Source of the DNA: an uncultured Bacteroides sp.
GTDB taxonomy: Bacteria; Bacteroidota; Bacteroidia; Bacteroidales; Bacteroidaceae
Length of the DNA stretch: 64,000 nt
Direction of reading: 5' to 3'
Assembly (NCBI GenBank): GCA_947646015.1
Contig: CANSEY010000020.1
Coordinates: forward strand, 1-64,000
Under the pieces are notes generated by a model. It was not told the DNA's origin. It made no database searches and was given only the letters and a program-made list of their open reading frames with translations. Shown here piece by piece: positions 1-64,000 of this stretch. Within the stretch, counting starts at the first letter, position 1. Each line of letters opens with the position of its first letter. Made by a program: the position numbers and the translations under genes.

Positions 1-25
1 TAGAATCATGTTTTTTTACCCCATA

Positions 26-328
26 TGTTTCCGTTACTTCTTAGGTAACGGAAGTAAATTTGATGCAAAGATAGACAAAAACACAAATAAGAAACAAATT
101 AAAGCTCACTTTTTTTAGTTTTATCTAAAATATAGGGTAAAAACATCTTTAGACATGAAAAATACTTATTTTCATGCCCCACTCCTTATATACCTAATTT
201 CCATTGGTATATACCCTTCTACTTAGGATGTAACTCTCTTGACAACATATTTGCTGCTGCTTTTCAACCTTTTTTCATTGTTCGTTTATGCTGTATACAC
301 TTCCGTTACCTAAGAAGTAACAGAAACA
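26..328. repeat. Invertible DNA segment bounded by ~30 bp inverted repeats
   Basis: Two inverted repeats lie at 26-55 and 299-328 and match with a single mismatch (position 322). Each repeat has its own dyad: a 9 bp arm TTCCGTTAC, a 7 bp spacer and the complementary arm GTAACGGAA. That is the usual layout of a tyrosine-recombinase crossover site. The segment between them is AT-rich, has no gene, carries a promoter (66-98) and lies 33 bp from the end of a tyrosine recombinase gene. In Bacteroides this arrangement drives phase variation of capsule and surface genes by promoter inversion. I infer the same here. Inversion itself is not visible in one sequence. Confidence 0.85.
66..98 (-). promoter_or_regulatory. 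Promoter inside the invertible segment, pointing left
   Basis: On the minus strand a -33 TTTG (98-95) is followed after 21 bases by a perfect -7 box TATCTTTG (73-66). This fits the Bacteroides sigma-ABfr consensus TTTG-N19-21-TAnnTTTG. The start should fall near 58-59, just inside the left repeat, so transcription would run leftward out of the window. If the segment flipped, the same promoter would point right, antisense into the 3' end of the recombinase gene. Confidence 0.7.
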
Positions 329-360
329 GATCCATGCTGACTATCAACTTATTAAATATT

Positions 361-1308
361 TTACACCCGTCCTATCCGACAGTTCTTCACGTAAGATAAA
401 TTCATTCGATTCACTTCTGTACGTTCCTGCAGACCAAAACCTTTCAGATAAATCTGAGTAGTCTTAATAGACTTATGCCCCAGCGACTCACTGATCATCT
501 CAATAGGAACACCACGATACTTAGCGGTAGTAGCCCAGGAATGACGGATAGTATAGGAAGTGACGGGAGAAGTCAGCCGAAGAGCCTTTGCAAGTCTCTT
601 CAGACGATTATTGAACCTGCGGAGAGCGGACTGATATTCCCGGTATGCACTTTCATCTTCTCTCTTCTTGTCGCCAAGAAGGATACTGAACAGATAGTCG
701 GGACAATCCGGATGAGAAGGCTGACAGTTGCGAAGCCGACTGATTATATCCTGTGCAGTATCCAGTACTTCCACACTCATCGGAGTTTTCGTCTTGATAC
801 GATTATACCGGATGATATTCCGTTCCAGCGAAGATTTCTCCAGATGAGCAAGGTCAGCGAAAGACATTCCGCAGAATTGAAACATCAGGGCAGCGATAGC
901 CTGTGTACGACGCAAACGTTCCGATTTGGGATCTTCATAGAGGAGGCGATTAAGTTCTCCGACAGGCAACGCTTTCTTCTGGCAAATATCCACTCCCGTA
1001 TAAACATCATGAAACAGACGATGCACATACGGAGCTCTGCCCGACTCCACTCCTCTATTATAGATGCTACGAAGCATACGCATATACGTTGATACCGTAT
1101 TCGGCTTCAGACCGGAACTATAAAGATACTGCCCGTAACAGCGCAAGCGTTCACGGGTGACTTGCCGGAAAGCAACATGGGTAGTGCCACAAAACTTGGT
1201 AAAAGAAAAAAGAGCATTCGTATAAACATGGGCCGTAGAATGACGCCCCTCTTTTCGTAAACGACCGATGTACGACTCCGCACAACGGCTAAATCCATTT
1301 TTATTCAT
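361..1308 (-). CDS. Tyrosine recombinase (DNA invertase type)
   Basis: Site-specific recombinase of 315 residues, a usual length for Bacteroides invertases. An N-terminal SAM-like DNA-binding domain (about 5-95) precedes the catalytic domain (about 115-300). Visible catalytic residues are the C-terminal Arg in YTIRHSWAT (R255), His in SLGHKSIK (H278) and the nucleophile Tyr in TTQIYLKGF (Y287). The first His of the classical HxxR box is replaced, which is common in this group. The ORF extends to a GTG at 1317, but the ATG at 1308 gives the more natural N-terminus. It lies beside the inverted repeats at 26-328 and most likely inverts that segment. Its own promoter was not identified. Confidence 0.9.
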   Translation of the reverse strand: MNKNGFSRCAESYIGRLRKEGRHSTAHVYTNALFSFTKFCGTTHVAFRQVTRERLRCYGQYLYSSGLKPNTVSTYMRMLRSIYNRGVESGRAPYVHRLFHDVYTGVDICQKKALPVGELNRLLYEDPKSERLRRTQAIAALMFQFCGMSFADLAHLEKSSLERNIIRYNRIKTKTPMSVEVLDTAQDIISRLRNCQPSHPDCPDYLFSILLGDKKREDESAYREYQSALRRFNNRLKRLAKALRLTSPVTSYTIRHSWATTAKYRGVPIEMISESLGHKSIKTTQIYLKGFGLQERTEVNRMNLSYVKNCRIGRV

Positions 1309-1420
1309 ATATATCACTAGTAAATTTATACAATGATAAGACGAAAAAAATGATTTAGCAACAGAAGTTTAAAACCTTTCCAAAAAAATTATATAAAACT
1401 GAATGGGGATAGAATTGATG

Positions 1421-1630
1421 CTACTCCACTATCCACTTCTCAATATTGCGTGTTTCTGAGCTAAAATTGACACCTATCTTGAAAAGTCGGCGTCCGTCTG
1501 CCTCAAAAGGAAGTGCATAATGCTTTTCATTAATCTGTTTGATAGCTTCTTCAGCAGTACCATCCAACTTAAATTCCATCACATATATGAATTTGTCAGT
1601 CTGTAAGACAAAATCGATACGCCTTTCTTT
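1421..1630 (-). pseudogene. Remnant of an AAA-ATPase/PD-(D/E)XK nuclease-like gene
   Basis: A 70-codon stretch without its own start encodes ERRIDFVLQTD, IYVMEFKLDG, EEAIKQINEKHY and IGVNFSSETRNIEKW. These are the C-terminal signatures of the Bacteroidetes AAA-ATPase-like proteins carrying a PDDEXK_9 nuclease domain (full proteins are usually 500 or more residues). The catalytic D...ExK is visible as RIDF and EFK. Upstream the frame meets a TAG (1631-1633), and a terminator hairpin begins a few bases further on, so the rest is gone. It is probably a decayed leftover at the junction between the recombinase module and manA. Confidence 0.75.
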
Positions 1631-1642
1631 CTACAACGCAAA

Positions 1643-1669
1643 GCAGGCGAGAAAGTTTTTCTCGCCTGC
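1643..1669 (-). terminator. Intrinsic terminator after manA
   Basis: GCAGGCGAGAAA and its exact complement form a 12 bp stem with a 3-base loop, 37 bases beyond the manA stop codon on the minus strand. The A/T at the stem base supplies the U-rich tail. Confidence 0.75.
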
Positions 1670-1705
1670 CCGGTCTATACTTTTATCAGTAATATTGTCT
1701 ATTAT

Positions 1706-2677
1706 TTACACGTATGTTTCCAGCAATTTTACGTTTCCAGCTTCCGGAGTAATTGTTACATCCTGTGTTGTAGCAGGAAGCAGAATAGATTCTCCGGCAC
1801 CTACTTTCAGTTCATTACCTTCATTGTCTTTTATCTTGCATGCACCTTCCATACAAATGAAGATCACGAATGAATCGAGTTCTGAATAATCACAGCTGAT
1901 TTCTTCGGTCATATCATACACGGAAGTAGTGAAGTACGGACAAGCTACAAGTTCTACCGGCTCATCTTTCACCGCTTCGTATTTGGTACGATAATCATCC
2001 AACACTTCGTAATTGATGGCTTCACGCGCCAGGTCAGTATGCAATTCACGAGTCTTTCCGTTTGCATCCTTACGGTTGAAGTCATAGATACGATAAGTAA
2101 TATCCGAAGTCTGCTGGATTTCGGCAATAAACGCACCGGCGCCAATACTGTGCACACGTCCGGCAGGAAGGAAGAATACATCTCCCGGCTTGATCTCATA
2201 CTCCTGCAATACGTCAGTGATCGTATTGTTCAGCACGCGCTCTTTATATTCTTTCGGGGTGATTTGCTCGGAAAATCCAGAACGCAGTTTCGCTCCTTTA
2301 TCAGCATCCACTACATACCACATTTCGGTTTTACCCATTGAGTTGTGCCTTTTCTTTGCCAAATCATCTGCCGGATGCACCTGAATGGATAAATCCTGCT
2401 TTGCATCGATGAATTTGATAAGCAGTGGGAATTTATTGCCAAAACGAGCATAATTCGCTTCGCCAACCAGTTCCTCGCGATACTTTCTCACCATATCAGC
2501 CAGAGTTAAACCTTTGTCCGGGCCATTAGCCACAACAGATTCATTGTCCTCTACGCCGGAAATCTCCCAGCTTTCTCCTACTCCTTTCAAGTCTGAATTC
2601 AAATGCTTGAACGGAATAATTTTGTCGCCCCCCCAAAGCGTCTGCTTCAGAATAGGTTCGAATTTTAATGGATACAT
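1706..2677 (-). CDS. manA: Mannose-6-phosphate isomerase, class I
   Basis: Interconverts mannose-6-phosphate and fructose-6-phosphate in the cytoplasm, linking mannose and GDP-sugar synthesis to glycolysis. The protein is 323 residues, typical of the short type I cupin isomerases. Metal ligands are visible in SIQVHPAD (His), KTEMWYV (Glu) and AGRVHSIG (His). The frame is open up to 2740, but that extension would lie in the leader, since a promoter -7 box sits at 2738-2745. MYPLKFEP at 2677 is therefore the better start. Divergent from the galactose operon and followed by a strong terminator. GDP-mannose and GDP-fucose supply for the neighbouring capsule region is a possible link but is inference. 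Confidence 0.93.
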   Translation of the reverse strand: MYPLKFEPILKQTLWGGDKIIPFKHLNSDLKGVGESWEISGVEDNESVVANGPDKGLTLADMVRKYREELVGEANYARFGNKFPLLIKFIDAKQDLSIQVHPADDLAKKRHNSMGKTEMWYVVDADKGAKLRSGFSEQITPKEYKERVLNNTITDVLQEYEIKPGDVFFLPAGRVHSIGAGAFIAEIQQTSDITYRIYDFNRKDANGKTRELHTDLAREAINYEVLDDYRTKYEAVKDEPVELVACPYFTTSVYDMTEEISCDYSELDSFVIFICMEGACKIKDNEGNELKVGAGESILLPATTQDVTITPEAGNVKLLETYV

Positions 2678-2713
2678 TTTTGTTTTTCTTGTTAATAAAC
2701 TTAGATTAAATTC

Positions 2714-2745
2714 TCCCGGATTATAATAATCCGGGAACAAACATA
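2714..2745 (-). promoter_or_regulatory. manA promoter with a stem-loop at the 5' end of the mRNA
   Basis: A perfect -7 box TATGTTTG lies at 2745-2738 on the minus strand. The predicted start (about 2731) falls inside a perfect 23-base dyad at 2714-2736 with 11-base arms around a central A. The transcript would begin at or within a stem-loop, which could stabilise it. The -33 element is weak. Confidence 0.5.
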
Positions 2746-2848
2746 CGAAAAATTGTTCACTTTAAAAGAAAAGAAGGATGAAAAATACAGAAACCTAAGT
2801 GAGAACGCTAAACTTTCCTAAACTACCCACCATATTTAGCCGGAATAA

Positions 2849-2880
2849 TTTGTGAGTAACAAAGAATTTACCTTTATTTG
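2849..2880 (+). promoter_or_regulatory. Promoter of the galactose operon
   Basis: A -33 TTTG (2849-2852) is followed after 20 bases by TTTATTTG (2873-2880), one mismatch from TAnnTTTG. The start would be near 2887, which rules out the upstream GTG at 2852 as the galM start and supports the ATG at 2906. Confidence 0.6.
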
Positions 2881-2905
2881 CAAGAAAATTTTAAGAATAC
2901 CAGAC

Positions 2906-4003
2906 ATGAATAACACATTCCCAACGGAAGGGAATCTATCAGGGCTCAGCCGGAAAGATTTCCAAAAGGAGATAAATAATAAAGAAACTGATTTATTTAT
3001 CCTCAAAAATAAAAAGGGAATGGAAGTCGCCGTAACTAATTACGGATGCGCCATTCTCGCTATCATGGTACCGGATAAAGATGGAAAATATGCAAACGTT
3101 GTCCTCGGACACGACAGCATAGACCACGTTGTCAACAGCCCGGAACCCTTCCTCAGCACTACTATCGGACGCTATGGCAACCGCATCGCCAAAGGAAAAT
3201 TCACATTGTACGGAGAAGAGCACGAGCTCACCATCAACAACGGACCCAACTCCCTGCACGGAGGACCTACCGGTTTTCACGCCCGCGTTTGGGATGCCGA
3301 CCAACTGGCTGAAAATATAATCCAGTTCAATTATGTTTCAGCCGACGGCGAAGAAGGTTTCCCCGGCAATCTGGAGGTTGAAATGGTTTATCGCCTGGAA
3401 GAAGAAGAAAATGCACTGGTAATCGAATATCGTGCCACAACTGACAAAGCTACTGTAGTCAACCTGACCAATCACGGTTTCTTCAATCTGGCTGGTATCA
3501 GCAATCCTACTCCTACTATCGAAAACAATATTGTTACTATCAACGCTAATTTCTACACGCCTATCGATGAAGTTTCTATCCCAACCGGAGAAGTTGCCAA
3601 AGTAGAAGGTACTCCAATGGACTTCACCACTCCGCATACCGTAGGCGAACGTATCAACGATAAATTCCAACAACTGATTAACGGTGCCGGATACGACCAC
3701 TGCTACGTACTGAACAAGATTGAAACAGGTTCACTGGATTTGGCAGCTACTTGTTTCGAACCGAATAGCGGTCGTACCATGGAAGTATACACAACTGAAG
3801 CAGGTGTACAACTTTACACCGGTAACTGGCTGAATGGTTTCGAAGGTGCTCACGGTGCTACATTCCCTGCAAGAAGCGCTATCTGCTTCGAGGCACAATG
3901 TTTCCCCGACACTCCGAACAAACCTCATTTCCCCTCGGCTACTTTATTGCCGGGCGATGAATACCAGCAGGTGACTATCTACAAATTCGGTGTGGAAAAA
4001 TAA
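2906..4003 (+). CDS. galM: Aldose 1-epimerase (galactose mutarotase), cytoplasmic
   Basis: Interconverts the anomers of galactose and related aldoses so that galactokinase receives its alpha-anomer. It is 365 residues of the galactose-mutarotase beta-sandwich fold. Family motifs include GRYGNRIAKG, NNGPNSLHGG (substrate-binding His), NLTNHGFFNLAG (catalytic His), GYDHCYVL and the late catalytic Glu in ICFEAQCFPDTPN. No signal peptide is seen, unlike the second family member at 30508, which is a lipoprotein. First gene of galM-galP-galK, with 52 bp to the transporter. The start at 2906 is chosen because the promoter lies over the upstream GTG. Confidence 0.92.
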   Translation: MNNTFPTEGNLSGLSRKDFQKEINNKETDLFILKNKKGMEVAVTNYGCAILAIMVPDKDGKYANVVLGHDSIDHVVNSPEPFLSTTIGRYGNRIAKGKFTLYGEEHELTINNGPNSLHGGPTGFHARVWDADQLAENIIQFNYVSADGEEGFPGNLEVEMVYRLEEEENALVIEYRATTDKATVVNLTNHGFFNLAGISNPTPTIENNIVTINANFYTPIDEVSIPTGEVAKVEGTPMDFTTPHTVGERINDKFQQLINGAGYDHCYVLNKIETGSLDLAATCFEPNSGRTMEVYTTEAGVQLYTGNWLNGFEGAHGATFPARSAICFEAQCFPDTPNKPHFPSATLLPGDEYQQVTIYKFGVEK

Positions 4004-4055
4004 AAGATAAAAAATAACTAACCTAATTTTATAAACTAACATTTTTAATAGAACC

Positions 4056-5366
4056 ATGACACAAGAAAAAAAGAATGGAAAAATCATTGCCATTATCACG
4101 ATGATTTTCCTTTTCGGTATGATTTCATTCGTTACTAACCTCGCAGCTCCTATGGGTATTGTGCTGAAGAACCAATTCGACGTATCCAATGCTTTGGGTA
4201 TGCTGGGAAACTTCGGTAACTTTATAGCTTATGCAGTAATGGGTATCCCCAGCGGTATCTTGTTGCAACGTGTGGGATATAAGAAAACAGCACTTATCGC
4301 AGTAGCTATCGGTTTTATCGGCGTAGGTATCCAGTTCCTGTCCGGTCATTCAAGCCCTGAGATGGCTTTTGCCGTTTATTTGATTGGTGCATTCGTAGCA
4401 GGTTTCTCTATGTGTTTGCTTAACACTGTAGTAAACCCGATGTTGAACAAACTGGGTGGTGAAGGTAACAAAGGTAACCAGCTTATCCAGGTGGGCGGCT
4501 CTTTCAACTCTGTAATGGCTACCATCACTCCGATGTTCGTTGGTATCCTGATCGCCGGATCTATCGAAAAAGCTACTATCTCTCAGATTTTCCCTGTAAT
4601 GTACACCGCAATGGCTGTATTCGCTTTCGCATTCTTCGTACTCCTGTTTGTACGCATTCCGGAACCGAACGCTGCTGCTACAACTGAACCAATCAGCACA
4701 CTGATGAAAGGTGCTTTGAAGTTCCGTCACTTTGTATTGGGCGCTATCGCTATCTTTGTATATGTAGGTATTGAAGTAGGTGTACCGGGTACTCTGAACC
4801 TGTTCCTTACTGACCCTGTAGAAAAAGGCGGTGCCGGTATCGCTTCTACAATCTCCGGTTTCGTAGTAGGAACTTACTGGTTCCTGATGTTGATCGGTCG
4901 TCTGGCCGGTGCTTCACTCGGTGCAAAAGTTTCCAGTAAAGCGATGCTTACATTTACATCCGCTCTGGGATTGATTTTAGTATTCCTTGCTATCTTCTCT
5001 TCTACAGGAACATTGGTGAATCTGCCTGTACTACAACAAAGCGCAACTGGCGGTTTGTCATTCGGTTTTGCAGAAGTGCCCATTAACGCTATGTATTTGG
5101 TATTAGTTGGTCTCTGTACTTCTATCATGTGGGGTGGTATCTTCAACCTTGCTGTAGAAGGACTGGGTAAATATCTGGCTGCTGCTTCCGGTCTGTTTAT
5201 GGTACTGGTATGCGGTGGAGGTATCCTGCCTGTAATTCAAGGATGGGTAGCTGACGTAGCCGGTTTCATGGCTAGCTATTGGGTAATTATCGCTGCTCTG
5301 GCTTACTTGCTGTACTACGGTCTGGTAGGTTGCAAGAACGTAAATAAAGACATTCCAGTAGAATAA
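4056..5366 (+). CDS. galP: MFS sugar:H+ symporter (glucose/galactose, FucP/GluP-like)
   Basis: Inner-membrane transporter of 436 residues with about 12 hydrophobic segments, the first at residues ~10-30. The sequence VGYKKTALIAVAIGF after the second helix and SMCLLNTVVNPMLNKLGGEG resemble the glucose/galactose MFS family (FucP, GluP) common in Bacteroidetes. Its place between galM and galK, all on one strand with short gaps, points to galactose or glucose as substrate. The gene symbol follows this context. The exact sugar cannot be read from the sequence. Confidence 0.82.
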   Translation: MTQEKKNGKIIAIITMIFLFGMISFVTNLAAPMGIVLKNQFDVSNALGMLGNFGNFIAYAVMGIPSGILLQRVGYKKTALIAVAIGFIGVGIQFLSGHSSPEMAFAVYLIGAFVAGFSMCLLNTVVNPMLNKLGGEGNKGNQLIQVGGSFNSVMATITPMFVGILIAGSIEKATISQIFPVMYTAMAVFAFAFFVLLFVRIPEPNAAATTEPISTLMKGALKFRHFVLGAIAIFVYVGIEVGVPGTLNLFLTDPVEKGGAGIASTISGFVVGTYWFLMLIGRLAGASLGAKVSSKAMLTFTSALGLILVFLAIFSSTGTLVNLPVLQQSATGGLSFGFAEVPINAMYLVLVGLCTSIMWGGIFNLAVEGLGKYLAAASGLFMVLVCGGGILPVIQGWVADVAGFMASYWVIIAALAYLLYYGLVGCKNVNKDIPVE

Positions 5367-5409
5367 AAAATCTGAATTTAATTTATTCACCTTATAAAAT
5401 TGATTTATC

Positions 5410-6564
5410 ATGGATATAGAACACGTAAGAAGTCGCTTCATTAAGCATTTTGATGGAACTACAGGATTTATATATGCCTCTCCGGGTCGTATCAACCTGA
5501 TTGGCGAACATACTGACTACAACGGTGGATTCGTATTCCCCGGAGCTGTAGACAAAGGTATGCTTGCTGAAATCAAACCGAACGGCACTGACAAAGTAAG
5601 AGCTTATTCTATCGACCTGAAAGATTATGTAGAATTTGGTCTGAACGAAGAGGATGCTCCCCGCGCAAGCTGGGCAAGATACATTTTCGGTGTATGCCGT
5701 GAAATGATCAAACGTGGCGTAGACGTGAAAGGATTCAATACCGCTTTCTCCGGCGATGTGCCTCTGGGTGCAGGTATGTCTTCTTCTGCTGCTCTGGAAA
5801 GTACATATGCTTTCGCATTGAATGAACTGTTCGGTGAAGGTAAAATCGACAAATTTGAATTGGCTAAAGTAGGTCAGGCTACTGAACACAACTACTGCGG
5901 TGTAAACTGCGGTATCATGGACCAGTTCGCTTCTGTATTCGGTAAAGCTGGCAGCTTGATCCGTCTGGACTGCCGTTCACTAGAATATCAATATTTCCCA
6001 TTCCATCCGGAAGGTTATCGTCTGGTATTGATGGATTCAGTAGTGAAACACGAACTGGCTTCTTCTGCTTACAACAAGCGTCGTCAGAGCTGTGAGGCTG
6101 CTGTTGCTGCTATCCAGAAAAAACATCCGCATGTAGAATTCCTGCGTGACTGTACAATGGACATGCTGGAAGAAGCGAAAGCTGATATCAGCGCTGAAGA
6201 TTATATGCGTGCCGAATATGTAATCGAAGAAATCCAACGCGTACTTGATGTTTGCGATGCGCTGGAAAAAGACGATTACGAAACAGTAGGTCAGAAAATG
6301 TACGAAACTCACCACGGTATGAGCAAATTGTACGAAGTGAGCTGCGAAGAACTTGACTTCCTGAACGATTGCGCTAAAGAATATGGTGTAACCGGTTCAC
6401 GCGTAATGGGTGGCGGCTTCGGTGGTTGTACTATCAACCTTGTCAAGAACGAACTGTATGACAACTTCGTTGAAAAGACAAAAGAAGCTTTCAAAGCTAA
6501 ATTCGGCAGAAGCCCGAAAGTATATGATGTAGTAATCGGTGACGGTTCACGCAAAGTAGAATAA
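5410..6564 (+). CDS. galK: Galactokinase
   Basis: Phosphorylates alpha-D-galactose to galactose-1-phosphate at the head of the Leloir pathway, in the cytoplasm. The 384-residue GHMP kinase carries the galactokinase signature GRINLIGEHTDYNGG (about 27-41), the ATP-loop PLGAGMSSSAALE (about 118-130), the catalytic-region motif CGIMDQFAS and the C-terminal GHMP motif GSRVMGGGFGG. Length is normal for the family. Last gene of galM-galP-galK, 43 bp after galP, followed by a clear terminator. galT and galE are not in the window. Confidence 0.96.
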   Translation: MDIEHVRSRFIKHFDGTTGFIYASPGRINLIGEHTDYNGGFVFPGAVDKGMLAEIKPNGTDKVRAYSIDLKDYVEFGLNEEDAPRASWARYIFGVCREMIKRGVDVKGFNTAFSGDVPLGAGMSSSAALESTYAFALNELFGEGKIDKFELAKVGQATEHNYCGVNCGIMDQFASVFGKAGSLIRLDCRSLEYQYFPFHPEGYRLVLMDSVVKHELASSAYNKRRQSCEAAVAAIQKKHPHVEFLRDCTMDMLEEAKADISAEDYMRAEYVIEEIQRVLDVCDALEKDDYETVGQKMYETHHGMSKLYEVSCEELDFLNDCAKEYGVTGSRVMGGGFGGCTINLVKNELYDNFVEKTKEAFKAKFGRSPKVYDVVIGDGSRKVE

Positions 6565-6592
6565 GTTATTATTCATCAGAATTAAATAAGCA

Positions 6593-6621
6593 GGGCGTCT
6601 TTCCGGAATGGAAGGACGCCC
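6593..6621 (+). terminator. Intrinsic terminator after galK
   Basis: A GC-rich hairpin with arms GGGCGTCTTTCC and GGAAGGACGCCC is followed by TTACTTTT, 28 bp beyond the galK stop. It may also work against transcription arriving from the convergent GH43 gene. Confidence 0.8.
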
Positions 6622-6683
6622 TTACTTTTCAATTAACAAAAATCTAAAAACCTATTATCTAACCTAACCCTATAATTTCCTGT

Positions 6684-7649
6684 TTATTGTACGCCTTCCG
6701 TTGTCATCTGAATGCGTTTCATGGTACCGTCCTCGTTATAATACAAACGATCGATGCAGACGGAACGGCGGAAACTGCCTCCGGCTGTATTGATGCTTCC
6801 ATTATGATAAATGAAATACCAGTCGCCCTTGAACTCGATAATAGCCTGATGATTGGTATTGGAATTGCCGGCTATCTCATTAAGGATGCCTTTGTATTCC
6901 CAAGGTCCGGTAATGCTACGGCTCATGGCGTAGCATATCTTTTCCGGAAATTCAGAAGCATATGAAAGGTAATACCAGTCTCCACACTTATGTATCCACG
7001 GAGCTTCCGTATATCGGGGCAGATGAACCGGTACGATAGGACCATCCAGCTCGATCATATTCTTTTTCAGTTTGACATAGTAGCATTGGGTATTCCCCCA
7101 ATAAAGATATGCCTGTCCGTCGTCGTCAATAAAAACAGTCGGATCGATATCTTCCCAAGAGATCTTGGTAAATTCGGTCGTCATATCATTGGTGATCAGT
7201 GCGGAACCACGGGCATCCACAAAAGGACCGACAGGCGAATCAGATACGGCTACACCGATGGATTTTCCGTGAATAGTGCCGTGTTCCACCGTCACATACC
7301 AATAGAACTTCCCGTCACGTTCTATCACCTGACTAGCCCATGCTTCCCCTTTTGCCCAACTGAAATCTTTGGCTTTCAAAGGTACAGGATGCTCCGTCCA
7401 TGTTTTCATATCGGGAGACGAGAATACACACCATTCATTCAACTGGTAATGTTCTTTGGGAGGAGGACATTCATCATGTCCGGCATAAATGTACACCTTA
7501 CCGTCATGCACCATAGCACCCGGATCGGCTGTATATTTATATTTTATGATGGGATTGCCATTGGCTACAAAAGTAGTGTCATTCTGCGCAGACAGCCCGG
7601 AAAAGGCTGCCAATACGCATGAAATCATAACTAGTTTAACGCTATTCAT
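6684..7649 (-). CDS. GH43 glycosidase (arabinofuranosidase type), periplasmic
   Basis: Five-bladed beta-propeller hydrolase of 321 residues, probably removing arabinose from arabinan oligosaccharides. The signal peptide (about 1-22, ending LSAQ) has no lipobox, so a periplasmic location is expected. The GH43 triad is visible: general base Asp in DPGAMVHDG, pKa-modulating Asp in WEDIDPTVF and general acid Glu in TEAPWIH. The ATG at 7649 is preferred over the frame's extension to 7679, since it begins a proper signal peptide 1 bp after the preceding GH51 stop. Last gene of the GH43-GH51-GH43 operon. It should act after the surface enzymes and SusC/SusD have delivered oligosaccharides. Confidence 0.9.
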   Translation of the reverse strand: MNSVKLVMISCVLAAFSGLSAQNDTTFVANGNPIIKYKYTADPGAMVHDGKVYIYAGHDECPPPKEHYQLNEWCVFSSPDMKTWTEHPVPLKAKDFSWAKGEAWASQVIERDGKFYWYVTVEHGTIHGKSIGVAVSDSPVGPFVDARGSALITNDMTTEFTKISWEDIDPTVFIDDDGQAYLYWGNTQCYYVKLKKNMIELDGPIVPVHLPRYTEAPWIHKCGDWYYLSYASEFPEKICYAMSRSITGPWEYKGILNEIAGNSNTNHQAIIEFKGDWYFIYHNGSINTAGGSFRRSVCIDRLYYNEDGTMKRIQMTTEGVQ

Positions 7650-7650
7650 T

Positions 7651-9642
7651 TTATTTCTTCGTGAATTTATAAACTGCAAACGTGTTCGGTCCGAGTTCGG
7701 TGGTTAACGCATGACCATTGATCGTTACCGGTGTCTCCTGCGGAGTGATGGCAAACGGTTGTTCAAGCGTATTATCTTTGTCCTGATCGAGTGAGCTAAG
7801 AGTGATGCAACGTCCTTCGGACAATACATCCTGCTTTTTCAGACCTTCGAAAGTCAAGGATACAGGCTGTGTCTTATCGGAAGTATTAGCTACTTTGACA
7901 ATCAGTTCGTTCTTATCCTTATCATAGACTGCACTGGCAAAAAGTCCGTTTTGTCCTTCCGCCCCTGTTACCGGTTTCTTGTTCATAGTGAGAGGAAGTA
8001 CATTCGTTCCTTTGTTCTGTGCGTACAGCTGCTGCACATAATAACTTACGGTACGCACCGAGTTAAGATTATCAAACCAAATCATGTCCGGACGCCATTG
8101 CCATCCCTCCACATGAGCGAAAAGCGGCGCATAAGTAGCCATATGTACGATATCGGCATTACGTTCCAATCCGGTCATGAAGGCTGCTTCGAGCAAGGCA
8201 GCATGGAAGTGGTTCCATTTCTTTCCTTTTCCGTGACAAGCATATTCGCCGGCAAATACTTTCGGTCCTTTGCGGTCATAGTTATCATAGCGTGCTCCCT
8301 GACTGAGGAACCAGCTTTCGGGACGGTAGAAGTGTTCGTCTACCAGATCAGCTTTCAGACGCTTCATCTCAGGCCACAGGTAATCAAATTCTTTTCCTTC
8401 GGAATTCGGGCCGGAACTGCCTACAATCATGATTTCCGGATGCGCCTTGCGAAGAGCCTTGATAAACGGTTCGAGACGTTCGGGATACTCTTTTCCCCAC
8501 TGTTCATTACCGATGCCCAGATATTTCAAATTAAAAGGTGCCGGATGTCCCATATCGGCACGTACTTTCCCCCAAGTCGTGTTCACGTCTCCATTGGCAA
8601 ATTCGATCAGATCGAGTGCATCCTGAATATAGCTGTCCAGGTCGCAAACTGCTACGTGAGCTTTTTCTTCATTGTTCTGATACTGACAGGCAAGTCCGCA
8701 GTTCAGGATCGGAAGCGGTGCCGCTCCCATTTCTTCAGAAAGAAGAAAATATTCATAGAATCCCAGTCCGTAGCTTTGATAATAATCCGGATAGAAACGA
8801 TGGGTAAAGGTATATTGCCAGCGATTTTCGTTCAATGGACGGTTTTCTACCGGCCCCACGGATTTCTTCCAGTCATAACGGGTTTCGAGATCCGTACCTT
8901 CAACGATGCAACCACCGGGGAAACGGAAGACTCCCGGATGAATATCCGCCAAAGCCTGCGCAAGGTCTTTGCGAAGACCGTTCTCATGTCCCTTCCAAGT
9001 ATCGACAGGGAAAAGGGAAATATGCTCCAAGTCTACCGTACCCTGGGAAGCAAGGAAAATACGAAGCGTTGCTTTGGGATTGGTAACACCCGCTTTTAAG
9101 ATTACCTGATACTTCTTCCAGTCTTTGGAATCAATGGTCAGTGTCTGAGAGGCAAAAGCCTGATGTTCGCCCATAGATTTGGTATCTACAAGTTCCACAC
9201 GTATCTTTTCACCTGTACCTCCGTGCGGCAGACGTGCCCACACAGAGAAGCGGTATTCTTCACCTTGCTTAACCCCGATGCCGAAGAAGCCTTCATTATC
9301 CAGTCCGGTATGCTTGTGGGCATGTCCCGGATTATCAAGACGCACATAATGCGGATTGCGTTCAAAAGGACCGTCATCCTGCAAAGTCACCTTTCCATAA
9401 GTCTTCCATCCCATCAGACGCTGAGGGAATTCGAATGAACGGTTCTTTACCAGTTCGGCATAAAGTCCGCCATCGGCAGCATAATTGATGTCTTCAAAAA
9501 AGAGTCCGTACATTGTCGGCTGGATTTCAGCACCCAACTTCTTAGTCTGGATCACCATTTCATTGGTTTGCGCATGAAGCGCCATGCCGGTAGATAAGGC
9601 TAATGCAGCCAGTAATTCTGTGTATCTTCTCATGGTTTTCAA
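7651..9642 (-). CDS. GH51 alpha-L-arabinofuranosidase with N-terminal CBM-like domain
   Basis: Exo-acting enzyme releasing L-arabinofuranose from arabinan side chains or oligomers. 663 residues: signal peptide (1-24, ending LHAQ), the start of the catalytic domain (GLFFEDINYAADGG), an inserted jelly-roll like a carbohydrate-binding module (about 85-215), the TIM barrel, and a C-terminal beta-sandwich. The acid/base is E380 in GNEQWG and the nucleophile E466 in AGEYACHG. The absence of a lipobox suggests the periplasm. It is middle in the leftward operon, 1 bp from the next gene and 16 bp from the previous one. A second, shorter GH51 lies at 41132. Confidence 0.93.
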   Translation of the reverse strand: MKTMRRYTELLAALALSTGMALHAQTNEMVIQTKKLGAEIQPTMYGLFFEDINYAADGGLYAELVKNRSFEFPQRLMGWKTYGKVTLQDDGPFERNPHYVRLDNPGHAHKHTGLDNEGFFGIGVKQGEEYRFSVWARLPHGGTGEKIRVELVDTKSMGEHQAFASQTLTIDSKDWKKYQVILKAGVTNPKATLRIFLASQGTVDLEHISLFPVDTWKGHENGLRKDLAQALADIHPGVFRFPGGCIVEGTDLETRYDWKKSVGPVENRPLNENRWQYTFTHRFYPDYYQSYGLGFYEYFLLSEEMGAAPLPILNCGLACQYQNNEEKAHVAVCDLDSYIQDALDLIEFANGDVNTTWGKVRADMGHPAPFNLKYLGIGNEQWGKEYPERLEPFIKALRKAHPEIMIVGSSGPNSEGKEFDYLWPEMKRLKADLVDEHFYRPESWFLSQGARYDNYDRKGPKVFAGEYACHGKGKKWNHFHAALLEAAFMTGLERNADIVHMATYAPLFAHVEGWQWRPDMIWFDNLNSVRTVSYYVQQLYAQNKGTNVLPLTMNKKPVTGAEGQNGLFASAVYDKDKNELIVKVANTSDKTQPVSLTFEGLKKQDVLSEGRCITLSSLDQDKDNTLEQPFAITPQETPVTINGHALTTELGPNTFAVYKFTKK

Positions 9643-9658
9643 TAAAAATTATATATAG

Positions 9659-11179
9659 TTATTTGATTCTTTTTCCCCAGACAGAACGTCCCCGGCTATC
9701 GAGTCCGGTAAAGAGAATTGTTTCGGTTTCGTTCTCCCAATCGTGTCCTGCAAAGATAACCAGATTCTCAATCTTCTCCGAGTTCAAATCTACCATTAAT
9801 AGATGTTTTTCGGTCAAAAAGGACCATTTTCCATTCATTTGAACTATATTCCATTCGTTATCGGTCATCTGCCCTTTGCACGTGCCGTCTTTTACCAAAG
9901 TCACTCGGGTGGACAAGTTCCATTCCTTCTCTTTCAGTTCTCCCTCTCCCCATAAGATCTGTCCGGCTTCCAGCTGACGTTCGTATGCCGGTTCCTGCAC
10001 TCGTATGATTTCCCATTCACCGACCAGATCTTCTTTGCTGAATTGACGCGAAGCAGTCCCTGCATATCTCTCGGGAGAAGCGACCGGCCAGCCTTCGGGA
10101 GTGAAGAACAACTGCCGTATATGTAACACCATTAACTGATTTTGCGGTGACAGACGTCCCTGATGTGCCATAAAATAGTTTCCTTCACCGTCAGAAAAGA
10201 CGGCACAATGCGCTGTACCCGCCCATCCGGTATGGTTCTCAAAACGATATGGTGCAGTCAGTATCGGGAAGTTGTTGGTCGTATCTTTCACAGCCTTGCC
10301 AAAGTAGTCCGTAAACGGACCTTCGGCAGCATCCGAACGGCTGACACGTACATTATAAGTCGTCATCAGCGGATCATAGGAAGTGAAAAGATAATATTGT
10401 TTCAGCTCCGGATGATAGATTATTTCCGGTGCTTCGAGATTGTTCTTCCGATAGTTGGCACGCCGTGCTACAAGGTGCCCCAAATCGCCTTCGTTTAAGG
10501 CTAATCCGGTTTCAGGATTCAGTTCGACGCAATACAGACCACCGAAGAAGGAGCCGTAATGCATCCACCATTTACCAGTATTTTCATCTGCTATGACGCT
10601 CGGATCGATAGCATTCATCGCGGTAGAATCATCTGTTTTAACGATACAGCCTTTCTGCGTCCATGGCCCTTCGGGAGAAGTTGATTCGGCAAGTCCTATA
10701 TAGGATGTTTTACGTCCGAATGCGGATACGCAATAGTAGAGGCGGTATTTATCTTTATAAGGGATGATATACGGTGCCCAGATATTGGTCGCCCCCTGCC
10801 CTCCTGCATGAGACTGTACCCAGTGAACCGCTTCTTCCGGTATTTCCGGAAATGCCCATCCCAGAAATTCCCAATGTACCAAATCCTTAGAACGGCGCAT
10901 CTGGATAAACCCCAACGGCACGCCTTTCTCTCTCGCTTCTTTCCGGTTCTCACCGAAAATCGCATCTGTAGAATACATATAATAATAGTCGCCCAGCTTC
11001 CGGCAGGACGGATCGTGTACATTGTATGTTCCCCATTGACGGTAATCTTCCATTTTGGCTACTGATAAATAATTATCATCCCAAGAATTAGCAGAAGGAG
11101 TCGGAGTAAACACGGAAGAAGTGCAACTTACAAAGAAGCTGCCTGCTACTAAAAGAACTGGCAAAAACAAGTTTTTCAT
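9659..11179 (-). CDS. GH43 arabinanase, lipoprotein
   Basis: Probable endo-acting arabinanase of 506 residues. The start at 11179 gives a lipoprotein signal with lipobox SFFVSC, followed by a Ser/Thr/Pro linker. A catalytic propeller (about 40-370) shows YNVHDPSC, MNAIDPSVIAD and LEAPEIIYHP as the GH43 triad. The C-terminal ~110 residues form an accessory beta-domain typical of GH43 subfamily 4-like arabinanases. The frame extends to 11203, but the promoter and leader occupy that region. First gene of the leftward operon. Its promoter carries the same TCCACC pair as the SusC/SusD operon, so both should respond to the sensor at 11356. Confidence 0.88.
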   Translation of the reverse strand: MKNLFLPVLLVAGSFFVSCTSSVFTPTPSANSWDDNYLSVAKMEDYRQWGTYNVHDPSCRKLGDYYYMYSTDAIFGENRKEAREKGVPLGFIQMRRSKDLVHWEFLGWAFPEIPEEAVHWVQSHAGGQGATNIWAPYIIPYKDKYRLYYCVSAFGRKTSYIGLAESTSPEGPWTQKGCIVKTDDSTAMNAIDPSVIADENTGKWWMHYGSFFGGLYCVELNPETGLALNEGDLGHLVARRANYRKNNLEAPEIIYHPELKQYYLFTSYDPLMTTYNVRVSRSDAAEGPFTDYFGKAVKDTTNNFPILTAPYRFENHTGWAGTAHCAVFSDGEGNYFMAHQGRLSPQNQLMVLHIRQLFFTPEGWPVASPERYAGTASRQFSKEDLVGEWEIIRVQEPAYERQLEAGQILWGEGELKEKEWNLSTRVTLVKDGTCKGQMTDNEWNIVQMNGKWSFLTEKHLLMVDLNSEKIENLVIFAGHDWENETETILFTGLDSRGRSVWGKRIK

Positions 11180-11211
11180 AATATCTGTGTATTCGTTCAT
11201 CAATTATGCTA

Positions 11212-11267
11212 CAAAAATACGCCCCGTTTCCCCTATGAAAGGTGGACATACGAACACGATTGGTGGA
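11212..11267 (-). promoter_or_regulatory. HTCS-type operator and promoter of the GH43-GH51-GH43 operon
   Basis: On the minus strand TGTCCACC occurs twice as a direct repeat (cores 11267-11262 and 11246-11241), exactly 21 bp apart. After 21 bases comes a perfect -7 box TATTTTTG (11219-11212), and no -33 TTTG is needed. The same repeat pair, spacing and -7 box recur at 15744-15798. Confidence 0.75.
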
Positions 11268-11304
11268 CAATCCGATAATCTGCTGAAAAGAAGCTCTTCC
11301 CATT

Positions 11305-11334
11305 TTTGTGATTGAAGAGATTCTTCTAACTTTG
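11305..11334 (+). promoter_or_regulatory. Promoter of the hybrid sensor gene
   Basis: TTTG (11305-11308) and a perfect -7 box TAACTTTG (11327-11334) are separated by 18 bases. The start would be near 11341, so translation begins at the ATG 11356 and not at the frame's opening at 11308. Confidence 0.6.
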
Positions 11335-11355
11335 CCCTTATTAATACGTACATAT

Positions 11356-14300
11356 ATGAAAAAACACCTACTTATATACCTTATAATATATAGTATCTGT
11401 TCACTGGCCGGACAGGTTCGGGCACAGGAACGGTTTGCCGACCGCTATAATATTACGTATGTGACCATGAACGAGGGGCTTCCACATAATTTTATCGACG
11501 ATTTGTACAAAGACAGCCGGGGGTTTATGTGGATTTCGACTGCCGGAGGCGGGCTTTCCCGTTATGATGGCTATGAGTTTGTAAACTACACTCCCAATAA
11601 TCACCAATGCAAACTAAAAAGCAACTTTATACGCAATGTCTGTGAAGACGCCTTCCAACGCCTTTGGATCGTCTCCGAAGGGGGAACGGATATTATTGAC
11701 TTATCTACTTTAAAACCGATTATCCCCCATGACCCGAAAGGGATACTTCCAAAGATACTGGAACTACCGGCTACCCGTATCATGAAAGATACGCAAGGCT
11801 GTATCTGGCTTCATTGCGACAACGCCCTTCACCGTATCGAATTCAATGACAAAGGGGAAGTGCAAATCCTGTCTACACTCAGCCCTGTCTATCTGAATGG
11901 TCCGGACATTGCTCTGAAAGACATTGACGAGGATGGGAAAATATGGATGGGAAACAATGGAGAAATACGAAAAGTGGCATTAAGTCCGCAAAAGAGACTG
12001 GTAACCACTCCCATAGCCGACTGCCTGAAGTTCGAAGCGGGAACTTATATTTCGGATTTCCTCAGCAAAGAGAATGAAGTCTGGATCTCCAGTGACCGCG
12101 GACTATTCCGCTATAATAAAACTGGAAATGTGATAAAACGATATGAGCATGATTCCGGCAATCCCTATTCCCTGTCGCAAAATTATCTGACAAATTTAGC
12201 TATCACCGATGACAAACAATTAATCGTCGCGACACTACGTGGTATTAATATCTATAACCCGATGACGGATAATTTTGAACGTATAGCCTGTGACCTTCCA
12301 AATGGCGGCACCAATCTGCTGAACAGTAACTTTATTAATTGCATATTGACTGATGGAGAACATATCTGGTTCGGTACGGAAACCGGAGGTATCAATCTGT
12401 TGAATCCACGGCAACTATCGATACGGAGCTACCGGCATGACAAGGAAAATCCGTCAAGTTTATCCTATAATCCTGTTAATGCAATTTATGAAGATGTATA
12501 CGGAACCTTATGGGTAGGGACAGTAGAAGGCGGACTGAACAGAAAAGAACGGAACAGCGAAGATTTCACCCATTATACACGTGAACACGGAGGACTGAGT
12601 CACAACTCCGTCAGTGCCCTGACTGCCGATACCGACAATCACTTATGGATAGGTACATGGGGAGGAGGTCTCAATCTGCTTGATCTGAAAGCTCCCCGAC
12701 AGATACTGGAGGTAATTTCCTCACAGACCGGCGGAGGCTTTCCGATTAACTTTATCGGAGTATTGAATTATGACCCTATTAATGAAGGTATATGGATAGG
12801 CGCCAATCAAGGACTCTATTTTTATGATCCGGTAAAAAAGGAAATAACTGCTCCGTTACCGGATAAGGCTGCTGAAAATATTCATGGCTGTATCGGTTCC
12901 ATTATCGATAAGGAGGGTAAACTTTGGGTCGGTTGTCTGGAAGGGGTTTATATCATCGATCTGCATTCCCGTTCCTCTAAAGGAGAATTCCAGTACAGGC
13001 ACCTGAACTACAAACTGGACGATCCGTCCTCCCGCCTGATTGAGAAAATAACCTGCTTTTATCAAGGTAAGGACGGTACTTTATGGCTGGGCAGTAACGG
13101 ATATGGCATTTATCAACGAAAAATCGATGCTCAAGGAAAAGAACAGTTTATCTCTTATAGCACAGCGCAAGGACTACCGAACAATAGTATTCGGGGAATA
13201 CTGGAAGATAACAACGGTAACTTATGGATCAGTACCAATAATGGACTCTCCTGTTATCACCAGGCAGAGAATCGTTTCATTAACTATACCATACAGGATG
13301 GTCTGATTGACACACAGTTTTATTGGAACGCCTCATGTGGTTCTTCTCATGACTTACTCTATTTCGGCAGTGTAGGCGGATTGGTTGCAATCGAAAGTAA
13401 TCGTCCGGCGATGTCTCTTCCAGCTGCCAAAGTACGTTTCACCCGCCTGCGGATAGGTAATGAAGAAATATTGCCGGGCAGCGAATACCTGTCGGAAGAT
13501 ATTGCCATAACGACGGAACTGAAACTGCATGAAAAAGAGAAATCTTTCTCACTCGAATTTGCAGCGCTCAACTTTGAGTCAAACAATACAGCCATATACA
13601 GTTATCGTCTGGTCGGTTTTGACGATAAATGGGTACAGGTTCCGGGCAACCGTCGTTTCGCCAGTTATACGAATTTACCTCCCGGTTCATATACTCTACA
13701 GGTCAGATACACTCCTGATGGTGAGAACGAGGGAGAAAACATAACGGAACTGAAGATTACGATTGTACCTTATTTCTATAAGACTGTATGGTTTATTCTA
13801 TTCATCATCGTATTGTTATCTGTCAGTGTATGGCAATTCTATCAATGGCGCATCCGTAATCTGAAACGGCAGAAAGAATATCTGCACCGCACGGTAGAAG
13901 AACGTACTCATGAACTGGAACAGCAAAAGCATCTGTTAGAAAATCAAACGGATGAGCTGTCACGCCAAAACCATATGCTGATTCAACAGAATGAGAAAAT
14001 CACGAGGCAGAAGGCACAACTGATTCGTATGTCCCGTAAAGTACAGGAATTGACGCTTGACAAGATTTCATTCTTTACGAATATTACTCACGAATTCCGT
14101 ACACCGATTACCCTCATTATCGGTCCTATCGAACGTGCGTTAAAATTAAGCTACAATCCGCAAGTCATTGAGCAATTGAACTTCGTGGAACGCAATTCCA
14201 AATATCTATTGTCTCTCGTCAATCAGTTGATGGATTTCCGGAAGGTAGAGTCCGGCAAACTGGAGATTGTGAAGACTCGGGGAAATTTTCTGAAATTTAT

Positions 14301-15618
14301 CGATTCACTGATCACTCCGTTTGAGGTATTCGCTCAAGAGCGGAACATTGTGCTCAAACGCTATTACCGGATGGAAATGCCGGAGATCTTGTACGATGAG
14401 GAAGCAATGCGTAAGGTGGTCACCAATCTGTTGAGTAACGCTATCAAGTTTACTCCTAACGGGGGAACTGTGTCTCTCTACCTATCTGCTCTTTTCGCCA
14501 AAGACAGTGAAAAAGAGACTCTGTATATTTGCGTCAAGGACAGTGGTTCGGGCATCCCTGAGGAAGACCTCAATCGAATTTTCAACCGCTTCTACCAGTC
14601 GCAGAATCAAGTGAAATATCCGGTATACGGACAAGCAGGAACAGGCATCGGTTTATACCTCTGCAAACGGATTGTTCAAATGCACGGCGGAGAGATCAAA
14701 GCATTCAATAACCGTCATGCGGGATGCTCTTTCCGCATCCTCCTCCCCTTGCAACGAAATGAAAGGAAAGACGAAAAGACAATCATTATTGATCACAACG
14801 ATTCGTCCGCAATTCCTGTTCAGGATTCCGGCTCTCCAAAAGAGAAAGAGGCTTTAAGTATACTGGTTGTGGAGGATAATGCTGATATGCGGGGATATAT
14901 CCGGTCTATTCTTCGTGAACAGTATCATGTACTGGAAGCTGCAAATGGCGAAGAAGCACTACATATACTTAATAGTAATCCAATAGACTTTATTATCAGT
15001 GATTTGATGATGCCTGTCATGGACGGAATCGAACTGTCCCGAAAGGTAAAGGAAACATTTGCCATTTCGCATATTCCTTTCCTGATGCTGACTGCCAAAA
15101 CCTCACAAGAAGCCCGACTGGAAAGCTATCGTATGGGAGTGGACGAATATCTGCTGAAACCTTTTGATGAGACATTATTATTGACCCGTATTCAGAATAT
15201 TCTGGAGAACCGGAAACGATATCAACGTAAATTTACGCTTGATATGGACGTGGACGTACTTAATATGGAAGAAGAATCCGGTGATAAGAAGTTCCTCAAT
15301 CAAGTAATGGAAGTTATCAAAGAGAACTACAAGAACTCCTATTTTGAAGTCAGCGATTTTTGTGAAGCCGTCGGAGTAAGCAAAAGCCTGCTGAACAAAA
15401 AACTGCAAAACTTAATCGGTCAGTCCGCCGGACAGTTCATCCGGAATTACAGACTGAACATCGCACGGGAATTGATTCTGAAGAATCGGGAAACGAAGAA
15501 TATGAATATAGCGGAAGTTGCCTACGAAGTAGGATTCAATGATCCCAAATATTTTACAAGATGCTTCACGAAACATTTCAATGTGACACCAAGCGCACTG
15601 CTGAATAACGAAGAATAA
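11356..15618 (+). CDS. Hybrid two-component system sensor/regulator (HTCS) for arabinan
   Basis: One-protein signalling system of 1420 residues. Order: signal peptide (1-23), a periplasmic double beta-propeller of regulator repeats (about 25-700, many WIGT/WISS/LWVG blades), a Y_Y_Y domain (about 730-805), one membrane helix (about 808-830), a coiled coil, a histidine kinase with H912 in NITHEFRTP and the N-box NLLSNAIKFTPNGG, a receiver domain with phospho-acceptor D1216 in SDLMMPVMDG, and a C-terminal AraC-type HTH (about 1310-1415). Family members bind a specific oligosaccharide in the periplasm and activate the adjacent locus. Its position between the two arabinan operons makes arabino-oligosaccharides the likely signal. 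The direct repeats at 11241 and 15744 are the probable DNA targets. Confidence 0.94.
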   Translation: MKKHLLIYLIIYSICSLAGQVRAQERFADRYNITYVTMNEGLPHNFIDDLYKDSRGFMWISTAGGGLSRYDGYEFVNYTPNNHQCKLKSNFIRNVCEDAFQRLWIVSEGGTDIIDLSTLKPIIPHDPKGILPKILELPATRIMKDTQGCIWLHCDNALHRIEFNDKGEVQILSTLSPVYLNGPDIALKDIDEDGKIWMGNNGEIRKVALSPQKRLVTTPIADCLKFEAGTYISDFLSKENEVWISSDRGLFRYNKTGNVIKRYEHDSGNPYSLSQNYLTNLAITDDKQLIVATLRGINIYNPMTDNFERIACDLPNGGTNLLNSNFINCILTDGEHIWFGTETGGINLLNPRQLSIRSYRHDKENPSSLSYNPVNAIYEDVYGTLWVGTVEGGLNRKERNSEDFTHYTREHGGLSHNSVSALTADTDNHLWIGTWGGGLNLLDLKAPRQILEVISSQTGGGFPINFIGVLNYDPINEGIWIGANQGLYFYDPVKKEITAPLPDKAAENIHGCIGSIIDKEGKLWVGCLEGVYIIDLHSRSSKGEFQYRHLNYKLDDPSSRLIEKITCFYQGKDGTLWLGSNGYGIYQRKIDAQGKEQFISYSTAQGLPNNSIRGILEDNNGNLWISTNNGLSCYHQAENRFINYTIQDGLIDTQFYWNASCGSSHDLLYFGSVGGLVAIESNRPAMSLPAAKVRFTRLRIGNEEILPGSEYLSEDIAITTELKLHEKEKSFSLEFAALNFESNNTAIYSYRLVGFDDKWVQVPGNRRFASYTNLPPGSYTLQVRYTPDGENEGENITELKITIVPYFYKTVWFILFIIVLLSVSVWQFYQWRIRNLKRQKEYLHRTVEERTHELEQQKHLLENQTDELSRQNHMLIQQNEKITRQKAQLIRMSRKVQELTLDKISFFTNITHEFRTPITLIIGPIERALKLSYNPQVIEQLNFVERNSKYLLSLVNQLMDFRKVESGKLEIVKTRGNFLKFIDSLITPFEVFAQERNIVLKRYYRMEMPEILYDEEAMRKVVTNLLSNAIKFTPNGGTVSLYLSALFAKDSEKETLYICVKDSGSGIPEEDLNRIFNRFYQSQNQVKYPVYGQAGTGIGLYLCKRIVQMHGGEIKAFNNRHAGCSFRILLPLQRNERKDEKTIIIDHNDSSAIPVQDSGSPKEKEALSILVVEDNADMRGYIRSILREQYHVLEAANGEEALHILNSNPIDFIISDLMMPVMDGIELSRKVKETFAISHIPFLMLTAKTSQEARLESYRMGVDEYLLKPFDETLLLTRIQNILENRKRYQRKFTLDMDVDVLNMEEESGDKKFLNQVMEVIKENYKNSYFEVSDFCEAVGVSKSLLNKKLQNLIGQSAGQFIRNYRLNIARELILKNRETKNMNIAEVAYEVGFNDPKYFTRCFTKHFNVTPSALLNNEE

Positions 15619-15626
15619 CTGATATA

Positions 15627-15660
15627 AGGGTTGCTATTATGAAACAATGATAGCAGCCCT
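15627..15660 (+). terminator. Intrinsic terminator after the HTCS gene
   Basis: A 14 bp imperfect stem (AGGGTTGCTATTAT with ATGATAGCAGCCCT, two wobble pairs) lies 8 bp after the stop and is followed by a TCGTCTT tail. Confidence 0.65.
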
Positions 15661-15663
15661 TCG

Positions 15664-15687
15664 TCTTAAAATGAGCTCATTTTAAGA
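15664..15687. repeat. Perfect 24 bp palindrome upstream of the SusC/SusD operon
   Basis: A perfect palindrome centred on GAGCTC with arms reading TCTTAAAATGAG. It sits just after the HTCS terminator and about 80 bp upstream of the TCCACC repeats. With no loop it could be a dimeric protein site or a weak second terminator. The sequence does not decide. Confidence 0.55.
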
Positions 15688-15743
15688 GACATCCGTCCAA
15701 GATTATACTCAAAGTGTAAAAAAGACACTTATATAACCGTTTA

Positions 15744-15798
15744 TCCACCTCGAAAATTCATTTGTCCACCTTTAATATACTCATCGGTTGTATTTTTG
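15744..15798 (+). promoter_or_regulatory. HTCS-type operator and promoter of the SusC/SusD operon
   Basis: TCCACC occurs at 15744-15749 and 15765-15770, a 21 bp direct repeat. After 20 bases a perfect -7 box TATTTTTG follows (15791-15798), with no -33 TTTG at normal spacing. The layout matches the promoter at 11212-11267, including the TTT after the proximal copy. The start would be near 15805 and the leader about 43 nt. Confidence 0.75.
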
Positions 15799-15847
15799 CG
15801 ACACTACAACGAGTAGAATTATTGTTGAACCATTAATATCAATATCT

Positions 15848-18157
15848 ATGAAGACAAGGAAATGGCCGTTACTACTTATGGCAATTCTTACCGTTCTCAG
15901 CATGAGTTCTTGTCAGGATTGGGGAGAAGCCGATCCACCGGCAGGAAATCAAAAACTTCCGGCAAAGCCGGATACCTCCGCTAAATTAATAGCTGAATTT
16001 ACATTTGACGAAGATTTCAACTCTACTGCCACCGAAGGCGAAACACCTATATCGGGGGAAGGTTTTGCATACAGTGCAGATCAGGAGATTCCGGAAATCG
16101 TACAAGATGATGAAAGAGAAAGTGGAGTTATGCACGCCAACGGCGGATACCTCCGCATTCCCAACCCTCTTATCGGTGCAGATATCCAGACAGGAGTCTC
16201 ATTTAGTTTCTTCGTAAAATCTACTAAAACAGACCATACAGGCGCACTGATCTCATTCAGTGACGGAACGAACAAACTGTATTTCACTGCAAATGCTTTT
16301 TTGAGCTATACCGGCACAGGAGGCTATCTGGACGTAAATGATCCGGAAGTCAGTGTAACGAACGCAATGCCTTACGGGACATGGCATTATGTTGCCTTGA
16401 CTTTCACAGAGAAAGGATACGCCATTTATATCGATGGCACCAAGAAATACGATACCAACAACCATGCCAGCATCAGTTCCGGAAAGACAAGGGCTGTGAG
16501 CGTAGGTGACTTCGATTATTCCAATATGATCGATTTATTGTCATCTGCGACCTATATATATTTAGGCTATGGTTCGGATACGGAAACAGCCGAAGCCTAT
16601 TATGATGATCTGAAGATCTGGACAAATACTTTCTCGGACAGCGATGCTCAGGGACCGAATATCGGTAGCGGAATACATGTGCCCGATCCTGTTTATAAAG
16701 CTACTTTCGAAACGACTACCGGACTACAGATCATTGGCGGTGGCAGCTTTGTTACAGATGATAATAGCGCCTTCGGAACCGTATTCAAGAATATCCCCGG
16801 AGGAATGCGTCAGAATTACTTGTTGCTTCCGGAAGATGTAATGTCACATTCTGCCGAAACGAAGGAGATGTCTATCGGTATGTGGGTGAATGCGAAGGAT
16901 GCCGGAATCTCATCCACTTATATGTGGTCACCATTATTCAGTGCTCACGGGCAGGCACCGGGCATAGCAGGTACTGCCAATACAGACAACTGGCCTATGT
17001 TTGCATTGTATGTAAGAGGAACATTACAACTGAATAATGCCGGATGGTGCAACTTTGATGATGCACAGAATGTAAATGGTACCAATGCTCTATATCATGA
17101 CGCCACTGACTGGTTAGCCGATCACGGGTGGCATTACTATACAGTAACTCTCACCGCTACTTCCGCCAAAGTATATATGGATGGCGAACTGAAGAACGAA
17201 TGGCAGGTGGCAGGTACCGGAGATAATAATACAATTGAAGGTGCATTCATTTATGGTGCCAACTACAAATACATCACTTTAGGCGGAAATCAGGCGTTCG
17301 ACTGGGGCGATCCCGATCCGGGATTCATGTTTGACGACTTCGCAGTCTATAACAAAGAATTGTCTCCGGAACAGATCAAACAGATTATGGAAGACAAGAC
17401 TTTGGCTCTGCCTACTCCTGTCTACATCAATACCTTTGAAGAAGGAACCGGAGATGCAAAAATCGTAGGTTCGGGCAAAATAGTTTCAGTGGAAGACAAA
17501 GGGTTCGGACAAATATTCCAGAATGTAGCCGGTTCTAAAGGCACTAATTATCTGATGTTGCCTCAGGATGCTCTTTCCCACTCCGTAGAATCTCAGGAAG
17601 TGAGTATTAGTGTATGGGTGAATGCCAAGAATGCAGGAGCATCGGACGATTATCGCTATTCTCCCCTATTCACGGCATACGGAAACGAGCCGTCGGCAGG
17701 ATCAGAGAATATATGGCCATTGTTTGTCCTGCAATCCCGCGGACTTGCCCAAATAAACTGTAACGGATGGACAGACTTCACCGCCGCACAAAATGAGAAA
17801 GGTGTCAACACCGTTTATTGCTCGGAATATGCAGCAGATGGAATCGTTTGTGAGGAAGACTGGCTGAAGGATCATGAATGGCATCTTTACACAGCCGTTC
17901 TCACGTCTACCACCTGTAAAATCTACATTGACGGAGAAGTCGCCAACTCATGGACAGTATCGGGCAGCGGTGACGGCAATACCATCTCCGGAATATTCAC
18001 CAACGGTGCAGACTTGAAATACATCTCATTGGGCGGAAACCAGGCATGGACATGGGCTGACCCTGATCCCGGATTTATGTTCGACGACATCGCTATCTAC
18101 AACAAAGCACTGACAATCGATGAGATACAGGCTATTATGAAAAAGAAAAAGAATTAA
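15848..18157 (+). CDS. Surface lipoprotein with three concanavalin A-like (LamG-type) domains
   Basis: Predicted glycan-binding lipoprotein of 769 residues. The start at 15848 gives the lipobox VLSMSSC. The frame opens at 15788, but the promoter covers that part. Three beta-sandwich lectin-like domains follow (about 45-275, 280-525, 530-769). Domains two and three are clearly duplicated: NYLLLPEDVMSHS / NYLMLPQDALSHS, MWVNAKDAG / VWVNAKNAG, and both contain DPDPGFMFDD. There is no glycosidase motif. It heads the SusC/SusD operon, where other loci often place surface glycan-binding proteins, so a role in capturing arabinan is likely but inferred. Confidence 0.8.
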   Translation: MKTRKWPLLLMAILTVLSMSSCQDWGEADPPAGNQKLPAKPDTSAKLIAEFTFDEDFNSTATEGETPISGEGFAYSADQEIPEIVQDDERESGVMHANGGYLRIPNPLIGADIQTGVSFSFFVKSTKTDHTGALISFSDGTNKLYFTANAFLSYTGTGGYLDVNDPEVSVTNAMPYGTWHYVALTFTEKGYAIYIDGTKKYDTNNHASISSGKTRAVSVGDFDYSNMIDLLSSATYIYLGYGSDTETAEAYYDDLKIWTNTFSDSDAQGPNIGSGIHVPDPVYKATFETTTGLQIIGGGSFVTDDNSAFGTVFKNIPGGMRQNYLLLPEDVMSHSAETKEMSIGMWVNAKDAGISSTYMWSPLFSAHGQAPGIAGTANTDNWPMFALYVRGTLQLNNAGWCNFDDAQNVNGTNALYHDATDWLADHGWHYYTVTLTATSAKVYMDGELKNEWQVAGTGDNNTIEGAFIYGANYKYITLGGNQAFDWGDPDPGFMFDDFAVYNKELSPEQIKQIMEDKTLALPTPVYINTFEEGTGDAKIVGSGKIVSVEDKGFGQIFQNVAGSKGTNYLMLPQDALSHSVESQEVSISVWVNAKNAGASDDYRYSPLFTAYGNEPSAGSENIWPLFVLQSRGLAQINCNGWTDFTAAQNEKGVNTVYCSEYAADGIVCEEDWLKDHEWHLYTAVLTSTTCKIYIDGEVANSWTVSGSGDGNTISGIFTNGADLKYISLGGNQAWTWADPDPGFMFDDIAIYNKALTIDEIQAIMKKKKN

Positions 18158-18176
18158 ACCTTAAAGTTTAGTATAC

Positions 18177-21100
18177 ATGAAAAATTTTATACTGATACTC
18201 TGCCTCGCCACATTCAGCCAATGGGTGTATGCGCAGAACAAGCAGATCACCGGACGGGTAGTTGATACCAAAGGCGAAGCCGCCATTGGTGCAAGCATAC
18301 TTGAAAAAGGAACTACAAACGGAACCATTACCGACTTTGACGGTAATTTCAAACTGACGGTCGGACCGAAAGCCGTGTTACAAATCAGTTATATCGGTTA
18401 TAAGACACAGGAAATACCAGTAGCCAACAAGACGAAACTGAATATCACTATGGAGGAAGACACGGAAGTGCTGGATGAAGTCGTAGTGGTCGGATACGGT
18501 GCGCAGAAGAAAGAAAGTGTGGTAGGTGCCATCTCGCAGGTTTCTTCCAAAGAACTGTTGAAATCTCCGGCAGCCAATATTTCACAAGCGATTGCCGGTA
18601 AGATTTCGGGTGTAATCACTTCTCAGACTTCCGGTGCGCCGGGGGCTGACGATATGAAGATTTATATCCGTGGCCGTGCTTCTTTCGCAGGAGACAACCA
18701 GCCGTTGATTTTAGTAGACGGTGTAGAACGCGAGTTCTCACAGATTGCTCCGGATGATATCGAATCGATCTCTACGTTGAAAGATGCTTCCGCTACTGCC
18801 GTATATGGTGTGCGTGGTGCAAACGGTGTGATGCTGATTACAACAAAACGCGGTAAGGAACAGAAACCGACTGTCAGCCTGACCGCCAACTGGCAAATAC
18901 AGTCCCCTACCCGCCAGGATACTTATCTGGATTCTTACAATTCGGTTGTATTGCTGGAAGAAGCGCTGGCTAACGACGGACTGCCTTCTCAATATTCGGC
19001 ATCCGACATCGAAATGTATAAAAGAGCCTCAGCAGGACAACTCAGCGGAATCGATGCCCTCCTCTACCCGAATGTAGACTGGTATGACACCGTTTTGCGA
19101 AACAGTGCACCGGCACAACGCTACAATGTCAATATACAGGGCGGTACCAAACGTATGCGTTACTTTACTTCTGCCGAATATTATAACCAACAGGGATTGT
19201 TCAAGGAATTCAGTCAGGACGAATACGGAAACAAGTCAAACTCCAGCTTCAAGCGTTTCGCTTTCCGTGCCAATCTCGACTTCCTGATGACCAAAGACCT
19301 GACTCTTTCCGTCAACTTCGGGACACGTTTCGAAGAACGCAGAGGACCGAACTCGAATGAATCGAGAGACGGAACTTACAGTCAGGCATTTTATGAAATG
19401 AATCATACACCGGGATGGTTGTTTCCGGTATCCTATACCGTAGGTGAAGGTGAAGACCAGAAGACATTGTACAGTGGCAGTTCACAATACCAGAATAATA
19501 TCGTGGCACGTTTTGCCAAAGCCGGTTTCTACCGCTCCACCAATACGATCAATGAAACAAATTTCATTGTGGATTATAAGATGAACTGGCTCACCAAAGG
19601 GCTGGCAGCAAAAGGAATGTTATCTTTCGACTACGACGCTTACTATAGGCGTGCTTTCAATGCCGACTTTGCCACTTATGAGCTGAATGACCGTACTAAT
19701 TACAATTCAATAGACGCCTATACCCAGTTCAATACGGACACGGAACTTGCTTATCTGGGCAATGACCAGACTACCACTTATAAACTTTACATGGAATTCC
19801 AGCTGAACTGGGCACGAAAATTCGGCAAACATGACATTACCGCTATGGCACTGTACAACCAAAATGACTACCGTTATCAGGCAGACCTTGCCGAACGTTA
19901 CCAAGGACTGGTAGGGCGTGCCACATACGGCTACGACGACCGTTACCTGGCAGAAGTCAACTTCGGCTATAACGGTTCGGAAAACTTCATGCGAGGCAGA
20001 CGCTTCGGTTTCTTCCCTTCTTTCTCCGTAGGATGGAGAATCAGCAACGAAGCTTTCATGAAAGGAACGGAGGAGTGGCTGAACAATCTGAAGATCCGTG
20101 CATCCTATGGTGAAGTAGGTAACGATGTATACAAAGTGAATGGCGTAAAACAACGTTTCCTGTATCAGGCAGTGTGGACACAGATAGCCAACGACTATCA
20201 CTTCGGAACAACCGGATATACCGGTATCTATGAAAGCCAGTACCCTAACTATGCAGTGACTTGGGAACGTGCTCACAAATACAACCTGGGACTGGAATTT
20301 GGTTTATGGAACGGACTGCTGAACGGTAATATCGACGTATTCTACGAAAAGAGAAACGATATCCTGACTCCTTATCTCACCCGTCCGCAATGGGTTGGCG
20401 TCAATATGGCTGCCGGCAATCTAGGAGAAACCAACAACAAGGGTTTCGAAATCGAACTGAAACATGCGAACCATATCGGAAAGGACTTTACCTATAATGC
20501 AAGTCTGACTTTCTCACACGCCCGCAATGAAATCCGGAACATGGACGAACCCGCCACAAAGACAGCTTATCGCAAACAGGAAGGTCATCCGATCAACCAA
20601 TACTTCGGTCTGGTGTGCGATGGTTTTGTAACCCAAGCCGACTTGAACAATCCCGATTTTCCGGTTTCTACTTTCGGCAATGTACAGGTAGGCGACCTGA
20701 AATACCGTGATATGAACGGAGACGGATTTATCGATAGCCGTGATGAAACATTTATCGGCTATAGCGATGTTCCCGAAAACACTTACGCCTTGTCTCTGGG
20801 ATGCGAATACAAAGGCATCGGATTCAGCATCATGTTTCAGGGAGTAGATCATGTTTCCAGATATTATGATGCGGAAGCAATGTACGCTTTCGTGAATGGC
20901 GGTAAGGTAAAAGAACATCATCTGAATCGCTGGAATCCCAACCAGTCGGAAGCATACAACCTTGCCAATGCCAGCTATCCGCTGCTCCATTATGACAGCT
21001 ACGGCGACCATAATCAGCGTAAGAACTCGTTCTTCCTGAAAAACGGTAACTTCCTCCGTCTGAAGAATATCGAACTAAGCTACTCGCTTCCGGCTAAATG

Positions 21101-21260
21101 GATCAGAAAAGTAGCCATGAACGAATGCCGCGTCTACGTGAATGCAAACAATCTCATCACATGGGATAAGCTGGATGGTCTTTGCGATCCGGAAAGTGAA
21201 GGTTCCAACCGTTACCCGATTATGAAGACTGTGAACTTTGGTGTAAACATTAAATTCTAA
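18177..21260 (+). CDS. SusC-like TonB-dependent outer-membrane transporter
   Basis: Outer-membrane importer of 1027 residues. Signal peptide (ending VYAQ), a carboxypeptidase-D-like regulatory domain (ITGRVVDTKGEAAIGASI, about 22-95), the TonB-box region around DEVVVVGYG, the plug domain (LVDGVERE, RGANGVMLITTKRG, about 105-230) and a 22-strand barrel ending VNFGVNIKF, a proper C-terminal outer-membrane signal. With the SusD protein immediately downstream it should import arabino-oligosaccharides, powered by TonB. No SusE/F homologue is present. The lectin-like lipoprotein upstream may take that role. Confidence 0.95.
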   Translation: MKNFILILCLATFSQWVYAQNKQITGRVVDTKGEAAIGASILEKGTTNGTITDFDGNFKLTVGPKAVLQISYIGYKTQEIPVANKTKLNITMEEDTEVLDEVVVVGYGAQKKESVVGAISQVSSKELLKSPAANISQAIAGKISGVITSQTSGAPGADDMKIYIRGRASFAGDNQPLILVDGVEREFSQIAPDDIESISTLKDASATAVYGVRGANGVMLITTKRGKEQKPTVSLTANWQIQSPTRQDTYLDSYNSVVLLEEALANDGLPSQYSASDIEMYKRASAGQLSGIDALLYPNVDWYDTVLRNSAPAQRYNVNIQGGTKRMRYFTSAEYYNQQGLFKEFSQDEYGNKSNSSFKRFAFRANLDFLMTKDLTLSVNFGTRFEERRGPNSNESRDGTYSQAFYEMNHTPGWLFPVSYTVGEGEDQKTLYSGSSQYQNNIVARFAKAGFYRSTNTINETNFIVDYKMNWLTKGLAAKGMLSFDYDAYYRRAFNADFATYELNDRTNYNSIDAYTQFNTDTELAYLGNDQTTTYKLYMEFQLNWARKFGKHDITAMALYNQNDYRYQADLAERYQGLVGRATYGYDDRYLAEVNFGYNGSENFMRGRRFGFFPSFSVGWRISNEAFMKGTEEWLNNLKIRASYGEVGNDVYKVNGVKQRFLYQAVWTQIANDYHFGTTGYTGIYESQYPNYAVTWERAHKYNLGLEFGLWNGLLNGNIDVFYEKRNDILTPYLTRPQWVGVNMAAGNLGETNNKGFEIELKHANHIGKDFTYNASLTFSHARNEIRNMDEPATKTAYRKQEGHPINQYFGLVCDGFVTQADLNNPDFPVSTFGNVQVGDLKYRDMNGDGFIDSRDETFIGYSDVPENTYALSLGCEYKGIGFSIMFQGVDHVSRYYDAEAMYAFVNGGKVKEHHLNRWNPNQSEAYNLANASYPLLHYDSYGDHNQRKNSFFLKNGNFLRLKNIELSYSLPAKWIRKVAMNECRVYVNANNLITWDKLDGLCDPESEGSNRYPIMKTVNFGVNIKF

Positions 21261-21272
21261 CAGATATAAGAC

Positions 21273-23048
21273 ATGAAAAAGACAATCATATATACCGTCT
21301 TTTGGTTGGCAACCGCCGGAATCGCCCTGACTTCCTGTGAAGATATATTCGGTGGTTTTCTGGACAAACAGCCCAGCAACGAACTGACAGAAGAAGAGGT
21401 ATTCAGCCAATGGACTACTACCCGTGAGTTCCATCTCGATACTTACAACTTCCTGCGCCACGGTGCCTGCCGCATCAACAACTCATGGATGGATGCAGCT
21501 ACCGACTTAGCCGAAACCAGCTACGCCAGCGGCGGCACGCGTACAAGTTTCAACATCGGTAACTATTATGCCAGCGGTGCCGCCACTGAACTCACCGGCA
21601 CATGGGAACACTATTACCGGGGTATCCGCAAATGCAATATGCTATTAAAGAACATCGACGACGTGCCCAAAGCTACGGATGACTCGGAAGAAGCACACGC
21701 TACCTATGTGAAACAATACAAGGCGGAAGCTCATTTCCTCCGTGCTTATTTCTACTGGGAAATGTTTCTCCGCTACGGTCCCGTCCCTCTGGTTACAGAT
21801 GTACTCGATCCGGACGGAGACTTGCTCAGCAACTATACCACCCGCCCTTCCCTGAAAGAATATGTAGTTGACTTCATTCTGAAAGAACTGAAAGATTGCG
21901 AAGAAGGATTGATGGATAAAGCTACTTCTGCCGAATCGGGCAACCCCGGACGTATCAGCCAGCCAATGGCACGTGCACTGTATTCACGTGTCATGCTCTA
22001 CATGGCAAGCGACCGTTTCAGAAGTGAATCGGGTATCAGCTGGCAGCAAGCCGCCGATGCAGCGCAAAGCTTCATGACGGATTACGGAACGCTCTACGAA
22101 CTCTACACGACCGATACCGATCCGAAGACCTGCTATACCAACGCCATCCTGAAGAACGCACATGACGAGAAAAATAATGAAACGATCTTCTGGCGTAATG
22201 ATGTAGCTGTAGGATGGGGAGCGATCTATAACGATACGCCGGTAGGCGAAGGCGGCAACGGAGGTTTGTGCCCGTCACAGAATTTAGTGGATATGTACGA
22301 TATGGCGAACGGACAGTCTCCTTTCAGCAGTTATGATGAAACCGGCGCCCCTGTTTATAATGGAACAGCCACTCCGGCCATCAACAATGCCAGCGGATAC
22401 AAGAGCAATGATCCTTACAGCAACCGTGACCCGCGTCTGGCGGCTACCGTACTCTACAACGGTGTGAATTGGGGGAATGGTATAATTAATGTACTCAAAG
22501 GACAACGGGATAACCCGCAAGGAAATGCAAATGCAACGCCGACCGGATACTATACCCGCAAGTATATTCCGGAAGTGATCCTGAACAATAACCATACCGG
22601 CAGCAACTACCGTAACTGGATTATCATCCGCTATGCGGAAATCTTATTGAACTACGCAGAAGCCTTGAATGAAGCTGGCGGGTCACGTGCGGACGTACTG
22701 AATGCCATCCAGCCTCTCCGCGACCGTGTAGGGATGACTGCCAAACTCACAGACCGCAGCGATCTTCAGACCATTGCCGACCGCCGTAACTTCATCCGCA
22801 AGGAACGTACCGTCGAACTCGCTTTTGAAGATCATCGCGCATGGGACGTACGTCGCTGGAATGTAGCGGAAAAAGCATTGGCACGTCCTATCTACGGAAT
22901 GGAGGTTACCAAGGAAAACGGAAAGTTTGTCTATACACGTAAAGTTGCCCAGAACCGGGTATTTACGGAGAAAATGTATCTCTACCCGATACCGGAAGGA
23001 GAAGTATGGAAAACGAATATCGAAAACAACCCGGGTTGGAACAATTAA
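21273..23048 (+). CDS. SusD-like starch-binding-type lipoprotein, first pair
   Basis: Surface lipoprotein of 591 residues that closes over the partner SusC barrel and binds the glycan. Lipobox GIALTSC, then the SusD/RagB all-helical TPR scaffold (YRGIRKCNMLLKNID, EAHFLRAYFYWEMFLRYGPVPLV) and the C-terminal family signature (RKERTVELAFEDHRAWDVRRW, read in parts). It starts 12 bp after its SusC partner and ends 4 bp before the next SusC gene, so the four genes are clearly one transcript. Confidence 0.95.
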   Translation: MKKTIIYTVFWLATAGIALTSCEDIFGGFLDKQPSNELTEEEVFSQWTTTREFHLDTYNFLRHGACRINNSWMDAATDLAETSYASGGTRTSFNIGNYYASGAATELTGTWEHYYRGIRKCNMLLKNIDDVPKATDDSEEAHATYVKQYKAEAHFLRAYFYWEMFLRYGPVPLVTDVLDPDGDLLSNYTTRPSLKEYVVDFILKELKDCEEGLMDKATSAESGNPGRISQPMARALYSRVMLYMASDRFRSESGISWQQAADAAQSFMTDYGTLYELYTTDTDPKTCYTNAILKNAHDEKNNETIFWRNDVAVGWGAIYNDTPVGEGGNGGLCPSQNLVDMYDMANGQSPFSSYDETGAPVYNGTATPAINNASGYKSNDPYSNRDPRLAATVLYNGVNWGNGIINVLKGQRDNPQGNANATPTGYYTRKYIPEVILNNNHTGSNYRNWIIIRYAEILLNYAEALNEAGGSRADVLNAIQPLRDRVGMTAKLTDRSDLQTIADRRNFIRKERTVELAFEDHRAWDVRRWNVAEKALARPIYGMEVTKENGKFVYTRKVAQNRVFTEKMYLYPIPEGEVWKTNIENNPGWNN

Positions 23049-23052
23049 CTGA

Positions 23053-26000
23053 ATGAATATGCAACCGATGAAATTAAATAACATACAGACAGGATTCAAA
23101 AGAATCCTGCTCACCGTAGCCACAGTTTTCATGCTGGGCAACGGATGGGCGCAAGATGCTAAAGTCCTGAAAGGACGAATCGTAAATGCAGAGGGTGAAC
23201 CTATCGCAGGTGCGGTGGTCAACGTAGCGGAAGCAAGCCGCATCGCACTCTCGGACAAGGACGGTTTCTTCACTTTGAAGAATGTAAAACCTGCCGACGA
23301 GCTTTATGTAAGCAGCGTAGGTTATCTGCCGGCAACAGCCATTGCCGACTTTGATGAGAACTTCAAGATTGTCATGGATGCCGACCTGGATGAATATGCT
23401 CATACGACTCCGCTTCCTTTCAACCGCAAACCCAAGAAGTTTGTGACAGAGTCCACCTCCATCGTCACCGGAGAAGAACTGGAAAAACATCCGGTAACCG
23501 TTTTGCAGAATGCGTTTACCTCCACTGTCACCGGTGTAGAGACGTATGAGGCGCAATCCGAACCGGGATGGAGTGAAACAGCTATGTATATCCGTGGCAT
23601 CCGTACCATGAATGCCAGTGCACGCAGTCCGTTGATCATCGTCGACAATGTGGAACGTGACCTCTCATTCCTCGATGCCTACCCTATTGAATCGATTACG
23701 ATATTGAAGGATGCCGCCGCCACCGCTATCTATGGAATGCGTGGAGCCAACGGCGCAGTACTCGTAACGACCAAACGCGGAGAAACCGGTAAGACTAAAA
23801 TCAACTTCACACAAGAAGTCGGCTTCCAGACTATTGCCGGAATTCCCGAAAGCCAGAATTCTTATAACTATGCGCTGAGCCGTAATCAGGCACGATACCT
23901 GGACGGATTAAGTCCCGAATATTCCGATGAAGACCTGGAATACTACCGTCGTGTCTGCAACGGTGAGCAGTTGGAAGGAATGGCCAAATACAAATACTTC
24001 AATACGAACTGGCACGACACCATGCTGCGGGATGCAGCTCCGCAATACCGTACCAACCTGTCTGTCAGCGGTGGTAATGCACGTGCACGCTACTATGTCT
24101 CCTTCTCTTATCTCCGCCAGGAAGGTTTGTTCGACACCAAATGGACGGAATGGAACGAAGGATACAGCACACAGGAAGTATTGAACCGTTACAACCTGCG
24201 TTCGAACATCGACATCGATGTAAACAAGTTTCTGAATGTATCGATGGACTTGGGCGGACGTATCGACAATATCTCCCAACCGGGCATTGACGTATGGAAC
24301 CTCTTTACCTGGGGAGCCGGCGAAAATCTTCCGGTGTATCCCGTATTCTGCCCGAACGGTGAATTCTTTATGCCAACCAGCAGCGACAGTAAAAACGGTG
24401 CCGCACAAATCGCCGGACGTGGTGTGGAGCAGAACCGCCGCCGTAACCTCTATACAACCGTAACGGCTACCGGAAACCTGGATGCCCTCGTTCCCGGACT
24501 GAAAGCCAAGATGACGTTCAGTTTCGACTCTTACGAAACATTCCAGAAGGTGCAGCAAGCCGATGTCAATGTCTACTACTATAACTATATGGCTGATGTC
24601 AACGACCCGTCGGAATATACATACCAACGCATGAGAACGTACAAAGCATTGCCCAATGCCACCACTTCTCCACGTGACTATTACTATAATCTCAATATGA
24701 ACGGCGGACTGGCATACGAACATACATTCGGCAAACATGCCGTCAATGCCCAGGCTTTTATCCGTACTTATCAGAATGTAGTACGCGGACAGGAATCATC
24801 CAACCGCTACCTCTCTTACAATGCACAGGCTACCTATGTATATAACAACCGGTATATCCTTTCCGGTAATATCTCCCGCATGGGCAGTGATAATTATGCC
24901 GACGGCGAACGCTTCGGAACATTCCCCGGCGGTTCCGTGGGATGGGTACTTTCTGAAGAATCATGGCTGAAGAACTCGTTCGTGAATCTCCTGAAGCTCC
25001 GCGCATCCTATGGACGGGCAGGACAAGCCGTAACAGGCGTCAGCCGCTACCCGTACCAAGGTACATTCACCGAAGGAGGCGGATATAATTTCGGTACTTC
25101 CCAATCTTACACGGAAGGTGTATATGAATCGACAGCCGGCAACAAGAATATCAAATGGGAAATCTCAGATATGGCAAACTTCGGCGTTGACTTCGACTTG
25201 TGGAACAAGAAAATCTACGGTTCTGTGGACTTCTTCAAGGAATGGCGTTCCAATATTCTGGTATCCCGTTCCACCGTGCCCGGCTTATTCGGTGTAAACG
25301 CTCCGCAAGACTCTTACGGCAAGGCCGAAACGAAAGGTTTTGAGATCACTTTAGGACATAGCAACCGGATCGGTGATTTTGAATACTATATCGACGGTAT
25401 GCTGACCTTCAACACCAACAAGATCACCGAAATGGATGAACTGACTCCCGATTACGCTTATCAGGCAAGAACCGGCAACCGGATCGACCAAAGCCAGCTC
25501 CTGATCTGGAAACAATGGGCCAGTAATCCCGACCTGATTCCGGAGTCGTATGAAGATGCCGTTGCCAATCCTCAGAAATATCCGTGGAACGCTGCCGGTA
25601 AATACAAGCTCGGCAATGCCGTATTCCAGGATACGAACGGCGACCGTAAAATAGACAGCTACGACAAAGTACCGACCGGATACACAAATATTCCGGAATT
25701 AATCCCGACCATCCGTTTAGGTTTCAGTTGGAAAGGTTTCGACGCACGTGCCGTGCTGACGGCTTATCTGAACCGCACCGTTCCCTGTCGCGAGAATATG
25801 GACTATGGTTTCGGCTGGGGAGGTACTTCCACTCATGAAATCACCAACACATGGGGATATTATACCGATGATCCGACAGACCCGCGCAATATCAACGCCA
25901 AATATCCGCGTTTGTCTACTTCCTTCAGTGACCTCGACCGGAACTATCCTTACAATGAGTCTACCATCTGGGTAGTCAACGGAGACTTCCTTTCATTGCG

Positions 26001-26202
26001 CAATGTGGAAGTCGGCTACTCACTTCCTGCACGATTGATTTCTAAAGTCAATATGACGAAATGCCGTCTTTACTTCAGCGGCTACAACCTGTGCAACTGG
26101 AGCCATCTGCCTAAAGGCTTTGATCCGGAAAACCCGACCAACTATATCTGGGCATATCCCAAGACACGTTCATTTACGTTCGGTGTGAATATCGGATTCT
26201 AA
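23053..26202 (+). CDS. SusC-like TonB-dependent outer-membrane transporter, second pair
   Basis: Second importer of the locus, 1049 residues. Signal peptide ending GNGWAQ, regulatory CarboxypepD-like domain (LKGRIVNAEGEPIAGAVV), plug domain (LIIVDNVERD, GMRGANGAVLVTTKRG) and a barrel ending FTFGVNIGF. It is not a recent copy of the first pair: the TonB-box region differs (no VVVGYG motif, instead PLPFNRKPKKFVTESTSIV), and barrel loops are distinct. Two different transporters in one locus suggest uptake of arabinan fragments differing in size or branching. Start at 23053. An internal Met six codons later (MKLNN) is possible. Confidence 0.93.
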   Translation: MNMQPMKLNNIQTGFKRILLTVATVFMLGNGWAQDAKVLKGRIVNAEGEPIAGAVVNVAEASRIALSDKDGFFTLKNVKPADELYVSSVGYLPATAIADFDENFKIVMDADLDEYAHTTPLPFNRKPKKFVTESTSIVTGEELEKHPVTVLQNAFTSTVTGVETYEAQSEPGWSETAMYIRGIRTMNASARSPLIIVDNVERDLSFLDAYPIESITILKDAAATAIYGMRGANGAVLVTTKRGETGKTKINFTQEVGFQTIAGIPESQNSYNYALSRNQARYLDGLSPEYSDEDLEYYRRVCNGEQLEGMAKYKYFNTNWHDTMLRDAAPQYRTNLSVSGGNARARYYVSFSYLRQEGLFDTKWTEWNEGYSTQEVLNRYNLRSNIDIDVNKFLNVSMDLGGRIDNISQPGIDVWNLFTWGAGENLPVYPVFCPNGEFFMPTSSDSKNGAAQIAGRGVEQNRRRNLYTTVTATGNLDALVPGLKAKMTFSFDSYETFQKVQQADVNVYYYNYMADVNDPSEYTYQRMRTYKALPNATTSPRDYYYNLNMNGGLAYEHTFGKHAVNAQAFIRTYQNVVRGQESSNRYLSYNAQATYVYNNRYILSGNISRMGSDNYADGERFGTFPGGSVGWVLSEESWLKNSFVNLLKLRASYGRAGQAVTGVSRYPYQGTFTEGGGYNFGTSQSYTEGVYESTAGNKNIKWEISDMANFGVDFDLWNKKIYGSVDFFKEWRSNILVSRSTVPGLFGVNAPQDSYGKAETKGFEITLGHSNRIGDFEYYIDGMLTFNTNKITEMDELTPDYAYQARTGNRIDQSQLLIWKQWASNPDLIPESYEDAVANPQKYPWNAAGKYKLGNAVFQDTNGDRKIDSYDKVPTGYTNIPELIPTIRLGFSWKGFDARAVLTAYLNRTVPCRENMDYGFGWGGTSTHEITNTWGYYTDDPTDPRNINAKYPRLSTSFSDLDRNYPYNESTIWVVNGDFLSLRNVEVGYSLPARLISKVNMTKCRLYFSGYNLCNWSHLPKGFDPENPTNYIWAYPKTRSFTFGVNIGF

Positions 26203-26227
26203 TCATTCAATAAAACAGCAAAGAATT

Positions 26228-28033
26228 ATGAAAAGAATATCAACTTATATAGTTACTCTGGTCCTCGCACTCGCAGGCAGTTCGTGCAGCGACTACCTCG
26301 ACAAAGAGTACGATGCCTCCTTATCTGAAAAGAAAGTGTTCAATAACCAGAACCTGACACGCGAGTTCCTCGCCAACATCTACACGAATCTGCCGGACGG
26401 ACTGGCGCCACTGTCGGACGACCAGTTCACAGGTGCTTCACGTGACTGTATGACGGATAATGCAGTGACCTGCTGGGGACTTCATTATTATACAAAGATC
26501 GGCAGCGACGGATACACCGCCGGCGACCATCCCCTGCTGGGCTTCTGGAACACCGACTTATACGGGATTCGGAAATGTAATATGTTTCTGAAGAACGCCA
26601 AGGCATCCGTAGTAGGAAATACGGAGAAAGACGGCGATGACAACCGCCTTTACGACCGTTACTGTGCAGAAGCCAGACTGCTTCGCGCTATCTTCCATTT
26701 CGACTTAATCTGCTGGTTCGGCGCTGCCCCTGTCATTGCGGAAGATGAATCCGGCGAACCGATCATCTTCGACTTGTCCGATCCTTCGGCAATGAACATG
26801 TTCCGTACTCCCGCTGCCGAAGCACTTGAATGGGTAGCCGACCAATGCGACCAGATCAAAAACCAGCTCCCTTTCCGCTACAGCGATGAAGCATCCAACT
26901 GGGGACGTGTCAACGGAGCCGCCGCTTATGCTTTAAAGGCAAGAGCCCTGCTCTACCGTGCTTCCAAACTGAACAATCCGGACGGCAACACCGCATACTG
27001 GGCGAATGCGGCGCAGGCAGCAGCCGACTTCATCACTCAGAATAACAAGCAAAGTTACCCTTACCGACTGTACAATACGGGAAATCCAGAGAATGACTAT
27101 TACGAATGTTTCACGACCAATCCGGTATACAACAATGAAATTATCCTTGCACGCTCTGTATGGAATACCAATCAGGTAGAAAAAGTATTCCTGCCGGTAG
27201 GCTTTACCGGTTCTTTCTCCGGAAACGGACGTACCAACCCGACACAGAATCTAGTGGACGCTTACGAAATGAGCAACGGCAAACGGATCGATGAGAACGG
27301 CAGTACCTACGATGCCGCCAATCCGTATAAAGACCGTGACCCGCGTCTGGCACAAACCATCTTCTATCAAGGCATGATGTGGGGACGTGCCGACAAAGAA
27401 GAAAGACGTGCCATCGACGTACGCTACAACTCGGATGCGGACAAAGGAGTGGATTACACCTCAGCCATGGGAGGTACCTACACCGGATACTATCTGAAAA
27501 AGTACGTGAATAACATATCCTGCAAAGAACCGGCCACCTATCCTCACGCATGGATGATTTTCCGTTATGGCGAAATTCTGCTGAATGCCGCCGAAGCCTA
27601 TAATGAAGCGGAAGGTCCTGCCAAGGCATACAGTTACATCAATGAGGTACGCGCCCGTGCCGGTATGCCGGCCTACGCAGATATGTCGCAAAGTGAACTC
27701 CGCGAACGTATCCGCAACGAAAGACGCATCGAACTGGCTTTCGAAGATCATCGTTTCTTCGATGTACGCCGCTGGAAACTATATGACAATGTAACCTCTA
27801 CGGGAGAAACCGGAAAGCCCCGTTACAACCAGTTGCTGAATCTTTATGGAGTGAAGGTCACCGGCAACGCAGATACTCCCTCCTATACCTTCGGACTGGC
27901 AGAAACGGTCAATTCACGCACGTTTGTCAATCCCAAGAGTTACTACTTCCCGATACCTGCCAACGAAGTGAAACGGGCACCCAATCTGGGACAGAATCCG
28001 GGATGGGACACCGGAAGCGCTTCTAACGAATAA
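26228..28033 (+). CDS. SusD-like lipoprotein, second pair
   Basis: Glycan-binding partner of the preceding SusC, 601 residues. Lipobox LAGSSC at the N-terminus (MKRISTYIVTLVLA). Helical SusD core with GIRKCNMFLKNAK, CAEARLLRAIFHFDLICWFG and the C-terminal signature IRNERRIELAFEDHRFFDVR. Spacing to the SusC gene is 25 bp and to the surface GH43 gene 34 bp. It is only moderately similar to the first SusD, in keeping with a distinct ligand. Confidence 0.95.
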   Translation: MKRISTYIVTLVLALAGSSCSDYLDKEYDASLSEKKVFNNQNLTREFLANIYTNLPDGLAPLSDDQFTGASRDCMTDNAVTCWGLHYYTKIGSDGYTAGDHPLLGFWNTDLYGIRKCNMFLKNAKASVVGNTEKDGDDNRLYDRYCAEARLLRAIFHFDLICWFGAAPVIAEDESGEPIIFDLSDPSAMNMFRTPAAEALEWVADQCDQIKNQLPFRYSDEASNWGRVNGAAAYALKARALLYRASKLNNPDGNTAYWANAAQAAADFITQNNKQSYPYRLYNTGNPENDYYECFTTNPVYNNEIILARSVWNTNQVEKVFLPVGFTGSFSGNGRTNPTQNLVDAYEMSNGKRIDENGSTYDAANPYKDRDPRLAQTIFYQGMMWGRADKEERRAIDVRYNSDADKGVDYTSAMGGTYTGYYLKKYVNNISCKEPATYPHAWMIFRYGEILLNAAEAYNEAEGPAKAYSYINEVRARAGMPAYADMSQSELRERIRNERRIELAFEDHRFFDVRRWKLYDNVTSTGETGKPRYNQLLNLYGVKVTGNADTPSYTFGLAETVNSRTFVNPKSYYFPIPANEVKRAPNLGQNPGWDTGSASNE

Positions 28034-28067
28034 ACATCAAAACAATCTAAAAAAGAAAGACTGAGAT

Positions 28068-29993
28068 ATGAAATACTTAAAGACCATCTATCTTCTACTC
28101 TGTTGCACGCTCGCCCTGGCAGCGTGCAGCGACGACGATGAAAACTCCGCATCAGGAGCTTTAAGCATCACAACGCCGGCATATACGAATGTGGGGTACA
28201 ACAAAGCAACCTTATCCGCCAATATCAGCGGAACGGAAGGAGTGAATATCGTCAAACGGGGATTCTGCTACGCCACGGCATCCCATCCGGACATTTATGA
28301 CACGACCTCCGAAGTCAGAGGATCGGAAATCAGTACGACCCTGACCGGCCTGACTCCACAAACGACGTATTACGTAAGAGCTTTTGTCACCCTTTACAAC
28401 GAAGAGCCCAGATACTCGGAGGAAACTTCTTTCACGACTTCCGCCGAGACACTGAGCGATGAACTGGCAGCGTACGAAGCACCCACGTATGTAGACGACT
28501 ACACAAGTTTCTCAGCCTGGAGCAACCGTTATGACTGGAACCTTGCCAACGTACACGACCCTACGGTAATGAAAGCCGATGACGGATATTACTATATGTA
28601 TCAGACAGACGCTTCTTACGGCAACGCGCACAGCGGAAACGGACACTTCCACGCACGGCGTTCCAAAGACCTCGTAAACTGGGAGTACCTGGGAGCAACT
28701 ATGAGTGAAACGCCCCCGACATGGATCAAAGAAAAGCTGAATGCCTACCGTCAGGAGATGGGACTGGAACCGATTGACAATCCGTCTTACGGATACTGGG
28801 CACCTGTTGCACGAAAAGTATCGAACGGAAAATACCGTATGTATTATTCCATCGTAATCACGAACTACATCCAAACCGGAAAACCGGAAATTGAGAACAA
28901 CGGCAACTTTGACGGTTCATGGACCGAACGCGCGTTTATCGGACTGATGGAAACTTCCGATCCGGCAAGTAATATATGGGAAGACAAAGGATTCGTTGTC
29001 TGCTCTGCCAGCGATAAGGGAAAGACGGATTATGGGCGCAGCAGCATCAATGACTGGGAAGGGTATTTTAAAATCAATGCGATCGACCCTACTTATATAA
29101 TAACGGAAAATGGCGAACACTGGCTGATCTATGGTTCATGGCACAGCGGTATCGCTGCCCTACAGGTAAATCCGGAAGACGGCAAACCGCTGAATGCTTT
29201 GGGAAATCCCTGGGACATCACAGGGGAAGACAATTCGGGTTATGGAAAGATAATCGCCACACGTGGCACCAGCCGCTGGCAGGCATCCGAAGGTCCCGAA
29301 GTGATCTATCGTGACGGTTATTACTATCTGTTCCTGGCTTACGGTTCACTGTCGGTAGAATATAATACACGTGTCTGCCGTTCCAGAAACATCGACGGCC
29401 CTTATGTAGACATACACGGAAATTCCGCTATGGGAAGCGCGCAACTATATCCGATACTGACTGCTCCTTACCGGTTCGACAACAGCTACGGCTGGGTAGG
29501 AATTTCCCATTGCGGCATCTTCGATGACGGAGCCGGCAACTGGTTCTATACTTCACAAGGACGTTTCCCTGTGAACGTAGGCGGCAATGAATACTCCAAC
29601 GCCATCATGATGGGACATGTACGCAGCATCCGCTGGGATGCCAACGGCTGGCCTCTCGTTATGCCCGAACGTTACGGAGCCGTTCCGCAAGCGCCTATCA
29701 CGGAAAATGAAATAGCCGGAGACTGGGAACATCTGGCATTGACCACCAGTACGGGCACCCAACGAACGTCCGAAACGATGACTTATGATCTCGGTACGCA
29801 TAAGATAACTTCCGGCAGCTGGAAAAATGCTACATGGACATTTGATGCAGCGACTCAGACCATCACGACAAGCGCCGGAGTAGTACTCTATCTGCAACGT
29901 GAAGTCGACTGGGAAGCCAGTCCGCGGACACATACGATTGTGTATGCGGCCCAGGGTAATCAAAAGACATATTGGGGGAAGAAACTCCAATAA
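28068..29993 (+). CDS. Surface GH43 endo-arabinanase-like lipoprotein with FN3-like domain
   Basis: Probable outer-surface arabinan-cutting enzyme of 641 residues. Lipobox ALAAC followed by SDDDEN, acidic residues that in Bacteroides favour surface export. A fibronectin-type spacer domain (about 28-125, LTGLTPQTTYYVRAF) precedes the GH43 propeller (about 150-500) with LANVHDPTVM, FKINAIDPTYI and EGPEVIYRDG as base, modulator and acid. A C-terminal beta-domain matches that of the GH43 at 9659. It is last in the SusC/SusD operon, so it would cut polymer before import. Confidence 0.9.
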   Translation: MKYLKTIYLLLCCTLALAACSDDDENSASGALSITTPAYTNVGYNKATLSANISGTEGVNIVKRGFCYATASHPDIYDTTSEVRGSEISTTLTGLTPQTTYYVRAFVTLYNEEPRYSEETSFTTSAETLSDELAAYEAPTYVDDYTSFSAWSNRYDWNLANVHDPTVMKADDGYYYMYQTDASYGNAHSGNGHFHARRSKDLVNWEYLGATMSETPPTWIKEKLNAYRQEMGLEPIDNPSYGYWAPVARKVSNGKYRMYYSIVITNYIQTGKPEIENNGNFDGSWTERAFIGLMETSDPASNIWEDKGFVVCSASDKGKTDYGRSSINDWEGYFKINAIDPTYIITENGEHWLIYGSWHSGIAALQVNPEDGKPLNALGNPWDITGEDNSGYGKIIATRGTSRWQASEGPEVIYRDGYYYLFLAYGSLSVEYNTRVCRSRNIDGPYVDIHGNSAMGSAQLYPILTAPYRFDNSYGWVGISHCGIFDDGAGNWFYTSQGRFPVNVGGNEYSNAIMMGHVRSIRWDANGWPLVMPERYGAVPQAPITENEIAGDWEHLALTTSTGTQRTSETMTYDLGTHKITSGSWKNATWTFDAATQTITTSAGVVLYLQREVDWEASPRTHTIVYAAQGNQKTYWGKKLQ

Positions 29994-30094
29994 CCCTCTA
30001 TAGAAAAATAAATATGTGTTTTGCTGTCACCGTCACAAAGCAGAGCATAACTCGCTTATAATGAAGAAGTAAAGCAGTGACAGCAACTAGTGAC

Positions 30095-30129
30095 AGCACT
30101 GTGATGGCAATTTTTGCTGTCACAGTGCT
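30095..30129 (+). terminator. Stem-loop, likely end of the SusC/SusD operon transcript
   Basis: AGCACTGTGA pairs perfectly with TCACAGTGCT around an AT-rich centre with GCA/TGC pairing. Two direct copies of AGTGACAGCA (30076-30085, 30089-30098) precede and overlap it. There is no strong U tail, so it may be a processing or 3' stability stem and not a true terminator. Confidence 0.45.
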
Positions 30130-30188
30130 CTATATCTACCGGACTTTGCCGACAGGTCATGCGTAGGTCCATTCGTTTCCATATGCCG

Positions 30189-30311
30189 GAACCAACAGTT
30201 CCAAGCGGATGAAACTCTAGTTTCAAGCAGAGGAAACTTTAGTTTCAAACTGAAGAAACTTTAGTTTCAAGCTGGTGAAACTCTGGTTCCAAGCCCCAGA
30301 AACTATCCAGC
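30189..30311. repeat. Tandem array of 22 bp palindromic repeats (five full units and one partial)
   Basis: Units begin at 30189, 30211, 30233, 30255, 30277 and 30299, exactly 22 bp apart. The central units read GAAACTNTAGTTTC followed by an 8 bp linker. The first unit has the altered but still self-complementary form GGAAC...GTTCC. There is no spacer diversity or flanking gene to suggest a CRISPR. The function is unknown. Confidence 0.85.
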
Positions 30312-30426
30312 TCTATATAGAAAGAGAAAATGCAATATAACGATCCCGCTCCGAAGACAGGAACATGCGATAGTTTTATACGTAACAGTAAAGTTCTTAT
30401 CCTTTTATGTTGCACAACATATAAGA

Positions 30427-30465
30427 GTGTATTTGATACACCAAACAAAAGTGTTACTTTTACAC
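30427..30465 (+). promoter_or_regulatory. araM promoter with two overlapping AraR-type operators
   Basis: -33 TTTG (30432-30435) and TACTTTTA (30455-30462, one mismatch) are 19 bases apart. Each lies inside a 15 bp dyad: GTGTATTTGATACAC (30427-30441, perfect arms) and GTGTTACTTTTACAC (30451-30465), 24 bp centre to centre. A dimeric repressor on these sites would block both promoter elements. The NrtR-family AraR encoded downstream is the obvious candidate. Confidence 0.7.
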
Positions 30466-30507
30466 CCAAAATAAGATAAGCATCTCATTTACATTAAAAA
30501 TAAAACC

Positions 30508-31647
30508 ATGAAAAAACATTTTCTACTTGCAGGAATTGCCGCGCTGATGCTTGCCGCGTGCAATAACAAGCCGGCTTCCGAGCTGACTTTATCCGGTCTT
30601 GACCCGGCAAAATTTCAAACAGAAGTGAACAATGCCCAAACAGCTCTTTATACCTTAAAGAATAAGGCGGGTATGGAAGTATGCATCACTAACTTCGGCG
30701 GACGCATCGTGTCCATCATGGTGCCCGACAAGAACGGCAAGATGCAGGATGTAGTTTTAGGTTTTGACAGCATTGCTGATTATATTAATGTACCCAGTGA
30801 TTTCGGTGCTTCTATCGGCCGTTACGCCAACCGCATCAACCAAGGGCGTTTTGTACTGGACGGAGATACCATCCAACTGCCGCAAAACAACTTCGGCCAC
30901 TGCCTGCACGGAGGCCCGAAAGGATGGCAATACCAAGTATACGAAGCCAACCTTATCGATCCGACAACACTGGAACTGACTCTTATCTCTCCGGACGGTG
31001 ACGCGAATTTCCCCGGAAATGTGACTGCTAAAGTAACCTATCAACTGACAGATGACAACGCCATCGACATCAAGTACAGCGCTACTACCGACAAAAAGAC
31101 AATCATCAACATGACCAACCACTCTTACTTCAATCTGGCTGGTGATCCGTCAAAAACATCGACAGACAACATCATGTATGTAAATGCAGATTACTATACT
31201 CCGGTAGACAGCACCTTCATGACAACCGGCGAAATCGCTCCGGTCAAAGATACTCCGATGGACTTCACTACTCCGAAAGCGGTAGGCAAAGATATCAACA
31301 ACTACGACTTCGTCCAACTCAAGAACGGCAACGGATATGATCACAACTGGGTGCTCAACACCAAAGGTGACATCTCGCAGGTAGCTGCCAGACTGACGTC
31401 TCCCGAAACCGGAATCACATTGGAAGTATATACCAACGAACCGGGTATTCAGGTATACACAGGTAACTTCCTCGACGGAACCGTAAGCGGAAAGAAAGGC
31501 ATCGTTTACAACCAACGTGCTTCTGTCTGCCTCGAAACACAACACTACCCCGACAGCCCCAACAAAGCCGACTGGCCGTCCGTTGTGCTGGAACCGGGAC
31601 AAACGTACAACAGCGAATGTATCTTTAAATTCTCGACAGAGAAATAA
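30508..31647 (+). CDS. araM: Aldose 1-epimerase lipoprotein (arabinose mutarotase)
   Basis: Mutarotase of 379 residues, probably acting on arabinose released outside the cytoplasm. The lipobox LMLAAC shows membrane anchoring, in contrast with the cytoplasmic paralogue at 2906. Motifs match the family: GRYANRINQG, HCLHGGPKGW, NMTNHSYFNLAG, NGYDHNWVLN and the catalytic Glu in VCLETQHYPDSPN. First gene of the araM-P-R-D-A operon, under the double operator at 30427. The symbol follows what I recall of the B. thetaiotaomicron arabinose regulon. Confidence 0.9.
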   Translation: MKKHFLLAGIAALMLAACNNKPASELTLSGLDPAKFQTEVNNAQTALYTLKNKAGMEVCITNFGGRIVSIMVPDKNGKMQDVVLGFDSIADYINVPSDFGASIGRYANRINQGRFVLDGDTIQLPQNNFGHCLHGGPKGWQYQVYEANLIDPTTLELTLISPDGDANFPGNVTAKVTYQLTDDNAIDIKYSATTDKKTIINMTNHSYFNLAGDPSKTSTDNIMYVNADYYTPVDSTFMTTGEIAPVKDTPMDFTTPKAVGKDINNYDFVQLKNGNGYDHNWVLNTKGDISQVAARLTSPETGITLEVYTNEPGIQVYTGNFLDGTVSGKKGIVYNQRASVCLETQHYPDSPNKADWPSVVLEPGQTYNSECIFKFSTEK

Positions 31648-31672
31648 TATTAACTTATAAATCAAATTTATT

Positions 31673-33367
31673 GTGGAAGCATTAGATTGGCTAGTAATTG
31701 GAGTCTTCTTTTTGGCTCTGATAGGTATTATTGTTTGGGTAGTCAGACAAAAACAAAATGACTCGGCAGATTATTTCTTAGGCGGACGTGACGCAACATG
31801 GCTTGCGATCGGTGCCTCTATCTTCGCATCAAACATCGGTTCGGAACACTTGATCGGACTGGCGGGAGCAGGAGCTTCAAGCGGTATGGCGATGGCTCAC
31901 TGGGAAATTCAGGGATGGATGATCCTGATTCTGGGATGGGTATTCGTACCTTTCTATTCACGAAGCATGGTATACACGATGCCGGAATTTCTGGAACGCC
32001 GTTACAATCCTCAGTCACGTACCATCTTATCGGTCATCTCACTGGTAAGTTATGTATTGACCAAGGTAGCAGTGACAGTATATGCCGGCGGACTGGTATT
32101 CCAGCAAGTATTCGGCATCAAGGAACTCTGGGGAATCGACTTCTTCTGGATTGCCGCCATCGGACTGGTAGTTCTCACTGCACTATATACGATCTTCGGT
32201 GGTATGAAATCGGTACTTTATACTTCTGTACTTCAGACTCCGATTCTTCTGTTAGGTTCGTTGATTATCCTTGTGCTCGGTTTCAAAGAACTGGGAGGCT
32301 GGGACGAAATGATGAGAGTGTGCGGTGCTGTGACGGTAAACGATTATGGTGACACCATGACCAATCTGATCCGCAGCAACGATGATGCGAACTTCCCTTG
32401 GCTGGGTGCACTTATCGGTTCTGCCATTATCGGTTTCTGGTACTGGTGTACTGACCAGTTCATCGTACAACGTGTACTTTCCGGAAAGAATGAAAAAGAG
32501 GCTCGTCGCGGTACTATCTTCGGCGCTTACCTGAAGCTGTTGCCTGTATTCCTGTTCCTGATTCCGGGTATGATTGCTTTCGCATTACATCAGAAATATA
32601 TCGGTGCCGGTGGCGAAGGTTTCCTCCCGATGCTTGCCAATGGTACTGCCAACGCTGACGCCGCCTTCCCTACTCTGGTAGCTAAATTGCTTCCTGCCGG
32701 TGTGAAAGGTCTGGTAGTATGCGGTATCCTCGCTGCCTTGATGAGTTCGCTGGCTTCACTGTTCAACTCATCTGCCATGTTGTTTACAATCGATTTCTAC
32801 AAACGCTTCCGTCCGGAGACTCCGGAAAAGAAACTGGTGGGTATTGGTCAGATAGCAACGGTAGTGATCGTAATCCTCGGTATTCTCTGGATTCCTATCA
32901 TGCGTAGCGTAGGTGATGTACTTTATACTTATTTGCAGGACGTTCAGTCTGTATTGGCTCCGGGTATTGCCGCTGCCTTCCTGCTGGGTATCTGCTGGAA
33001 ACGTACTTCCGCACAAGGTGGTATGTGGGGATTGATCGCCGGTATGATCATCGGTCTGACTCGTCTGGGTGCCAAAGTATATTACAGCAACGCAGGTGAA
33101 GTGGCAGATTCTACCTTCAAATATTTGTTCTACGATATGAACTGGCTGTTCTTCTGCGGATGGATGTTCCTGTTCTGTATCATCGTAGTCATCGTAGTCA
33201 GCCTTGCCACGGAAGCTCCGACAGCTGAAAAGATTCAGGGACTGGTATTCGGCACAGCTACTAAAGAACAAAAAGCGGCTACCCGTGCAAGCTGGGATCA
33301 CTGGGATATCATTCATACAGTAATCATCCTTGCTATCACAGGTGCCTTCTACTGGTATTTCTGGTAA
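31673..33367 (+). CDS. araP: Sodium:solute symporter, arabinose importer
   Basis: Inner-membrane transporter of the SSS/SGLT family (564 residues, about 13-14 hydrophobic segments) expected to bring L-arabinose into the cytoplasm with Na+. Family features include DYFLGGRDATWLAIGASIFA, the GSEHLIGLAGAGASSG helix and FGGMKSVLYT. Translation seems to start at a GTG (31673), as no ATG fits the first helix (LDWLVIGVFFLALIG). It sits 25 bp after araM and 21 bp before araR. Arabinose as substrate is inferred from the operon. Confidence 0.87.
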   Translation: MEALDWLVIGVFFLALIGIIVWVVRQKQNDSADYFLGGRDATWLAIGASIFASNIGSEHLIGLAGAGASSGMAMAHWEIQGWMILILGWVFVPFYSRSMVYTMPEFLERRYNPQSRTILSVISLVSYVLTKVAVTVYAGGLVFQQVFGIKELWGIDFFWIAAIGLVVLTALYTIFGGMKSVLYTSVLQTPILLLGSLIILVLGFKELGGWDEMMRVCGAVTVNDYGDTMTNLIRSNDDANFPWLGALIGSAIIGFWYWCTDQFIVQRVLSGKNEKEARRGTIFGAYLKLLPVFLFLIPGMIAFALHQKYIGAGGEGFLPMLANGTANADAAFPTLVAKLLPAGVKGLVVCGILAALMSSLASLFNSSAMLFTIDFYKRFRPETPEKKLVGIGQIATVVIVILGILWIPIMRSVGDVLYTYLQDVQSVLAPGIAAAFLLGICWKRTSAQGGMWGLIAGMIIGLTRLGAKVYYSNAGEVADSTFKYLFYDMNWLFFCGWMFLFCIIVVIVVSLATEAPTAEKIQGLVFGTATKEQKAATRASWDHWDIIHTVIILAITGAFYWYFW

Positions 33368-33388
33368 TTAAATAAATTCATTCAAACG

Positions 33389-34066
33389 ATGAAAAACTAT
33401 TATAGTTCGAATCCTACCTTCTATCTCGGTATCGACTGCATCATCTTTGGTTTTAATGAAGGCGAAATAAGCCTGCTGCTGCTGAAGAGAAACTTCGAAC
33501 CGGCAATGGGCGAATGGTCACTGATGGGAGGATTCGTGCAAAAAGACGAAAGCGTGGACGACGCTGCCAAACGTGTACTGGCTGAACTTACAGGTTTGGA
33601 AAACGTATACATGGAACAGGTGGGAGCCTTCGGCGCCATCGACCGCGATCCGGGCGAAAGGGTAGTTTCGATTGCCTACTATGCGCTGATCAACATCAAT
33701 GAGTACGACCGCGAACTGGTTCAGAAGCACAATGCTTACTGGGTAAACATCAACGAACTCCCCGCACTGATTTTCGACCATCCGGAGATGGTCGATAAAG
33801 CACGGGAGATGATGAAACAGAAAGCATCTGTCGAGCCTATCGGATTCAATCTGTTGCCGAAGCTGTTCACACTGTCCCAACTGCAAAGTCTCTACGAAGC
33901 TATTTACGGCGAACCGATGGACAAACGGAATTTCCGCAAGCGTGTCGCAGAAATGGACTTTATCGAAAAGACGGATAAAATCGATAAACTGGGTTCCAAA
34001 CGGGGTGCAGCCTTGTATAAATTCAACGGCAAAGCCTACCGCAAGGACCCGAAATTTAAATTATAA
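33389..34066 (+). CDS. araR: NrtR-family transcriptional regulator AraR
   Basis: Repressor of 225 residues. It has a Nudix-like effector domain (about 10-150) and a C-terminal winged helix (about 155-225, [14 protein letters not shown] and [13 protein letters not shown]). The Nudix box is degenerate: [20 protein letters not shown] has lost key catalytic glutamates, so the domain senses a ligand without hydrolysis. An NrtR-family AraR controlling arabinose genes, released by L-arabinose, has been described for B. thetaiotaomicron, and this gene order fits it. The likely target sites are the dyads at 30427-30465, which makes it autoregulated as third gene of that operon. Confidence 0.9.
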
Positions 34067-34071
34067 TCAAT

Positions 34072-34755
34072 ATGCTGGAAGAACTGAAAGAAAAAGTATT
34101 TCATGCCAATCTCGAATTGGTAAAGCATGGATTAGTCATCTTTACATGGGGAAATGTTTCTGCCATCGACCGTGAAACGGGACTGGTAGTCATCAAACCC
34201 AGTGGAGTCAGTTATGATGATATGAAAGCGGAAGATATGGTAGTAGTGGACCTGGATGGCAAAGTCGTCGAAGGACGGCTGAAGCCATCCTCAGATACTC
34301 CTACTCACGTGGTACTCTACAAAGCATTCCCCGAAATCGGCGGAGTGGTGCATACCCACTCTACTTATGCTACCGCATGGGCGCAGGCCGGTTGTGATAT
34401 CCCTAATATCGGAACAACTCACGCTGACTATTTCCATGATGCAATCCCCTGCACAGCGGATATGACGGAAGCTGAAGTAAAAGGTGCCTATGAACTGGAA
34501 ACCGGAAACGTGATCGTAAAACGTTTCGAAGGCCTGAACCCTGTACATACACCGGGAGTATTGGTCAAGAATCATGGTCCTTTCTCTTGGGGAAAAGACG
34601 CACACGATGCCGTACACAATGCAGTAGTGATGGAACAAGTTGCCAAAATGGCAAGCATTGCTTATGCCGTGAATCCCAATTTAACAATGAACCCGCTGCT
34701 GGTAGAGAAACACTTCAGCCGCAAGCATGGTCCGAACGCTTACTACGGACAATAA
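34072..34755 (+). CDS. araD: L-ribulose-5-phosphate 4-epimerase
   Basis: Cytoplasmic class II aldolase-fold enzyme converting L-ribulose-5-phosphate to D-xylulose-5-phosphate, the last committed arabinose step. Its 227 residues are the normal length. Zinc ligands appear in [16 protein letters not shown] (two His) and in the later [11 protein letters not shown]. Substrate-phosphate motif GNVSAID and the TTHADYFHD segment are conserved in AraD. It begins 5 bp after araR. Its stop is only 3 bp before the inverted repeat of the S23 cassette, which separates it from araA. Confidence 0.95.
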
Positions 34756-34758
34756 AAT

Positions 34759-35225
34759 AATTGACAATTGACAGTTGACAATTGACAATTAATGCGAGAG
34801 GACATGAAGGATAATGTAGTAAAAGATAAAAGTTTGGAGTTCGCTGTTCGGATTGTGAATTTATATAAGTTTTTAGTAAATGAACAAAAGGAGTTTGTGA
34901 TGAGTAAGCAAATATTGCGATCCGGGACCAGTATTGGTGCCAATATTCGTGAGGCTGAGCAAGCACAAAGTCGGGCTGATTTTATTAATAAGCTGAATAT
35001 AGCACTTAAGGAAGCGAACGAAACAGAGTATTGGCTGGAATTATTGATTAGAACAGAGTATATCACTCGGGAACAATATGAGAGCATCAATAATGACAGC
35101 ACAGAAATAAACAAATTATTAATATCTATAATTAAAACAACAAAAAACAATTAATAATAACCCGCAATTGCCATTTGACTTTCGACATTCTCTCATTGTC
35201 AATTGTCAATTGTCAATTGTCAATT
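34759..35225. mobile_element. S23 (four-helix-bundle) cassette with inverted repeats, inserted between araD and araA
   Basis: A 467 bp block starts 3 bp after the araD stop and ends 9 bp before the araA start. Its ends (34759-34790 and 35195-35225) are inverted repeats built from tandem AATTGACA units. They match over about 31 bp with one internal mismatch. The single gene inside belongs to the family found in 23S rRNA intervening sequences, which also carry terminal inverted repeats. The RNA would fold into a long stem closing the gene. Mobility is inferred: no transposase or target duplication is visible. Confidence 0.6.
34792..35154 (+). CDS. Four-helix-bundle protein, S23/23S rRNA intervening-sequence family
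   Basis: A 120-residue all-helical protein with the family signature SGTSIGANIREAEQAQSRAD and FINKLNIALKEANETEYWLELL. Related proteins are encoded in rRNA intervening sequences and resemble the Avd accessory protein of diversity-generating retroelements. They form pentameric bundles and probably bind nucleic acid, but their role is unknown. A start at 34804 (MKDNVV) after GAGAGG is equally possible. The gene is AT-rich and unrelated to arabinose metabolism. It lies inside the inverted repeats at 34759-35225, so it is likely an insertion tolerated within the operon. Confidence 0.85.
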   Translation: MREDMKDNVVKDKSLEFAVRIVNLYKFLVNEQKEFVMSKQILRSGTSIGANIREAEQAQSRADFINKLNIALKEANETEYWLELLIRTEYITREQYESINNDSTEINKLLISIIKTTKNN

Positions 35226-35234
35226 CAATAAATT

Positions 35235-36764
35235 ATGAATAACGTATTTGATCAGTATGAAGTATGGTTCGTAACAGGAGCACAGCTCTTGTACGGAGGT
35301 GATGCAGTAATCGCAGTAGACGCACACTCTAACGAAATGGTTAACGGTCTGAATGAATCGGGCAAACTTCCTGTTAAAGTAGTATACAAAGGAACGGCCA
35401 ACTCTTCTAAAGAGGTGGAAGCTGTATTCAAAGCAGCCAACAACGATGACAAATGTGTAGGCGTCATCACTTGGATGCATACTTTCTCTCCTGCTAAAAT
35501 GTGGATTCATGGTCTGCAACAATTAAAGAAACCATTGCTGCACCTGCATACTCAATTCAACAAGGAAATTCCTTGGGATACAATGGATATGGACTTTATG
35601 AATCTGAACCAGTCAGCTCACGGCGACCGCGAGTTCGGACATATCTGTACCCGTATGCGCATCCGTCGCAAAGTAGTGGTAGGCTACTGGAAAGAAGAAG
35701 AAACATTGCATAAGATTGCTGTCTGGATGCGTGTTTGCGCAGGTTGGGCTGACTCTCAGGATATGCTGATCATCCGTTTCGGCGATCAGATGAATAATGT
35801 AGCCGTAACCGATGGTGACAAGGTAGAAGCAGAACAACGCATGGGCTATCATGTAGATTATTGCCCGGCAAGCGAGCTGATGGAATATCACAAAGATATC
35901 AAAAATGCTGATGTAGATGCTTTGGTAGCTACTTACTTCAATGACTACGATCATGACGCTTCTCTGGAAGACAAATCAACCGAAGCTTATCAGAAAGTAT
36001 GGAATGCTGCCAAAGCCGAGCTTGCTCTCCGTGCTATCCTCAAAGCGAAAGGCGCCAAAGGATTCACTACCAACTTTGACGATCTGGGTCAGACTGACGG
36101 TAGCTATTTCGATCAGATTCCGGGACTGGCTTCTCAACGCCTGATGGCAGAAGGCTACGGATTCGGTGCTGAAGGTGACTGGAAATCGGCTGCTCTTTAT
36201 CGTACTGTATGGGTAATGAATCAGGGACTTCCGAAAGGCTGTTCATTCCTCGAAGACTATACACTGAACTTTGATGGTGCCAACAGTTCTATCCTACAGT
36301 CACATATGTTGGAGATCTGTCCGCTTATCGCAGCTAACAAGCCTCGTCTGGAAGTACACTTCCTCGGCATAGGTATCCGTAAGAGCCAGACTGCCCGCCT
36401 TGTGTTCACTTCAAAGACAGGAACAGGCTGCACCGCAACTGTAGTGGATATGGGTAACCGTTTCCGTCTGATCGTAAACGATGTAGAATGTATCGAACCG
36501 AAACCACTTCCGAAATTGCCGGTTGCTTCCGCACTCTGGATTCCGATGCCTAACCTCGAAGTAGGCGCAGGCGCATGGATTCTGGCCGGTGGAACTCACC
36601 ACTCTTGCTTCTCATACGACTTGACAGCAGAATACTGGGAAGATTATGCAGAAATCGCAGGCATCGAAATGGTACATATCAATAAAGATACGACTATCAG
36701 CTGCTTCAAGAAAGAACTGCGCATGAATGAAGTATATTATATGCTGAACAAAGCGCTTTGCTAA
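35235..36764 (+). CDS. araA: L-arabinose isomerase
   Basis: Converts L-arabinose to L-ribulose in the cytoplasm and needs a divalent metal. 509 residues, a normal AraA length. Characteristic regions are EVWFVTGAQLLYGGDAV at the N-terminus, GVITWMHTFSPAKMWI, LLHLHTQFNKEIPWDTMDMD, FTTNFDDLG and GTHHSCFSYDLT near the end. No promoter is evident between it and the S23 cassette, so expression should depend on read-through from araM. A terminator follows. Confidence 0.96.
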   Translation: MNNVFDQYEVWFVTGAQLLYGGDAVIAVDAHSNEMVNGLNESGKLPVKVVYKGTANSSKEVEAVFKAANNDDKCVGVITWMHTFSPAKMWIHGLQQLKKPLLHLHTQFNKEIPWDTMDMDFMNLNQSAHGDREFGHICTRMRIRRKVVVGYWKEEETLHKIAVWMRVCAGWADSQDMLIIRFGDQMNNVAVTDGDKVEAEQRMGYHVDYCPASELMEYHKDIKNADVDALVATYFNDYDHDASLEDKSTEAYQKVWNAAKAELALRAILKAKGAKGFTTNFDDLGQTDGSYFDQIPGLASQRLMAEGYGFGAEGDWKSAALYRTVWVMNQGLPKGCSFLEDYTLNFDGANSSILQSHMLEICPLIAANKPRLEVHFLGIGIRKSQTARLVFTSKTGTGCTATVVDMGNRFRLIVNDVECIEPKPLPKLPVASALWIPMPNLEVGAGAWILAGGTHHSCFSYDLTAEYWEDYAEIAGIEMVHINKDTTISCFKKELRMNEVYYMLNKALC

Positions 36765-36785
36765 AAAACAATCACTGAGTCCACT

Positions 36786-36826
36786 TAAAAAAATCGGTAC
36801 CATCTCCATTGGTACCGACTTTTTAG
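36786..36826 (+). terminator. Intrinsic terminator after araA
   Basis: TCGGTACCA and TGGTACCGA form a 9 bp stem with a 7-base loop, preceded by an A tract and followed by a T tract, 22 bp after the araA stop. It separates araB from the main ara operon. Confidence 0.85.
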
Positions 36827-36953
36827 TCACACACAATATGGATACTGGCGACTTTTAATTCAACCCGAATTAAAGACACTTCCGCCTTTTGAAAGCAGAC
36901 TCAGTTTTTGTTCTCCACACTTATTGTTATACCTTAAAATATCGGTTTCCAAC

Positions 36954-38549
36954 ATGAAATTAGATGCAAAATCAACCATCGAGACAGGTAAAGCCATCCT
37001 TGGCATAGAACTCGGTTCTACACGAATAAAAGCTGTTCTGATTGACCAGGAAAACAAACCTATCGCTCAAGGCAGCCACACATGGGAAAATCAACTGGTC
37101 AACGGACTTTGGACTTACAGCATTGATGCCATCTGGTCCGGACTGCAAGATTGCTACGCCGACCTCCGCTCCAACGTGAAGAAATTATACGACACAGAGC
37201 TCGAAACACTGGCAGCCATCGGTGTCAGCGCCATGATGCATGGTTACATGCCTTTCAATGAAAAAGAAGAAATCCTCGTGCCTTTCCGCACTTGGAGAAA
37301 TACCAATACAGGCCGTGCTGCGGCAGAATTATCCGAATTATTTGTCTATAACATCCCTTTGAGATGGAGCATTTCTCATTTGTACCAGGCTATTCTGGAC
37401 AACGAAGCGCACGTCAAAGACATCAAGTTCCTGACAACTCTTGCAGGTTATGTACATTGGCAGATAACAGGCGAAAAGGTGTTGGGCATTGGTGACGCAT
37501 CGGGTATGCTCCCCATAGATCCGACTACCAACAACTATTCCGCCGAAATGGTGGCCAAATTCAACAATCTGATTGCTTCGAAAGAATACAGTTGGAAACT
37601 GGAAGACATTCTGCCCAAAGTATTGTCGGCTGGTGAAAATGCCGGTGTCCTCACACCGGAAGGCTGTAAAAAACTCGATGCATCCGGTCATCTGAAGGCA
37701 GGAATACCGGTCTGCCCACCGGAAGGAGACGCAGGCACCGGCATGGTAGCAACCAACGCCGTCAAACAACGCACCGGCAACGTATCGGCAGGTACTTCTT
37801 CTTTCTCTATGATCGTATTGGAAAAAGAGTTGTCGAAGCCATACGAAATGATCGACATGGTCACCACTCCCGACGGAAGCCTCGTAGCCATGGTACATTG
37901 CAACAACTGTACTTCGGATCTTAACGCATGGGTCAACCTGTTCAAAGAATACCAAGAACTTCTGGGTATACCTGTAGATATGGATGAACTCTATGGCAAA
38001 CTTTATAACATTGCCCTTACCGGTGATACCGATTGCGGTGGTCTCCTCTCCTACAACTACATTTCAGGCGAACCTGTTACGGGACTTGCCGAGGGAAGAC
38101 CTTTGTTCGTACGTTCGGCCAATGACAAGTTCAACCTTGCAAACTTTATGCGGGCTCATTTGTACGCCTCAGTCGGAGTTCTCAAGATTGGCAACGACAT
38201 CTTGTTCAACGAAGAAAAGATCAAAGTCGACAGAATCACAGGTCACGGAGGATTGTTCAGAACCAAAGGAGTCGGTCAAAGAGTACTTGCAGCAGCCATC
38301 AACTCGCCCATATCTGTTATGGAAACAGCCAGTGAAGGCGGTGCATGGGGAATTGCCCTGCTGGGTTCTTACCTGGTAAACAATAAAAAGGGTCAATCTC
38401 TTGCCGATTTCCTGGATGAAAGTGTATTTGTCAGCGATGCTGGTGTCGAGGTATCACCCACACCCGAAGATGTAGCCGGCTTCAACACATACATCGAAAG
38501 CTACAAGGCAGGTTTGCCTATAGAAGAAGCAGCCGTCAAATTCAAATAA
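36954..38549 (+). CDS. araB: FGGY-family pentulose kinase (L-ribulokinase; xylulokinase-like)
   Basis: Phosphorylates a pentulose, here most likely L-ribulose to L-ribulose-5-phosphate. 531 residues with the FGGY two-domain fold: [19 protein letters not shown] (phosphate 1 motif), [25 protein letters not shown] and [17 protein letters not shown]. By sequence it resembles xylulokinases and differs from enteric AraB, so the substrate rests on context. The frame opens at a TTG (36924), but the ATG at 36954 fits better. It stands apart from araA, with a terminator and a ~190 bp gap, so it probably has its own promoter, which I could not define. Confidence 0.85.
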
Positions 38550-38575
38550 GCGGCTTCACGGAGACCTTTCTCCCC

Positions 38576-38645
38576 CTTTCCCTGAATTTAGTATTAACAT
38601 AAATATCCTCATTCCCTCTCCTTTTTGGAGGGGGTCAGGGGGAAG
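38576..38645 (+). promoter_or_regulatory. Nested stem-loops in the leader of the GH127 gene
   Basis: CTTTCCCTGA (about 38576-38585) can pair with TCAGGGGGAAG (38635-38645), enclosing an inner hairpin CCCTCTCC/GGAGGGGG (38614-38634). The structure ends 8 bases before the GH127 ATG and covers the only purine-rich ribosome-binding candidate, so it could act on translation. Confidence 0.4.
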
Positions 38646-38653
38646 CTATTATC

Positions 38654-41062
38654 ATGAAAACCACCTCGTTCATACTTGCCCTTATTATATCCATCTCCAT
38701 CGGAAAAGCCCAGACGAACCATCAGGTCTCTTACTTTTCCCTTCAAGATGTGAAGTTATTAAGCAGTCCTTTTCTGCAAGCTCAACAGACTGATTTACAT
38801 TATATCTTAGCTCTCGACCCGGACAGATTATCAGCTCCTTTCCTTCGCGAAGCCGGACTGACACCCAAAGCCCCAAGCTATACCAACTGGGAGAATACAG
38901 GACTGGACGGTCACATCGGCGGACATTACCTTTCCGCACTTTCCATGATGTATGCCGCCACCGGAGATACGGCGATATACCACCGCCTCAACTATATGCT
39001 CAACGAACTACACCGTGCACAGCAAGCTGTCGGCACAGGATTTATCGGAGGAACACCCGGTAGCCTCCAACTTTGGAAAGAAATCAAAGCAGGTGACATT
39101 CGTGCCGGAGGCTTCAGCTTAAACGGCAAATGGGTACCCCTCTATAATATACACAAAACGTATGCCGGACTGCGGGACGCTTACCTGTATGCTCACAGCG
39201 ATCTGGCACGTCAGATGCTGATTGATCTTACCGACTGGATGATTGATATTACTTCCGGTCTTAGCGACAACCAAATGCAGGATATGCTCCGCAGTGAACA
39301 CGGCGGCTTAAATGAAACGTTTGCGGATGTAGCGGAAATAACAGGCGATAAGAAATACCTGAAACTGGCACGCCGTTTCTCTCATAAAGTCATTCTCGAC
39401 CCGCTTATCAAAAACGAAGACAGGTTAAACGGAATGCATGCCAACACACAAATTCCTAAAGTAATCGGATACAAACGGGTAGCCGAAGTTTCAAAGAATG
39501 ACAAAGACTGGAATCATGCAGCAGAATGGGATCATGCAGCCCGTTTTTTCTGGAATACCGTAGTCAATCACCGTTCCGTGTGTATCGGCGGGAACAGCGT
39601 ACGCGAACATTTTCATCCATCGGACAACTTTACGTCTATGCTGAATGACGTTCAGGGACCGGAGACTTGCAATACTTACAACATGCTCCGGCTGACCAAA
39701 ATGCTTTATCAGAACTCCGGAGACGTTGACAACTCCAACAAACCGGACCCACGTTATGTAGATTATTATGAACGTGCACTCTACAATCATATCCTGTCAT
39801 CACAAGAACCGGATAAAGGCGGATTCGTCTACTTTACTCCGATGCGTCCCGGACATTATCGGGTATACTCGCAACCGGAAACATCGATGTGGTGCTGTGT
39901 CGGTTCAGGCTTGGAAAATCATACCAAGTATAGTGAATTTATTTATGCGCATCAACAAGATACGCTTTACGTCAATCTTTTTATTCCTTCACAACTGAAC
40001 TGGAAAGAACAAGGCGTTACATTAACGCAGGAAACTCTCTTCCCCGATGATGAAAAAGTTACCTTACGAATAGACAAAGCCGCTAAGAAGAACCTGACAT
40101 TAATGATTCGTATACCGGAATGGGCAGGAAACTCAAGAGGGTATGAAATCACCATCAACGGTAAGAAACACCTATCTGACATACAGACGGGAGCCAGTAC
40201 GTACCTCCCAATCCGGCGTAAGTGGAAAAAAGGAGATATGATCACCTTCCATCTGCCTATGAAGGTCAGCCTGGAGCAGATTCCCGACAAGAAAGATTAC
40301 TATGCTTTCTTATACGGTCCCATCGTTCTTGCAACTTCTACAGGAACAGAAAACCTTGACGGAATCTATGCAGACGACAGCCGCGGCGGTCACATTGCCC
40401 ACGGCCGGCAAACACCTTTGCAGGAGGTCCCGATGCTGATCGGGAATCCCGATTCTATCCGCCATTCTCTTCACAAACTGAGCGGAAGCAAACTAGCTTT
40501 TAGTTATGATGGAAACGTTTATCCGACACAAAAGAGTAAATCACTGGAGCTTATTCCGTTTTTCCGCCTGCATAATTCCCGTTATGCCGTTTACTTCCGC
40601 CAAGCCAGTGAAGAACAGTTCAAAACGATTCAGGAAGAAATGGCTACAGCCGAACAGAAAGCGACCGACCTGGCGAACCGGACAGTTGACTTGGTCTTCC
40701 CCGGTGAACAACAACCGGAATCCGATCATGGCATTCTATATGAAGCATCCGAAACCGGAACCCACAAAGACCGTCATTTCCGCCGGGCTAAAGGCTGGTT
40801 CAGCTATAACCTGAAAGTAAAAGAAGAAGCAAGCCAGCTTATGATCACCGTACGGCAAGAAGACCGTAACAAAGCAGTGATCCTGCTGAATAACGAAAAA
40901 CTGACCGTTCATCCCACTGTGAGCAAAGCCGACAAAGACGGTTTTATCAGACTCTGTTATCTCCTGCCCCGTAAGTTAAAAGCAGGAAGCTGCGAGATTC
41001 TTTTTAAGCCGGACGGAACAGAATGGACCTCTGCCGTTTATGAAGTACGCTTACTGAAGTAA
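38654..41062 (+). CDS. GH127 beta-L-arabinofuranosidase
   Basis: Removes beta-linked L-arabinofuranose, as found in plant extensins and some pectin side chains. 802 residues: signal peptide (1-19, ending GKAQ), an (alpha/alpha)6 barrel and C-terminal beta-sandwich domains. The unusual GH127 zinc/nucleophile site is complete: E337 and C339 in GPETCNTYN and the adjacent C414-C415 in SMWCCVGSG. Spacing nearly matches the characterised bifidobacterial enzyme. No lipobox, so periplasmic. It sits between araB and a GH51 gene, all rightward, and supplies arabinose from a linkage the alpha-enzymes cannot cut. Confidence 0.93.
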   Translation: MKTTSFILALIISISIGKAQTNHQVSYFSLQDVKLLSSPFLQAQQTDLHYILALDPDRLSAPFLREAGLTPKAPSYTNWENTGLDGHIGGHYLSALSMMYAATGDTAIYHRLNYMLNELHRAQQAVGTGFIGGTPGSLQLWKEIKAGDIRAGGFSLNGKWVPLYNIHKTYAGLRDAYLYAHSDLARQMLIDLTDWMIDITSGLSDNQMQDMLRSEHGGLNETFADVAEITGDKKYLKLARRFSHKVILDPLIKNEDRLNGMHANTQIPKVIGYKRVAEVSKNDKDWNHAAEWDHAARFFWNTVVNHRSVCIGGNSVREHFHPSDNFTSMLNDVQGPETCNTYNMLRLTKMLYQNSGDVDNSNKPDPRYVDYYERALYNHILSSQEPDKGGFVYFTPMRPGHYRVYSQPETSMWCCVGSGLENHTKYSEFIYAHQQDTLYVNLFIPSQLNWKEQGVTLTQETLFPDDEKVTLRIDKAAKKNLTLMIRIPEWAGNSRGYEITINGKKHLSDIQTGASTYLPIRRKWKKGDMITFHLPMKVSLEQIPDKKDYYAFLYGPIVLATSTGTENLDGIYADDSRGGHIAHGRQTPLQEVPMLIGNPDSIRHSLHKLSGSKLAFSYDGNVYPTQKSKSLELIPFFRLHNSRYAVYFRQASEEQFKTIQEEMATAEQKATDLANRTVDLVFPGEQQPESDHGILYEASETGTHKDRHFRRAKGWFSYNLKVKEEASQLMITVRQEDRNKAVILLNNEKLTVHPTVSKADKDGFIRLCYLLPRKLKAGSCEILFKPDGTEWTSAVYEVRLLK

Positions 41063-41131
41063 CCGTAAGAACAAGAGAATGATCATCGTAAAAATCAAAC
41101 TTCTATATAATCATTTAAACAAATTCCATTT

Positions 41132-42676
41132 ATGAAAGCAAAACTATTAGTCAGCACGGCCTTTCTGGCAGCCTCGGTATCTCTTTCTGCACAAAAAAGT
41201 GCTACCATCACTGTACATGCCGACCAAGGCAAAGAAATTATCCCGAAGGAAATCTACGGCCAATTTGCCGAACACCTGGGTTCATGTATCTACGGTGGTC
41301 TTTGGGTAGGCGAAAATTCGGATATTCCTAATATCAAAGGATACCGCACGGACGTATTTAATGCATTAAAAGACTTGTCTGTTCCTGTTCTCCGCTGGCC
41401 GGGCGGCTGCTTTGCAGACGAATATCACTGGATGGACGGTATCGGTCCCAAAGAAAACCGCCCGAAGATGGTGAACAACAACTGGGGAGGAACGATTGAA
41501 GACAACAGTTTCGGAACACACGAATTTCTGAACCTTTGCGAAATGCTGGGCTGCGAACCATATATAAGTGGAAACGTAGGCAGCGGCACGGTAGAAGAAC
41601 TCGCCAAATGGGTGGAGTACATGACTTCCGACGGTGATTCTCCAATGGCAAATCTGCGTCGCAAGAATGGCCGAGACAAGGCATGGAAAGTAAAATATCT
41701 CGGTGTAGGAAATGAAAGCTGGGGATGCGGCGGCAGCATGCGTCCTGAATATTATGCCGATCTGTATCGCCGTTATTCTACTTATTGCCGTAACTATGAC
41801 GGTAATCATCTGTTTAAGATAGCCAGTGGTGCCAGTGATTACGACTATAACTGGACGGATGTACTGATGAATCGTGTCGGTCACCGGATGCAAGGTCTAT
41901 CCTTACACTACTATACAGTTACAGGATGGAGCGGCAGCAAAGGCGCGGCAACCCAATTCAACAAAGACGATTATTACTGGACGATGGGCAAATGTCTTGA
42001 AGTGGAAGATGTCATCAAAAAACATTGCGCCATCATGGACAAATATGATAAAGACAAGAAGATTGCCCTTTTGCTTGACGAATGGGGCACTTGGTGGGAC
42101 GAAGAACCAGGAACGGTCAGAGGTCATCTGTATCAGCAAAACACATTGCGTGATGCCTTCGTTGCTTCTTTAAGCCTCGATGTATTCCACAAATATACCG
42201 ACCGTCTGAAAATGGCGAACATTGCTCAGATAGTCAACGTTCTGCAATCTATGATCCTGACTAAAGACAAAAATATGGTACTTACTCCTACTTATTATGT
42301 ATTTAAGATGTACAAAGTGCATCAGGATGCAACCTATCTTCCACTCGACCTGACTTGCGAGAAAATGAACGTACGCGATAACCGTACAGTTCCCATGGTC
42401 AGCGCAACAGCTTCTAAGAACAAGAACGGAGTGATCCATATTTCTCTCTCCAACGTAGATGCAGACAACGCACAGGAAATCACAGTCAATCTTCCGGACG
42501 TAAATGCCAAAAAGGCGATTGGAGAAATCCTGACTTCTGCTAATCTGACTGATTACAACTCTTTCGAAAAACCTAATATTGTAAAACCGGCTTCCTTCAA
42601 AGAGGTAAAAATCAATAAAGGAATTATGAAGGTAAAACTACCGGCTAAGTCAATTGTTACTTTAGAGTTACAGTAA
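41132..42676 (+). CDS. GH51 alpha-L-arabinofuranosidase, short form
   Basis: Retaining exo-enzyme of 514 residues releasing alpha-L-arabinofuranose. Signal peptide 1-20 (ending LSAQ), then the TIM barrel with acid/base E195 in GNESWGCGG and nucleophile E317 in LLDEWGTWWDE, and a C-terminal beta-sandwich. It lacks the inserted carbohydrate-binding domain of the GH51 at 7651, so the two may prefer oligomers and polymer respectively. It follows the GH127 gene by 69 bp and ends before the stem-loop at 42734. Confidence 0.94.
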   Translation: MKAKLLVSTAFLAASVSLSAQKSATITVHADQGKEIIPKEIYGQFAEHLGSCIYGGLWVGENSDIPNIKGYRTDVFNALKDLSVPVLRWPGGCFADEYHWMDGIGPKENRPKMVNNNWGGTIEDNSFGTHEFLNLCEMLGCEPYISGNVGSGTVEELAKWVEYMTSDGDSPMANLRRKNGRDKAWKVKYLGVGNESWGCGGSMRPEYYADLYRRYSTYCRNYDGNHLFKIASGASDYDYNWTDVLMNRVGHRMQGLSLHYYTVTGWSGSKGAATQFNKDDYYWTMGKCLEVEDVIKKHCAIMDKYDKDKKIALLLDEWGTWWDEEPGTVRGHLYQQNTLRDAFVASLSLDVFHKYTDRLKMANIAQIVNVLQSMILTKDKNMVLTPTYYVFKMYKVHQDATYLPLDLTCEKMNVRDNRTVPMVSATASKNKNGVIHISLSNVDADNAQEITVNLPDVNAKKAIGEILTSANLTDYNSFEKPNIVKPASFKEVKINKGIMKVKLPAKSIVTLELQ

Positions 42677-42733
42677 TCTAATAGTAAATACTTACTGTAT
42701 TGTAAACAAGAAGGCTGTTAAAAAGCCTACAAA

Positions 42734-42781
42734 AAAGATAGCTCTTTTGGATGGTTAATTACACATAAAGAGCTATCTTTG
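42734..42781 (+). promoter_or_regulatory. Combined stem-loop and transketolase promoter
   Basis: AAAGATAGCTCTT (from about 42735) pairs with AAGAGCTATCTTT (42768-42780). The stem would terminate transcription from the GH51 gene. The right arm itself contains a perfect -7 box TATCTTTG (42774-42781), so the same bases end one unit and start the next. The nearest TTTG (42746-42749) is 24 bases upstream, longer than usual. Confidence 0.6.
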
Positions 42782-42852
42782 CCAACATTATGAGAAATAT
42801 GCCAAGTAATTGGCACATTGACAGACTAGCAAATCTATTAATTATTAAAGAT

Positions 42853-44862
42853 ATGAACGATAATAAACTTATGAATCGTGCAGCGGATAACATCCGTATT
42901 CTTGCTGCTTCAATGGTTGAGAAAGCCAATTCCGGTCACCCGGGTGGCGCCATGGGTGGTGCTGACTTTGTAAATGTACTCTTCTCTGAGTTTCTAGTAT
43001 ACGATCCTGAAAATCCGCGTTGGGAAGGTCGTGACCGTTTCTTCCTTGATCCGGGTCATATGTCTCCGATGCTCTATTCTACATTGGCATTGACAGGTAA
43101 GTTCACTTTGGACGAACTAAAAGAATTTCGCCAATGGGGAAGCCCTACTCCGGGACATCCGGAAGTAGACATCATGCGTGGTATCGAAAATACTTCCGGT
43201 CCGCTGGGACAGGGACATACTTTCGCTGTAGGTGCCGCTATCGCAGCTAAATTCCTGAAAGCACGCTTCAATGAAGTAATGAATCAGACTATTTACGCAT
43301 ACATTTCCGATGGTGGTATTCAGGAAGAAATCTCTCAGGGTGCCGGACGCATTGCCGGTGCATTGGGACTGGACAACCTGATCATGTTCTACGACTCCAA
43401 CGATATTCAGCTTTCTACAGAAACGAAAGATGTAACCGTTGAAGACACTGCCATGAAATATGAAGCATGGGGATGGAACGTACTCAGCATCAATGGTAAT
43501 GATCCTGACGAAATCCGTGCAGCTATCAAAGAAGCTCAGACAGAAAAAGAGCGCCCGACTCTGATTATCGGTAAAACCGTTATGGGTAAAGGCGCACGCA
43601 AAGCAGACGGTAGCAGCTACGAAGCCAACTGTGCTACACACGGCGCTCCACTCGGTGGCGACGCCTATGTAAATACAATCAAGAATTTGGGTGGCGATCC
43701 TGTCAATCCGTTCGTGATTTTCCCGGAAGTAGCCGAACTGTATGCAAAGAGAGCAGCAGAATTAAAGAAAATCGTAGCTGAAAGATATGCAAAGAAGGCC
43801 AAATGGACCAAAGCCAATCCGGAACTGGCAGCTAAACTGGAAGCATTCTTCTCCGGCAAAGCTCCTAAAGTAGACTGGGCTGCCATCGAACAAAAAGCAG
43901 GTACTGCCACTCGTGCCGCTTCTGCAACTGTTCTGGGTGCTCTTGCAATGCAGGTAGAAAATATGATCGTTGCTTCTGCCGACCTTTCTAACTCTGACAA
44001 GACTGACGGTTTCCTGAAGAAAACTCATTCTTTCAAGAAGGGCGATTTCAGCGGTGCATTCTTCCAGGCCGGTGTATCTGAATTATCAATGGCTTGTATC
44101 TGTATCGGTATGTCACTTCACGGTGGTGTGATCGCTGCTTGCGGTACCTTCTTCGTATTCTCCGACTATATGAAACCTGCCGTACGTATGGCTGCTCTGA
44201 TGGAACAGCCTGTGAAGTTCATCTGGACTCATGATGCATTCCGCGTAGGTGAAGACGGTCCTACTCATGAACCGGTAGAACAGGAAGCTCAAATCCGCCT
44301 GATGGAGAAACTGAAAAACCACAAGGGACACAACTCTATGTTGGTACTTCGTCCGGCTGATGCGGAAGAAACGACTATCGCATGGAAACTTGCCATGGAA
44401 AATATGTCTACTCCGACAGGTCTGATCTTCTCCCGCCAGAATATCGCCAACCTGCCTGCCGGAACTGATTACGAACAAGCAGCCAAGGGTGCTTATATCG
44501 TAGCCGGTTCAGACGAAAATCCGGATGTAATCCTGGTAGCTTCAGGTTCCGAAGTGTCTACTTTGGTAGCCGGTACAGAGTTGCTTCGCAAGGATGGCGT
44601 AAAAGTTCGTATCGTATCTGCACCATCAGAAGGTCTGTTCCGCAGCCAGTCTAAGGAATATCAGGAATCAGTTCTTCCGGCTGATGCCAAGATATTCGGT
44701 CTTACTGCCGGTTTGCCTGTCACTCTTCAAGGTCTGGTAGGTTGCCACGGCAAAGTATGGGGATTGGAATCTTTCGGTTTCTCTGCTCCTTACACAGTAT
44801 TGGATGAAAAACTTGGATTTACTGCCGAGAACGTATATAATCAGGTAAAAGCAATGATTTAA
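42853..44862 (+). CDS. tkt: Transketolase
   Basis: Thiamine-diphosphate enzyme of the non-oxidative pentose phosphate pathway, moving two-carbon units from xylulose-5-phosphate, the end product of arabinose breakdown. 669 residues from the ATG at 42853. The 21 extra upstream codons lack a ribosome site and begin at the predicted transcription start. Motifs: EKANSGHPGGAMGGADF, RFFLDPGHMSPMLY, GPLGQGHTFAVG, SDGGIQEEISQGAGRIAG with the later YDSNDIQLS (TPP/Mg region), and THDAFRVGEDGPTHEPVE (transketolase signature). It overlaps the rpiB start by one base (TAATG). Confidence 0.96.
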   Translation: MNDNKLMNRAADNIRILAASMVEKANSGHPGGAMGGADFVNVLFSEFLVYDPENPRWEGRDRFFLDPGHMSPMLYSTLALTGKFTLDELKEFRQWGSPTPGHPEVDIMRGIENTSGPLGQGHTFAVGAAIAAKFLKARFNEVMNQTIYAYISDGGIQEEISQGAGRIAGALGLDNLIMFYDSNDIQLSTETKDVTVEDTAMKYEAWGWNVLSINGNDPDEIRAAIKEAQTEKERPTLIIGKTVMGKGARKADGSSYEANCATHGAPLGGDAYVNTIKNLGGDPVNPFVIFPEVAELYAKRAAELKKIVAERYAKKAKWTKANPELAAKLEAFFSGKAPKVDWAAIEQKAGTATRAASATVLGALAMQVENMIVASADLSNSDKTDGFLKKTHSFKKGDFSGAFFQAGVSELSMACICIGMSLHGGVIAACGTFFVFSDYMKPAVRMAALMEQPVKFIWTHDAFRVGEDGPTHEPVEQEAQIRLMEKLKNHKGHNSMLVLRPADAEETTIAWKLAMENMSTPTGLIFSRQNIANLPAGTDYEQAAKGAYIVAGSDENPDVILVASGSEVSTLVAGTELLRKDGVKVRIVSAPSEGLFRSQSKEYQESVLPADAKIFGLTAGLPVTLQGLVGCHGKVWGLESFGFSAPYTVLDEKLGFTAENVYNQVKAMI

Positions 44863-45296
44863 TGAAAACAATTGGATTAGCATGCGACCACGCCGGTTTT
44901 GAACTAAAAGAATATGTTCGCGGCTGGCTGGAAGTAAAAGGCTGGGCTTACAAAGATTTCGGAACCAACTCTGCCGCAAGCGTAGATTATCCGGACTATG
45001 CCCATCCGCTGGCCCTAGCAGTAGAATCGGGTGAATGTTATCCCGGTATTGCGATCTGCGGCAGCGGAAACGGAATCAACATGACTCTGAACAAGCATCA
45101 GGGAATACGTGCTGCTCTTTGCTGGAATGCAGAGATCGCACATCTGGCCCGTCAACATAATGACGCCAATATTCTCGTGATGCCGGGACGCTTCATCAGC
45201 ACTGAGGAGGCGGACATGATATTGACAGAGTTCTTCTCAACACAGTTTGAGGGGGGACGCCATCAAAATCGTATTGATAAGATTCCGGTAAAATAA
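44862..45296 (+). CDS. rpiB: Ribose-5-phosphate isomerase B
   Basis: Interconverts ribose-5-phosphate and ribulose-5-phosphate in the cytoplasm, supplying the second substrate for transketolase. 144 residues, standard for RpiB. Seen are GLACDHAGFELKEY at the N-terminus, the active-site Cys in IAICGSGNGINMTLNK and the HNDANILVMPGRF segment. It is translationally coupled to tkt by a one-base overlap and followed by a strong terminator. Confidence 0.96.
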   Translation: MKTIGLACDHAGFELKEYVRGWLEVKGWAYKDFGTNSAASVDYPDYAHPLALAVESGECYPGIAICGSGNGINMTLNKHQGIRAALCWNAEIAHLARQHNDANILVMPGRFISTEEADMILTEFFSTQFEGGRHQNRIDKIPVK

Positions 45297-45316
45297 AGCC
45301 TGATAAGCATTCAAAT

Positions 45317-45360
45317 ATAAATAAAGCTGTTCTTCTTTCTTGAAGAACAGCTTTATTTAT
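45317..45360 (+). terminator. Intrinsic terminator after rpiB
   Basis: A perfect 19 bp stem (arms 45317-45335 and 45342-45360, containing AAAGCTGTTCTTC) with a 6-base loop and A/T-rich base. Symmetric enough to work in both directions. Confidence 0.9.
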
Positions 45361-45425
45361 AAGTACTGATTACAAAAGGGTACCTGCATCGTCTTACTAT
45401 ATGACAAAGTTAAAAAACAGAAGTT

Positions 45426-46442
45426 ATGGGTAAACTGAATATGAAAGACTGGATCAATCAGACGATCCTGAATAAAAAGGTCATTTCCATTCCTATCATG
45501 ACACATCCGGGCATCGAGCTTATCGGAAAGACGGTTCATGATGCAGTAACGAACGGACAGGTGCATTATGAAGCAATCAAAGCGCTCTGCGACAAATATC
45601 CTTCTGCTGCCGCAACGGTTATTATGGATTTAACGGTAGAGGCGGAAGCATTCGGAGCCGAAATTGTATTTCCGGAGAATGAAGTTCCAAGCGTATCCGG
45701 TCGTTTGCTCGCAGACGAAGCTGCCATTGAGACCTTGGAAATACCGGCACTGAATAAAGGAAGGATTGCACAATATCTCAAAGCGAATATGCTGACTGCA
45801 AAGAATATCACAGACCGTCCGGTGCTGGCTGGTTGTATCGGTCCTTATTCATTAGCGGGACGCTTATATGATATGTCTGAGATCATGATGCTGATTTATA
45901 TCAACCCCGAGGCAGCCAACACTTTGCTGCGCAAATGTACCGATTTCATTATTCGGTACTGTATGGCCCTGAAAGCGACCGGAGTGAATGGAGTGGTAAT
46001 GGCGGAACCTGCTGCCGGATTATTATCCAATGAAGATTGCCTGCAATACTCTTCTGTATTCGTAAAAGAAATAGTTGAGAAGGTTCAGGATGATCATTTC
46101 ACCGTTGTACTTCATAATTGCGGGAATACAGGAAATTGCACCCAGGCTATGGTATATACGGGTGCGGCAGCCTATCATTTCGGAAATAAAATCAACATGG
46201 AAGAAGCATTGAAAGAAGTTCCTGCCGATGCTCTTGCGATGGGTAATCTTGATCCGGTCAGCCTTTTTAAGATGTTGAGTCCGGAGGAAATGAAAAAAGC
46301 GACTCTCCAGTTATTGGAAGCCACTTCCGCATATCCGAACTTCGTTCTGTCGAGCGGTTGCGATATACCGCCATATACGCCATTAGCTAATATAAATGCT
46401 TTTTATACAGCATTGGAAGAGTTCAATGAAACTCGAAATTAG
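45426..46442 (+). CDS. UroD-family corrinoid methyltransferase (MtaA/MtbA-like, methyltransferase II)
   Basis: Predicted to move a methyl group from a methyl-corrinoid protein to a thiol or folate acceptor. 338 residues in the uroporphyrinogen-decarboxylase TIM-barrel fold. It has the zinc site of methyltransferases: H230 and C232 in VLHNCGNTGNC and C312 in LSSGCDIPPYTP. True UroD residues for porphyrin binding are not recognisable. Archaeal relatives methylate coenzyme M, which Bacteroides is not known to make, so the acceptor here is unknown. It is 28 bp upstream of a MetH-activation-like gene and convergent with an operon containing the matching corrinoid protein. Confidence 0.82.
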   Translation: MGKLNMKDWINQTILNKKVISIPIMTHPGIELIGKTVHDAVTNGQVHYEAIKALCDKYPSAAATVIMDLTVEAEAFGAEIVFPENEVPSVSGRLLADEAAIETLEIPALNKGRIAQYLKANMLTAKNITDRPVLAGCIGPYSLAGRLYDMSEIMMLIYINPEAANTLLRKCTDFIIRYCMALKATGVNGVVMAEPAAGLLSNEDCLQYSSVFVKEIVEKVQDDHFTVVLHNCGNTGNCTQAMVYTGAAAYHFGNKINMEEALKEVPADALAMGNLDPVSLFKMLSPEEMKKATLQLLEATSAYPNFVLSSGCDIPPYTPLANINAFYTALEEFNETRN

Positions 46443-46470
46443 GCCGTCATTCAGCTAATGTCAGTTAATA

Positions 46471-47244
46471 ATGATTGAGCAAGAACTCACTTATCAAGAC
46501 TTACGAATCCTATCGTCCGAAATTTATGAAGCGATGGGGTACAAAGATTCTATACCGGATCAGATGGTGATAGATGAGACTAATACGTTGCTAAAACGGA
46601 TTACTCCCCTGCTTCGCCCTCGGTTCGCATTCTTCTTTATGGAAGGTACACTTGATATCGAAAAAGAGACTCTTAGCGTACAAAGCATCCATCCACCCAC
46701 TGTCAATCCTATACAAGACACCATTCCCACACGGAGCCCTGAGCAAAACACTTTTTCTACACAAAGTAAAAGTACCGTTTTCTCTGTTGGTAAAACCATC
46801 GCCCGTCAATTAAGAGGATCGGAAGCGTTTGCCTTTTTTGCAGCTACTGCCGGAACTGAGTTTGAGGTATTTCAGCATACGTTGCAACAAGAAGGAGATA
46901 TGGTCAAAATATACATAGCAGACTCGTTAGGGAGTATTATTGCAGAAAAGACGGCTGATTGCATGGAAGTCGCTTTGGCTGAATATATACGGGAGAAGAA
47001 CTGGAAACATACCAACCGATACAGTCCAGGATACTGTGGATGGCACGTTTCGGAACAACAAAAACTGTTCCCATTGTTCCCCATAGCTGCTCCCGGTGGC
47101 ATCCGGTTGACAGATTCCAGCCTCATGGTCCCCATCAAATCAGTTAGTGGTGTTATCGGAACAGGCACTAATGTCCGCAAGCTTGAATACACTTGCGGAC
47201 TGTGCACCTATGAAAACTGTTATCGCAAAAGAAAACACAGATAA
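46471..47244 (+). CDS. MetH activation-domain-like protein with C-terminal cysteine cluster
   Basis: A 257-residue protein related to the AdoMet-binding reactivation domain of cobalamin-dependent methionine synthase. The core HTNRYSPGYCGWHVSEQQKL matches that domain's RPAPGYPACPDH-like motif, preceded by helices (AEKTADCMEVALAEYI) and followed by a Gly-rich IRLTDSSLMVP strand. The C-terminal C242, C245 and C250 (CGLCTYENC) could hold a metal or Fe-S cluster, a feature MetH lacks. Its likely task is reductive repair of oxidised cobalamin in the partner corrinoid protein at 48952. Residues 75-100 form a low-complexity insertion. Operon with the preceding methyltransferase. Confidence 0.75.
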   Translation: MIEQELTYQDLRILSSEIYEAMGYKDSIPDQMVIDETNTLLKRITPLLRPRFAFFFMEGTLDIEKETLSVQSIHPPTVNPIQDTIPTRSPEQNTFSTQSKSTVFSVGKTIARQLRGSEAFAFFAATAGTEFEVFQHTLQQEGDMVKIYIADSLGSIIAEKTADCMEVALAEYIREKNWKHTNRYSPGYCGWHVSEQQKLFPLFPIAAPGGIRLTDSSLMVPIKSVSGVIGTGTNVRKLEYTCGLCTYENCYRKRKHR

Positions 47245-47253
47245 ATTTGCGAT

Positions 47254-47338
47254 TGGGGGCTGACTAAAAGTCGGTAGTACCACCATTCTCCTCCTTCGGG
47301 AAGGAGGAGACTTAAGATACTATCGACTTTTTAGTCAG
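47254..47338. terminator. Nested two-arm stem-loop between the convergent genes
   Basis: GGCTGACTAAAAGTCG and its imperfect complement CGACTTTTTAGTCAGC enclose an inner perfect hairpin CTCCTCCTTC-GG-GAAGGAGGAG (about 47289-47310). It follows the MetH-activation-like gene by about 10 bp and should stop transcription from the left. Confidence 0.7.
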
Positions 47339-47379
47339 CTTTATATCTTCTTTAATGGCCATTAAAGAAGATATAAAGC
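47338..47379. repeat. Perfect 42 bp palindrome over the symporter stop codon
   Basis: Every base from 47338 to 47379 pairs with its mirror around GGCC, with no loop. The stop codon and last nine or so codons of the symporter (47352) lie inside it. It can work as a terminator for either strand, or extrude as a cruciform. Confidence 0.85.
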
Positions 47380-48923
47380 CCTATCATAGTTACGATAAGC
47401 AACCCCCATAAGATAAGTACAATGCGGGCAGGCTTTTCTTCGATCTTCTCCATATTCAATATTGCCGTCTGAGGAGTCTTATCCAATAGACTGACAACTA
47501 CCATCCCTATCCCGATAATAACGAACAGATAGAAGGATAATAACATAAAATGAGGCCATGCAGAATATTGATCCGCAGGAAATACCCATAGATACAATAC
47601 ACCTACTCCTATACTGAATACCGTCCCCACTGTCAGGGCAGCGTTAGCAGCCAACGTAGTCGTACGCTTCCAGAAAACGCCAAAAAGGAAAACTGCCGCC
47701 ATAGGAGGTGCAATGAATCCCAATACAGACTGGAAAACATTGAATAAATTCAATCCGTGAATGCTGTCAATGGCAATCGTTATGATTACCGATATCAGAG
47801 CACCGGCTACCGTCACCACTTGTCCGACCCAGATGATCTCCTTCTGCTTCGCCTGCGGGCGAATCTTCTTCACATAAATATCCATTGTAAACACGGTACT
47901 CAAAGCATTCAATGCCGATCCGATAGTACTGACAAGCGCGGCAGTCAACACAGCCAACACCAGCCCCACCATCCCGACAGGAAACAAATGGGTTACCATC
48001 GTCATATACGCCTCATCGGGATTCTCCAACTGCGGAAACAAGGCCAGACAGATGATACCCGGAAGAATATAAAGAGGAACATCCAGTATTTTGAGCCATC
48101 CGGTAAAGTTCGTTCCCAACTGTCCTTCTTTCAGACTTTTGGCTGCCAACACAGGCTGTACCATCGACTGATCCGTACACCAGAACCATACTCCCATCAC
48201 AGGATATCCCAAAATAATCGGCAACCAAGGGAAAGCGGTATCATCATTCGGTCTGAACAGATTCCAGAAGTCTGCCGGAACGGCATCTGTCAGAGCCGAT
48301 ATACCACCAACTTTATAGATTCCTACAATAGCCAACGCAGCCGAAACAAGAATCAACAGGATCATCTGATAAACATTCGTGTAGGCAACCGCTTTCAATC
48401 CTCCGAGCATCGTAAAGAATGCGGATATGATCAGCAATATCAAAGCGGATTGCCACATCGGTATATCGAATACCTGACGAATCAGAACGCCACCCGCAAA
48501 CAATGTCAATGCCAGCCAGGAAATCAAGATTGTAACAATCGTATACCATGCCAAGATATTACGGGTAGACTGTCCGAACCGCTTTCCCATAAACTCCGGC
48601 AAGGTGGAAACACGAGAACCCAAGTAACGGGGAGCGAAAACAAAAGCAAGCAGGCATATAAAAACGAAGGCATACCAGGCATAATTGCCCGAAACGATGC
48701 CGGTAGTAAATCCGGCACTGGCAGAAGCTATCAACATAGACGGCCCCACATTAGTCCCCCACATGGAGAATCCGATATGGTGCCATCTCAAAGAATGTTC
48801 CGCCAAAAAGAGACTGCTCCCCTTCTTTCGTTTGGAACTTGCCCATATACCAATGGCGATAAGAATCAGAAAATAGGCAATCAGAATGCCCCAATCCAGT
48901 GTGTCTAAGAATTTCGCATGCAT
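47352..48923 (-). CDS. Sodium:solute symporter (SSS family)
   Basis: Inner-membrane Na+-coupled transporter of 523 residues with about 13-14 helices, beginning LDWGILIAYFLILIAIGIW. SGLT-type motifs: SSLFLAEHSLRWHHIG, GTNVGPSMLIASASAGF, FTMLGGLKAVAYTNVYQ, FWCTDQSMVQPVLAAK. It is last of the leftward operon (beta-helix, GH31, methyltransferase fusion, symporter), 28 bp after the methyltransferase gene. The substrate should be whatever the operon handles, plausibly a methylated glycoside or monosaccharide. Only distantly similar to AraP at 31673, so not a duplicate. Confidence 0.88.
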   Translation of the reverse strand: MHAKFLDTLDWGILIAYFLILIAIGIWASSKRKKGSSLFLAEHSLRWHHIGFSMWGTNVGPSMLIASASAGFTTGIVSGNYAWYAFVFICLLAFVFAPRYLGSRVSTLPEFMGKRFGQSTRNILAWYTIVTILISWLALTLFAGGVLIRQVFDIPMWQSALILLIISAFFTMLGGLKAVAYTNVYQMILLILVSAALAIVGIYKVGGISALTDAVPADFWNLFRPNDDTAFPWLPIILGYPVMGVWFWCTDQSMVQPVLAAKSLKEGQLGTNFTGWLKILDVPLYILPGIICLALFPQLENPDEAYMTMVTHLFPVGMVGLVLAVLTAALVSTIGSALNALSTVFTMDIYVKKIRPQAKQKEIIWVGQVVTVAGALISVIITIAIDSIHGLNLFNVFQSVLGFIAPPMAAVFLFGVFWKRTTTLAANAALTVGTVFSIGVGVLYLWVFPADQYSAWPHFMLLSFYLFVIIGIGMVVVSLLDKTPQTAILNMEKIEEKPARIVLILWGLLIVTMIGLYIFFNGH

Positions 48924-48951
48924 AATTCAAGTATTAACAATTAAAATATTC

Positions 48952-50760
48952 TTAATCTCTTTTCCCCATCAGCACTTTGGCGACCGCCACGGCAGTATTA
49001 GCATTATCACTATACCCGTCAGCACCGATTTCATCGGCAAATCCCTGACTCACGGGTGCTCCTCCGATCATCACTTTCACCTGATCGCGGATCCCCGCCT
49101 CTTCCAATGCCCGAATCACATCCTGCATATAAGTCATAGTGGTAGTCAGCAAGGCACTCATACATAAGATGTCCGCTTTGTTTTCCTTCACCGCTTCAAC
49201 AAACTTGTCGCAAGTGACATCAATACCGATATTAATCACTTCGAAGCCACAACCTTCCAGCATGGAAGCCACGAGGTTCTTTCCAATATCATGCAAATCT
49301 CCTTTTACAGTACCGATCACAATTTTCCCGATAGTAGCAGATGCATTCCCCGCCAGTAAAGGTTTCAAAAGTTCCAAAGCTCCTTTCATGGCACGCCCCG
49401 CCATGAGAAGCTGAGGAACAAAGGCCTTGCCGTCCTGAAAACGCTGACCGACTTCGCCCATAGCCGTAATCATATAACCATTGATAATATCCTGCGGGAG
49501 TACCCCGGCAGCAATGGCATCCTTTGTAACTTCAACAGCCGGTTCCAATTTTCCGGCTACAATGGCATCATACAAAGGTTTCATCCGATCCTCTTCCTGA
49601 GACTTTTCTTCTCTGATCCGAATACTTTCCTGTGCATTATCCTGTTCTCCAACGGGTTGATTCGTGTGAACATCTGCAGACACAGACGAAGAAGAGCCGG
49701 TATATTCCTCAATGATTCTCATTGCCTGCTCCACTTCCCTCTCATTGTGGAAATCCATTTCCAGATGCACTCCGTCTGCCCCGATATGGTCCAACAAAGG
49801 TTTCAGTTCCTCCAGAGTCACCCAGCAAGCCATTACGCTCTTGCCTCCTGCCAGTATCTTCTTATATAAATCGTACCACTTCGGAGAACCTCCCTGCGGC
49901 TCGCCGACACCGGGCGTCCATTGGATGGCATTCAGTTCTTCAATCTCCAGCAAGGCGGGAAGGTGATGCATCGCTCCCACTCCATCAAGATGATAGAGCG
50001 TATAATCGATTTTCTGACATTGCTCACGAATAAACGGCTGCACAAAACGACGATAATCATCCTGACTGATCATGGTAGAAATATCGCTCTGCAACTTACT
50101 CATCTTGCCCGGAGCCCATGAAGAGAAATAGCAGAATGCCATTTCATCCCCTTCACGGATAATGTCGTAGAGTTCATCAAAGACTTTAAAATAGATGTCA
50201 TTGATCTGCTGCATCTGTTGCTCCAGCACTTCGGGTTGCATCACCGTATCCAGCAATACCATATCCGTACCTTTCAAAGCCGCCAATACATCCAGTCCTT
50301 CCATCAGGTCGGGCATACCAACAAAGTAGTTTCCGTTGGCTTTAGCCTTACAGGCTTTCAGAAGTTCTTTATGCAAGAGCCAGTTCGGATGTTCGGGATT
50401 GAATACGATCTCATCATTAAAGTTCGGATCGGGATGTATCCAGATCGTATCTTCGCCTCCTTCAAACACTCCGCCCAGAATAGCAGCCAGTGAGCCGGGA
50501 CCCAACTGAGTATTTGCAACAGGCAGCATATCCGCCATCAGACTACTGTGAGCGACATACCAATCCAGATATTCCGCCCGCCATTGAGGGTCGAACCACT
50601 TCTGCGACAAATCCCTTGCCGGAGCAGGTGGAGCAATGTCGGCGTGCGGTTTCACGCCTTCCTGAAAGTGTTCCCACATAGAAAGAATAATTCCTTTATG
50701 ATTCCACCAATTTATATAACGCTGTTTCGTTTCTTCTAAGTTTGTTTTCCAAGTTTTCAT
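48952..50760 (-). CDS. Fusion of a UroD-type methyltransferase with a corrinoid-binding protein
   Basis: Two-part protein of 602 residues. The N-terminal UroD-like barrel (about 1-345) should take a methyl group from a substrate. At the zinc-site position it has HLDG where the partner at 45426 has HNCG, so it probably uses no zinc thiolate. A polar linker (about 350-395) leads to a helical cap domain (PLYDAIVAGK...LLMAGRAMKGAL) and a Rossmann cobalamin domain with lower-ligand H490 in GDLHDIGKN, the SALLTTTM loop and GGAPVSQGFADEIGADGY. This joins methyltransferase I and its corrinoid protein, as in CmuA. It starts 9 bp after the GH31 gene and is tightly co-transcribed with it, so the methyl donor may be a glycan-derived ether. 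That is inference. Confidence 0.85.
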   Translation of the reverse strand: MKTWKTNLEETKQRYINWWNHKGIILSMWEHFQEGVKPHADIAPPAPARDLSQKWFDPQWRAEYLDWYVAHSSLMADMLPVANTQLGPGSLAAILGGVFEGGEDTIWIHPDPNFNDEIVFNPEHPNWLLHKELLKACKAKANGNYFVGMPDLMEGLDVLAALKGTDMVLLDTVMQPEVLEQQMQQINDIYFKVFDELYDIIREGDEMAFCYFSSWAPGKMSKLQSDISTMISQDDYRRFVQPFIREQCQKIDYTLYHLDGVGAMHHLPALLEIEELNAIQWTPGVGEPQGGSPKWYDLYKKILAGGKSVMACWVTLEELKPLLDHIGADGVHLEMDFHNEREVEQAMRIIEEYTGSSSSVSADVHTNQPVGEQDNAQESIRIREEKSQEEDRMKPLYDAIVAGKLEPAVEVTKDAIAAGVLPQDIINGYMITAMGEVGQRFQDGKAFVPQLLMAGRAMKGALELLKPLLAGNASATIGKIVIGTVKGDLHDIGKNLVASMLEGCGFEVINIGIDVTCDKFVEAVKENKADILCMSALLTTTMTYMQDVIRALEEAGIRDQVKVMIGGAPVSQGFADEIGADGYSDNANTAVAVAKVLMGKRD

Positions 50761-50769
50761 CGCTATTCT

Positions 50770-53016
50770 TTATTTAGTCCAAAATCCTTTGTAATTATGA
50801 TCTATGCGCAAGGCAATACTTTTGCTTAAATCCATCTCGTCCGTACAATTCACTTCCTTCGGATAAATCGGGATAACGGCATTCTCACGCACATAAACAG
50901 GCATCTCTTCCAAGGGCACATACACCTCTTTCAGCCAGCGTCCGCCTTGCAACCGTTCGCCGGTAAAGAAATTCACCCACTGTCCTTCGGGGAGATAAAT
51001 GTCGCGACGGTTTTCGCTATTCATCACCGGAGCTACCAGGAAATCATTGCCGAAGTAATATTCGTCATCGATATGCCAGCAGAGTTTATCTTCCGGATGA
51101 TGCAGGATGAGTGCCTGTAACAATGGCCAGCCACTTTCTACTGCCAGTTTACTTTGCTCTATGATGTAGGGAATCAACGAGTAGCGCAGTTTCCACCACT
51201 TCTTCACCAGCGGGGCGATAGCCGGATAATGCCAGGGTTCCCGCTTATTGGTTCCATGATAACGGATGTGTGAGGTGAACACTCCAAACTGGGTCCAGCG
51301 CATATAGACGTCATCCGCTACGATTGAGTTCATAAAATTGGGCAAGGTATGGAATCCGGGGACATCATGGCTCCAGAAGGCAAAGCCCGATAAACCGAAG
51401 TGCAGGCCTCCTTTGAGTGAACCGGCCATGCCATCCCATGAACTGCAGGAGTCACCTCCCCAGTGCAACGGATAACGCTGGCAACCCGCCCAAGCGGCAC
51501 GTGCCCAGACAATGCCGTCCCCTGTTACCTCCTTTGTTATTTCGTAAGCTGCTTTCTGATAGAGCAAGGCATACAGGTTATTCAACAGTTCCGGTTTCAT
51601 GCCCTTGTAGACAGCATCCATGTGGATATTTTCTCCGAAATCGGTTTTAATACAGGTGACTCCCATATCCAGAAGTTGCTTTAATAACCCCTTGTACCAT
51701 TCGGTTGCCTTCGGATAAGTAAAGTCAATAGTACCCGCATAATCCAGAGCCGAGAAGTTGGAACCGTCCGTATCCTGCTGCTTCGTTAGCGGAGCTATAT
51801 ACTCATTCGCCTTTGCCTCTTCGATCTGTTCCGCATCTTCAGCAACATAAGGTAACTGCCATAGGGACACACGATAACCGTTCTTCTTCAATCTCTGAAT
51901 GAATCCTTTCGGGTCGGGAAAACGTTCCTCGTTAAACTTCCATTCACACAGCCAGTCGGTTCTGAACCATCCGGTATCCAGATGGATGACATCGCAGGGA
52001 TAATGTTCGGCACGCATACGGTCGCAGATCTCATTTACTTCGTCGGCACTGAAATAAGTCATCCGGCTCATCCACACTCCGAAACTCCAGAGAGGAGGCA
52101 TCGAAGGATATCCGGTCAGGTCACGGTAGCCGCGGAGTATCTCTTCCATCGTATCGCCGGCAATGACAAATGCATCCAGCATAGCCTGATCGCTCAGGAA
52201 CTGTACGGAGCGGGTGGAATGTCCCGCCAGCGAAAGTTTGCTGTGGGCGCAGGTATGGTAGAAAGTCCCGTACATCCGGCTGGAGAGATAGAAAGGTATA
52301 TTCTTATAGGTACGCCGGTTGTTTACTCCCTGCCCGTCCTGGTTCTTGAGGAAAAGCGTCTGTCCGCTCAAGTCCATTTTGAAGAAACGCTCTCCGGTTC
52401 CTGCAAAGCATTCATCCGGCCGGCTCTCGAAAGAAAGGGTGGCACGTTCCTTTTTGCCCGTCCGTTTGCAGAAGGCAATGGGCAGTCCGTCATAGCGGGG
52501 AGGCGAGAAATGATCGTATGCTGCCAGGCGGATTTCCCGTTTGCCGTCAGGATACAGAGTGATGTCCAGTGTTTCCTGAGGATCGGGCAGTAACTCGCTC
52601 CATCGGTCCAAAGCCGGCTCTTCTACATTGATAGCGGCACGCTTCGTCCCGTCTTGGGTGAAAAGAATCCATTTGCCTCCCTGCTTCTCTACAGACAAAG
52701 GTACTCTGCGAATCCGTTCGCTGAATTGCAGCATTTCCGACTGATCTGTCAGTTCATATTCACCAAATCCAAGAAACAGACGGGTAATGCCGATATTATA
52801 CTGGCGTATGATCAACGTATATTCTTCTCGGGGGACAGCCGTATCCGCAACCATATCATTAGCTAACAGCTGTTTTTGAAAGGGGACCGTGACACAGATA
52901 TCCCCATCCTTTTCGTAAACGGCTGTCGGTTTACAAGCTTTCCAAAGTGACTCATCCCTTAATAACTCTGTATCGAAATCAAGGAAATCGAACAAATGGT
53001 AATTAGTAGGTTTCAT
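50770..53016 (-). CDS. GH31 alpha-xylosidase (YicI-like), cytoplasmic
   Basis: Retaining alpha-glycosidase of 748 residues. The nucleophile is D459 in CIKTDFGENIHMD, the TDFGE form typical of alpha-xylosidases such as YicI and XylS. Other motifs are PPLWSFGVWMSRMTY, DVIHLDTGWF, GGDSCSSWDGMAGSLKGGL and FGLSGFAFWSHDVPGF. There is no signal peptide, so it acts on imported substrate, unlike surface or periplasmic xyloglucan enzymes. It is second in the operon, between the beta-helix gene and the corrinoid fusion. Substrate could be isoprimeverose-like or a 2-O-methyl-xyloside. The sequence alone does not settle that. Confidence 0.88.
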   Translation of the reverse strand: MKPTNYHLFDFLDFDTELLRDESLWKACKPTAVYEKDGDICVTVPFQKQLLANDMVADTAVPREEYTLIIRQYNIGITRLFLGFGEYELTDQSEMLQFSERIRRVPLSVEKQGGKWILFTQDGTKRAAINVEEPALDRWSELLPDPQETLDITLYPDGKREIRLAAYDHFSPPRYDGLPIAFCKRTGKKERATLSFESRPDECFAGTGERFFKMDLSGQTLFLKNQDGQGVNNRRTYKNIPFYLSSRMYGTFYHTCAHSKLSLAGHSTRSVQFLSDQAMLDAFVIAGDTMEEILRGYRDLTGYPSMPPLWSFGVWMSRMTYFSADEVNEICDRMRAEHYPCDVIHLDTGWFRTDWLCEWKFNEERFPDPKGFIQRLKKNGYRVSLWQLPYVAEDAEQIEEAKANEYIAPLTKQQDTDGSNFSALDYAGTIDFTYPKATEWYKGLLKQLLDMGVTCIKTDFGENIHMDAVYKGMKPELLNNLYALLYQKAAYEITKEVTGDGIVWARAAWAGCQRYPLHWGGDSCSSWDGMAGSLKGGLHFGLSGFAFWSHDVPGFHTLPNFMNSIVADDVYMRWTQFGVFTSHIRYHGTNKREPWHYPAIAPLVKKWWKLRYSLIPYIIEQSKLAVESGWPLLQALILHHPEDKLCWHIDDEYYFGNDFLVAPVMNSENRRDIYLPEGQWVNFFTGERLQGGRWLKEVYVPLEEMPVYVRENAVIPIYPKEVNCTDEMDLSKSIALRIDHNYKGFWTK

Positions 53017-53137
53017 TTATGATCTATTATTATTAGTTTTATCTTTATTTATCTATACTCATGCAGACTTCACAAGTCTCTATGGCCCCACTTTTTGCAC
53101 AGCCCGACACTGCGATAGGCTCAGTGTCGGACTGTAC

Positions 53138-54988
53138 TTACTCCGGTTTTATCCTTCCGGCCTTATTCTTAATGCTTTCTGTCACTTGTGGTCCGTTATT
53201 TTTCCATACATTCCGATTGCCGGGACGATTCGAGTCGAAACGTTCAGTCGGACACCAGTTGTTTTCAATCGTATATCCGTCCGTAGCTTCATCCAAATAA
53301 ATATAAAAGGCCCTGTCATTGGTGGCGTAAGGTGCTTCTTCGAGATGTTCGATCCGATTATTCCGCATCACGGAGCCCGGTTGGTTGGAAAGCGTATAAA
53401 GTCCTCCGGCATCATACAGACGACGGGCAAAGTGATGTACGTAGTTGGCTTCTATCCGGTTGTTTTTCATTCCGCTTTCCAGCGATGTCCACCCCCAGCC
53501 GACACAAATACCCGAATAATTCAAGTGACAGACTTCATTATGGGAAATGTCGATACCGCTGACGTATCCCGCACCGATCCCCACGCACCCCCAGTCTTCA
53601 TTGGTCACATCGGTGATCAGATTATTTTTAATGGTAATGTCCGTGCATAGGTTACGTTCTTCCGGAGGGATGAAAGGCACATGCGTCTCAAAACCTCCGT
53701 CGGGGAATGCACCAATCAGTATGCCTGTACCGCCGATATCCGAAAAGACACAATTCTCTATGCCGGAAGATGAAACAGCCCATTCATAATCCAGTCCGGT
53801 AGATGCCAGATGCCGGAACCTGCAGCGACTGAACGTAAGATGCTCAGTACCCCGTACACGTATTGCCGTTTCGGGGCGTGCAATCCACGCCTGGTTCTCC
53901 AGTTCCGCTTTCTCCGGAAGTCCCGGTTCATGCAGTTTATAAGCATCCAGCAGAGGAAAACCTCCTTGCAAAGTGACATGTCCCTGATAGGAAGGACGCA
54001 TCCATGAAGTATGGGCAAAGGTGATTCCTTCCACTCGAATATGCCGCACCGGGCGTTCCAATGTGCCGTCTACAATCATCAATGTTTCCAGAGCAGGAAC
54101 GATCACTTCGGCAGTCTCCATATCTTCTTCCGAGCGGGGATAATAGTAGATTGTCCCCGACGGATATTCCTGAAACCACTCTCCGGGTTGGTCCAGCAGT
54201 TCCAGAGCATTCGTCAGGCAAAAGGAAGAGTTGCCTTTCTCTCCCCCGATGACGGGCTGAGGCCACGGATGGGCAAACTCCAGATGACTCTCCGGTTCGT
54301 GAAAGCGAATGACGGCCTGTTCTCCCCTAACGTCTATACTCTTCACACGCAGAATGGCAATCGCCCAACGTTGATGAACTATCATTTCCAGTCGACGGGC
54401 ATTGAGGAGGTTTCCGATCTGAGAAGCAGGGATTATTATCGTCTGTTCTTCCGGATTGAAATCAATCATCCGTTCCATCACTCCATCAGGAAACTGTGCC
54501 GCTCGCTGGGCCTTGTTGCCGTCTACCCACATCTGGCGGGTTTCTACGATTCTATTTCCAAAGGATGGCGCCTTTGCCACCCATATTTTTGATCTTAATT
54601 CCTTTGTAATCCGAGGATCATCACATCCCTTCTTCCATCCGGTCACTGCCACTCCGCCACTGATGACAGGATGCGCATTCTCCACCGCACGGATGAGTGT
54701 CGGAGAATCGGGCGTGCCGCTATCCTCCGGTCGGATAAACAAAGGAGCGGACTGTGCATAAACCCCGTCTTCCAAACAGATACAAATTCCTCCGGCCGCC
54801 TCGGGACGATTCAGCCTTCTCCATTCACGAGCCTGCTTGATGGCGCGATTCAAGGTAAGATAAGGAGCTTCTTTGGTACCTGCATTCCTGTCACTCCCAT
54901 GCGGAGAAACATAAACCTCGCCTGCGACGAGAACGGAAAATAAACCTAAAGAAGCCATAAAAAGAAGAACAACGATTGTCTTTTTCAT
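53138..54988 (-). CDS. Secreted right-handed beta-helix protein (GH141-like)
   Basis: 616 residues with a signal peptide (about 1-22, FSVLVAGEV). The opening VYVSPHGSDRNAGTKEAPYL is typical of parallel beta-helix carbohydrate enzymes. Next come an inserted beta-region (IWVAKAPSF, RQMWVDGNKAQRAA, about 130-330) and helix coils (about 340-590) with repeated ITIKNNLI, GIDISHNEV, MKNNRIEANYVHH and MRNNRIEHLEEA. The layout resembles GH141 proteins (fucosidase/xylanase family), but I cannot place catalytic residues. First gene of the four-gene operon, 121 bp before GH31. It probably trims the glycan in the periplasm before import. Confidence 0.72.
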   Translation of the reverse strand: MKKTIVVLLFMASLGLFSVLVAGEVYVSPHGSDRNAGTKEAPYLTLNRAIKQAREWRRLNRPEAAGGICICLEDGVYAQSAPLFIRPEDSGTPDSPTLIRAVENAHPVISGGVAVTGWKKGCDDPRITKELRSKIWVAKAPSFGNRIVETRQMWVDGNKAQRAAQFPDGVMERMIDFNPEEQTIIIPASQIGNLLNARRLEMIVHQRWAIAILRVKSIDVRGEQAVIRFHEPESHLEFAHPWPQPVIGGEKGNSSFCLTNALELLDQPGEWFQEYPSGTIYYYPRSEEDMETAEVIVPALETLMIVDGTLERPVRHIRVEGITFAHTSWMRPSYQGHVTLQGGFPLLDAYKLHEPGLPEKAELENQAWIARPETAIRVRGTEHLTFSRCRFRHLASTGLDYEWAVSSSGIENCVFSDIGGTGILIGAFPDGGFETHVPFIPPEERNLCTDITIKNNLITDVTNEDWGCVGIGAGYVSGIDISHNEVCHLNYSGICVGWGWTSLESGMKNNRIEANYVHHFARRLYDAGGLYTLSNQPGSVMRNNRIEHLEEAPYATNDRAFYIYLDEATDGYTIENNWCPTERFDSNRPGNRNVWKNNGPQVTESIKNKAGRIKPE

Positions 54989-55134
54989 GGTACAAACTCA
55001 ATGTGCTATTATAGTTAGGACGGGCATACATCAATTTAGTACTCGAATAGGATGAAAATAATAAAAATGCCATTGCTACAATTGGAGTACTTTCAGTATT
55101 CAGACTATTCAGTTTTACTCGCAAACGACTTGAT

Positions 55135-55623
55135 AGAAGGGGATAGCGGCTGAAGGCACTATTTTGTACCCTGTCTTTAGGAGCTTCTAAACGGTGCAAG
55201 TGGCTTCAGTCCTTTCATCCTCAATAATAAATCCATAGTTAATTGGTTATAGCTCTTTGCATGCAAGTTGTAGCTACTCCGCATGCGAGGTGAATTTTAT
55301 AAGCTCGGCGCTAAACGTCACTCAGTACCGAGGCGAAGGGTACTCAACACCGAGGGTAAGATTGGTGGGATACCGGCTTACTTCAAATCAATAAACTAAC
55401 CAATAGTTCAGATAAAAAACAGAAGGTCTGTTTACCTCAAACAGAGCCTGTGTTTATTCCAAACAGAACCTTTGTTTGAGATAAACACAGGCTCTATTAA
55501 GTCAGTAACTACCGACGTTCGAATGGATTATTTTTCAGGCTGAAGGGACTGAAGCCACTTGCACCGTTCAGAAGCTCCTAAAGACAGGGTATAAAATGCC
55601 CCCTTCAGCCGCTATCCCCTTCT
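55135..55623. repeat. Element with 83 bp inverted terminal repeats
   Basis: 55135-55217 and 55541-55623 are inverted copies, about 90% identical, starting AGAAGGGGATAGCGGCTGAA and including CGGTGCAAGTGGCTTCAGTC. The 323 bp between them have no gene but contain 22 bp period repeats. Size and symmetry resemble a non-autonomous (MITE-like) element or a relic. No target duplication is obvious. Confidence 0.75.
55420..55501. repeat. 22 bp period repeats within the inverted-repeat element
   Basis: Three full units start at 55420, 55442 and 55464 (each CAGA...GTTT...AAA) and a partial one at 55486. The first unit with its flanking AAA contains a dyad AAACAGA/TCTGTTT. AGAGCCTGTGTTTAT (55443-55457) is exactly complementary to 55481-55495, so the array also folds on itself. 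The period equals that of the array at 30189. Confidence 0.75.
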
Positions 55624-55757
55624 GACTGGGCATTTGCGGACAAGGCTGAAAGGACTGAATACGGAATGTCGTTTCTTTGTTGGCGAGGTCGAGTTTTGCC
55701 CCTTTTTGTTCCGAAAAGAAGCAAAAACTTATAATTCAAATCCGTACAAAACGAATT

Positions 55758-56240
55758 CTATGATCGAATAAACCCGACTATAAACTGATAACAGAAATAG
55801 CCACAAACTACAAATTTCAGGAATGTTCCCAGTAGAAATCCAATCAATGATCCTACCCCCGATCTAAGTGCTTGAGAAAACTCTTTATTCCCTAGCAATT
55901 CGCCAATAACTGCTCCCAAGAACGGACCGAAAATCACTCCCCAAGGCAGGAAAAGAAGGCCGATAAGGGTCCCGATGATACATCCCCAATTGCCCCATCT
56001 GCTACCACCGCTATACTTGCTGCCAAGCATAGGGGTGAAGTAGTCCAAGACTTGCACGACAAGAACAATCAGCAGCCATACAATAAGTTGTGTGGTAGTG
56101 TATTGAACCTTATCCGTAAAATGAAGAAGGACCAATCCCAAATAAGCAACGGGAGGACCGGGTAGAAAGGGAAGAATACATCCCATCAGTCCGGTAATGA
56201 GGCATAACACACCTAGTATAATCAGAATAATATCTAACAT
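55758..56240 (-). CDS. DUF456 family membrane protein
   Basis: Small inner-membrane protein of 160 residues with about four helices rich in Gly, including a first hairpin LIILGVLCLITGLMGCILPFLPGPPVAYLG (read in parts) and the family motif GSKYSGGSRWGNWGCIIGTLIG followed by GPFLGAVIGELLG. These Gly-zipper segments are typical of DUF456. No function is established. It lies 77 bp after viaA on the same strand and could be the third gene of ravA-viaA, though this may be chance. Confidence 0.85.
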   Translation of the reverse strand: MLDIILIILGVLCLITGLMGCILPFLPGPPVAYLGLVLLHFTDKVQYTTTQLIVWLLIVLVVQVLDYFTPMLGSKYSGGSRWGNWGCIIGTLIGLLFLPWGVIFGPFLGAVIGELLGNKEFSQALRSGVGSLIGFLLGTFLKFVVCGYFCYQFIVGFIRS

Positions 56241-56317
56241 CGTTTTATTGCATTTGAAAGATGTACTTTATATCCGGTGGCAATTTAAGCAAATAAACCG
56301 AATCCTCCAAAAAACAA

Positions 56318-57760
56318 TCAGTAACGTCGGGAAGGAGTATAATCAATTCTATAAATACGGTCGAAGAAAGGACTCCATTCATTCTCCGCAATCCCAAGTT
56401 GCAGACCGTAGAAATGCGTATCCACTTTTCTATATTCCAGCATCTTGTCAGTCAGTTCCGGCACGGATAAAGGTATCTTAAAATCACTGATCCATAACAC
56501 ATCCGCATTCATATACTCCTTTTTTGACTGAAGCAACCGGAAGATAGCTTGCAGCATTCGGGTAGCATCCGTATCTCCACAAGAGGTGGTGGAGAAAAAT
56601 TCAAGCAGCCGCGCCCTCTCTCTCCGCACATCAATCGGATTGATGGATACAGAAAAGGCAATCAGGAAACAGTCCCGACGTTGCCTGTCAGCTATTTCCA
56701 ATATTTTAATCAGCAGCGAATATGCAATCTTTTCCGGTTTCCCGACCATGCTTCCGGAAGTGTCCAGACAGACTATCATCGGTCCTTTCTGCGTAGCAGG
56801 CTTTATTTCCAGTCGCCGTGCCGGTTGCATGATCTCGGATTTATAGCGGAAGGTCTGAAGTTTTCGGGTAACATATTTATAGACAAACAAGTCTTCCAGC
56901 TCATCATCGGCACAATGCGCCAGTTCTGTAGGAAGCAATGCGTTCAGGTCATTCCCTACTGTGATACCCAAAATGTCACTTTTAGAAGAATGCTCCATCT
57001 TATATACATTCCCCTGCGCGACATGTAGCTGCTCCTGTCCTTCATCATCAGCCATACGCCCCATCTTATTGGCAACCTTGACCACTTCCGGATATTCTTT
57101 CTGAATGCGGACGATTTTGCGTATCCGCTCAAAATCCACCGTATTCCACATACCGCTCATCAAGCCCCAAGCCTGATAGAACTCGTCTTTCTCTATGTTA
57201 TTTTGCCGGATATATCCGGGGATATTCCTGAGATTGGCATGAAGTCTGCGTTCGAAATCATCTTTGCGCTGTTCTATCTCCTTTTCCTTTTGCTCCTGCA
57301 AATCCCGTTGGAAAGCCTCTTTCCAGTCGTCCACCATCCTCTCCCAGACTTCCTCATCCGCATATTTCCCTTCATTGCCGAACTGCTCCTGATAAAATGC
57401 CTTGTCGAAACCATTGCCTTCATGTTTGTCGGCAACCTCCTGTAGTAAAGCCTGCCACCCGTCTTTCCGCTTGGTATCGGACCATTCCAGCACAAGTTCC
57501 ATTCCTTGCTGTTCCGACTGGCTTTTCTGCATATTGTACTTTTGCTTTTCCAGATTCAGACGGATAAACTGGCTCATTGCATCGTAAAAGATTCGGGCAC
57601 AAAGTTCATCACTCAGGACTTGTATCTTTATCATCGGATCGTTCATGACGGAAAGCAGGTAAGCGTACAGCGGTTCGTTATCCGCCTCCGCACACTCTCC
57701 GGTCGCTACATACTTATCCAGCACCTGCACATAAAATGCAGCATCATATCTAAGACTCAT
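56318..57760 (-). CDS. viaA: VWA-domain protein ViaA
   Basis: Partner of the MoxR ATPase RavA. 480 residues: a helical, charged N-terminal half (about 1-290, with a Glu/Lys-rich coiled segment EEVWERMVDDWKEAFQRDLQ) and a C-terminal von Willebrand A domain with the metal site D333 in CLDTSGSMVGKPEK and the later WISDFKIP. The length matches ViaA of enterobacteria (about 480). It overlaps the end of ravA by 11 bp, so the pair is translationally coupled. In E. coli RavA-ViaA affects respiratory complexes and aminoglycoside sensitivity. In an anaerobe the client is unknown. Confidence 0.9.
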   Translation of the reverse strand: MSLRYDAAFYVQVLDKYVATGECAEADNEPLYAYLLSVMNDPMIKIQVLSDELCARIFYDAMSQFIRLNLEKQKYNMQKSQSEQQGMELVLEWSDTKRKDGWQALLQEVADKHEGNGFDKAFYQEQFGNEGKYADEEVWERMVDDWKEAFQRDLQEQKEKEIEQRKDDFERRLHANLRNIPGYIRQNNIEKDEFYQAWGLMSGMWNTVDFERIRKIVRIQKEYPEVVKVANKMGRMADDEGQEQLHVAQGNVYKMEHSSKSDILGITVGNDLNALLPTELAHCADDELEDLFVYKYVTRKLQTFRYKSEIMQPARRLEIKPATQKGPMIVCLDTSGSMVGKPEKIAYSLLIKILEIADRQRRDCFLIAFSVSINPIDVRRERARLLEFFSTTSCGDTDATRMLQAIFRLLQSKKEYMNADVLWISDFKIPLSVPELTDKMLEYRKVDTHFYGLQLGIAENEWSPFFDRIYRIDYTPSRRY

Positions 57761-59303
57761 CGCCGTATCTCAGTTTACGGACATCCACACGTGCCCATGC
57801 AATCTCTTTACGAAGGGTCGCCACATATTGTGCCACCCCTTTTTTATCTTCTTCGGAAATAAAAATATTCTCAGACAAGTCTTTTACTAATTTCTCAATC
57901 CGGCCATGGGCTGTCTCCAACTCCGTCTCATAATCCCGGTCGGTGAGAGTCATATTGCCCAGCCACAACTGCTGTTGCTCTCCCCTCTTCAGCCGACGCA
58001 TCGGAAAGCGGACACCATTGATATAAAGATTCTTCTCATCCCTGTAAAGTGTCACCCTTTCGGCACCTTGTTCCTTCATTTTGGTGGCATCCGAAAAAGT
58101 ACGTATAATCGTCCGCTTCGGATTCAGCGGATCGGCATACATGACTCCTGTTGCAGGAACATCCTTCGGACTGTATTCTTTCAGATTCTTATAATCCACA
58201 ATAAATATGTAGGTATTTCCCGTGCCATGATTCTCTATCTGATAGTAGAAATGATCGATGATCATCAAATCATCGTCTCTGCGGTCACCTTTCTGACGGG
58301 CTTTCTCCAATGCTTCACGCACGCGGCTCACTTTCAAGTCCGACTTTAATGATAAGTTGATAGCGGCTATCTCCTTCACATAAGGAACAAACAGCGCACG
58401 GACAACGATCTCCCGGATATCCGCACACTCTTCCGGTTCATTCCACAAGCAGTGGTAAACAGGTAATAAATCTGTCAGGCAGACTTCCTTCCGACCATGA
58501 ATGAAAGCAGAAGCTTTCAGCAGCTTCACGATATTCTTCCAGCGACGGTCGCTCACATAGACATTCCGATGTACTTCCGAGCCTTGAATCTCGACTTTCT
58601 CCAGGTTCTTACGGATTTCTGTGATGCAGGACAGGACTTCGGCAGATACCTTGATCTGCCGTATCTCTTTCTGCCATCCGGCATATTCCTCATCCGAAAT
58701 CTGCCACCGACATGCTTCCTGTTCTTCTTCGTCACCATCGTCCAGCAACATCTGATAGAATGCTTCCTCCTGTTTCACGCAGGTGCTGATAATGCGAATC
58801 AAGAAACGGTCCCACAAGGCTTCCAGTCCTTCGCCCTGCGTAGGCAGTTCATTACTGGCAGCCACCAGCAGCTTCAACGGAAGTTTCAGTTCAGTATCTC
58901 CATTCCGAAACAGCTTTTCATTGATGACCGTCAGCAACGTATTCTGAATAGCCGGACCGGCTTTCCATATTTCATCCAGAAACACGACATCCGCTGTAGG
59001 CAGATACCCGTCCACAGCACGCTCGTATTTATCCGATTCCTTCAGACGGCTGATGCTCACCGGACCAAAGATCTCATCAGGTGTGGAGAAACGGGACATC
59101 AGGTATTCAAATGCCCTTGCATCTACAAAAGCTCTCTTCAACCGACGGGCCACCATCGACTTTGCCACCCCAGGAGGTCCCAGCAACAAAATACTTTCGC
59201 CCGCCAAAGCAGCCAGCAAAGACAAACCGATTTCAGCCTCTTTCTCATATACCCCCCTGTTCATTTCGGACAGCAGCAACTGTATACGTTCTTTTATTTC
59301 CAT
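57750..59303 (-). CDS. ravA: MoxR-type AAA+ ATPase RavA
   Basis: Hexameric AAA+ ATPase, 517 residues, close to the usual ~500. Walker A GPPGVAKS (41-48), Walker B VVFLDEIWKA (about 106-115), sensor region LLVAASNELPTQGEGLEALWDR, then the RavA-specific C-terminal half with a LARA-like beta-domain (about 330-440, ATKMKEQGAERVTLYRD) and a helical end. It is followed by viaA with an 11 bp overlap. A perfect -7 box TATATTTG lies about 79 bp upstream on the minus strand (59389-59382). No lysine decarboxylase gene, the E. coli partner, is in the window. Confidence 0.9.
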   Translation of the reverse strand: MEIKERIQLLLSEMNRGVYEKEAEIGLSLLAALAGESILLLGPPGVAKSMVARRLKRAFVDARAFEYLMSRFSTPDEIFGPVSISRLKESDKYERAVDGYLPTADVVFLDEIWKAGPAIQNTLLTVINEKLFRNGDTELKLPLKLLVAASNELPTQGEGLEALWDRFLIRIISTCVKQEEAFYQMLLDDGDEEEQEACRWQISDEEYAGWQKEIRQIKVSAEVLSCITEIRKNLEKVEIQGSEVHRNVYVSDRRWKNIVKLLKASAFIHGRKEVCLTDLLPVYHCLWNEPEECADIREIVVRALFVPYVKEIAAINLSLKSDLKVSRVREALEKARQKGDRRDDDLMIIDHFYYQIENHGTGNTYIFIVDYKNLKEYSPKDVPATGVMYADPLNPKRTIIRTFSDATKMKEQGAERVTLYRDEKNLYINGVRFPMRRLKRGEQQQLWLGNMTLTDRDYETELETAHGRIEKLVKDLSENIFISEEDKKGVAQYVATLRKEIAWARVDVRKLRYGDES

Positions 59304-59381
59304 ATTATTCTTTGATTCTGCACATAAATAAAGATGTTATTCACCTTACCGCCTATGCATTGTTTGCAGATAAACGGCTTG

Positions 59382-59389
59382 CAAATATA
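59382..59389 (-). promoter_or_regulatory. -7 box of the ravA-viaA promoter
   Basis: TATATTTG on the minus strand matches TAnnTTTG perfectly. A TTTA 21 bases upstream may be the -33 element. The start would be near 59375, giving a leader of about 70 nt. Confidence 0.5.
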
Positions 59390-59558
59390 CGGTTTTACCT
59401 GTCATTAACATAAATACATCTTCTCTAATTCTGTCTTTTATACTCAAGAATTATCTTAAGGCATATTTAATATTGATTATTTATTCACCCAATATGCAAT
59501 AAAAACAAAAGGAGGTAAATTTCCTTTCTCATTTTCCCCCATTTACATAAATAAAAAC

Positions 59559-59566
59559 TATCTTTG
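59559..59566 (+). promoter_or_regulatory. -7 box of the oxidoreductase operon promoter
   Basis: TATCTTTG matches the consensus exactly. No good -33 TTTG lies at the right distance. The start would be near 59573, 23 nt before the first ATG. Confidence 0.5.
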
Positions 59567-59595
59567 CGATTCAGAATCCCGAAAGACGAAAGAAA

Positions 59596-59877
59596 ATGGA
59601 GCAAATAGACAACCTAAAAGAGCTTATCAATCAAGGGGATGTGGACATAGCAATCAAGCAACTGGACCAACTTCTCCAAGACGATTCTGTCGAGAAAGAT
59701 AAAGATATGCTCTACTATTTACGGGGAAATGCCTACCGAAAAAAAGGAGATTGGAAGCAGGCGCTGGATAACTACCAGTATGCTATCGATCTTAATCCCG
59801 ACAGCCCCGCTGTTCAAGCCAGAACAATGGCGATAGATATCCTGAATTTCTACCACAAAGATATGTATAATCAATAA
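59596..59877 (+). CDS. Small TPR-repeat protein
   Basis: A 93-residue protein made of helix pairs, with one clear tetratricopeptide repeat (YYLRGNAYRKKGDWKQALDN, then YQYAIDLNPDSPAVQARTMA). No signal peptide, so cytoplasmic. It is first in the operon for a 2-oxoacid:ferredoxin oxidoreductase, 34 bp before the ferredoxin subunit, and may help assemble the complex. That role is a guess from position. Confidence 0.82.
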   Translation: MEQIDNLKELINQGDVDIAIKQLDQLLQDDSVEKDKDMLYYLRGNAYRKKGDWKQALDNYQYAIDLNPDSPAVQARTMAIDILNFYHKDMYNQ

Positions 59878-59911
59878 CCGAATTCAAAGATAACGTAATA
59901 AAATAGAGATT

Positions 59912-60139
59912 ATGGCAAAAATTAAAGGAGCAATCGTAGTCGACACGGAGCGTTGCAAAGGATGCAACCTATGTGTAGTAGCGTGTCCGCTCGATGTAAT
60001 CGCCCTCAACAAAGAGGTGAATATGAAAGGCTATAACTATGCCTGGCAAGTAAAAGAAGATACCTGCAACGGATGCAGCTCGTGTGCAATGGTTTGTCCC
60101 GACGGATGTATCTCAGTGTATAAAGTAAAAGTAGAATAA
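59912..60139 (+). CDS. korD: 2-oxoacid:ferredoxin oxidoreductase delta subunit (2[4Fe-4S] ferredoxin)
   Basis: Electron-carrying subunit of 75 residues. Two complete cluster motifs are present: CKGCNLCVVACP and CNGCSSCAMVCP. It passes electrons from the TPP catalytic subunits to free ferredoxin. The order delta-alpha-(small membrane protein)-beta-gamma and spacing of 12 bp to the alpha gene show one operon. Which 2-oxoacid is used (2-oxoglutarate, or branched-chain as in Vor) cannot be told, so the Kor symbol is provisional. Confidence 0.92.
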   Translation: MAKIKGAIVVDTERCKGCNLCVVACPLDVIALNKEVNMKGYNYAWQVKEDTCNGCSSCAMVCPDGCISVYKVKVE

Positions 60140-60151
60140 AAGAAAAAGAAT

Positions 60152-61234
60152 ATGGCAGAAGAAGTTGTATTAATGAAAGGAAACGAAGCCATCGCCCACG
60201 CAGCTATCCGTTGCGGTGCGGACGGATACTTCGGATATCCTATTACTCCCCAATCGGAAGTACTGGAAACGCTTGCCGAACTGAAACCGTGGGAAACAAC
60301 CGGCATGGTAGTTCTCCAGGCAGAAAGTGAAGTGGCAGCTATCAATATGGTATATGGAGGCGCAGGTAGTGGAAAGATGGTATTGACCTCTTCCTCAAGT
60401 CCCGGCGTGAGTCTGAAACAGGAAGGTATCTCCTACATCGCAGGTGCCGAACTTCCTTGTCTGATTGTAAACGTAATGCGCGGCGGCCCCGGATTGGGAA
60501 CCATCCAGCCGAGTCAGGCGGACTACTTCCAGACAGTGAAAGGAGGCGGTCACGGTGACTACAGGCTGATTGCCCTCGCTCCGGCATCCGTACAGGAAAT
60601 GGCGGATTTCGTGGCACTGGGATTCGAGCTTGCTTTCAAATACCGTAATCCGGCTATCATCCTTGCCGACGGTGTAATCGGACAGATGATGGAAAAAGTA
60701 GTTCTTCCTGCACAGAAGCCACGCCGCACCGATGCAGAAGTTATCGAACAATGTCCGTGGGCTGCTACCGGAAAAGCGAAAGGTCGTAAACCGAATATTA
60801 TTACTTCACTCGAACTGAAGCCGGAAGCAATGGAAATCAACAACATCCGTTTCCAGGCTAAATACAAACAGATTGAGGAAAACGAAGTACGCTTCGAAGA
60901 AATCAACTGCGAAGATGCAGAATATCTGATCATAGCTTTCGGTTCCATGGCACGTATCGGTCAGAAAGCAATGGAACTCGCCCGCGAAAAAGGAATCAAA
61001 GTAGGTATTCTTCGCCCCATCACTTTGTGGCCGTTCCCGACCAAAGCCATTGCCGCTTACGCTGACAAAGTGAAAGGTATGCTCGTTACAGAATTGAATG
61101 CCGGACAGATGATTGAAGATGTCCGCCTGGCTGTCAATGGTAAAGTAAAAGTAGAACATTTCGGACGTCTCGGCGGTATTGTTCCCGATCCGGATGAAAT
61201 TGTAACTGCTCTGGAAGAAAAAATAATCAAATAA
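60152..61234 (+). CDS. korA: 2-oxoacid:ferredoxin oxidoreductase alpha subunit
   Basis: Pyrimidine-binding part of the TPP-dependent enzyme that oxidatively decarboxylates a 2-oxoacid to acyl-CoA. 360 residues, the typical Kor/Vor alpha length. It begins with LMKGNEAIAHAAIRCG and GYFGYPITPQSEVLE, contains VLQAESEVAAINMVYGGAGSG (the conserved Glu needed for TPP activation) and GGPGLGTIQPSQADY, and ends in domain II (FGSMARIGQKAMELAREKG, GILRPITLWPFP). In Bacteroides such enzymes can run reductively to make amino-acid precursors. Confidence 0.92.
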   Translation: MAEEVVLMKGNEAIAHAAIRCGADGYFGYPITPQSEVLETLAELKPWETTGMVVLQAESEVAAINMVYGGAGSGKMVLTSSSSPGVSLKQEGISYIAGAELPCLIVNVMRGGPGLGTIQPSQADYFQTVKGGGHGDYRLIALAPASVQEMADFVALGFELAFKYRNPAIILADGVIGQMMEKVVLPAQKPRRTDAEVIEQCPWAATGKAKGRKPNIITSLELKPEAMEINNIRFQAKYKQIEENEVRFEEINCEDAEYLIIAFGSMARIGQKAMELAREKGIKVGILRPITLWPFPTKAIAAYADKVKGMLVTELNAGQMIEDVRLAVNGKVKVEHFGRLGGIVPDPDEIVTALEEKIIK

Positions 61235-61244
61235 CGAAACGACG

Positions 61245-61421
61245 ATGAATCCCGATAAAATAAGAAACGTATTGAACATCCTTTTCATGATATTGGCACT
61301 TGCCGCTATCATTGTCTACTTTGTAGTAGGAAAGGAAGATTTTAAAATGTTTATCTACGTATGCGGCGCGGCAATCTTTGTCAAGCTGATGGAGTTTTTT
61401 ATACGGTTCACCAACAGATAA
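61245..61421 (+). CDS. Small membrane protein, 58 residues, in the oxidoreductase operon
   Basis: Too short for ordinary ORF cut-offs. Starts MNPDKIRNVLNILFMILALA. Two hydrophobic helices (about 9-28 and 35-52) are joined by a short turn VGKEDFK, and the C-terminus is basic (FIRFTNR), suggesting an inner-membrane hairpin with both ends in the cytoplasm. It begins 10 bp after korA and ends 12 bp before korB, whose ribosome site (AGGAGAAG) overlaps its stop, so it is clearly translated within the unit. It might tether the soluble enzyme to the membrane. I recognise no named family. Confidence 0.78.
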   Translation: MNPDKIRNVLNILFMILALAAIIVYFVVGKEDFKMFIYVCGAAIFVKLMEFFIRFTNR

Positions 61422-61433
61422 GGAGAAGAAGTT

Positions 61434-62198
61434 ATGACTAAAGAAGAAATAATCAAACCTGAGAATCTGGTTTATAAAAAACCGACTCTGATGAATGATA
61501 ATGCCATGCACTACTGCCCGGGTTGCAGTCACGGCGTGGTACACAAGCTCGTTGCCGAAGTCATTGAGGAAATGGGCATGGAAGAAAAAACGGTGGGAGT
61601 CTCTCCGGTAGGATGCGCAGTTTTCGCCTACAACTATCTGGATATAGACTGGCAGGAAGCCGCTCACGGACGTGCACCTGCAGTAGCTACGGCTATCAAA
61701 CGCTTATGGCCCGACCGTCTCGTTTTCACTTATCAGGGTGACGGTGACTTGGCCTGTATCGGTACCGCCGAAACAATCCACGCACTGAACCGTGGCGAAA
61801 ACATTACCATTATCTTTATCAATAACGCTATCTACGGTATGACCGGCGGACAAATGGCTCCGACGACTCTGGTAGGCATGAAGAGTTCTACTTGTCCTTA
61901 CGGACGTGATGTCGAACTACACGGCTATCCATTGAAGATTACCGAGATTGCCGCCCAACTGGAAGGAACTGCTTATGTTACGCGTCAGTCGGTACAATCA
62001 GTGCCCGCCATCCGCAAAGCCAAGAAAGCAATACGCAAGGCATTCGAAAATTCGATGAACGGCAAAGGTTCCAATCTGGTAGAAATCGTATCAACTTGTA
62101 GCTCCGGCTGGAAGATGACTCCGGAAAAATCAAATAAATGGATGGAAGAACATATGTTCCCATTCTATCCGCTGGGTGATTTAAAAGATAAAGAATAA
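61434..62198 (+). CDS. korB: 2-oxoacid:ferredoxin oxidoreductase beta subunit
   Basis: TPP-diphosphate-binding catalytic subunit, 254 residues. The cluster-type N-terminus has HYCPGCSHGVVHKL, then SPVGCAVFAY, HGRAPAVATAIKR and the TPP/Mg motif QGDGDLACIG...NNAIYGMTGGQMAPTT. C-terminal Cys in IVSTCSSGW. It is preceded by an AGGAG ribosome site. It pairs with korA to form the active site and is followed 19 bp later by the gamma subunit. Confidence 0.93.
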   Translation: MTKEEIIKPENLVYKKPTLMNDNAMHYCPGCSHGVVHKLVAEVIEEMGMEEKTVGVSPVGCAVFAYNYLDIDWQEAAHGRAPAVATAIKRLWPDRLVFTYQGDGDLACIGTAETIHALNRGENITIIFINNAIYGMTGGQMAPTTLVGMKSSTCPYGRDVELHGYPLKITEIAAQLEGTAYVTRQSVQSVPAIRKAKKAIRKAFENSMNGKGSNLVEIVSTCSSGWKMTPEKSNKWMEEHMFPFYPLGDLKDKE

Positions 62199-62217
62199 CG
62201 CAAAAGTCAACAGAACA

Positions 62218-62760
62218 ATGAAAGAAGAAATAATTATTGCTGGATTCGGTGGACAAGGCGTATTGTCCATGGGTAAGATTCTGGCTTATTCCGGACTGAT
62301 GGAAGGAAAAGAAGTGAGCTGGATGCCGGCATACGGTCCTGAACAACGAGGCGGAACAGCCAATGTGACAGTGATTGTCAGCGATGACAAAATCTCTTCA
62401 CCGATCCTGAGTAAATATGATACGGCGATCATACTGAACCAGCCTTCACTGGAAAAGTTTGAAAGCAGAGTAAAGCCGGGCGGTATCCTGATCTATGACG
62501 GATATGGGATTATCAACCCTCCTACCCGCAAGGATATCAAAGTATATCGCATCGACGCAATGGATGCTGCCAACGAAATGAATAATGCGAAAGCCTTCAA
62601 TATGATCGTACTTGGCGGTTTACTGCAACTCCGTCCTATCGTAACTCTGGAAAACGTCATCAAAGGATTGAAGAAAACTCTTCCGGAACGCCATCACCAC
62701 TTGATTCCTATGAACGAGGAAGCGATCAAAAAAGGAATGGAATTAATCCACGAAGTTTAA
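62218..62760 (+). CDS. korC: 2-oxoacid:ferredoxin oxidoreductase gamma subunit
   Basis: CoA-binding domain subunit of 180 residues. Typical features: IIIAGFGGQGVLSMGKILAYSG at the N-terminus, MPAYGPEQRGGTANVTVIVSD and ILNQPSLEKFESRVKPGG. This completes the delta-alpha-beta-gamma set. It is last of the operon. The repeat-built stem-loop at 62775-62857 follows 15 bp after the stop and may terminate it. Confidence 0.93.
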   Translation: MKEEIIIAGFGGQGVLSMGKILAYSGLMEGKEVSWMPAYGPEQRGGTANVTVIVSDDKISSPILSKYDTAIILNQPSLEKFESRVKPGGILIYDGYGIINPPTRKDIKVYRIDAMDAANEMNNAKAFNMIVLGGLLQLRPIVTLENVIKGLKKTLPERHHHLIPMNEEAIKKGMELIHEV

Positions 62761-62774
62761 TAAATTAAGAGTTT

Positions 62775-62857
62775 AAAATTGAGAATTGAGAATTATTTGC
62801 TAGATAATAGCGCGATGCAACATAATTTTCAATTCTCAATTCTCAATTCTCAATTTA
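62775..62857. repeat. Inverted repeats built from tandem AATTGAGA units
   Basis: The left arm (about 62775-62795) has two and a half copies of AATTGAGA. The right arm (about 62823-62857) has three to four copies of the complement TCTCAATT. About 22 bp can pair, with several possible registers, around a 27 bp centre without a gene. The design is that of the ends of the S23 cassette at 34759, with GAGA in place of GACA. Confidence 0.75.
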
Positions 62858-62863
62858 AGTAAG

Positions 62864-62871
62864 TATCTTTG
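62864..62871 (+). promoter_or_regulatory. -7 box upstream of the porin gene
   Basis: TATCTTTG fits the consensus perfectly, with the gene's ATG 10 nt downstream. The expected -33 position lies within the right arm of the preceding repeat, so the repeat may influence this promoter. The predicted start at or near the ATG implies a very short leader. Confidence 0.4.
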
Positions 62872-62880
62872 CCTCCAATT

Positions 62881-64000
62881 ATGAGACGAATCTTACTATT
62901 ATATATATTATTCTCCGTTGTAGGACTGAGTGCTATCCATGCACAGCTCAACCCTGCCCGCCAACAAATCGACGAGAACGGACGCGACCAATATGGTAAT
63001 CAGGTAGACCCTGCCATGATTCCGGACAAACTGGATAGTGCCAATGTTGAAGTACAGGGATTGCCACCTACACTCTACATGTGGCGCATTAAAAATCAAT
63101 TGGGCGACCGGACAATGATTCCGGCAGATACAACTTATCATCACTTTCAGAATACAAATCTTACAGAAGGAATCACCGGACATTATAATTATCTGGCCAA
63201 CCTAGGTTCACCGCGTCTGTCGCGTATCTTCTTTGAGCGTCGTTATCCGGAGCCAACCATCTTTATGGAGCCTTTCTCCAGCTTTTTCATTCGCCCGACG
63301 GAATTTAACTTTACGAATAGTAATGTTCCTTATACTAACCTGACCTATCACAAGGCCGGAAATAAGCAAAATGGAGAAGAACGTTTCAAATCTTATTTTT
63401 CAGTCAATGTAAACAAGAAGCTGGCTTTCGGCTTTAATATTGATTATCTGTATGGCCGAGGCTACTATAATAATCAAAATACTTCTTATTTTAATGCCGC
63501 GCTTTTCGGTAGTTACATTGGCGACCGCTATCAGGTGCAGGGAATCTATAGCAACAACTATCTGAAAACGAATGAGAACGGTGGTATCACTGACGACCGA
63601 TACATTACCGCACCGGAAGAAATGGCAGAAGGAAGAAAAGAATATGAATCTGTCAATATCCCTACCGTACTCAATGCCAGTGCCAACCGTAACCATGACT
63701 TCTATGTCTTTCTGACACAACGCTATAATCTGGGATTCCACCGGGATATTCCACAGGCAGAAAATGATACGATGCCTGCCAAACAGGAATTTGTTCCGGT
63801 CACCAGCTTTATACATACCATTCAGGTAGAACGTTCGCGCCATAATTTCCGTTCGGATGATAATGTAGAAAACTATTACAAGCAAACTCTCCTTGATAAA
63901 GAGAATACATTCGTCAGAGACAGTACTGTCTATATCGGAGTCAAGAATACCATAGGTATTGCTTTGCTCGAAGGCTTCAACAAATATGCAAAAGCCGGAT
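62881..64000 (+). CDS. Putative outer-membrane porin, 3' end outside the window
   Basis: Open for 373 codons and still open at the window edge, so incomplete. The signal peptide (RRILLLYILFSVVGLSAIHAQ) is followed by a short Gln/Asn-rich region and a run of amphipathic strands with aromatic ends (FMEPFSSFFIRP, SYFSVNVNKKLAFGFNIDYLYGRG, ALFGSYIGDRYQVQGIYSNNYL), typical of beta-barrels. LPPTLYMWRIKNQLGDRT and the general pattern resemble the Bacteroidetes 'putative porin' family (usually 600-700 residues). No plug domain or TonB box, so a passive pore is likelier than a TonB receptor. Confidence 0.75.
   Translation, partial: MRRILLLYILFSVVGLSAIHAQLNPARQQIDENGRDQYGNQVDPAMIPDKLDSANVEVQGLPPTLYMWRIKNQLGDRTMIPADTTYHHFQNTNLTEGITGHYNYLANLGSPRLSRIFFERRYPEPTIFMEPFSSFFIRPTEFNFTNSNVPYTNLTYHKAGNKQNGEERFKSYFSVNVNKKLAFGFNIDYLYGRGYYNNQNTSYFNAALFGSYIGDRYQVQGIYSNNYLKTNENGGITDDRYITAPEEMAEGRKEYESVNIPTVLNASANRNHDFYVFLTQRYNLGFHRDIPQAENDTMPAKQEFVPVTSFIHTIQVERSRHNFRSDDNVENYYKQTLLDKENTFVRDSTVYIGVKNTIGIALLEGFNKYAKAG

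What the first reader, a model, noticed from the sequence alone, without database searches (positions are those of the whole stretch)
45426..54988. Candidate B12-dependent demethylation system for a methylated glycoside
Seen: all parts of a corrinoid methyl-transfer pathway. These are the fused methyltransferase I/corrinoid protein (48952), a zinc methyltransferase II (45426) and a MetH-like activator (46471). The first shares an operon with a cytoplasmic GH31 alpha-xylosidase, a Na+ symporter and a secreted beta-helix (GH141-like) protein. Known: such methyl-transfer sets remove methyl groups from methanol, amines or aryl ethers. I know of none established for sugars. Inference: the set imports a glycoside, cuts an alpha-xylosyl bond and strips an O-methyl group. 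2-O-methyl-xylose, found in the pectin RG-II, is one candidate. The methyl acceptor is open, as coenzyme M is not expected here.
Basis: partly seen in the sequence, partly recalled or inferred. Interest (0 to 1): 0.82.

Follow-up and report, generated by a model that had tools for sequence, protein, structure and literature searches.

The report
B12 enzyme stripping pectin sugar methyls
A gene set shared by gut and rumen bacteria probably uses vitamin B12 to remove the methyl group from a rare plant-pectin sugar and turn homocysteine into methionine with it, which would open the one pectin bond that a well-studied gut bacterium was reported unable to break.

Summary
In detail: all six genes are present as described. 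(1) The methyltransferase I domain (MT1) sits with a YicI-like GH31, a Na+ symporter and often a GH141 across several Bacteroidales families. (2) MT1 genomes are nested within genomes carrying a BT0997-type enzyme (GH138), used as a marker of rhamnogalacturonan-II (RG-II) degradation: 13 of 13 against 14 of 86 others in the genus sample, 10 of 10 against 7 of 383 in the order sample, 39 of 40 named genomes checked. (3) In three loci the cluster's GH141 is nearest BT1002, reported to release 2-O-methyl-xylose-alpha-1,3-fucose from RG-II (PMC10154630), whose linkage B. thetaiotaomicron was reported not to cleave (PMC7939467). (4) The acceptor is probably homocysteine: in 72 of 100 MT1 loci a MetH-type homocysteine module is fused behind MT1. 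Best reading: a corrinoid methyl-ether sugar demethylase feeding methionine synthesis. No biochemistry supports it yet, and wild-type B. thetaiotaomicron accumulated the disaccharide in culture.

The parts
45426..46442 (+). MT2: URO-D-family zinc methyltransferase II, probable methyl-corrinoid:thiol (homocysteine) methyltransferase
   Evidence: Pfam URO-D E 3e-54. H230, C232, C312 invariant in 12 of 12 aligned; H-x-C..C pattern in 62 of 62 MT2 checked. Nearest PDB 4ay7 methylcobalamin:CoM MT, E 2.4e-17.
46471..47244 (+). ACT: stand-alone MetH-type activation protein, probable reductive methylation of the corrinoid with AdoMet
   Evidence: Pfam Met_synt_B12 E 1.4e-17; found in 56 of 100 MT1 loci, MT2 in 59.
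47352..48923 (-). SSS: sodium:solute symporter, probable importer of the released oligosaccharide or sugar
   Evidence: SSF E 3.1e-56; TIGR00813 273.4 bits over its cut-off 184; present in 65 of 100 MT1 loci.
49696..50760 (-). MT1 domain (residues 1-355 of the fusion): predicted methyl-ether sugar:corrinoid methyltransferase
   Evidence: AF2 model and PDB fold matches to the URO-D/MtbA family. H257 and D259 invariant in 101 of 101 sequences; position 336 Asp in 96, His in 3, Asn in 1, gap in 1.
48952..49578 (-). CP domain (residues 395-602): corrinoid carrier with B12-binding_2 and B12-binding
   Evidence: Pfam E 7e-21 and 2.6e-29. Corrinoid-ligand motif DxHxxG in 89 of 89 fused CP checked.
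50770..53016 (-). GH31: YicI-like alpha-glycosidase, no signal peptide seen, probable alpha-xylosidase for (2-O-methyl-)xylosyl-alpha-1,3-fucose
   Evidence: Pfam GH31 E 2.5e-85; best NCBIfam model alpha-xylosidase, 494.6 bits against a cut-off of 606; nearly identical to PDB 5f7c; KTDFGE and HWGGD kept against YicI.
53138..54988 (-). GH141: secreted beta-helix enzyme, paralogue (45% identity) of RG-II enzyme BT1002
   Evidence: GH141_M E 2.4e-64. PDB 5mqp BT_1002 E 5.5e-184; both catalytic Asp aligned (D526, D566 here, counted by hand). Identity 44.9%.

Best explanation
The locus is a corrinoid (B12) methyl-ether demethylation module for RG-II side chain A. Steps: (1) GH141 enzymes in the periplasm release the disaccharide 2-O-methyl-D-xylose-alpha-1,3-L-fucose (reported for BT1002; inferred for the window's paralogue). 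(2) The SSS symporter brings the disaccharide into the cytoplasm (inferred). (3) MT1 moves the 2-O-methyl group onto Co(I) of the fused corrinoid domain (inferred from fold, fusion and metal-site residues). (4) GH31 hydrolyses the xylosyl-alpha-1,3-fucose bond, before or after demethylation, giving xylose and fucose for normal catabolism (inferred). (5) The methyl group goes to homocysteine, giving methionine: through a homocysteine module in the same polypeptide in most relatives annotated here, and probably through the zinc-thiolate MT2 in the window's genome (inferred). (6) The MetH-type activator rescues oxidised corrinoid with AdoMet, as in MetH (inferred). Each gene's presence and the genome-level link to RG-II degradation are shown; substrate and acceptor are inference.
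For: GH31 adjoins MT1 in the window and in all 12 other MT1 genomes of the genus sample; SSS is seen in 11 of these 13, the other two being at contig ends. The same grouping occurs in other Bacteroidales families. BT0997-type marker (PDB BPa0997; the family label GH138 is recalled): 13 of 13 MT1 genomes vs 14 of 86 others in the genus sample, Fisher p 3e-9; 10 of 10 vs 7 of 383 in the order sample, p 9e-16 (shared ancestry not corrected); 39 of 40 named MT1 genomes. Control: 7 genus genomes with other corrinoid proteins but no MT1 have no marker. RG-II-type gene homologues at 54% identity or more in 13 of 100 MT1 loci plus 2 extended ones. BT1002-like GH141 in the MT1 cluster in L080, L081, L082. 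BT1002 releases 2-O-Me-Xyl-alpha-1,3-Fuc (PMC10154630), the one of 22 RG-II linkages not cleaved by B. theta (PMC7939467). Homocysteine module fused behind MT1 in 72 of 100 loci, Pfam S-methyl_trans E 1.9e-83 in the one tested, its zinc Cys kept in every module that reaches that point. A separate S-methyl_trans gene (E 1e-72) in cluster L081. MT1 metal site His-x-Asp, as stated for O- rather than S-methyltransferases of this superfamily (PMC10418091). L-fucose isomerase family within 7 kb of MT1 in 7 loci. BT_0338, taken to be this GH141, changed more than 2.8-fold together with BT_0984 and BT_1002 in one co-culture (PMC8264420).
Against: Wild-type B. thetaiotaomicron grown on an RG-II oligosaccharide accumulated 2-O-Me-Xyl-alpha-1,3-Fuc (PMC7939467 section 4; the figure legend names the BT1017 mutant), and 2-O-Me-Fuc is also labelled in that HPLC legend. 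So under those conditions the pathway was not working, not induced, or has another substrate. Of 68 GH141 genes near these loci, 62 are nearer to the window's paralogue, whose activity is unknown, and only 6 nearer to BT1002. MT2 is kept in 8 of 9 tested genomes, including two with the homocysteine fusion, so its role is not explained by simple replacement. GH31 was not found in 3 of 16 MT1 genomes tested for lack of it at the locus. Five of the seven fucose-isomerase loci have no GH31 at the locus, which suits 2-O-methyl-fucose. Two residues recalled as setting xylose specificity in YicI are Thr-Gly here, not Cys-Phe. Seven order genomes and 14 genus genomes have the RG-II marker without MT1. 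Profile comparison did not align MT1 with MT2, so the third metal ligand is uncertain.
Confidence: 0.58

Rival explanations
1. The methyl donor is 2-O-methyl-L-fucose from RG-II side chain B (released as a free sugar by GH139), demethylated to fucose; GH31 is a neighbour for another step.
For: It is the other methyl-ether sugar of RG-II (PMC12282258 passages), so co-occurrence with the RG-II marker fits equally. An L-fucose isomerase family (one member confirmed) lies near MT1 in 7 loci, 5 of them without GH31 at the locus.
Against: GH31 is an alpha-glycosidase and BT1002-type GH141 acts on chain A. 13 of 16 MT1 genomes without GH31 at the locus carry one elsewhere. A GH139 gene was not looked for near MT1, so its absence is not claimed.
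Confidence: 0.19
2. The donor is a one-carbon compound freed during pectin breakdown, chiefly methanol from methyl-esterified galacturonate, and the GH genes are co-regulated neighbours only.
For: RG-II degradation includes a pectin methylesterase, BT1017 (PMC7939467), and corrinoid methanol systems are well known (recalled).
Against: Methanol would come from all methyl-esterified pectin, yet MT1 is absent from all 72 marker-negative genomes of the genus sample; which of those 72 eat other pectin was not tested. Known methanol MT1 (MtaB) is recalled to be of another family. Tight GH31-MT1 linkage is unexplained.
Confidence: 0.06
3. The donor is a methyl ether on another residue, such as a methylated glucuronic acid of chain A or a phenolic methoxy group linked to pectin.
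For: Methylation of side chain A is stated to vary between plants (PMC7939467). URO-D-superfamily MT1 enzymes for aryl methyl ethers exist (OdmB and VdmB, named in PMC10418091).
Against: GH31 and, in three loci, a BT1002-like GH141 point to the xylosyl-fucose part. I saw no aromatic-acid genes among the 22 largest neighbour clusters, but most of these were judged by eye only.
Confidence: 0.09
4. The set is not a demethylase but a general methionine or corrinoid maintenance system that happens to lie in RG-II loci.
For: Homocysteine module, MetH-like activator and MT2 all belong to methionine-type chemistry.
Against: The window's genome has a separate MetH-like protein, and in the genus sample a MetH-like corrinoid domain matches in nearly every genome while MT1 is confined to genomes with the RG-II marker, which a housekeeping role would not predict.
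Confidence: 0.06

Closest known systems
Corrinoid O-demethylases of acetogens (OdmB/VdmB systems)
   Same: URO-D-superfamily MT1, corrinoid protein, second methyltransferase and activator; methyl-ether substrate (named in PMC10418091, otherwise recalled).
   Different: Genomic link to a sugar rather than aryl ethers; MetH-type activator; no pterin methyltransferase among the ten genes scanned at the locus; homocysteine module in many relatives; MT1 fused to CP.
Cobalamin-dependent methionine synthase (MetH)
   Same: Homocysteine module with its zinc cysteines, corrinoid domain with DxHxxG, MetH-type activation domain.
   Different: In most relatives annotated here the protein is MT1-Hcy-Cob: a URO-D-fold MT1 N-terminal to the homocysteine module and no methyl-tetrahydrofolate module in the three read in full; activation is a separate protein. 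The window's protein has no homocysteine module.
Type 1 mlp gene clusters (Kountz and Balskus, PMC10418091)
   Same: Several URO-D methyltransferases with a corrinoid protein in non-methanogens; MT2 has the same His-Cys-Cys pattern.
   Different: Those are proposed S/Se systems with Ram/RACE activators, most common in Firmicutes. Here MT1 has His-x-Asp and the context is glycan degradation.
RG-II degradation loci of Bacteroides (BT0977-BT1030)
   Same: BT0997-, BT1002-, BT1003-, BT1001- and BT0996-type genes co-occur and sometimes adjoin.
   Different: The papers seen name no enzyme for the 2-O-Me-Xyl-alpha-1,3-Fuc linkage and no demethylase.
P450 demethylation of 6-O-methyl-galactose in marine bacteria (recalled)
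   Same: Removal of a methyl ether from an algal sugar.
   Different: Oxygen-dependent, gives formaldehyde; the present system would be anaerobic and conserve the methyl group.

Membership tests
Corrinoid methyl-transfer system (MT1/CP/MT2/activator) | Corrinoid carrier with DxHxxG | tested here: met
   Pfam; 89 of 89 fused CP checked.
Corrinoid methyl-transfer system (MT1/CP/MT2/activator) | MT1 with the URO-D/MtbA fold | tested here: met
Corrinoid methyl-transfer system (MT1/CP/MT2/activator) | MT2 with a zinc H-x-C..C pattern | tested here: met
   Invariant in 12 of 12 and present in 62 of 62.
Corrinoid methyl-transfer system (MT1/CP/MT2/activator) | Methyl transfer from a donor to the corrinoid | not testable with these tools
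   Needs an enzyme assay.
Acetogen aryl O-demethylase | Tetrahydrofolate (pterin) methyltransferase in the cluster | tested here: not met
   None of the ten genes scanned at the locus has a pterin-binding domain at E 0.001.
Acetogen aryl O-demethylase | ATP-dependent RACE/Ram activator in the cluster | tested here: not met
   The activator in the cluster is Met_synt_B12; the rest of the genome was not searched for RACE.
Methionine synthase MetH (relatives' fusion) | Homocysteine module with three zinc Cys | tested here: met
   PDB 4ccz E 1.4e-61, Pfam S-methyl_trans E 1.9e-83 for L086; Cys kept in every module that reaches that point.
Methionine synthase MetH (relatives' fusion) | Methyl-tetrahydrofolate module between the Hcy and Cob modules | tested here: not met
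   L086 has only S-methyl_trans and the two B12-binding domains in Pfam; L079 and L087 read alike; the other fusions were assigned by BLAST segments only. So not filed as MetH.
Type 1 mlp cluster | His-Cys-Cys zinc site in its methyltransferases | tested here: not met
   MT1 has H257-x-D259 in 101 of 101; MT2 does have the pattern.
RG-II degradation gene set | Occurs in genomes with RG-II enzymes | tested here: met
   BT0997-type marker in 13 of 13, 10 of 10 and 39 of 40 MT1 genomes.
RG-II degradation gene set | Induced by RG-II | not testable with these tools
   Only one indirect passage: BT_0338 changed with BT_0984 and BT_1002 in a co-culture on mucin.
GH141 | GH141 domain with the two catalytic Asp of BT1002 | tested here: met
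   alignment to 5mqp with D523/D564 from PMC10154630, matched after an offset of five residues between chain and protein numbering that I inferred.
GH31 alpha-xylosidase | Curated alpha-xylosidase model above its cut-off | tested here: not met
   PRK10658 494.6 bits against a cut-off of 606; GH31 membership itself is met.

The most novel reading that the evidence does not exclude
Gut and rumen Bacteroidales carry a second kind of B12-dependent methionine synthase, one polypeptide MT1-homocysteine-corrinoid, whose methyl donor is a plant cell-wall methyl-ether sugar instead of methyl-tetrahydrofolate. Pectin eating would feed methyl metabolism directly, and the module would open the one RG-II linkage reported as uncleaved by B. 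thetaiotaomicron.
Probability: 0.5. Interest if true: 0.9.

Novelty: new variant of a known kind. Interest (0 to 1): 0.82.

Why it matters
If true, it names the missing enzymes for the only RG-II linkage reported as uncleaved by B. thetaiotaomicron. It adds sugar methyl ethers to the substrates of corrinoid methyltransferases, which I did not find reported in the listings (open-licence papers only). It gives a new reason why gut Bacteroides and rumen Prevotella compete for B12. It links a dietary glycan to methionine synthesis without tetrahydrofolate. It is directly testable with a genetically tractable laboratory strain and a known disaccharide.

Tried and rejected
Substrate ideas dropped. 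Methylated glucuronic acid of xylan: an early lead from a GH67-type N-terminus near the second corrinoid set. For the window's MT1 it fell away when the large L083 neighbour proved 57.5% identical to the BT0997-type enzyme. Methanol and general methionine salvage: see the rivals.

Led nowhere. Rfam over the window: no RNA family reached its gathering score, so no B12 riboswitch was found at that threshold. Bacteroides-type promoter pattern (recalled): 3 matches in the window against 1.67 expected, none at the locus. Profile comparison MT1 against MT2: no usable alignment; the metal-site mapping therefore rests on the order of predicted strands and is inference. Phylum-wide search: only the window's own genome of 395. 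Martens 2011 (PMC3243724, passages): no word beginning BT033 in the main text. PMC10434189 (passage) lists BT0339 with 2.138 and 0.336 in adjoining columns, so not usable. The idea that the homocysteine module simply replaces MT2 was rejected, since MT2 is kept in 8 of 9 tested genomes.

Fold rows: families not listed are not excluded.

Dropped rows. MT1 orthology was set at 57% identity or more; three order-sample hits at 26-27% (G265, G407, G427) were left out of the co-occurrence count, and none of them is among the 17 marker-positive genomes. In one search the tool kept the best 80 of 313 relatives; one (L156) gave no MT1 in my ORF annotation, probably because a longer ORF on the other strand displaced it, so 79 remained. 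In one search, 40 of those 80 loci were checked. One search took all 12 loci with more than 6 kb on both sides and no GH31 plus 4 others. Some genus-sample loci are the same contigs as loci, so the 100 loci are not independent; the tree used 97 different MT1 sequences including the window's.

Labels. BT1001, BT1003, BT0996 and GH138 for the marker genes are recalled from gene order and PDB matches (5mqo, BPa0997, 5mt2/5mui; rhamnosidase-like domain of the BT1001-type protein in L082); the calls do not print these labels, except the digits 0997 in BPa0997. Pfam gives the BT0997-type protein only a sub-threshold GH20b match. That the window's GH141 and GH31 are BT_0338 and BT_0339 is inferred.

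On re-checking I confirmed the homocysteine modules and the integrase by Pfam and recounted the fucose-isomerase and RG-II-gene loci. Five of the seven fucose-isomerase loci lack GH31, and 62 of 68 GH141s are of the window's type; both are now stated as against. I lowered the best reading from 0.60 to 0.58 and raised the 2-O-methyl-fucose rival from 0.17 to 0.19 for that reason.


Full report

Conservation. In 99 genomes of the genus sample, an MT1 at 60% identity or more occurs in 13. GH31 adjoins MT1 in the window and in the 12 other neighbourhoods; SSS is seen in 11 of the 13, and in the other two (L042, L049) MT1 lies at the contig end. In 393 genomes of the order sample, 10 have MT1 at 57% identity or more, including the window's own, from eight family labels; of 395 phylum-sample genomes only the window's own has it. 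A scan of one genome per species gave 313 relatives, of which the tool kept 80 with up to 10 kb flanks: Bacteroides, Phocaeicola vulgatus, many rumen Prevotella, Marseilla, Muribaculaceae. Over the 100 MT1 loci annotated (window not counted), GH31 is present in 70, SSS in 65, GH141 in 65, MT2 in 59, ACT in 56; GH31 is within 400 bp on the same strand in 49. Among the 62 loci with more than 6 kb on both sides, GH31 is in 50. Of 16 genomes tested without GH31 at the locus, 13 have a GH31 relative at 68-76% identity elsewhere.

RG-II link. A protein from the RG-II region of a close relative (L173), whose nearest PDB entry is BPa0997, was used as a marker of RG-II degradation. PMC7939467 describes BT0997 as an alpha-galacturonidase of RG-II; the family label GH138 is recalled. 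In the genus sample the marker occurs in 27 of 99 genomes, and all 13 MT1 genomes are among them (14 of 86 without MT1; Fisher p 3e-9). In the order sample it occurs in 17 of 393, and all 10 MT1 genomes are among them (7 of 383 without; p 9e-16). These p values ignore shared ancestry. Of 40 named MT1 genomes checked, 39 have it; the one without is a 1.9 Mb assembly. Seven genus genomes with other corrinoid proteins but no MT1 (G014, G041, G043, G046, G081, G095, G096) have none. RG-II-type genes (the BT1003 type, 5mqo; the BT0996 type, 5mt2; the BT1001 and BT0997 types) at 54% identity or more lie within the fetched stretch in 13 of 100 MT1 loci, and in 2 extended stretches, L174 and L175. On one contig MT1 and the marker lie within about 2 to 29 kb in G104, G117, G315, G045 and G047 (coordinates). 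In L080, L081 and L082 the GH141 of the MT1 cluster is nearer to BT1002 (61, 52, 50%) than to the window's GH141; of all 68 GH141s in the stretches examined, 62 are nearer to the window's. The window's own GH141 is a 45% identical paralogue of BT1002 that keeps both catalytic aspartates.

Why this disaccharide. BT1002 is described as releasing 2-O-methyl-D-xylose-alpha-1,3-L-fucose from RG-II chain A (PMC10154630, passages seen). B. thetaiotaomicron is said to cleave 21 of 22 RG-II linkages, all but that in 2-O-Me-Xyl-alpha-1,3-Fuc (PMC7939467, passages and section 4 seen). A cluster with a GH141, an alpha-glycosidase nearest to an alpha-xylosidase, a symporter and a putative O-demethylase fits that product step by step. 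A fucose-isomerase family (one member confirmed) within 7 kb of MT1 in seven loci fits fucose as an end product, though five of those seven have no GH31 at the locus, which also suits 2-O-methyl-fucose. A free sugar methylated at O2 cannot be isomerised at C1-C2 as such (general chemistry), which gives demethylation a purpose.

Acceptor. In 72 of 100 loci MT1 is fused to a homocysteine module, with the corrinoid domain behind it in 70 and the protein cut in 2 (three read in full). The module of L086 matches the homocysteine domain of methionine synthase (4ccz, E 1.4e-61; Pfam S-methyl_trans E 1.9e-83), and the three zinc cysteines are kept in every module that reaches that point. In L081 a separate S-methyl_trans gene (E 1e-72) lies in the cluster. 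The tree of 97 MT1 sequences puts most stand-alone MT1s apart from the fused forms, with at least four changes of architecture in all (quick method, many weak forks). The window's type lacks the module; its MT2 has the His-Cys-Cys pattern described for thiol methylation (PMC10418091, passages seen), so homocysteine is again the natural acceptor. MT2 is also kept in two genomes with the fused module, which is unexplained.

MT1 site. H257-x-D259 is invariant in 101 of 101 sequences and position 336 is Asp in 96. PMC10418091 states that S-methyltransferases of this superfamily have His-Cys-Cys and that O-methyltransferases replace one or both Cys by carboxylates or non-coordinating residues. Matching H257/D259 to the MT2 His/Cys is by predicted strand order; the profile comparison failed.

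Against. Wild-type B. thetaiotaomicron accumulated the disaccharide when grown on an RG-II oligosaccharide. The terms vitamin, cobalamin and B12 were not found in that paper's main text, so the B12 dose is not known to me. Either the module was not active there, or the substrate is another. The residues recalled as setting xylose specificity in YicI differ in this GH31. The RG-II marker occurs without MT1 in 14 genus and 7 order genomes. No assay has been done.

Novelty. The ten literature searches in open-licence papers listed no report of a corrinoid demethylase for a sugar that I could recognise from titles and abstracts; only the papers named here were opened. The component chemistry is known; the substrate class, the homocysteine acceptor within the demethylase polypeptide and the RG-II role are not in what I saw. 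I therefore rate it a new variant of a known kind. I judge demethylation of some RG-II methyl-ether sugar about 0.77 likely, with 2-O-methyl-xylose as the sugar about 0.58.

Noticed in passing
L004 1225-17977 (G000 contig C1); also L053, L054, L055: A second complete corrinoid set (another URO-D MT1, free corrinoid protein, Met_synt_B12-like, URO-D MT2) lies inside a GH26/GH5/GH3/GH130/epimerase/MFS beta-mannan-type row of genes (GH26 and URO-D confirmed by Pfam in L054, the rest by eye). Its methyl donor is unknown; a methylated mannan sugar is one guess.
   Followed up: partly
L056 4983-13787; L057 8095-11453; L058 9071-12554; L059 3565-10722: Further corrinoid sets near GH3 and GH120-like (L056), GH127 (L057) and GH95-like (L059) genes, with MT1s only about 28-34% identical to the mannan-type one in L057-L059, suggest a wider family of glycan-linked corrinoid methyltransferases with different donors.
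   Followed up: partly
L005 3027-5774 and G000 contig C5 109028-109864: The genome's MetH-like protein is 915 aa and ends after the corrinoid domain; a full-length Met_synt_B12 activation domain is encoded elsewhere, so methionine synthase appears split.
   Followed up: no
L100, L116, L118: MT1-Hcy-CP loci with a D-galactonate-type MFS transporter, a D-threonate-kinase-like protein and a 3-keto-acid cleavage-type enzyme nearby (all below NCBIfam cut-offs) suggest a sugar-acid route beside the demethylase.
   Followed up: no
window 53138-54988 and L172 17345-19204: Eight MT1 genomes of the genus sample hold two GH141 genes. The window's type may serve a variant of chain A, for instance L-galactose in place of L-fucose (PMC12168206 passage mentions such plants).
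   Followed up: partly
L042 6748-7977: In G001 a phage-integrase-family gene starts about 0.65 kb upstream of the GH141 gene, so the locus may be moving between strains.
   Followed up: partly
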